Shown here: one piece after another, positions 1-10,428 of the stretch | Position numbering within the stretch: the stretch's first letter is position 1 | How the letters are laid out: each line of letters begins with the position of its first letter | Source: Gammaproteobacteria bacterium | Lineage (GTDB): Bacteria > Pseudomonadota > Gammaproteobacteria > UBA6429 > Thiohalophilaceae | Length of the DNA: 10,428 nucleotides | Reading direction: 5' to 3' | NCBI GenBank assembly: GCA_013152045.1 | Contig: JAADGZ010000145.1 | Location: 1 to 10,428, forward strand | Notes under the pieces: generated by a model | What the model saw: the letters and a program-made list of their open reading frames with translations, nothing else | What the model was told of the DNA's origin: nothing | The model's database searches: none | Position numbers and translations under genes: made by a program

Positions 1-694
1 ACTCGCGGAAGTAGTATAAGCCCTGTTTCATCTCATCCACGACTTCAGGTTTGTGGGTGCGTACTTCGTTGGTTTTATAGAAGATCTGGATGTGGCGTTC
101 CAGCCGTCCAATAATTTCAGTTTTTTGAAACTGTGTCAGGCGGCTGGCATCCAGTTCTTCACTGATAACAAAAATCCGGCGTAACGCCTCCATCACGGAG
201 CGGCGCTTGGCTTCGGTGGGATGGGCGGTAAAAACGGGAATATAGGCCAGGTTGTCCAGCAGCCGTTGCATCTGTACTGCATTGACGTTCTGTTTGTGCA
301 GTTCCCGCAGAGTCGTATTGAAGGAACCGCGCCAGCTTGGACCGTTGCGTCCAGCTATACGCCGCCGCTGTTTGTGCTGCCAGGCTTCTTCCGCGATATT
401 AACCAGGCTGAAATAGATGCTGAAAGCCCGCACGACATGTTCCAGGCTTTTCGTATCCAGCGATTCGATCAGCTTGCCCAGGTTTTGACGCTTGCGGGAA
501 TTCTCGGTCTTGCGCAGGCTGATATGGCCCCGGCGCAGAGTTTCGACGGCATCGAAGACCTGTTTGCCGGCATGATCATGCAGGATGCGTCCGAGAATAT
601 TGCCGAAGAGCTTGACCCTGGAACGCAGGGCTTTATCGTCTGCGGCCTGTAGATTGGTTGCTCTGGATTTTGACGATGCGCTAGCTGCTTTCAT
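1..694 (-). CDS. ppc: Phosphoenolpyruvate carboxylase, N-terminal part (truncated by window edge)
   Basis: Translating the minus strand from the ATG at 694-692 gives 231 codons that stay open to the left edge, so only the N-terminal quarter of a roughly 900-residue protein is present. PEP carboxylase is a cytoplasmic enzyme that makes oxaloacetate from PEP and bicarbonate to refill the TCA cycle. The family signature FTAHPTEAKRR lies at about residues 155-165, with the expected catalytic histidine at 158 (His138 in E. coli). A second conserved stretch (NEVRTHKPEVVDE, about 209-221) matches the family's TDEIR-KP-VDE region. The N-terminus is about 20 residues longer than in E. coli and begins with a Ser/Ala/Lys-rich tail, so the true start could be further in. 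No strong Shine-Dalgarno sequence precedes this ATG. A long opposite-strand ORF at 221-652 is only its shadow. Confidence 0.93.
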   Translation of the reverse strand, partial: MKAASASSKSRATNLQAADDKALRSRVKLFGNILGRILHDHAGKQVFDAVETLRRGHISLRKTENSRKRQNLGKLIESLDTKSLEHVVRAFSIYFSLVNIAEEAWQHKQRRRIAGRNGPSWRGSFNTTLRELHKQNVNAVQMQRLLDNLAYIPVFTAHPTEAKRRSVMEALRRIFVISEELDASRLTQFQKTEIIGRLERHIQIFYKTNEVRTHKPEVVDEMKQGLYYFRE

Positions 695-727
695 ATTTTT
701 CAAGTCTGGTTGTGGTCCAAACCCGCG

Positions 728-758
728 ATTATACCGGGTATAACGTGGGTTTGTTCAA
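728..758 (-). promoter_or_regulatory. Possible ppc promoter with a palindrome over the -10 box
   Basis: Reading the minus strand, TTGAAC (758-753) is followed after 19 bases by a perfect TATAAT (733-728), about 34 bases before the ppc ATG. The spacer is longer than the usual 17. The -10 box is embedded in a 15-base inverted repeat, TTATACC-G-GGTATAA, at 729-743, which could be an operator or could be chance. No experimental support can be read from sequence. Confidence 0.4.
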
Positions 759-858
759 GTTGCGATAGAAGTCAGGTTTTGGCTTATATGCAAGTAAGGC
801 TGGAATAAATAGTTATGGGGCTGAGTTGGCAATGGATATGCCTGTTTTTTTGCAACAA

Positions 859-900
859 TCCCGAATAGGGAACCCCCGGCTCCTCTGCTCAGTGGAGGTT
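859..900 (-). other. Two tandem weak stem-loops downstream of tRNA-Leu (possible 3'-end or processing signal)
   Basis: Beyond the tRNA 3' end on the minus strand, the arms at 900-894 and 877-871 (AACCTCC/GGGGGTT, one G-U pair) enclose 16 bases. A second hairpin, TCCC-tattc-GGGA, follows at 871-859. No U-tract follows either stem, so this is not a canonical intrinsic terminator. It may end or process the tRNA transcript, or transcription may continue into ppc. Confidence 0.28.
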
Positions 901-910
901 AAATAAATGT

Positions 911-995
911 TGGTAGCTGAGGCCGGAATCGAACCGGCACTCCCGAAGGAACTGCATTTTGAGTGCAGCGCGTCTACCAATTCCGCCACTCAGCC
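911..995 (-). tRNA. tRNA-Leu (anticodon CAA)
   Basis: An 85-nt class II tRNA is encoded on the minus strand with the CCA end in the gene (911-913). The acceptor stem is GGCTGAG/CTCAGCT and the discriminator is A73. The D arm contains TTGGTAGA. The anticodon stem CTGCA/TGCAG encloses the loop CTCAAAA, giving anticodon CAA, which reads UUG. The long variable arm (TTCCTTCGGGA) is as expected for leucine, and the T arm is GCCGG-TTCGATT-CCGGC. The first acceptor pair is G1-U72 rather than G-C, a slight oddity. No integrase or attachment-site duplication was seen beside it. Confidence 0.98.
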
Positions 996-1013
996 ATTAT
1001 CAACAAGCGGCGT

Positions 1014-1042
1014 ATTATAGAGAGACAGAGGTGGCTTGTAAA
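1014..1042 (-). promoter_or_regulatory. Sigma70 promoter of tRNA-Leu
   Basis: On the minus strand TTTACA (1042-1037, five of six matches to TTGACA) is separated by exactly 17 bases from a perfect TATAAT (1019-1014). The tRNA 5' end lies 19 bases after the -10 box. The bases just after the -10 (ACGCCGC) are GC-rich, a discriminator type associated with stringent control of stable RNA genes. Confidence 0.7.
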
Positions 1043-1147
1043 AGGGTGTTGCTAAAAGATCGTTGCTGCATGGTAATTTTGTTGGGCAAACCTCGTTGGT
1101 GTAAATAGGCCCGTGTACTCCAAAAGTGAAAATTTGTCGTTCAAATC

Positions 1148-1156
1148 TGCTATTCT
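1148..1156 (+). promoter_or_regulatory. Possible extended -10 promoter of queA
   Basis: TGC-TATTCT at 1148-1156 fits the extended -10 pattern TGnTATAAT with five of six hexamer matches. No good -35 lies 16-18 bases upstream, as expected for an extended -10 promoter. Initiation would fall around 1162-1164, only a few bases before the queA ATG at 1166, so the mRNA would have almost no leader. Confidence 0.35.
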
Positions 1157-1165
1157 GCGCGCGCC

Positions 1166-2209
1166 ATGAAGCTTAGTGATTTCCATTATGACCTGCCTGA
1201 GAGCCTGATAGCCCAATATCCGATGGCTGAACGCACCGCCAGTCGCCTGTTATGTCTGCAAGGCCGCAGTGGTGAGCTGACGGATCGGCAGTTTGCCGCG
1301 CTACCAGATTTGCTGCGAGCAGGCGATCTATTAGTCATGAACGATACCCGGGTGATACCGGCGCGTCTTTATGGGCGTAAGGATACCGGTGGCCGGGTGG
1401 AAGTGTTGGTGGAACGGGTGTTGGATAACCAGCGCGTACTGGCCCATGTGCGGGCCAGCAAATCCCCGAAAACGGCCAGTTGTTTACATCTGTCAGAGAC
1501 GGTTGAGGCCGAGGTGCTGGGGCGTGCGGCCGATCTCTTTGAGCTGCGTTTTAGCGATAATGCAGATTCCGCACGTAGCGTGATGGCGATTCTGGACGAA
1601 CTTGGGCACATGCCCCTGCCACCCTATATAAAGCGGGAAGATGAACAGGATTTTGATCGGGAACGCTATCAAACCGTCTATGCTCGGCGGGAAGGGGCGG
1701 TAGCCGCACCCACCGCTGGTTTGCACTTTACCAACCTCATGCTGGATAAACTTCAGCAGCAAGGCATTGCCAGCACCTGGGTTACCCTGCATGTGGGCGC
1801 GGGAACCTTCCAGCCAGTGCGGGTGGAAAATATCGCAGAACATCATATGCATTCCGAATGGCTGGAAGTCAGTGAGGCTGTTTGTACCCAGGTGCAGGAA
1901 ACCCGGGCGCGGGGTGGGCGGGTGATCGCGGTGGGCACGACCAGCGTGCGTAGCCTGGAGACCGCCGCCCTGTCAGGCGAGCTGAAGCCTTTTTCCGGCG
2001 ACACCGATATTTTTATTACTCCCGGTTTTGAGTTCAGGGTGGTGGATGCACTGATCACCAATTTCCACTTGCCGGAATCGACTTTATTGATGTTGGTCAG
2101 CGCCTTTGCCGGTTACGAGAATATTATGCGCGCCTACCGGCATGCGGTAGAAGAACGCTACCGGTTTTTCAGTTATGGTGATGCGATGTTTATTGAAAAT
2201 CAGAGGCAA

Positions 2210-2239
<30 letters not shown>
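1166..2239 (+). CDS. queA: S-adenosylmethionine:tRNA ribosyltransferase-isomerase
   Basis: QueA transfers and isomerises the ribosyl part of S-adenosylmethionine onto preQ1 in tRNA, giving epoxyqueuosine, the penultimate step of queuosine synthesis in the cytoplasm. The 357-residue protein is collinear with E. coli QueA (356). Conserved blocks are the N-terminus [29 protein letters not shown] (about 59-68), APTAGLHFT (about 180-188), [14 protein letters not shown] (about 206-219), [10 protein letters not shown] (about 255-264) and [19 protein letters not shown] (about 298-316). The start is fixed by the conserved N-terminus although no Shine-Dalgarno sequence is visible. The last ten or so residues, after GDAMFI, are basic and unconserved. 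They are encoded by the left arm of an inverted repeat that runs into the tgt leader. tgt follows after 51 bases, as in E. coli. Confidence 0.98.
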
Positions 2240-3448
<1,209 letters not shown>

Positions 3449-3492
3449 TGACGCCCAAAAAACAGGGAGGCTAAATAAGCACCCTGAGTACG

Positions 3493-3537
3493 CCGGTCGG
3501 CAGTCGTTGTCTGCCAACGGAAATTTTCGTTTTTTTT
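3493..3537 (+). terminator. Weak stem-loop followed at a distance by T8, between tgt and yajC
   Basis: CCG (3493-3495) and GGCAG (3499-3503) pair with CTGCC (3511-3515) and CGG (3518-3520), leaving a small internal loop. A run of eight T (3530-3537) begins nine bases after the stem. The gap makes efficient intrinsic termination unlikely, so partial attenuation between tgt and yajC is the most that can be suggested. The 112-base gap holds no other gene. Confidence 0.28.
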
Positions 3538-3560
3538 GATTATTTTAGGAATCTGCATAA

Positions 3561-3896
3561 ATGAGTTTTTTTATTACTGATGCGCTGGCTGAAGGTGCCC
3601 CTGCTGCTCAGGGCGATCCCATGTCGTCCCTGATTTTCTTTGGTGGCATGATTGTTATTTTCTATTTTTTGCTGATTCGTCCGCAGCAGAAAAAAACCAA
3701 AGAACACCGTAATATGGTGGCAGCAATCGGCAAAGGCGATGAAATTGTGACCAATGGCGGCCTGCTCGGCAAGATTACCGATGTCGGTGAAGAGTATGTG
3801 ACGGTTGAACTTGGCGATAACGTCAAGGTCAGACTGCAGAAGCAGGCCGTGATGACGGTACTGCCCAAAGGTACGATCAAGGCGGCAGCCAAATAA
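3561..3896 (+). CDS. yajC: Preprotein translocase subunit YajC
   Basis: YajC is a small inner-membrane protein that associates with SecDF and the SecYEG channel. At 111 residues it has the usual size (110 in E. coli). A short Ala/Gly-rich N-terminus is followed by one membrane helix (about 23-39, SSLIFFGGMIVIFYFLLIRP), then the family motif IRPQQKKTKEH and a cytoplasmic domain with IGKGDEIVTNGGLLGKI and VKVRLQKQAV. AGGA about 10 bases ahead of the ATG serves as ribosome binding site. The position between tgt and secD is the standard gammaproteobacterial one. Confidence 0.97.
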   Translation: MSFFITDALAEGAPAAQGDPMSSLIFFGGMIVIFYFLLIRPQQKKTKEHRNMVAAIGKGDEIVTNGGLLGKITDVGEEYVTVELGDNVKVRLQKQAVMTVLPKGTIKAAAK

Positions 3897-3991
3897 ATCT
3901 CGCCAGTTTTCTTTTTAACGCTTCGTAAAAACAATAATCGCAAGTCCGGTGGCTGTGGAAGCTGCTGGATGATGCGCTGGATGATGGCAAC

Positions 3992-5851
3992 ATGTTGAAT
4001 CAATACCCGGCCTGGAAGTATCTTCTCATTCTGTTTACCGTTCTTCTTGGCGGAATATACGCATTGCCGAATATCTATGGATCGGATCCGGCGCTGCAGA
4101 TTTCCGCTACCCGCACCACCACCGTCGATACGAAGACGGAGGCTCAACTCCGTAGCCTGCTGGATTCAAACAAAGTTCCTTACCTCCGCACACAGTTGCA
4201 AGAGGATGGTTTACTGATTCGTTTTGCTAACGTTGAGCAACAGCTCAAAGCAGCCGATATAGTGCAAAAGCAATTGGGCGATGATTACACGGTGGCCTTG
4301 AATCTCGCGCCGGCCTCGCCTGAGTGGCTGGACTCTATTCATGCCTTGCCCATGTATCTAGGCTTGGATTTACGTGGTGGCCTGCACTTTTTGATGGAAG
4401 TGGATTCTGAAACCATTATTCGCCAGGCCTATGAGCGTTATAGTAATGATTTTCGTGGTTTGCTGCGGCGCAATAAAATTCGTTATCTTGCTATCAGCCA
4501 GCAGGGTCAGCGGCTGAAACTAAAGTTTCGCTCGGCCGCCTTGCGGGACAAGGCAAAAGAGGTCATTCGTAGTCAAACCCGCGATTTGACGCTGCATGAT
4601 GAAGATGCCGAAAATGCCTACCTGATTATTGCTCAGATGACCAAAAAAGCCCTGCACGAGTTAAAAAAACATGCGGTGCAACAAAATGTCACCACCTTGC
4701 GTAACCGCGTCAATGAGTTGGGTGTCGCCGAGCCGGTAATTCAGCAGCAGGGGGATTCTCGCATTGTGGTGCAGCTGCCCGGTATTCAGGATAGCGCCCG
4801 CGCCAAAAAAATCCTCAGTGCCACCGCCACCCTGGAATTTCGTTTGGTGGACGTGGATCATTCGGTGGCGAATGCCCTGGAAGGTCGAGTCCCGCCGGGT
4901 TCGCGTATTTACCACGAACGCAGTAATGGCAAAGCCATTCTATTGAAGAAGCGAGTGATCATTACCGGTGATCGGATTACCAATGCGAGTTCCGGTTTTG
5001 ACAATAATTCTGGCAGTCCCACCGTTATGGTCAATCTGGACAGTGCTGGTGCACGCAGCATGGCCAGAACGACCAAGGCAAATCTGAAAAAACCCATGGC
5101 TGTCGTGTTTATCGAACACAAGGCGACAACCACGATGGTGGATGGCAAAAAAGTTGCTACGACACGCAAGATCGAAGAAGTGATCAATGTGGCGACTATT
5201 CAGGGTGTGTTCAGTAACCGTTTTCAGATCACCGGTCTGGATAATGTCAAAGAGTCTCAGAATCTGGCGCTGTTGCTGCGTGCCGGTGCGTTGGCAGCAC
5301 CCATTCGTATTATTGAAGAACGCACCATTGGCCCAAGCTTGGGCCAAGACAACATTGACCGGGGTACGCGTTCAGTTGTTATCGGTATGCTCATGGTGGT
5401 CTTTTTTATGGCCGTCTGGTACCGGGGCTTTGGTATGATTGCCAATGCTGCCCTGGTCATGAACCTGGTGCTAATCGTGGCGTTATTGTCACTATTGCAG
5501 GCGACTCTGACCCTGCCGGGTATTGCCGGTATTGTGTTGACTGTGGGTATGGCGGTGGATGCCAACGTCCTCATTTTCGAGCGCATTCGTGAGGAGTTAC
5601 GCAATGGTAACTCGCCGCAATCGAGCATCCAGGCAGGCTATGAGAAGGCGCTGTCCACCATTGCCGATGCTAATATCACCACCCTGATTGCAGCTGTAGT
5701 GTTGTACATCTTTGGTACCGGGCCGATCAAGGGGTTTGCGATTACGCTTTCGATCGGCATCGTCACCTCCATGTTTACAGCTATCATGGGCACCCGCGCG
5801 ATTATCAATCTGATTGTCGGTGGCCGTCGTATTAAAAAACTTTCAATCTGA
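3992..5851 (+). CDS. secD: Protein translocase subunit SecD
   Basis: SecD and SecF form an RND-superfamily complex that uses the proton gradient to help pull secreted proteins across the inner membrane from the periplasmic side. The 619-residue product (E. coli 615) starts with the conserved MLNQYPAWKY and a first membrane helix (about 9-27). The motif LGLDLRGGLHFLMEV sits at about 123-137 and a long periplasmic P1 region follows. VQLPGIQDSARAKKILSATATLEFRLVD is split about 259-286. TIGPSLGQDNIDRG (about 444-457) leads into the C-terminal membrane domain, which contains VDANVLIFERIREELRNG (about 522-539). The start is set by homology and the Shine-Dalgarno sequence is weak (GGATGATGG). A perfect 20-bp DNA palindrome at 5328-5347 codes for the conserved IGPSLG. 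Confidence 0.99.
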   Translation: MLNQYPAWKYLLILFTVLLGGIYALPNIYGSDPALQISATRTTTVDTKTEAQLRSLLDSNKVPYLRTQLQEDGLLIRFANVEQQLKAADIVQKQLGDDYTVALNLAPASPEWLDSIHALPMYLGLDLRGGLHFLMEVDSETIIRQAYERYSNDFRGLLRRNKIRYLAISQQGQRLKLKFRSAALRDKAKEVIRSQTRDLTLHDEDAENAYLIIAQMTKKALHELKKHAVQQNVTTLRNRVNELGVAEPVIQQQGDSRIVVQLPGIQDSARAKKILSATATLEFRLVDVDHSVANALEGRVPPGSRIYHERSNGKAILLKKRVIITGDRITNASSGFDNNSGSPTVMVNLDSAGARSMARTTKANLKKPMAVVFIEHKATTTMVDGKKVATTRKIEEVINVATIQGVFSNRFQITGLDNVKESQNLALLLRAGALAAPIRIIEERTIGPSLGQDNIDRGTRSVVIGMLMVVFFMAVWYRGFGMIANAALVMNLVLIVALLSLLQATLTLPGIAGIVLTVGMAVDANVLIFERIREELRNGNSPQSSIQAGYEKALSTIADANITTLIAAVVLYIFGTGPIKGFAITLSIGIVTSMFTAIMGTRAIINLIVGGRRIKKLSI

Positions 5852-5880
5852 TTTTTATCTAAATTTGGCGGACAGGATTC

Positions 5881-6822
5881 ATGCAATTTTTTAAAAAAGA
5901 ACCCAATATTGATTTTATGGGTGGTCGCAAGATTGCGATAACAATTTCCATTTTGATGGTCCTTTTTTCTATCGGCGCACTGGTGACAAAAGGCTTGAGT
6001 TTCGGTCTGGATTTTACCGGTGGTACCTTGATCGAAGTGGGGTATTCGAAGACTGTAGAATTGCCGCCTATTCGTGCGGCGCTGGAGAAGGCCGGCTTCC
6101 GCGACGCCGTGGTACAGCATTTTGGCACCGCGAAAGATGTACTGGTGCGGATTGCTCCCCAGGAAGGTCAGGATGCCAACACACTGGGTGATCGAGTTCT
6201 AAAGGTACTGAATGGAATTAGTGGTGACCACGCCAAGATGCGACGACAGGAGTTCGTTGGTCCACAGGTGGGTAATGAGTTGCGTGATGATGGTGGCCTG
6301 GCGATGCTGATTGCACTGGCTTGTATCATGCTTTACGTGATGGCGCGGTTTGAATATCGTTTTGCGCTGGGTTCGATTATCGCATTATTGCATGACGTGA
6401 CTATCACGCTGGGTTGTTTTGCCCTGTTCCAGTGGGATTTTGACTTGACGGTATTGGCAGCCGTGCTGGCGGTGATTGGCTACTCTCTCAATGACACCAT
6501 CGTTGTATTTGATCGTATTCGTGAAAATTTTCGCAAACTACGCAAAGTTTCACCTGATGAGGTGGTGAATCGATCCTTGAATCAAACGCTTTCCCGTACC
6601 ATTATGACTTCGTTTACCACCATGCTGGTGGTCGTCGCTATGTTCCTGTTCGGCGGAGAACTTATTCACTCCTTCGCATTAGCCTTGATGATTGGTATTT
6701 TCGTGGGCACATATTCTTCTATTTATGTAGCCAGCACCCTGGCATTAGCCATGAATATTACCAGCAGCAGTCTGGTTCCGGTTAAGAAAGAAGGCGAAGA
6801 CGCACAGAACATACTGCCCTGA
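5881..6822 (+). CDS. secF: Protein translocase subunit SecF
   Basis: SecF is the partner of SecD in the inner membrane. The 313-residue protein has the usual length. The first membrane helix is at about 17-37 and is followed by LSFGLDFTGGTLIEV (about 40-54) at the start of the periplasmic domain. VGPQVGNELRDDGG leads into the membrane domain, and GYSLNDTIVVFDRIRENFRKL (split about 200-220) is the RND-type signature. An AGGA stands just before the ATG, and the gap after secD is 29 bases, so the two are surely cotranscribed. The C-terminus is a short charged cytoplasmic tail. Confidence 0.99.
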   Translation: MQFFKKEPNIDFMGGRKIAITISILMVLFSIGALVTKGLSFGLDFTGGTLIEVGYSKTVELPPIRAALEKAGFRDAVVQHFGTAKDVLVRIAPQEGQDANTLGDRVLKVLNGISGDHAKMRRQEFVGPQVGNELRDDGGLAMLIALACIMLYVMARFEYRFALGSIIALLHDVTITLGCFALFQWDFDLTVLAAVLAVIGYSLNDTIVVFDRIRENFRKLRKVSPDEVVNRSLNQTLSRTIMTSFTTMLVVVAMFLFGGELIHSFALALMIGIFVGTYSSIYVASTLALAMNITSSSLVPVKKEGEDAQNILP

Positions 6823-6890
6823 TGACGGATAAATACCAGATTAAACAACTTACCTATTAAAACGTAAAAACTGGTTTTAGGATCAGCTAC

Positions 6891-7091
6891 ATGTCGAAAG
6901 ATCCGCAAACTCGGTTTTCAAAAAACTGGTTTTTCTGGAGCATCCTATTTTTTTCAGGTTGTCTTGCGGCTGTCTGGCTGGAATGGCGCAGTTTTACTGC
7001 GCATACGCTAGGCGGGTTCATGGCCATCAGTCTCTGGTCCGCCATCTGTGCCATCGGCTATTCTTTGGTTGACTGGTTTTTAAAAAAATAA
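6891..7091 (+). CDS. Small two-helix membrane protein, unknown function
   Basis: A 66-residue ORF starts at the ATG with AGGA eight bases upstream. A basic N-terminus (KDPQTRFSK) precedes a first hydrophobic segment (about 13-30, WFFWSILFFSGCLAAVWL). After a short polar link (EWRSFTAHT), a second segment runs from about 40 to 62 and ends in LKK. Both ends would therefore lie in the cytoplasm, with a short periplasmic loop. It follows secF by 68 bases on the same strand and may be the last gene of the sec operon. I do not recognise a family. Its position makes a role near the Sec machinery possible but unproven. Tryptophan and phenylalanine are abundant. Confidence 0.68.
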   Translation: MSKDPQTRFSKNWFFWSILFFSGCLAAVWLEWRSFTAHTLGGFMAISLWSAICAIGYSLVDWFLKK

Positions 7092-7174
7092 CACCCTCTG
7101 CCTGTTTTAACCTACCTACACGTAGTCAAATCCTGCCCTTTTTCTATCTCTTTCTGGTTATATGTAACTCATAA

Positions 7175-7196
7175 AATATTGACGTACGTCAATATT
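7175..7196. promoter_or_regulatory. Perfect 22-bp palindrome, probable operator with FNR/DNR-like core
   Basis: Every base of 7175-7196 pairs with its mirror: arms AATATTGACGT and ACGTCAATATT. The central 14 bases read TTGAC-N4-GTCAA, close to the FNR consensus TTGAT-N4-ATCAA and to the looser TTG-N8-CAA shared by FNR/NNR-type regulators. The left half also supplies a -35-like TTGACG. It sits in the AT-rich gap ahead of the cytochrome genes, where an oxygen- or NO-responsive activator would make sense. A TetR-type repressor site is an alternative, since those are often long perfect palindromes. Confidence 0.55.
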
Positions 7197-7226
7197 ATGA
7201 TTTATTAATATGTGCTTATATATGAT
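7179..7226 (+). promoter_or_regulatory. Candidate promoter(s) for the cytochrome locus
   Basis: Two readings are possible. In the first, TTGACG (7179-7184) inside the palindrome is the -35 and TATTAA (7203-7208), 18 bases on, is the -10, so a bound protein would block it. In the second, TATATA (7217-7222) or TATGAT (7221-7226) is the -10. Transcription would then start at about 7229-7233, and the palindrome centre would lie about 43-48 bases upstream, near the class II activator position. A small hairpin GGAAA-CGTA-TTTCC (7232-7245) would follow. Sequence alone cannot choose between them. Nothing equally convincing was seen in 7446-7534. Confidence 0.35.
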
Positions 7227-7283
7227 TAAGAGGAAACGTATTTCCGGTTGTGCCCACAATCTTTAAATGATGGGGTAAAGACG

Positions 7284-7445
7284 ATGCTACAAATTTATAG
7301 TATGCAGGCAAAAGGGAAACTACCTGCATGCTTAACAAAGAATTCTGAGCCGTTGGTTTGTTTCTGCCAACGTAACTCTGACACGCATACTGCTATTGCC
7401 GAGCAATTCTGTCTCTGGCTCAAAGATCCCCCTGTACTTATCTAA
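7284..7445 (+). CDS. Doubtful small ORF, 53 residues, unknown
   Basis: The ATG at 7284 has GGGG eight bases upstream (7272-7275) and encodes 53 residues. A longer reading from TTG at 7248 adds 12. The product has four cysteines (at about 16, 26, 28 and 43, including CFC), no clear membrane helix or signal peptide, and ends LKDPPVLI. It lies just after the candidate promoter and stops 89 bases before the first cytochrome gene, so it could be a leader ORF or a real small protein. It could also be a chance ORF in the otherwise empty 7092-7534 interval. No family is recognised. Confidence 0.33.
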   Translation: MLQIYSMQAKGKLPACLTKNSEPLVCFCQRNSDTHTAIAEQFCLWLKDPPVLI

Positions 7446-7534
7446 ACGCCATGTATCTCTGGTATGAATAGTAGACATAAAAATAAATTATTCAGAGTAC
7501 CGGTCTAAATGCAGTTGTTAGTGGGAGTGTGAGA

Positions 7535-8584
7535 ATGTATAAACATTTACTGGCAAAATTGCTTATTGCCATTGTTGGTTTATATGGCATTGCGGATTAC
7601 AGTTATGCAGGTGACGAGCTTAATTGTGTTCTATGCCATAAATTTCGTGGTCTGAGTCGGATTGACAAGAGTGGCAAGTTTCGTCTGTTCTATATTAACC
7701 AGGAACTGTTTGACAGCGGTCCCCATCGGCGAAATAAATGCAAGGATTGCCACACCGATATCAATAAAATTCCTCATGATCCAGCCAAAAAGGTGGATTG
7801 TACACAGCAATGTCATATGCTTGAACCCTCCAGCCAGCAAAAATTTTCTCACAAGCTGGTGGCCAAGATACTTAAAAAAAGTGTTCACAGCCCAATAGAC
7901 AAGGATGGCAAGCCAAAAAAATATCAGCAAGATTACCCTGGCTGCAAAGATTGTCATGATCAACCCTTTTATCGCCCGTTTTCAATTTATAAGGGTGAAC
8001 TTAAAGCGGGTGTTTCCAAACGTGGTATTACTCGTTGCAGGAGTTGCCACACCAAGGGCTATTTTGCAGAAGACTTCTACGAACACGTTACAACGCGGTT
8101 GCGTAAATCCCGTTCACCTCTAGAGACAATTAACGCCTGCGCTAAATGTCATCAGGACAAGGGTTTTCAGCAACGTCATAATCTCGATGATGTGGTTACA
8201 ACCTACAAACATACTTTCCACGGCGAACTGATTCAACTAGGCTCAGAAAGGACGCCAGACTGTCTGGATTGTCATGTAGTCGAAGGTGAGAACATTCACT
8301 TGATCGAAGCGCAGACGGTGCCAACATCGGCCGTGTATAAAACCAACGTACAGGCAACCTGTCGTACCGAAGAATGTCATAGTAAGGCATCCGCGCAACT
8401 TGCAAGTTTCAAGACCCACGTCACTTACGATCGCAAAAAATATCCGATGGAATTCTATATGCTGATTGGCTTTAAAGCCTTAATGGCCATCGTTCTCTAT
8501 TTTTTCCTGGCCTTGATTTTCATGGAACTGTTGCGACGTTTATTCCCTGGCTTTAGTTTTTTCAAAAAGAAAAATAAAGACTAG
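7535..8584 (+). CDS. Octahaem c-type cytochrome with C-terminal membrane anchor
   Basis: The 349-residue product begins with a Sec signal peptide (about 1-25, cleavage likely after YSYA) and carries eight haem c motifs. Six are CXXCH: C31-H35, C69-H73, C137-H141, C168-H172, C202-H206 and C243-H247. One is CX3CH (CTQQCH, 89-94) and one is CX4CH (CRTEECH, 276-282). Further histidines (for example 64, 119, 184, 226, 229 and 295) could be distal ligands. A membrane helix at about 306-332 and a basic cytoplasmic tail (FFKKKNKD) anchor it, leaving the haem domain in the periplasm. The ATG at 7535 is chosen because GGGAG ends seven bases upstream. A GTG at 7529 would lie too close to it. It most resembles multihaem cytochrome c3-like electron carriers, and no named protein is recognised. 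Role: electron wire to or from the cytochrome b downstream (inference). Confidence 0.95.
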   Translation: MYKHLLAKLLIAIVGLYGIADYSYAGDELNCVLCHKFRGLSRIDKSGKFRLFYINQELFDSGPHRRNKCKDCHTDINKIPHDPAKKVDCTQQCHMLEPSSQQKFSHKLVAKILKKSVHSPIDKDGKPKKYQQDYPGCKDCHDQPFYRPFSIYKGELKAGVSKRGITRCRSCHTKGYFAEDFYEHVTTRLRKSRSPLETINACAKCHQDKGFQQRHNLDDVVTTYKHTFHGELIQLGSERTPDCLDCHVVEGENIHLIEAQTVPTSAVYKTNVQATCRTEECHSKASAQLASFKTHVTYDRKKYPMEFYMLIGFKALMAIVLYFFLALIFMELLRRLFPGFSFFKKKNKD

Positions 8585-8620
8585 ACGTTTAAATAAACAA
8601 GTTTTGAATGAGGTGTAATT

Positions 8621-9436
8621 ATGTCTAAATATGATCCGATTGTTTATCAGGATGGCAAACGCCTGTTCTACCGGTTTTCCGCACATCAACGGGTGCAGCA
8701 TGTTGTCTTGTTTTCCTGTGTTATTACTCTGGCTCTGACCGGCCTCCCGTTGCGTCATGCGGGAGAAAGTTGGGCCAAACCGATGTATAGCTTTTTAGGT
8801 GGGCCAGAGCTGGCTCCGCTGATTCACCATACTGCAGGCTCTATATTGTTGGCGCTGTTTGTCTATCACACGATCTACTGGATGGGGCTGTTTTACAAAA
8901 ATCATATCGGCAAGTTAAAACGAGAAAATCGTTTAACCATTATCAATGCGGTTAAGGAATTCTTTTCTCAGGAAATGGTGCCTAATAAAAAAGATCTGAT
9001 GGATGTCATCCATTTGTGGAAATACCTTTTCTATTTGCGCCAGCATCCACCCAGGCATGAAAGAATGTCATGGCGGGAAAAATTTGATTATTTTGCACCC
9101 TACTGGGGCATTCCCATTCTTGGCCCAGCAGGTGTAGTGCTTTGGTGGCGAGACGAGTTTTCTCACATCATGCCAGGCTATCTGATGAATGCCGCCTATA
9201 TCATGCATACCGATGAAGCCTTACTGGCAATATTATTTCTGTTCTTTGTGCATTGGTACAACGTGCATTATGCACCCGAAAAATTTCCGGCGGCGACGGT
9301 CTGGCTGACGGGGTACCTGACCGAAAATGAAATGATTCATGAGCATTACAGCCAGTATGTTCGCATCATGATCGAACAAGGGTTGGAAGATCAAATCAAA
9401 CCTCAACACTTTGCTGGGGAGGAATACGAATGGTAA
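8621..9436 (+). CDS. FdnI-like membrane cytochrome b subunit
   Basis: The 271-residue protein resembles the gamma subunit of formate dehydrogenase-N and [NiFe]-hydrogenase-type cytochromes b, which pass electrons between the quinone pool and periplasmic partners. The N-terminus YRFSAHQRVQHVVLF is typical. Membrane helices are predicted at about 26-44, 66-92, 160-176 and 192-216. Candidate haem b ligands are His27, His69/70 and His83 on the N-terminal helices, and His196, His211 and His216 on the last helix, so two haems are likely. It lacks haem c motifs and iron-sulfur motifs. GAGGTG six bases before the ATG is the ribosome binding site, and the gap to the octahaem gene is 36 bases. It would be the quinone-reactive core of the complex. 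Confidence 0.94.
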   Translation: MSKYDPIVYQDGKRLFYRFSAHQRVQHVVLFSCVITLALTGLPLRHAGESWAKPMYSFLGGPELAPLIHHTAGSILLALFVYHTIYWMGLFYKNHIGKLKRENRLTIINAVKEFFSQEMVPNKKDLMDVIHLWKYLFYLRQHPPRHERMSWREKFDYFAPYWGIPILGPAGVVLWWRDEFSHIMPGYLMNAAYIMHTDEALLAILFLFFVHWYNVHYAPEKFPAATVWLTGYLTENEMIHEHYSQYVRIMIEQGLEDQIKPQHFAGEEYEW

Positions 9437-10347
9437 AGCTAATCAAAAAAATTGTTTTCAAATTGTATGTGATTTTCCTTATGGTTTTCACTGTCTGGTA
9501 TGGCTATTTTATGTATCCCTTAATTTTCGGTTTTGAAGGTAAGGAAAAAGCAGAAGCATCATTAAAGGAACTGGGGCATGCAGGAACTGACAAGGAACAA
9601 ATGTTTGTCAAACTGATTGCCGAGCAAGCGCAGACCAGAAAAACCGATCTTGGATACAGGGTGATTGATCAACCTTATATTGAAGGCCGTTTTCACAATA
9701 TTGGCATATCAGTTAAACCCGATAAAGCCAGCATCTGTGTACGTTGTCATGGTAATGTGCCGCATAATCGTTCCAAAGAAATACGTAGCTTTCTGAATAT
9801 GCACGCCTTTTACCTTGCTTGTGAAACCTGTCATATTCAACCTGAAAAAGGTGCGTCAGACTGGAAATTTCGTTGGTATGACAAGAATACAGCCAAGGTC
9901 ACACACAACCCCAAGGCGCTTGCGGAAATTGAGGGTTCCTACGAGACAAGCGAGAGTATGCAAAAATATCCAATGTATGGTAACTACGGCGCAAAAATAG
10001 CACCTGGAAAAATAGTAAATGGAAAATTCATGTTTTTGCATAATAAAAAAGATATGGATTTTGTTAATCGCTACATTGCCGAGCAGGATCATTTGGGGCC
10101 GGAGCAGAAGTCACAAATGAAACGGGTTATTCATGAGGCGGTAAACAAAAAACCGCTCATGTGTGATCGCTGTCACCAGAAAAAAGCACCGTATATTCCA
10201 TTTGCCAAACTGGGCTATCCACCCAGACGGGTTGATGAGTTGACCGACACCTCGGTAGTGGGCATGATCAGAAAATATAAAGCCTTCTATATTCCTAATT
10301 TTCTCACTCCAGGGGTAACACATACAGAGAGGGCAAGACAGCAATAA
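9430..10347 (+). CDS. Membrane-anchored trihaem c-type cytochrome
   Basis: The 305-residue product has an uncleaved-looking N-terminal helix (about 9-31) after a basic start (MVKLIKKIVFK), placing the rest in the periplasm. Three CXXCH motifs are visible: C103-H107, C131-H135 and C245-H249. A region of about 110 residues without a haem motif separates the second from the third and may fold as its own lobe. His112, His125 and His235 are possible distal ligands. The gene overlaps the cytochrome b gene by seven bases (ATGGTAA) and has a strong GGGGAGGA ribosome binding site, so the two are translated together. It is not a standard NapC/NrfH protein, which carries four or more closely spaced haems. 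No named family is recognised. Confidence 0.94.
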   Translation: MVKLIKKIVFKLYVIFLMVFTVWYGYFMYPLIFGFEGKEKAEASLKELGHAGTDKEQMFVKLIAEQAQTRKTDLGYRVIDQPYIEGRFHNIGISVKPDKASICVRCHGNVPHNRSKEIRSFLNMHAFYLACETCHIQPEKGASDWKFRWYDKNTAKVTHNPKALAEIEGSYETSESMQKYPMYGNYGAKIAPGKIVNGKFMFLHNKKDMDFVNRYIAEQDHLGPEQKSQMKRVIHEAVNKKPLMCDRCHQKKAPYIPFAKLGYPPRRVDELTDTSVVGMIRKYKAFYIPNFLTPGVTHTERARQQ

Positions 10348-10356
10348 TCGATATAC

Positions 10357-10396
10357 TGGCTCTTCAGCCTTCGGATTACAGAGGATTGAAGAGCCA
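10357..10396 (+). terminator. Stem-loop after the cytochrome operon (possible terminator or mRNA 3' stabiliser)
   Basis: TGGCTCTTCA (10357-10366) and TGAAGAGCCA (10387-10396) form a perfect 10-bp stem starting ten bases after the stop codon. An inner CCT/AGG pairing narrows the 20-base loop. The bases after the stem (CTATCTTAATC) are not a proper T-tract, so termination may need a factor. It suggests that the operon ends with the trihaem gene. Confidence 0.45.
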
Positions 10397-10428
10397 CTAT
10401 CTTAATCGCAAGCAAGCATTTATATTTC

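Follow-up and report, generated by a model that had tools for sequence, protein, structure and literature searches.

Three adjacent forward-strand genes of the window, i.e., the entire 10,428-base contig from a 67%-complete assembly, encode haem proteins A, B and C that probably form one inner-membrane, non-catalytic quinone:multihaem-cytochrome c oxidoreductase of the CbcL/CbcBA class plus a trihaem subunit (C). We put the probability of this reading at just under 80%. It draws on the composition of the trio, its conservation as a unit, natural gene fusions, the conservation of haem ligands and the homology of B to FdnI and CbcL-like b domains. Judged from sequence, the core is of a known, CbcL/CbcBA-like kind, and it is the trihaem C and the three-chain form that differ.

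Subunit A is encoded at 7535-8584 (ORF call; translation might instead begin at a GTG at 7529), the FdnI-like cytochrome b (B; PF01292) at 8621-9436 and the N-terminally anchored trihaem c-type cytochrome (C) at 9430-10347, all on the + strand. According to the ORF coordinates, the A-B gap is +36 and the B-C gap -7. This three-gene layout, including both gaps, was proposed in the initial annotation together with a total of 11 c-haem motifs; ORFs, haem motifs, hydropathy and the PF01292 match confirm it, with 8 motifs in A and 3 in C. A chance origin of the motifs is ruled out by residue shuffling: shuffled A and C sequences contain means of 0.036 and 0.003 CXXCH, respectively, and none of 2000 shuffles has more than one. 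The further statement that no catalytic or Fe-S gene precedes the closing stem-loop also holds within the window: ORFs and profile searches reveal no such gene adjoining the trio between A and the window end, and the ORF list holds no additional + strand ORF of at least 80 aa in that part.

With residues numbered from the ATG at 7535, A comprises 349 aa and eight c-haem motifs (six CXXCH, one CX3CH, one CX4CH), which start at aa 31, 69, 89 (CX3CH), 137, 168, 202, 243 and 276 (CX4CH). All eight are present in 49/49 aligned A proteins, the eighth as CX8CH in 7 rows. Nine extra His (64, 81, 106, 118, 184, 215, 229, 255, 295) are conserved in at least 47/49 rows, such that all eight A haems can be bis-His. 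Hydropathy identifies hydrophobic stretches at the N end and near the C end (about aa 305-335); the latter is the transmembrane anchor (8447-8539, + strand), which AlphaFold models as helix 304-336. The N-terminal stretch is likely a signal peptide, judged from hydropathy, and the likely layout of A is a signal peptide, a periplasmic 8-haem domain and a C-terminal membrane anchor. The structure model of A (pLDDT 76, pTM 0.64) has no Foldseek match among PDB folds at E <= 0.001. An OTR/HAO-type octahaem enzyme was rejected given a spare conserved His per haem and a best PDB profile match of A at E 0.13.

Subunit C (305 aa) carries an N-terminal hydrophobic stretch (its anchor) and three CXXCH motifs at aa 103, 131 and 245. 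Since its alignment shows four further conserved His (89, 112, 125, 235), all three C haems can be bis-His as well. In single-protein PDB searches, C weakly matches the octahaem cytochrome 1sp3 (E 0.013); the other searches of this type with trio proteins gave nothing useful.

Subunit B (271 aa) matches PF01292 with 34.4 bits (cut-off 30.1) and shows several hydrophobic stretches. Its profile matches FdnI (formate dehydrogenase-N gamma, 1kqf chain C) with E 9e-7, aligning over most of its length and keeping the four columns H27, H69, H196 and H211, which we take to be haem ligands from their roles in FdnI. We infer that B is a dihaem FdnI-like cytochrome b. The model of a relative's B-C fusion, a weak one (pLDDT 64, pTM 0.44), matches the same chain in Foldseek with E 1.3e-4 and TM 0.74 by target length. 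In the B tree, trio B proteins are intermixed with those of CbcBA-like pairs and CbcL-like rows, i.e., trios do not form one clade there.

The trio is a real conserved unit. Within 40 genomes from the order of the window, all belonging to one family, matches above 320 bits for C and above 430 bits for A fall in the same 8/40 genomes, side by side in each (with A truncated at the start of the contig in G054). In genome G024, an A-like protein is matched at 204 bits, and C has no match. A survey for co-occurrence of exactly this trio had been suggested in the initial annotation, and besides the adjacency of A and C it yields A, B and C in order in 35/39 loci found with C. The remaining four are two at contig edges (L024, L049), a broken one (L031) and one without A and B beside C (L059). 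A-B pairs of CbcBA-like kind without C exist, so C is not universal.

Relatives furthermore divide the subunits differently. Their arrangement is A/B/C in L115 and A/BC in L118 and L042, while L021 holds a complete second trio. B and C are fused in 16/18 loci (L041-L058); the B/C split in L041 is possibly a frameshift (its close relative L047 is fused) and was excluded as evidence. An A-B fusion with adjacent C is found in G231 (L124, same place as L094) and in G090 (L095), and in L126 a single 889-aa ORF holds A-B-C with 8+3 = 11 haem motifs. The topology suggested by the anchors, i.e., a cytoplasmic C end of A, both ends of B and N end of C, would permit every fusion kind seen.

With regard to known systems, the trio resembles the CbcL/MtrH/MtoC family of inner-membrane quinol oxidases/quinone reductases (from Geobacter, Rhodoferax and Fe(II) oxidisers), described as proteins of 416-1034 aa with 3-23 haem motifs (PMC6295460), in coupling a b-type membrane domain to a bis-His multihaem c domain. 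B has the FdnI/HydC-like membrane domain with conserved haem-ligating His. In contrast to that family, where b and c parts share one polypeptide, the window's trio consists of separate ORFs that are fused in relatives only. Profile B detects a CbcL-like 644-aa fusion from the window's genome at 200 bits, and two segments of profile A match it at 62 and 44 bits; for L060, the profile B score of the CbcL-like b domain is 200 bits. While trio A proteins exceed 430 bits, CbcL-like proteins match profile A in parts only (best at ~202-343 with 62-66 bits, more weakly at 18-102 with 44-52 bits), where the proteins compared are those of this and related genomes; a further search gave many more such partial matches. 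The trio differs from CbcL by its three chains, by 8 haems in A versus 9 and by the added anchored trihaem C. The His surplus of A and C is similar to that of the CbcL periplasmic domain, which, as described, has nine bis-His haems and ten additional His (PMC9129911).

Like the trio, CbcBA of Geobacter sulfurreducens (GSU0593/GSU0594), as described, combines a separate PF01292 cytochrome b with a membrane-bound multihaem c subunit and represents two subunits of the five-subunit Cbc5 complex (PMC7726332). Compared by that description, CbcA is heptahaem whereas A is octahaem, and the trihaem C is added. CbcBA-like candidate pairs (L108-L113) reach at best 81-94 bits with profile A (C-terminal half) and 190-203 bits with profile B. 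The trio can thus not be called undescribed in kind, as initially annotated, given that B fits CbcL-like b domains and parts of A fit CbcL-like and CbcBA-like proteins. No description of the A-B-C trio or its fusions was found in the titles, abstract beginnings and selected passages of the papers that searches of open-licence PMC literature listed. The trio connects known CbcL/CbcBA-like proteins with a trihaem subunit for which we found no name.

The likeness to formate dehydrogenase-N is confined to B. The window holds no FdnG/FdnH-like gene, and A and C would replace these subunits on the periplasmic side. A formate dehydrogenase remnant was rejected, as no ORF in the window is of FdnG size and A and C are strictly conserved. 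The Hmc, Tmc, Nhc and Ohc complexes of sulfate reducers also combine multihaem c with membrane b-type subunits. They were named as relatives in design in the initial annotation, a comparison we consider less apt since B is a PF01292/FdnI-type protein and we saw no Fe-S partner. An Hmc/Tmc-type complex was rejected, as no Fe-S gene lies between A and the window end; against the HmcA and TmcA models, C scores only 14-16 bits (cut-offs 400 and 114) and A gives no match.

Within the proposed oxidoreductase, B would span the membrane with four helices and two stacked b haems as in FdnI. Electrons would pass through it between the periplasmic side of the membrane and a quinone site close to the cytoplasmic side. 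The eight c haems of A and three of C, all bis-His capable, would constitute a continuous periplasmic wire, with A and C each held in the membrane by one helix. Such an assembly would probably exchange electrons with multihaem cytochromes that are soluble in the periplasm or sit in the outer membrane, e.g., those encoded beside sister copies in relatives. The electron conduit proposed initially stands as a probably quinone-linked b plus multihaem c module, i.e., an inner-membrane quinone port, but not as a trans-envelope conduit by itself.

In these hosts, electrons would more likely flow from the periplasmic haems to ubiquinone, where reduction at an FdnI-like quinone site would build proton-motive force. 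The reverse direction is conceivable, above all with menaquinone present. Among the 40 genomes, dsrA exceeds the cut-off in 29 and RuBisCO in 32 (both in G000). The menaquinone gene menA does so in three, with weaker matches in 12 more, and MqnA/D (PF02621) in 0/40. In trio genomes G018 and G048 (97% complete), there is no match to menA or to MqnA/D. Because dsrA and RuBisCO are frequent in the host family and clear menaquinone genes mostly absent from it, flow from the periplasm to ubiquinone may be readier than the reverse.

If the trio does reduce ubiquinone with a gain in proton-motive force, it would be an energy-conserving site of electron uptake. A more far-reaching proposal, which we consider doubtful, is that the trio is such an entry port for Dsr-/RuBisCO-bearing Gammaproteobacteria using extracellular or interspecies donors, and that this very 11-haem module works outward in Desulfobacterota, re-wired through recurrent gene fusions. 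Beyond Geobacter and Shewanella, little is known of how extracellular electron transfer proceeds at the inner membrane. The trio and its fused versions are a candidate marker of this inner-membrane step in uncultured Gammaproteobacteria and Desulfobacterota, and the single-chain version is a practical structure target.

The opposite direction, i.e., a trio that oxidises quinol and exports electrons of the quinol pool to acceptors in the periplasm and outside the cell, e.g., Fe(III), electrodes or partner cells, as Geobacter CbcL/CbcBA do, is quite conceivable, though at less than even odds. Trio genomes G002 and G020 have menA above the cut-off, and a few of the weaker matches in other genomes, at 85-95 bits against a cut-off of 102, may represent divergent menA, so that menaquinol oxidation has to be reckoned with. 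Clear menaquinone genes are, however, missing from most host-family genomes. Ubiquinol has a potential of about +0.1 V, such that electron transfer to low-potential multihaem cytochromes would run uphill and an FdnI-type site would spend proton-motive force. On the other hand, CbcL and CbcBA are described as needed for low-potential Fe(III) or electrode reduction (PMC9129911), and a CbcL homologue is reported among the upregulated cytochromes of Desulfurivibrio alkaliphilus oxidising sulfide with ferrihydrite (PMC12545173). Zhong and Shi report that they found no sequence feature separating quinol-oxidising from quinone-reducing CbcL/MtrH/MtoC proteins (PMC6295460).

Export would also suit the sister trios of some relatives, which adjoin genes for NHL-repeat proteins and 12-23-haem cytochromes (counts by a CX2-4CH pattern, which may overcount). 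These neighbourhoods recall the outer-membrane cytochrome conduits OetABI, Uet and PCC3, with NHL units described as part of Uet (PMC10734462). For Geoalkalibacter, a locus is described in which MtoA-like cytochromes and a pair of NHL proteins accompany a putative quinol-oxidising/reducing cytochrome (PMC12016550); judged from this description, it may concern a relative. The window's trio, in contrast, has no adjoining porin or outer-membrane cytochrome and could at best supply the inner-membrane end of a path of this kind.

A rival reading takes the trio as membrane arm or general electron hub of an unlinked periplasmic enzyme (e.g., of sulfur or nitrogen metabolism) instead of a part of extracellular electron transfer. 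Neither the window nor G002 has a multihaem cluster near the trio. A porin-sized conduit protein is matched in 5/8 trio genomes versus 5/32 others, with no match in G000 or in the 92% complete G002. Furthermore, the CbcL-like fusion of the window's genome adjoins an HAO-like octahaem protein, i.e., exemplifies such a pairing. We nevertheless regard a hub as unlikely: the trios of the 20 loci L021-L040 share no neighbouring gene common to all, and several of these loci have cytochrome clusters nearby, although an enzyme partner could escape notice since family searches covered only a minority of the other neighbours. The neighbour met most frequently, in 9 of these loci, belongs to cluster cl3 with proteins of 241-285 aa; a search with one member gave no family match.

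That the three are electron-transfer proteins of one operon forming no complex is highly improbable in view of three natural fusion kinds, including an all-three chain, and the strict co-occurrence of A and C.

Downstream of C, the stem-loop noted initially is real as a fold (10350-10401, + strand; -24.8 kcal/mol, z -5.1). It has no terminator-like T-run, and the pattern scan found no terminator-like pattern there; it is possibly the 3' end of the transcript. A promoter scan was uninformative (10 found versus 8.3 expected). The contig ends 81 bases past C. The closest relative (83-87% identical) has a gene for a DUF4136 protein next after the trio on the same strand, and then opposite-strand genes.

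The trio of genes A, B and C occupies positions 7535–10347 of the window, i.e., of contig C6 in full (assembly of 2.26 Mb, 67% complete). All three are on the + strand and encode an octahaem c cytochrome (A, 7535–8584), an FdnI-like cytochrome b (B, 8621–9436) and a trihaem c cytochrome (C, 9430–10347). Our reading of ORFs and motifs reproduced the initially annotated layout, with spacings of 36 (A-B) and -7 bases (B-C) and 8+3 c-haem motifs: A holds six CXXCH, one CX3CH and one CX4CH motif, C three CXXCH and B none, and CXXCH almost never arises in shuffled A and C proteins. A stem-loop is found 3' of C, for which a terminator pattern scan of the window gave no terminator-like T-run. The ORFs left of the trio look like ordinary genes (which we take to be a ppc fragment, queA, tgt, yajC, secD and secF), accompanied by a tRNA-Leu. 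Between the secF-like gene and A lie about 700 bases devoid of long ORFs (6823–7534); this stretch is partly conserved, with ~70% identity across 343 columns to the corresponding position in L040.

Next, we studied whether the trio recurs as a unit. Protein searches at E ≤ 0.001 found 459 relatives of C and 291 of A, with the top 120 listed for each subunit. Among 40 genomes of the window's order, all from one family, C scores above 320 bits in 8, and it is precisely in these 8 that A exceeds 430 bits, always adjoining C (in G054, the contig starts within A). Diverged A and C matches of a second gammaproteobacterial type are present in more of the 40 genomes, including one (G024) with A and without C. 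Searching a named genome collection with C yielded 39 loci, a selection that is uninformative on A-B pairs without C. Of these, 35 contain A, B and C in this order; two start at a contig edge that falls within the trio genes (L024, L049), one is broken, with A displaced from a B remnant (L031), and in one with a weak C match, both A and B are missing beside C (L059). Respective loci fetched for high-scoring A (L115–L127; 13 from 11 genomes, L127 being the place of L055) include B in 13/13 and C in 12/13 cases; in the exception (L122), the A-B ORF reaches the contig end. The trio is thus a real, conserved three-subunit module, and the co-occurrence in other genomes that the initial annotation had proposed to survey is borne out. 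In L031 (CP070733.1, a MAG chromosome record), the B remnant and C share one place, while the best A match, covering positions 20–228 only, lies ~1.9 Mb off by coordinates, due to either rearrangement or misassembly.

We then assigned the subunits to families. Cytochrome_C7 is the sole Pfam family over cut-off for A, B matches PF01292 (34.4 bits vs. a cut-off of 30.1), C has no Pfam family over cut-off, and none of the three reaches an NCBIfam cut-off. In the PDB, a 13-row profile built from B and its relatives hits the FdnI subunit of formate dehydrogenase-N (1kqf_C, E 9e-7). H27, H69, H196 and H211 of B align with FdnI histidines that we take to be haem ligands and are kept in 13/13 rows. 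Along with the PF01292 match, this confirms the FdnI-like nature of B. The AlphaFold model of a natural B-C fusion (L055; pLDDT 64, pTM 0.44) is too weak for judging haem spacing; its top Foldseek match is again 1kqf_C (E 1.3e-4, TM 0.74 by target length). The model of A (pLDDT 76, pTM 0.64) ends in a long helix (304–336) and matches no PDB fold at E ≤ 0.001.

Within 49 aligned A proteins from both gammaproteobacterial types and Desulfobacterota, all eight motif histidines are kept in 49/49 rows and nine further histidines in at least 47/49. For the three haems of C, four histidines beyond the motifs are kept in 20/20 aligned proteins of the window's type. Judged from sequence, these extra residues allow bis-His ligation of each c haem in A and C, speaking for electron transfer rather than a catalytic haem. 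The eighth motif of A varies in spacing (CX4CH 34/49, CX2CH 8/49, CX8CH 7/49); the CX8CH form is non-canonical and a candidate haem site. This stretched form was seen in L041, L044, L046, L050, L052 and L057.

To which known systems does the trio relate? The window's own genome encodes a 644-aa CbcL-like fusion with 9 haems (contig C290) that matches profile B with 200 bits and profile A in two parts (62 bits at 204–341, 44 bits at 18–102). CbcBA-like pairs (L108–L114) combine an A-like protein of 9–11 motifs with a B of 190–225 bits and have no C. In the phylum of Desulfosediminicola (297 genomes, at most 6 candidates scored per genome), 149 genomes show some profile A match; counted from the listing, 19 of them reach E ≤ 1e-60, including three (G055, G056, G058) chosen beforehand for holding the module. 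Many remaining matches are ORFs of 600–700 aa that match only about positions 202–343. The fusion and pair matches therefore place the A-B core, by sequence, with the CbcL/MtrH/MtoC and CbcBA kind. The trio is most likely a quinone:multihaem-cytochrome oxidoreductase of this kind, and most likely new in it is the conserved extra trihaem subunit C. The initial view of an undescribed kind of conduit is not supported, as the A-B core is of a known kind. CbcL combines nine c haems, each bis-His ligated, with a six-helix, dihaem membrane domain, and its partner in a redox complex is the trihaem PpcA (PMC9129911). C is likewise trihaem. It has a membrane anchor and a third haem well apart from the other two, but could by analogy act as a built-in trihaem partner. 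On C290, the CbcL-like gene (L060, 1816–3750) directly follows an HAO-like octahaem gene (149–1684; PF13447, 77 bits), a possible nitrogen-linked quinone module.

The subunits also occur fused. B and C form one chain with three haems in 16/18 loci L041–L058 (records mostly labelled Desulfobacterota or Deltaproteobacteria, some only Proteobacteria or uncultured), A-B fusions followed by C are found in G231 (L124, which coincides with L094) and in G090 (L095), and a single 889-aa ORF in G056 (L126) joins A, B and C with exactly 11 motifs (8+3). All these junctions would be allowed by the topology inferred from the anchors, i.e., with the A C-terminus, both B ends and the C N-terminus cytoplasmic. 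A tree of 88 B domains, in which the program flagged several long branches including the A-B fusion L084, places the window's type together with B-C fusions and a single A-B fusion from other genomes (100/99). In it, the second gammaproteobacterial type clusters with A-B-C and A-B fusions (100/100), and a third group (98/99) joins B-C fusions of Desulfobulbaceae/Desulfocapsaceae with some separate-chain sets. Different junctions therefore seem to have been fused in different branches. CbcBA-like and CbcL-like proteins fall in among the trios, which therefore do not make up a single clade.

With regard to the direction of electron flow, dsrA is over cut-off in 29/40 and RuBisCO in 32/40 family genomes. 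The window's genome has both, while trio genomes G053 and G012 lack dsrA and RuBisCO over cut-off, respectively; from the class, Dsr is inferred to work in the sulfur-oxidising direction. Only 3/40 genomes (G002, G020, G041) have menA over cut-off, 12 more show weaker matches (at most 95 bits vs. 102), and MqnA/D is found in 0/40; no match to either menA or MqnA/D exists in trio genomes G018 and G048, both 97% complete. Hosts without clear menaquinone genes thus presumably use ubiquinone, such that transfer from low-potential multihaem cytochromes to the quinone would be downhill and, at an FdnI-like quinone site, electrogenic. This reading is tempered by the menA of trio genomes G002 and G020 and by published CbcL/MtoC sequences, which carry no mark of direction (PMC6295460).

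Finally, we evaluated the neighbourhoods. A second trio, ~30% identical, adjoins the first in seven gammaproteobacterial loci (L021, where it includes C, L022, L027, L029, L030, L034, and L035, where the contig ends within it). Going by sequence clusters and haem counts, these are surrounded by NHL-type proteins, 12- and 18–23-haem cytochromes and a 664–720 aa protein. In L022, the double-trio locus covered by the family search, we find PF01436 NHL (106 bits), paired-CXXCH cytochromes and a 717-aa protein without Pfam family that could, by size and place, be a porin. Contig C127 of the window's genome carries a second set (A fragment, B, C, an NHL-like-looking ORF and a 12-haem fragment). Homologues of the porin-sized protein occur in 5/8 trio genomes vs. 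5/32 others (Fisher p 0.015, kinship of genomes ignored) and are absent from the window's genome. G002 (92% complete) lacks this protein but has the trio; thus, to judge by gene content, the window's type can function in the absence of this conduit. Near C, a 241–285 aa protein with hydrophobic N-terminus (cluster cl3) recurs in 9 gammaproteobacterial loci (L022 10949–11707 and 8 more; on the other strand in L031), and the one member searched has no Pfam or NCBIfam match.

In L061, an A-like domain follows a NapH-type Fe-S membrane domain (PF12801, Fer4_5; family search of this locus) and precedes C. Modules are thus exchanged, the c parts being swapped onto another quinol module. In both this locus and L062 (L061 3001–6058, L062 4062–7203), a larger protein carries the A-like domain in its C-terminal part, and C and a 12-haem cytochrome come next. 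In proteins of 312–317 aa with six haem motifs (L063 4939–5892, L064 4516–5460, L125 1221–2159), a single chain matches both A (its N-terminal haems) and C (its second half).
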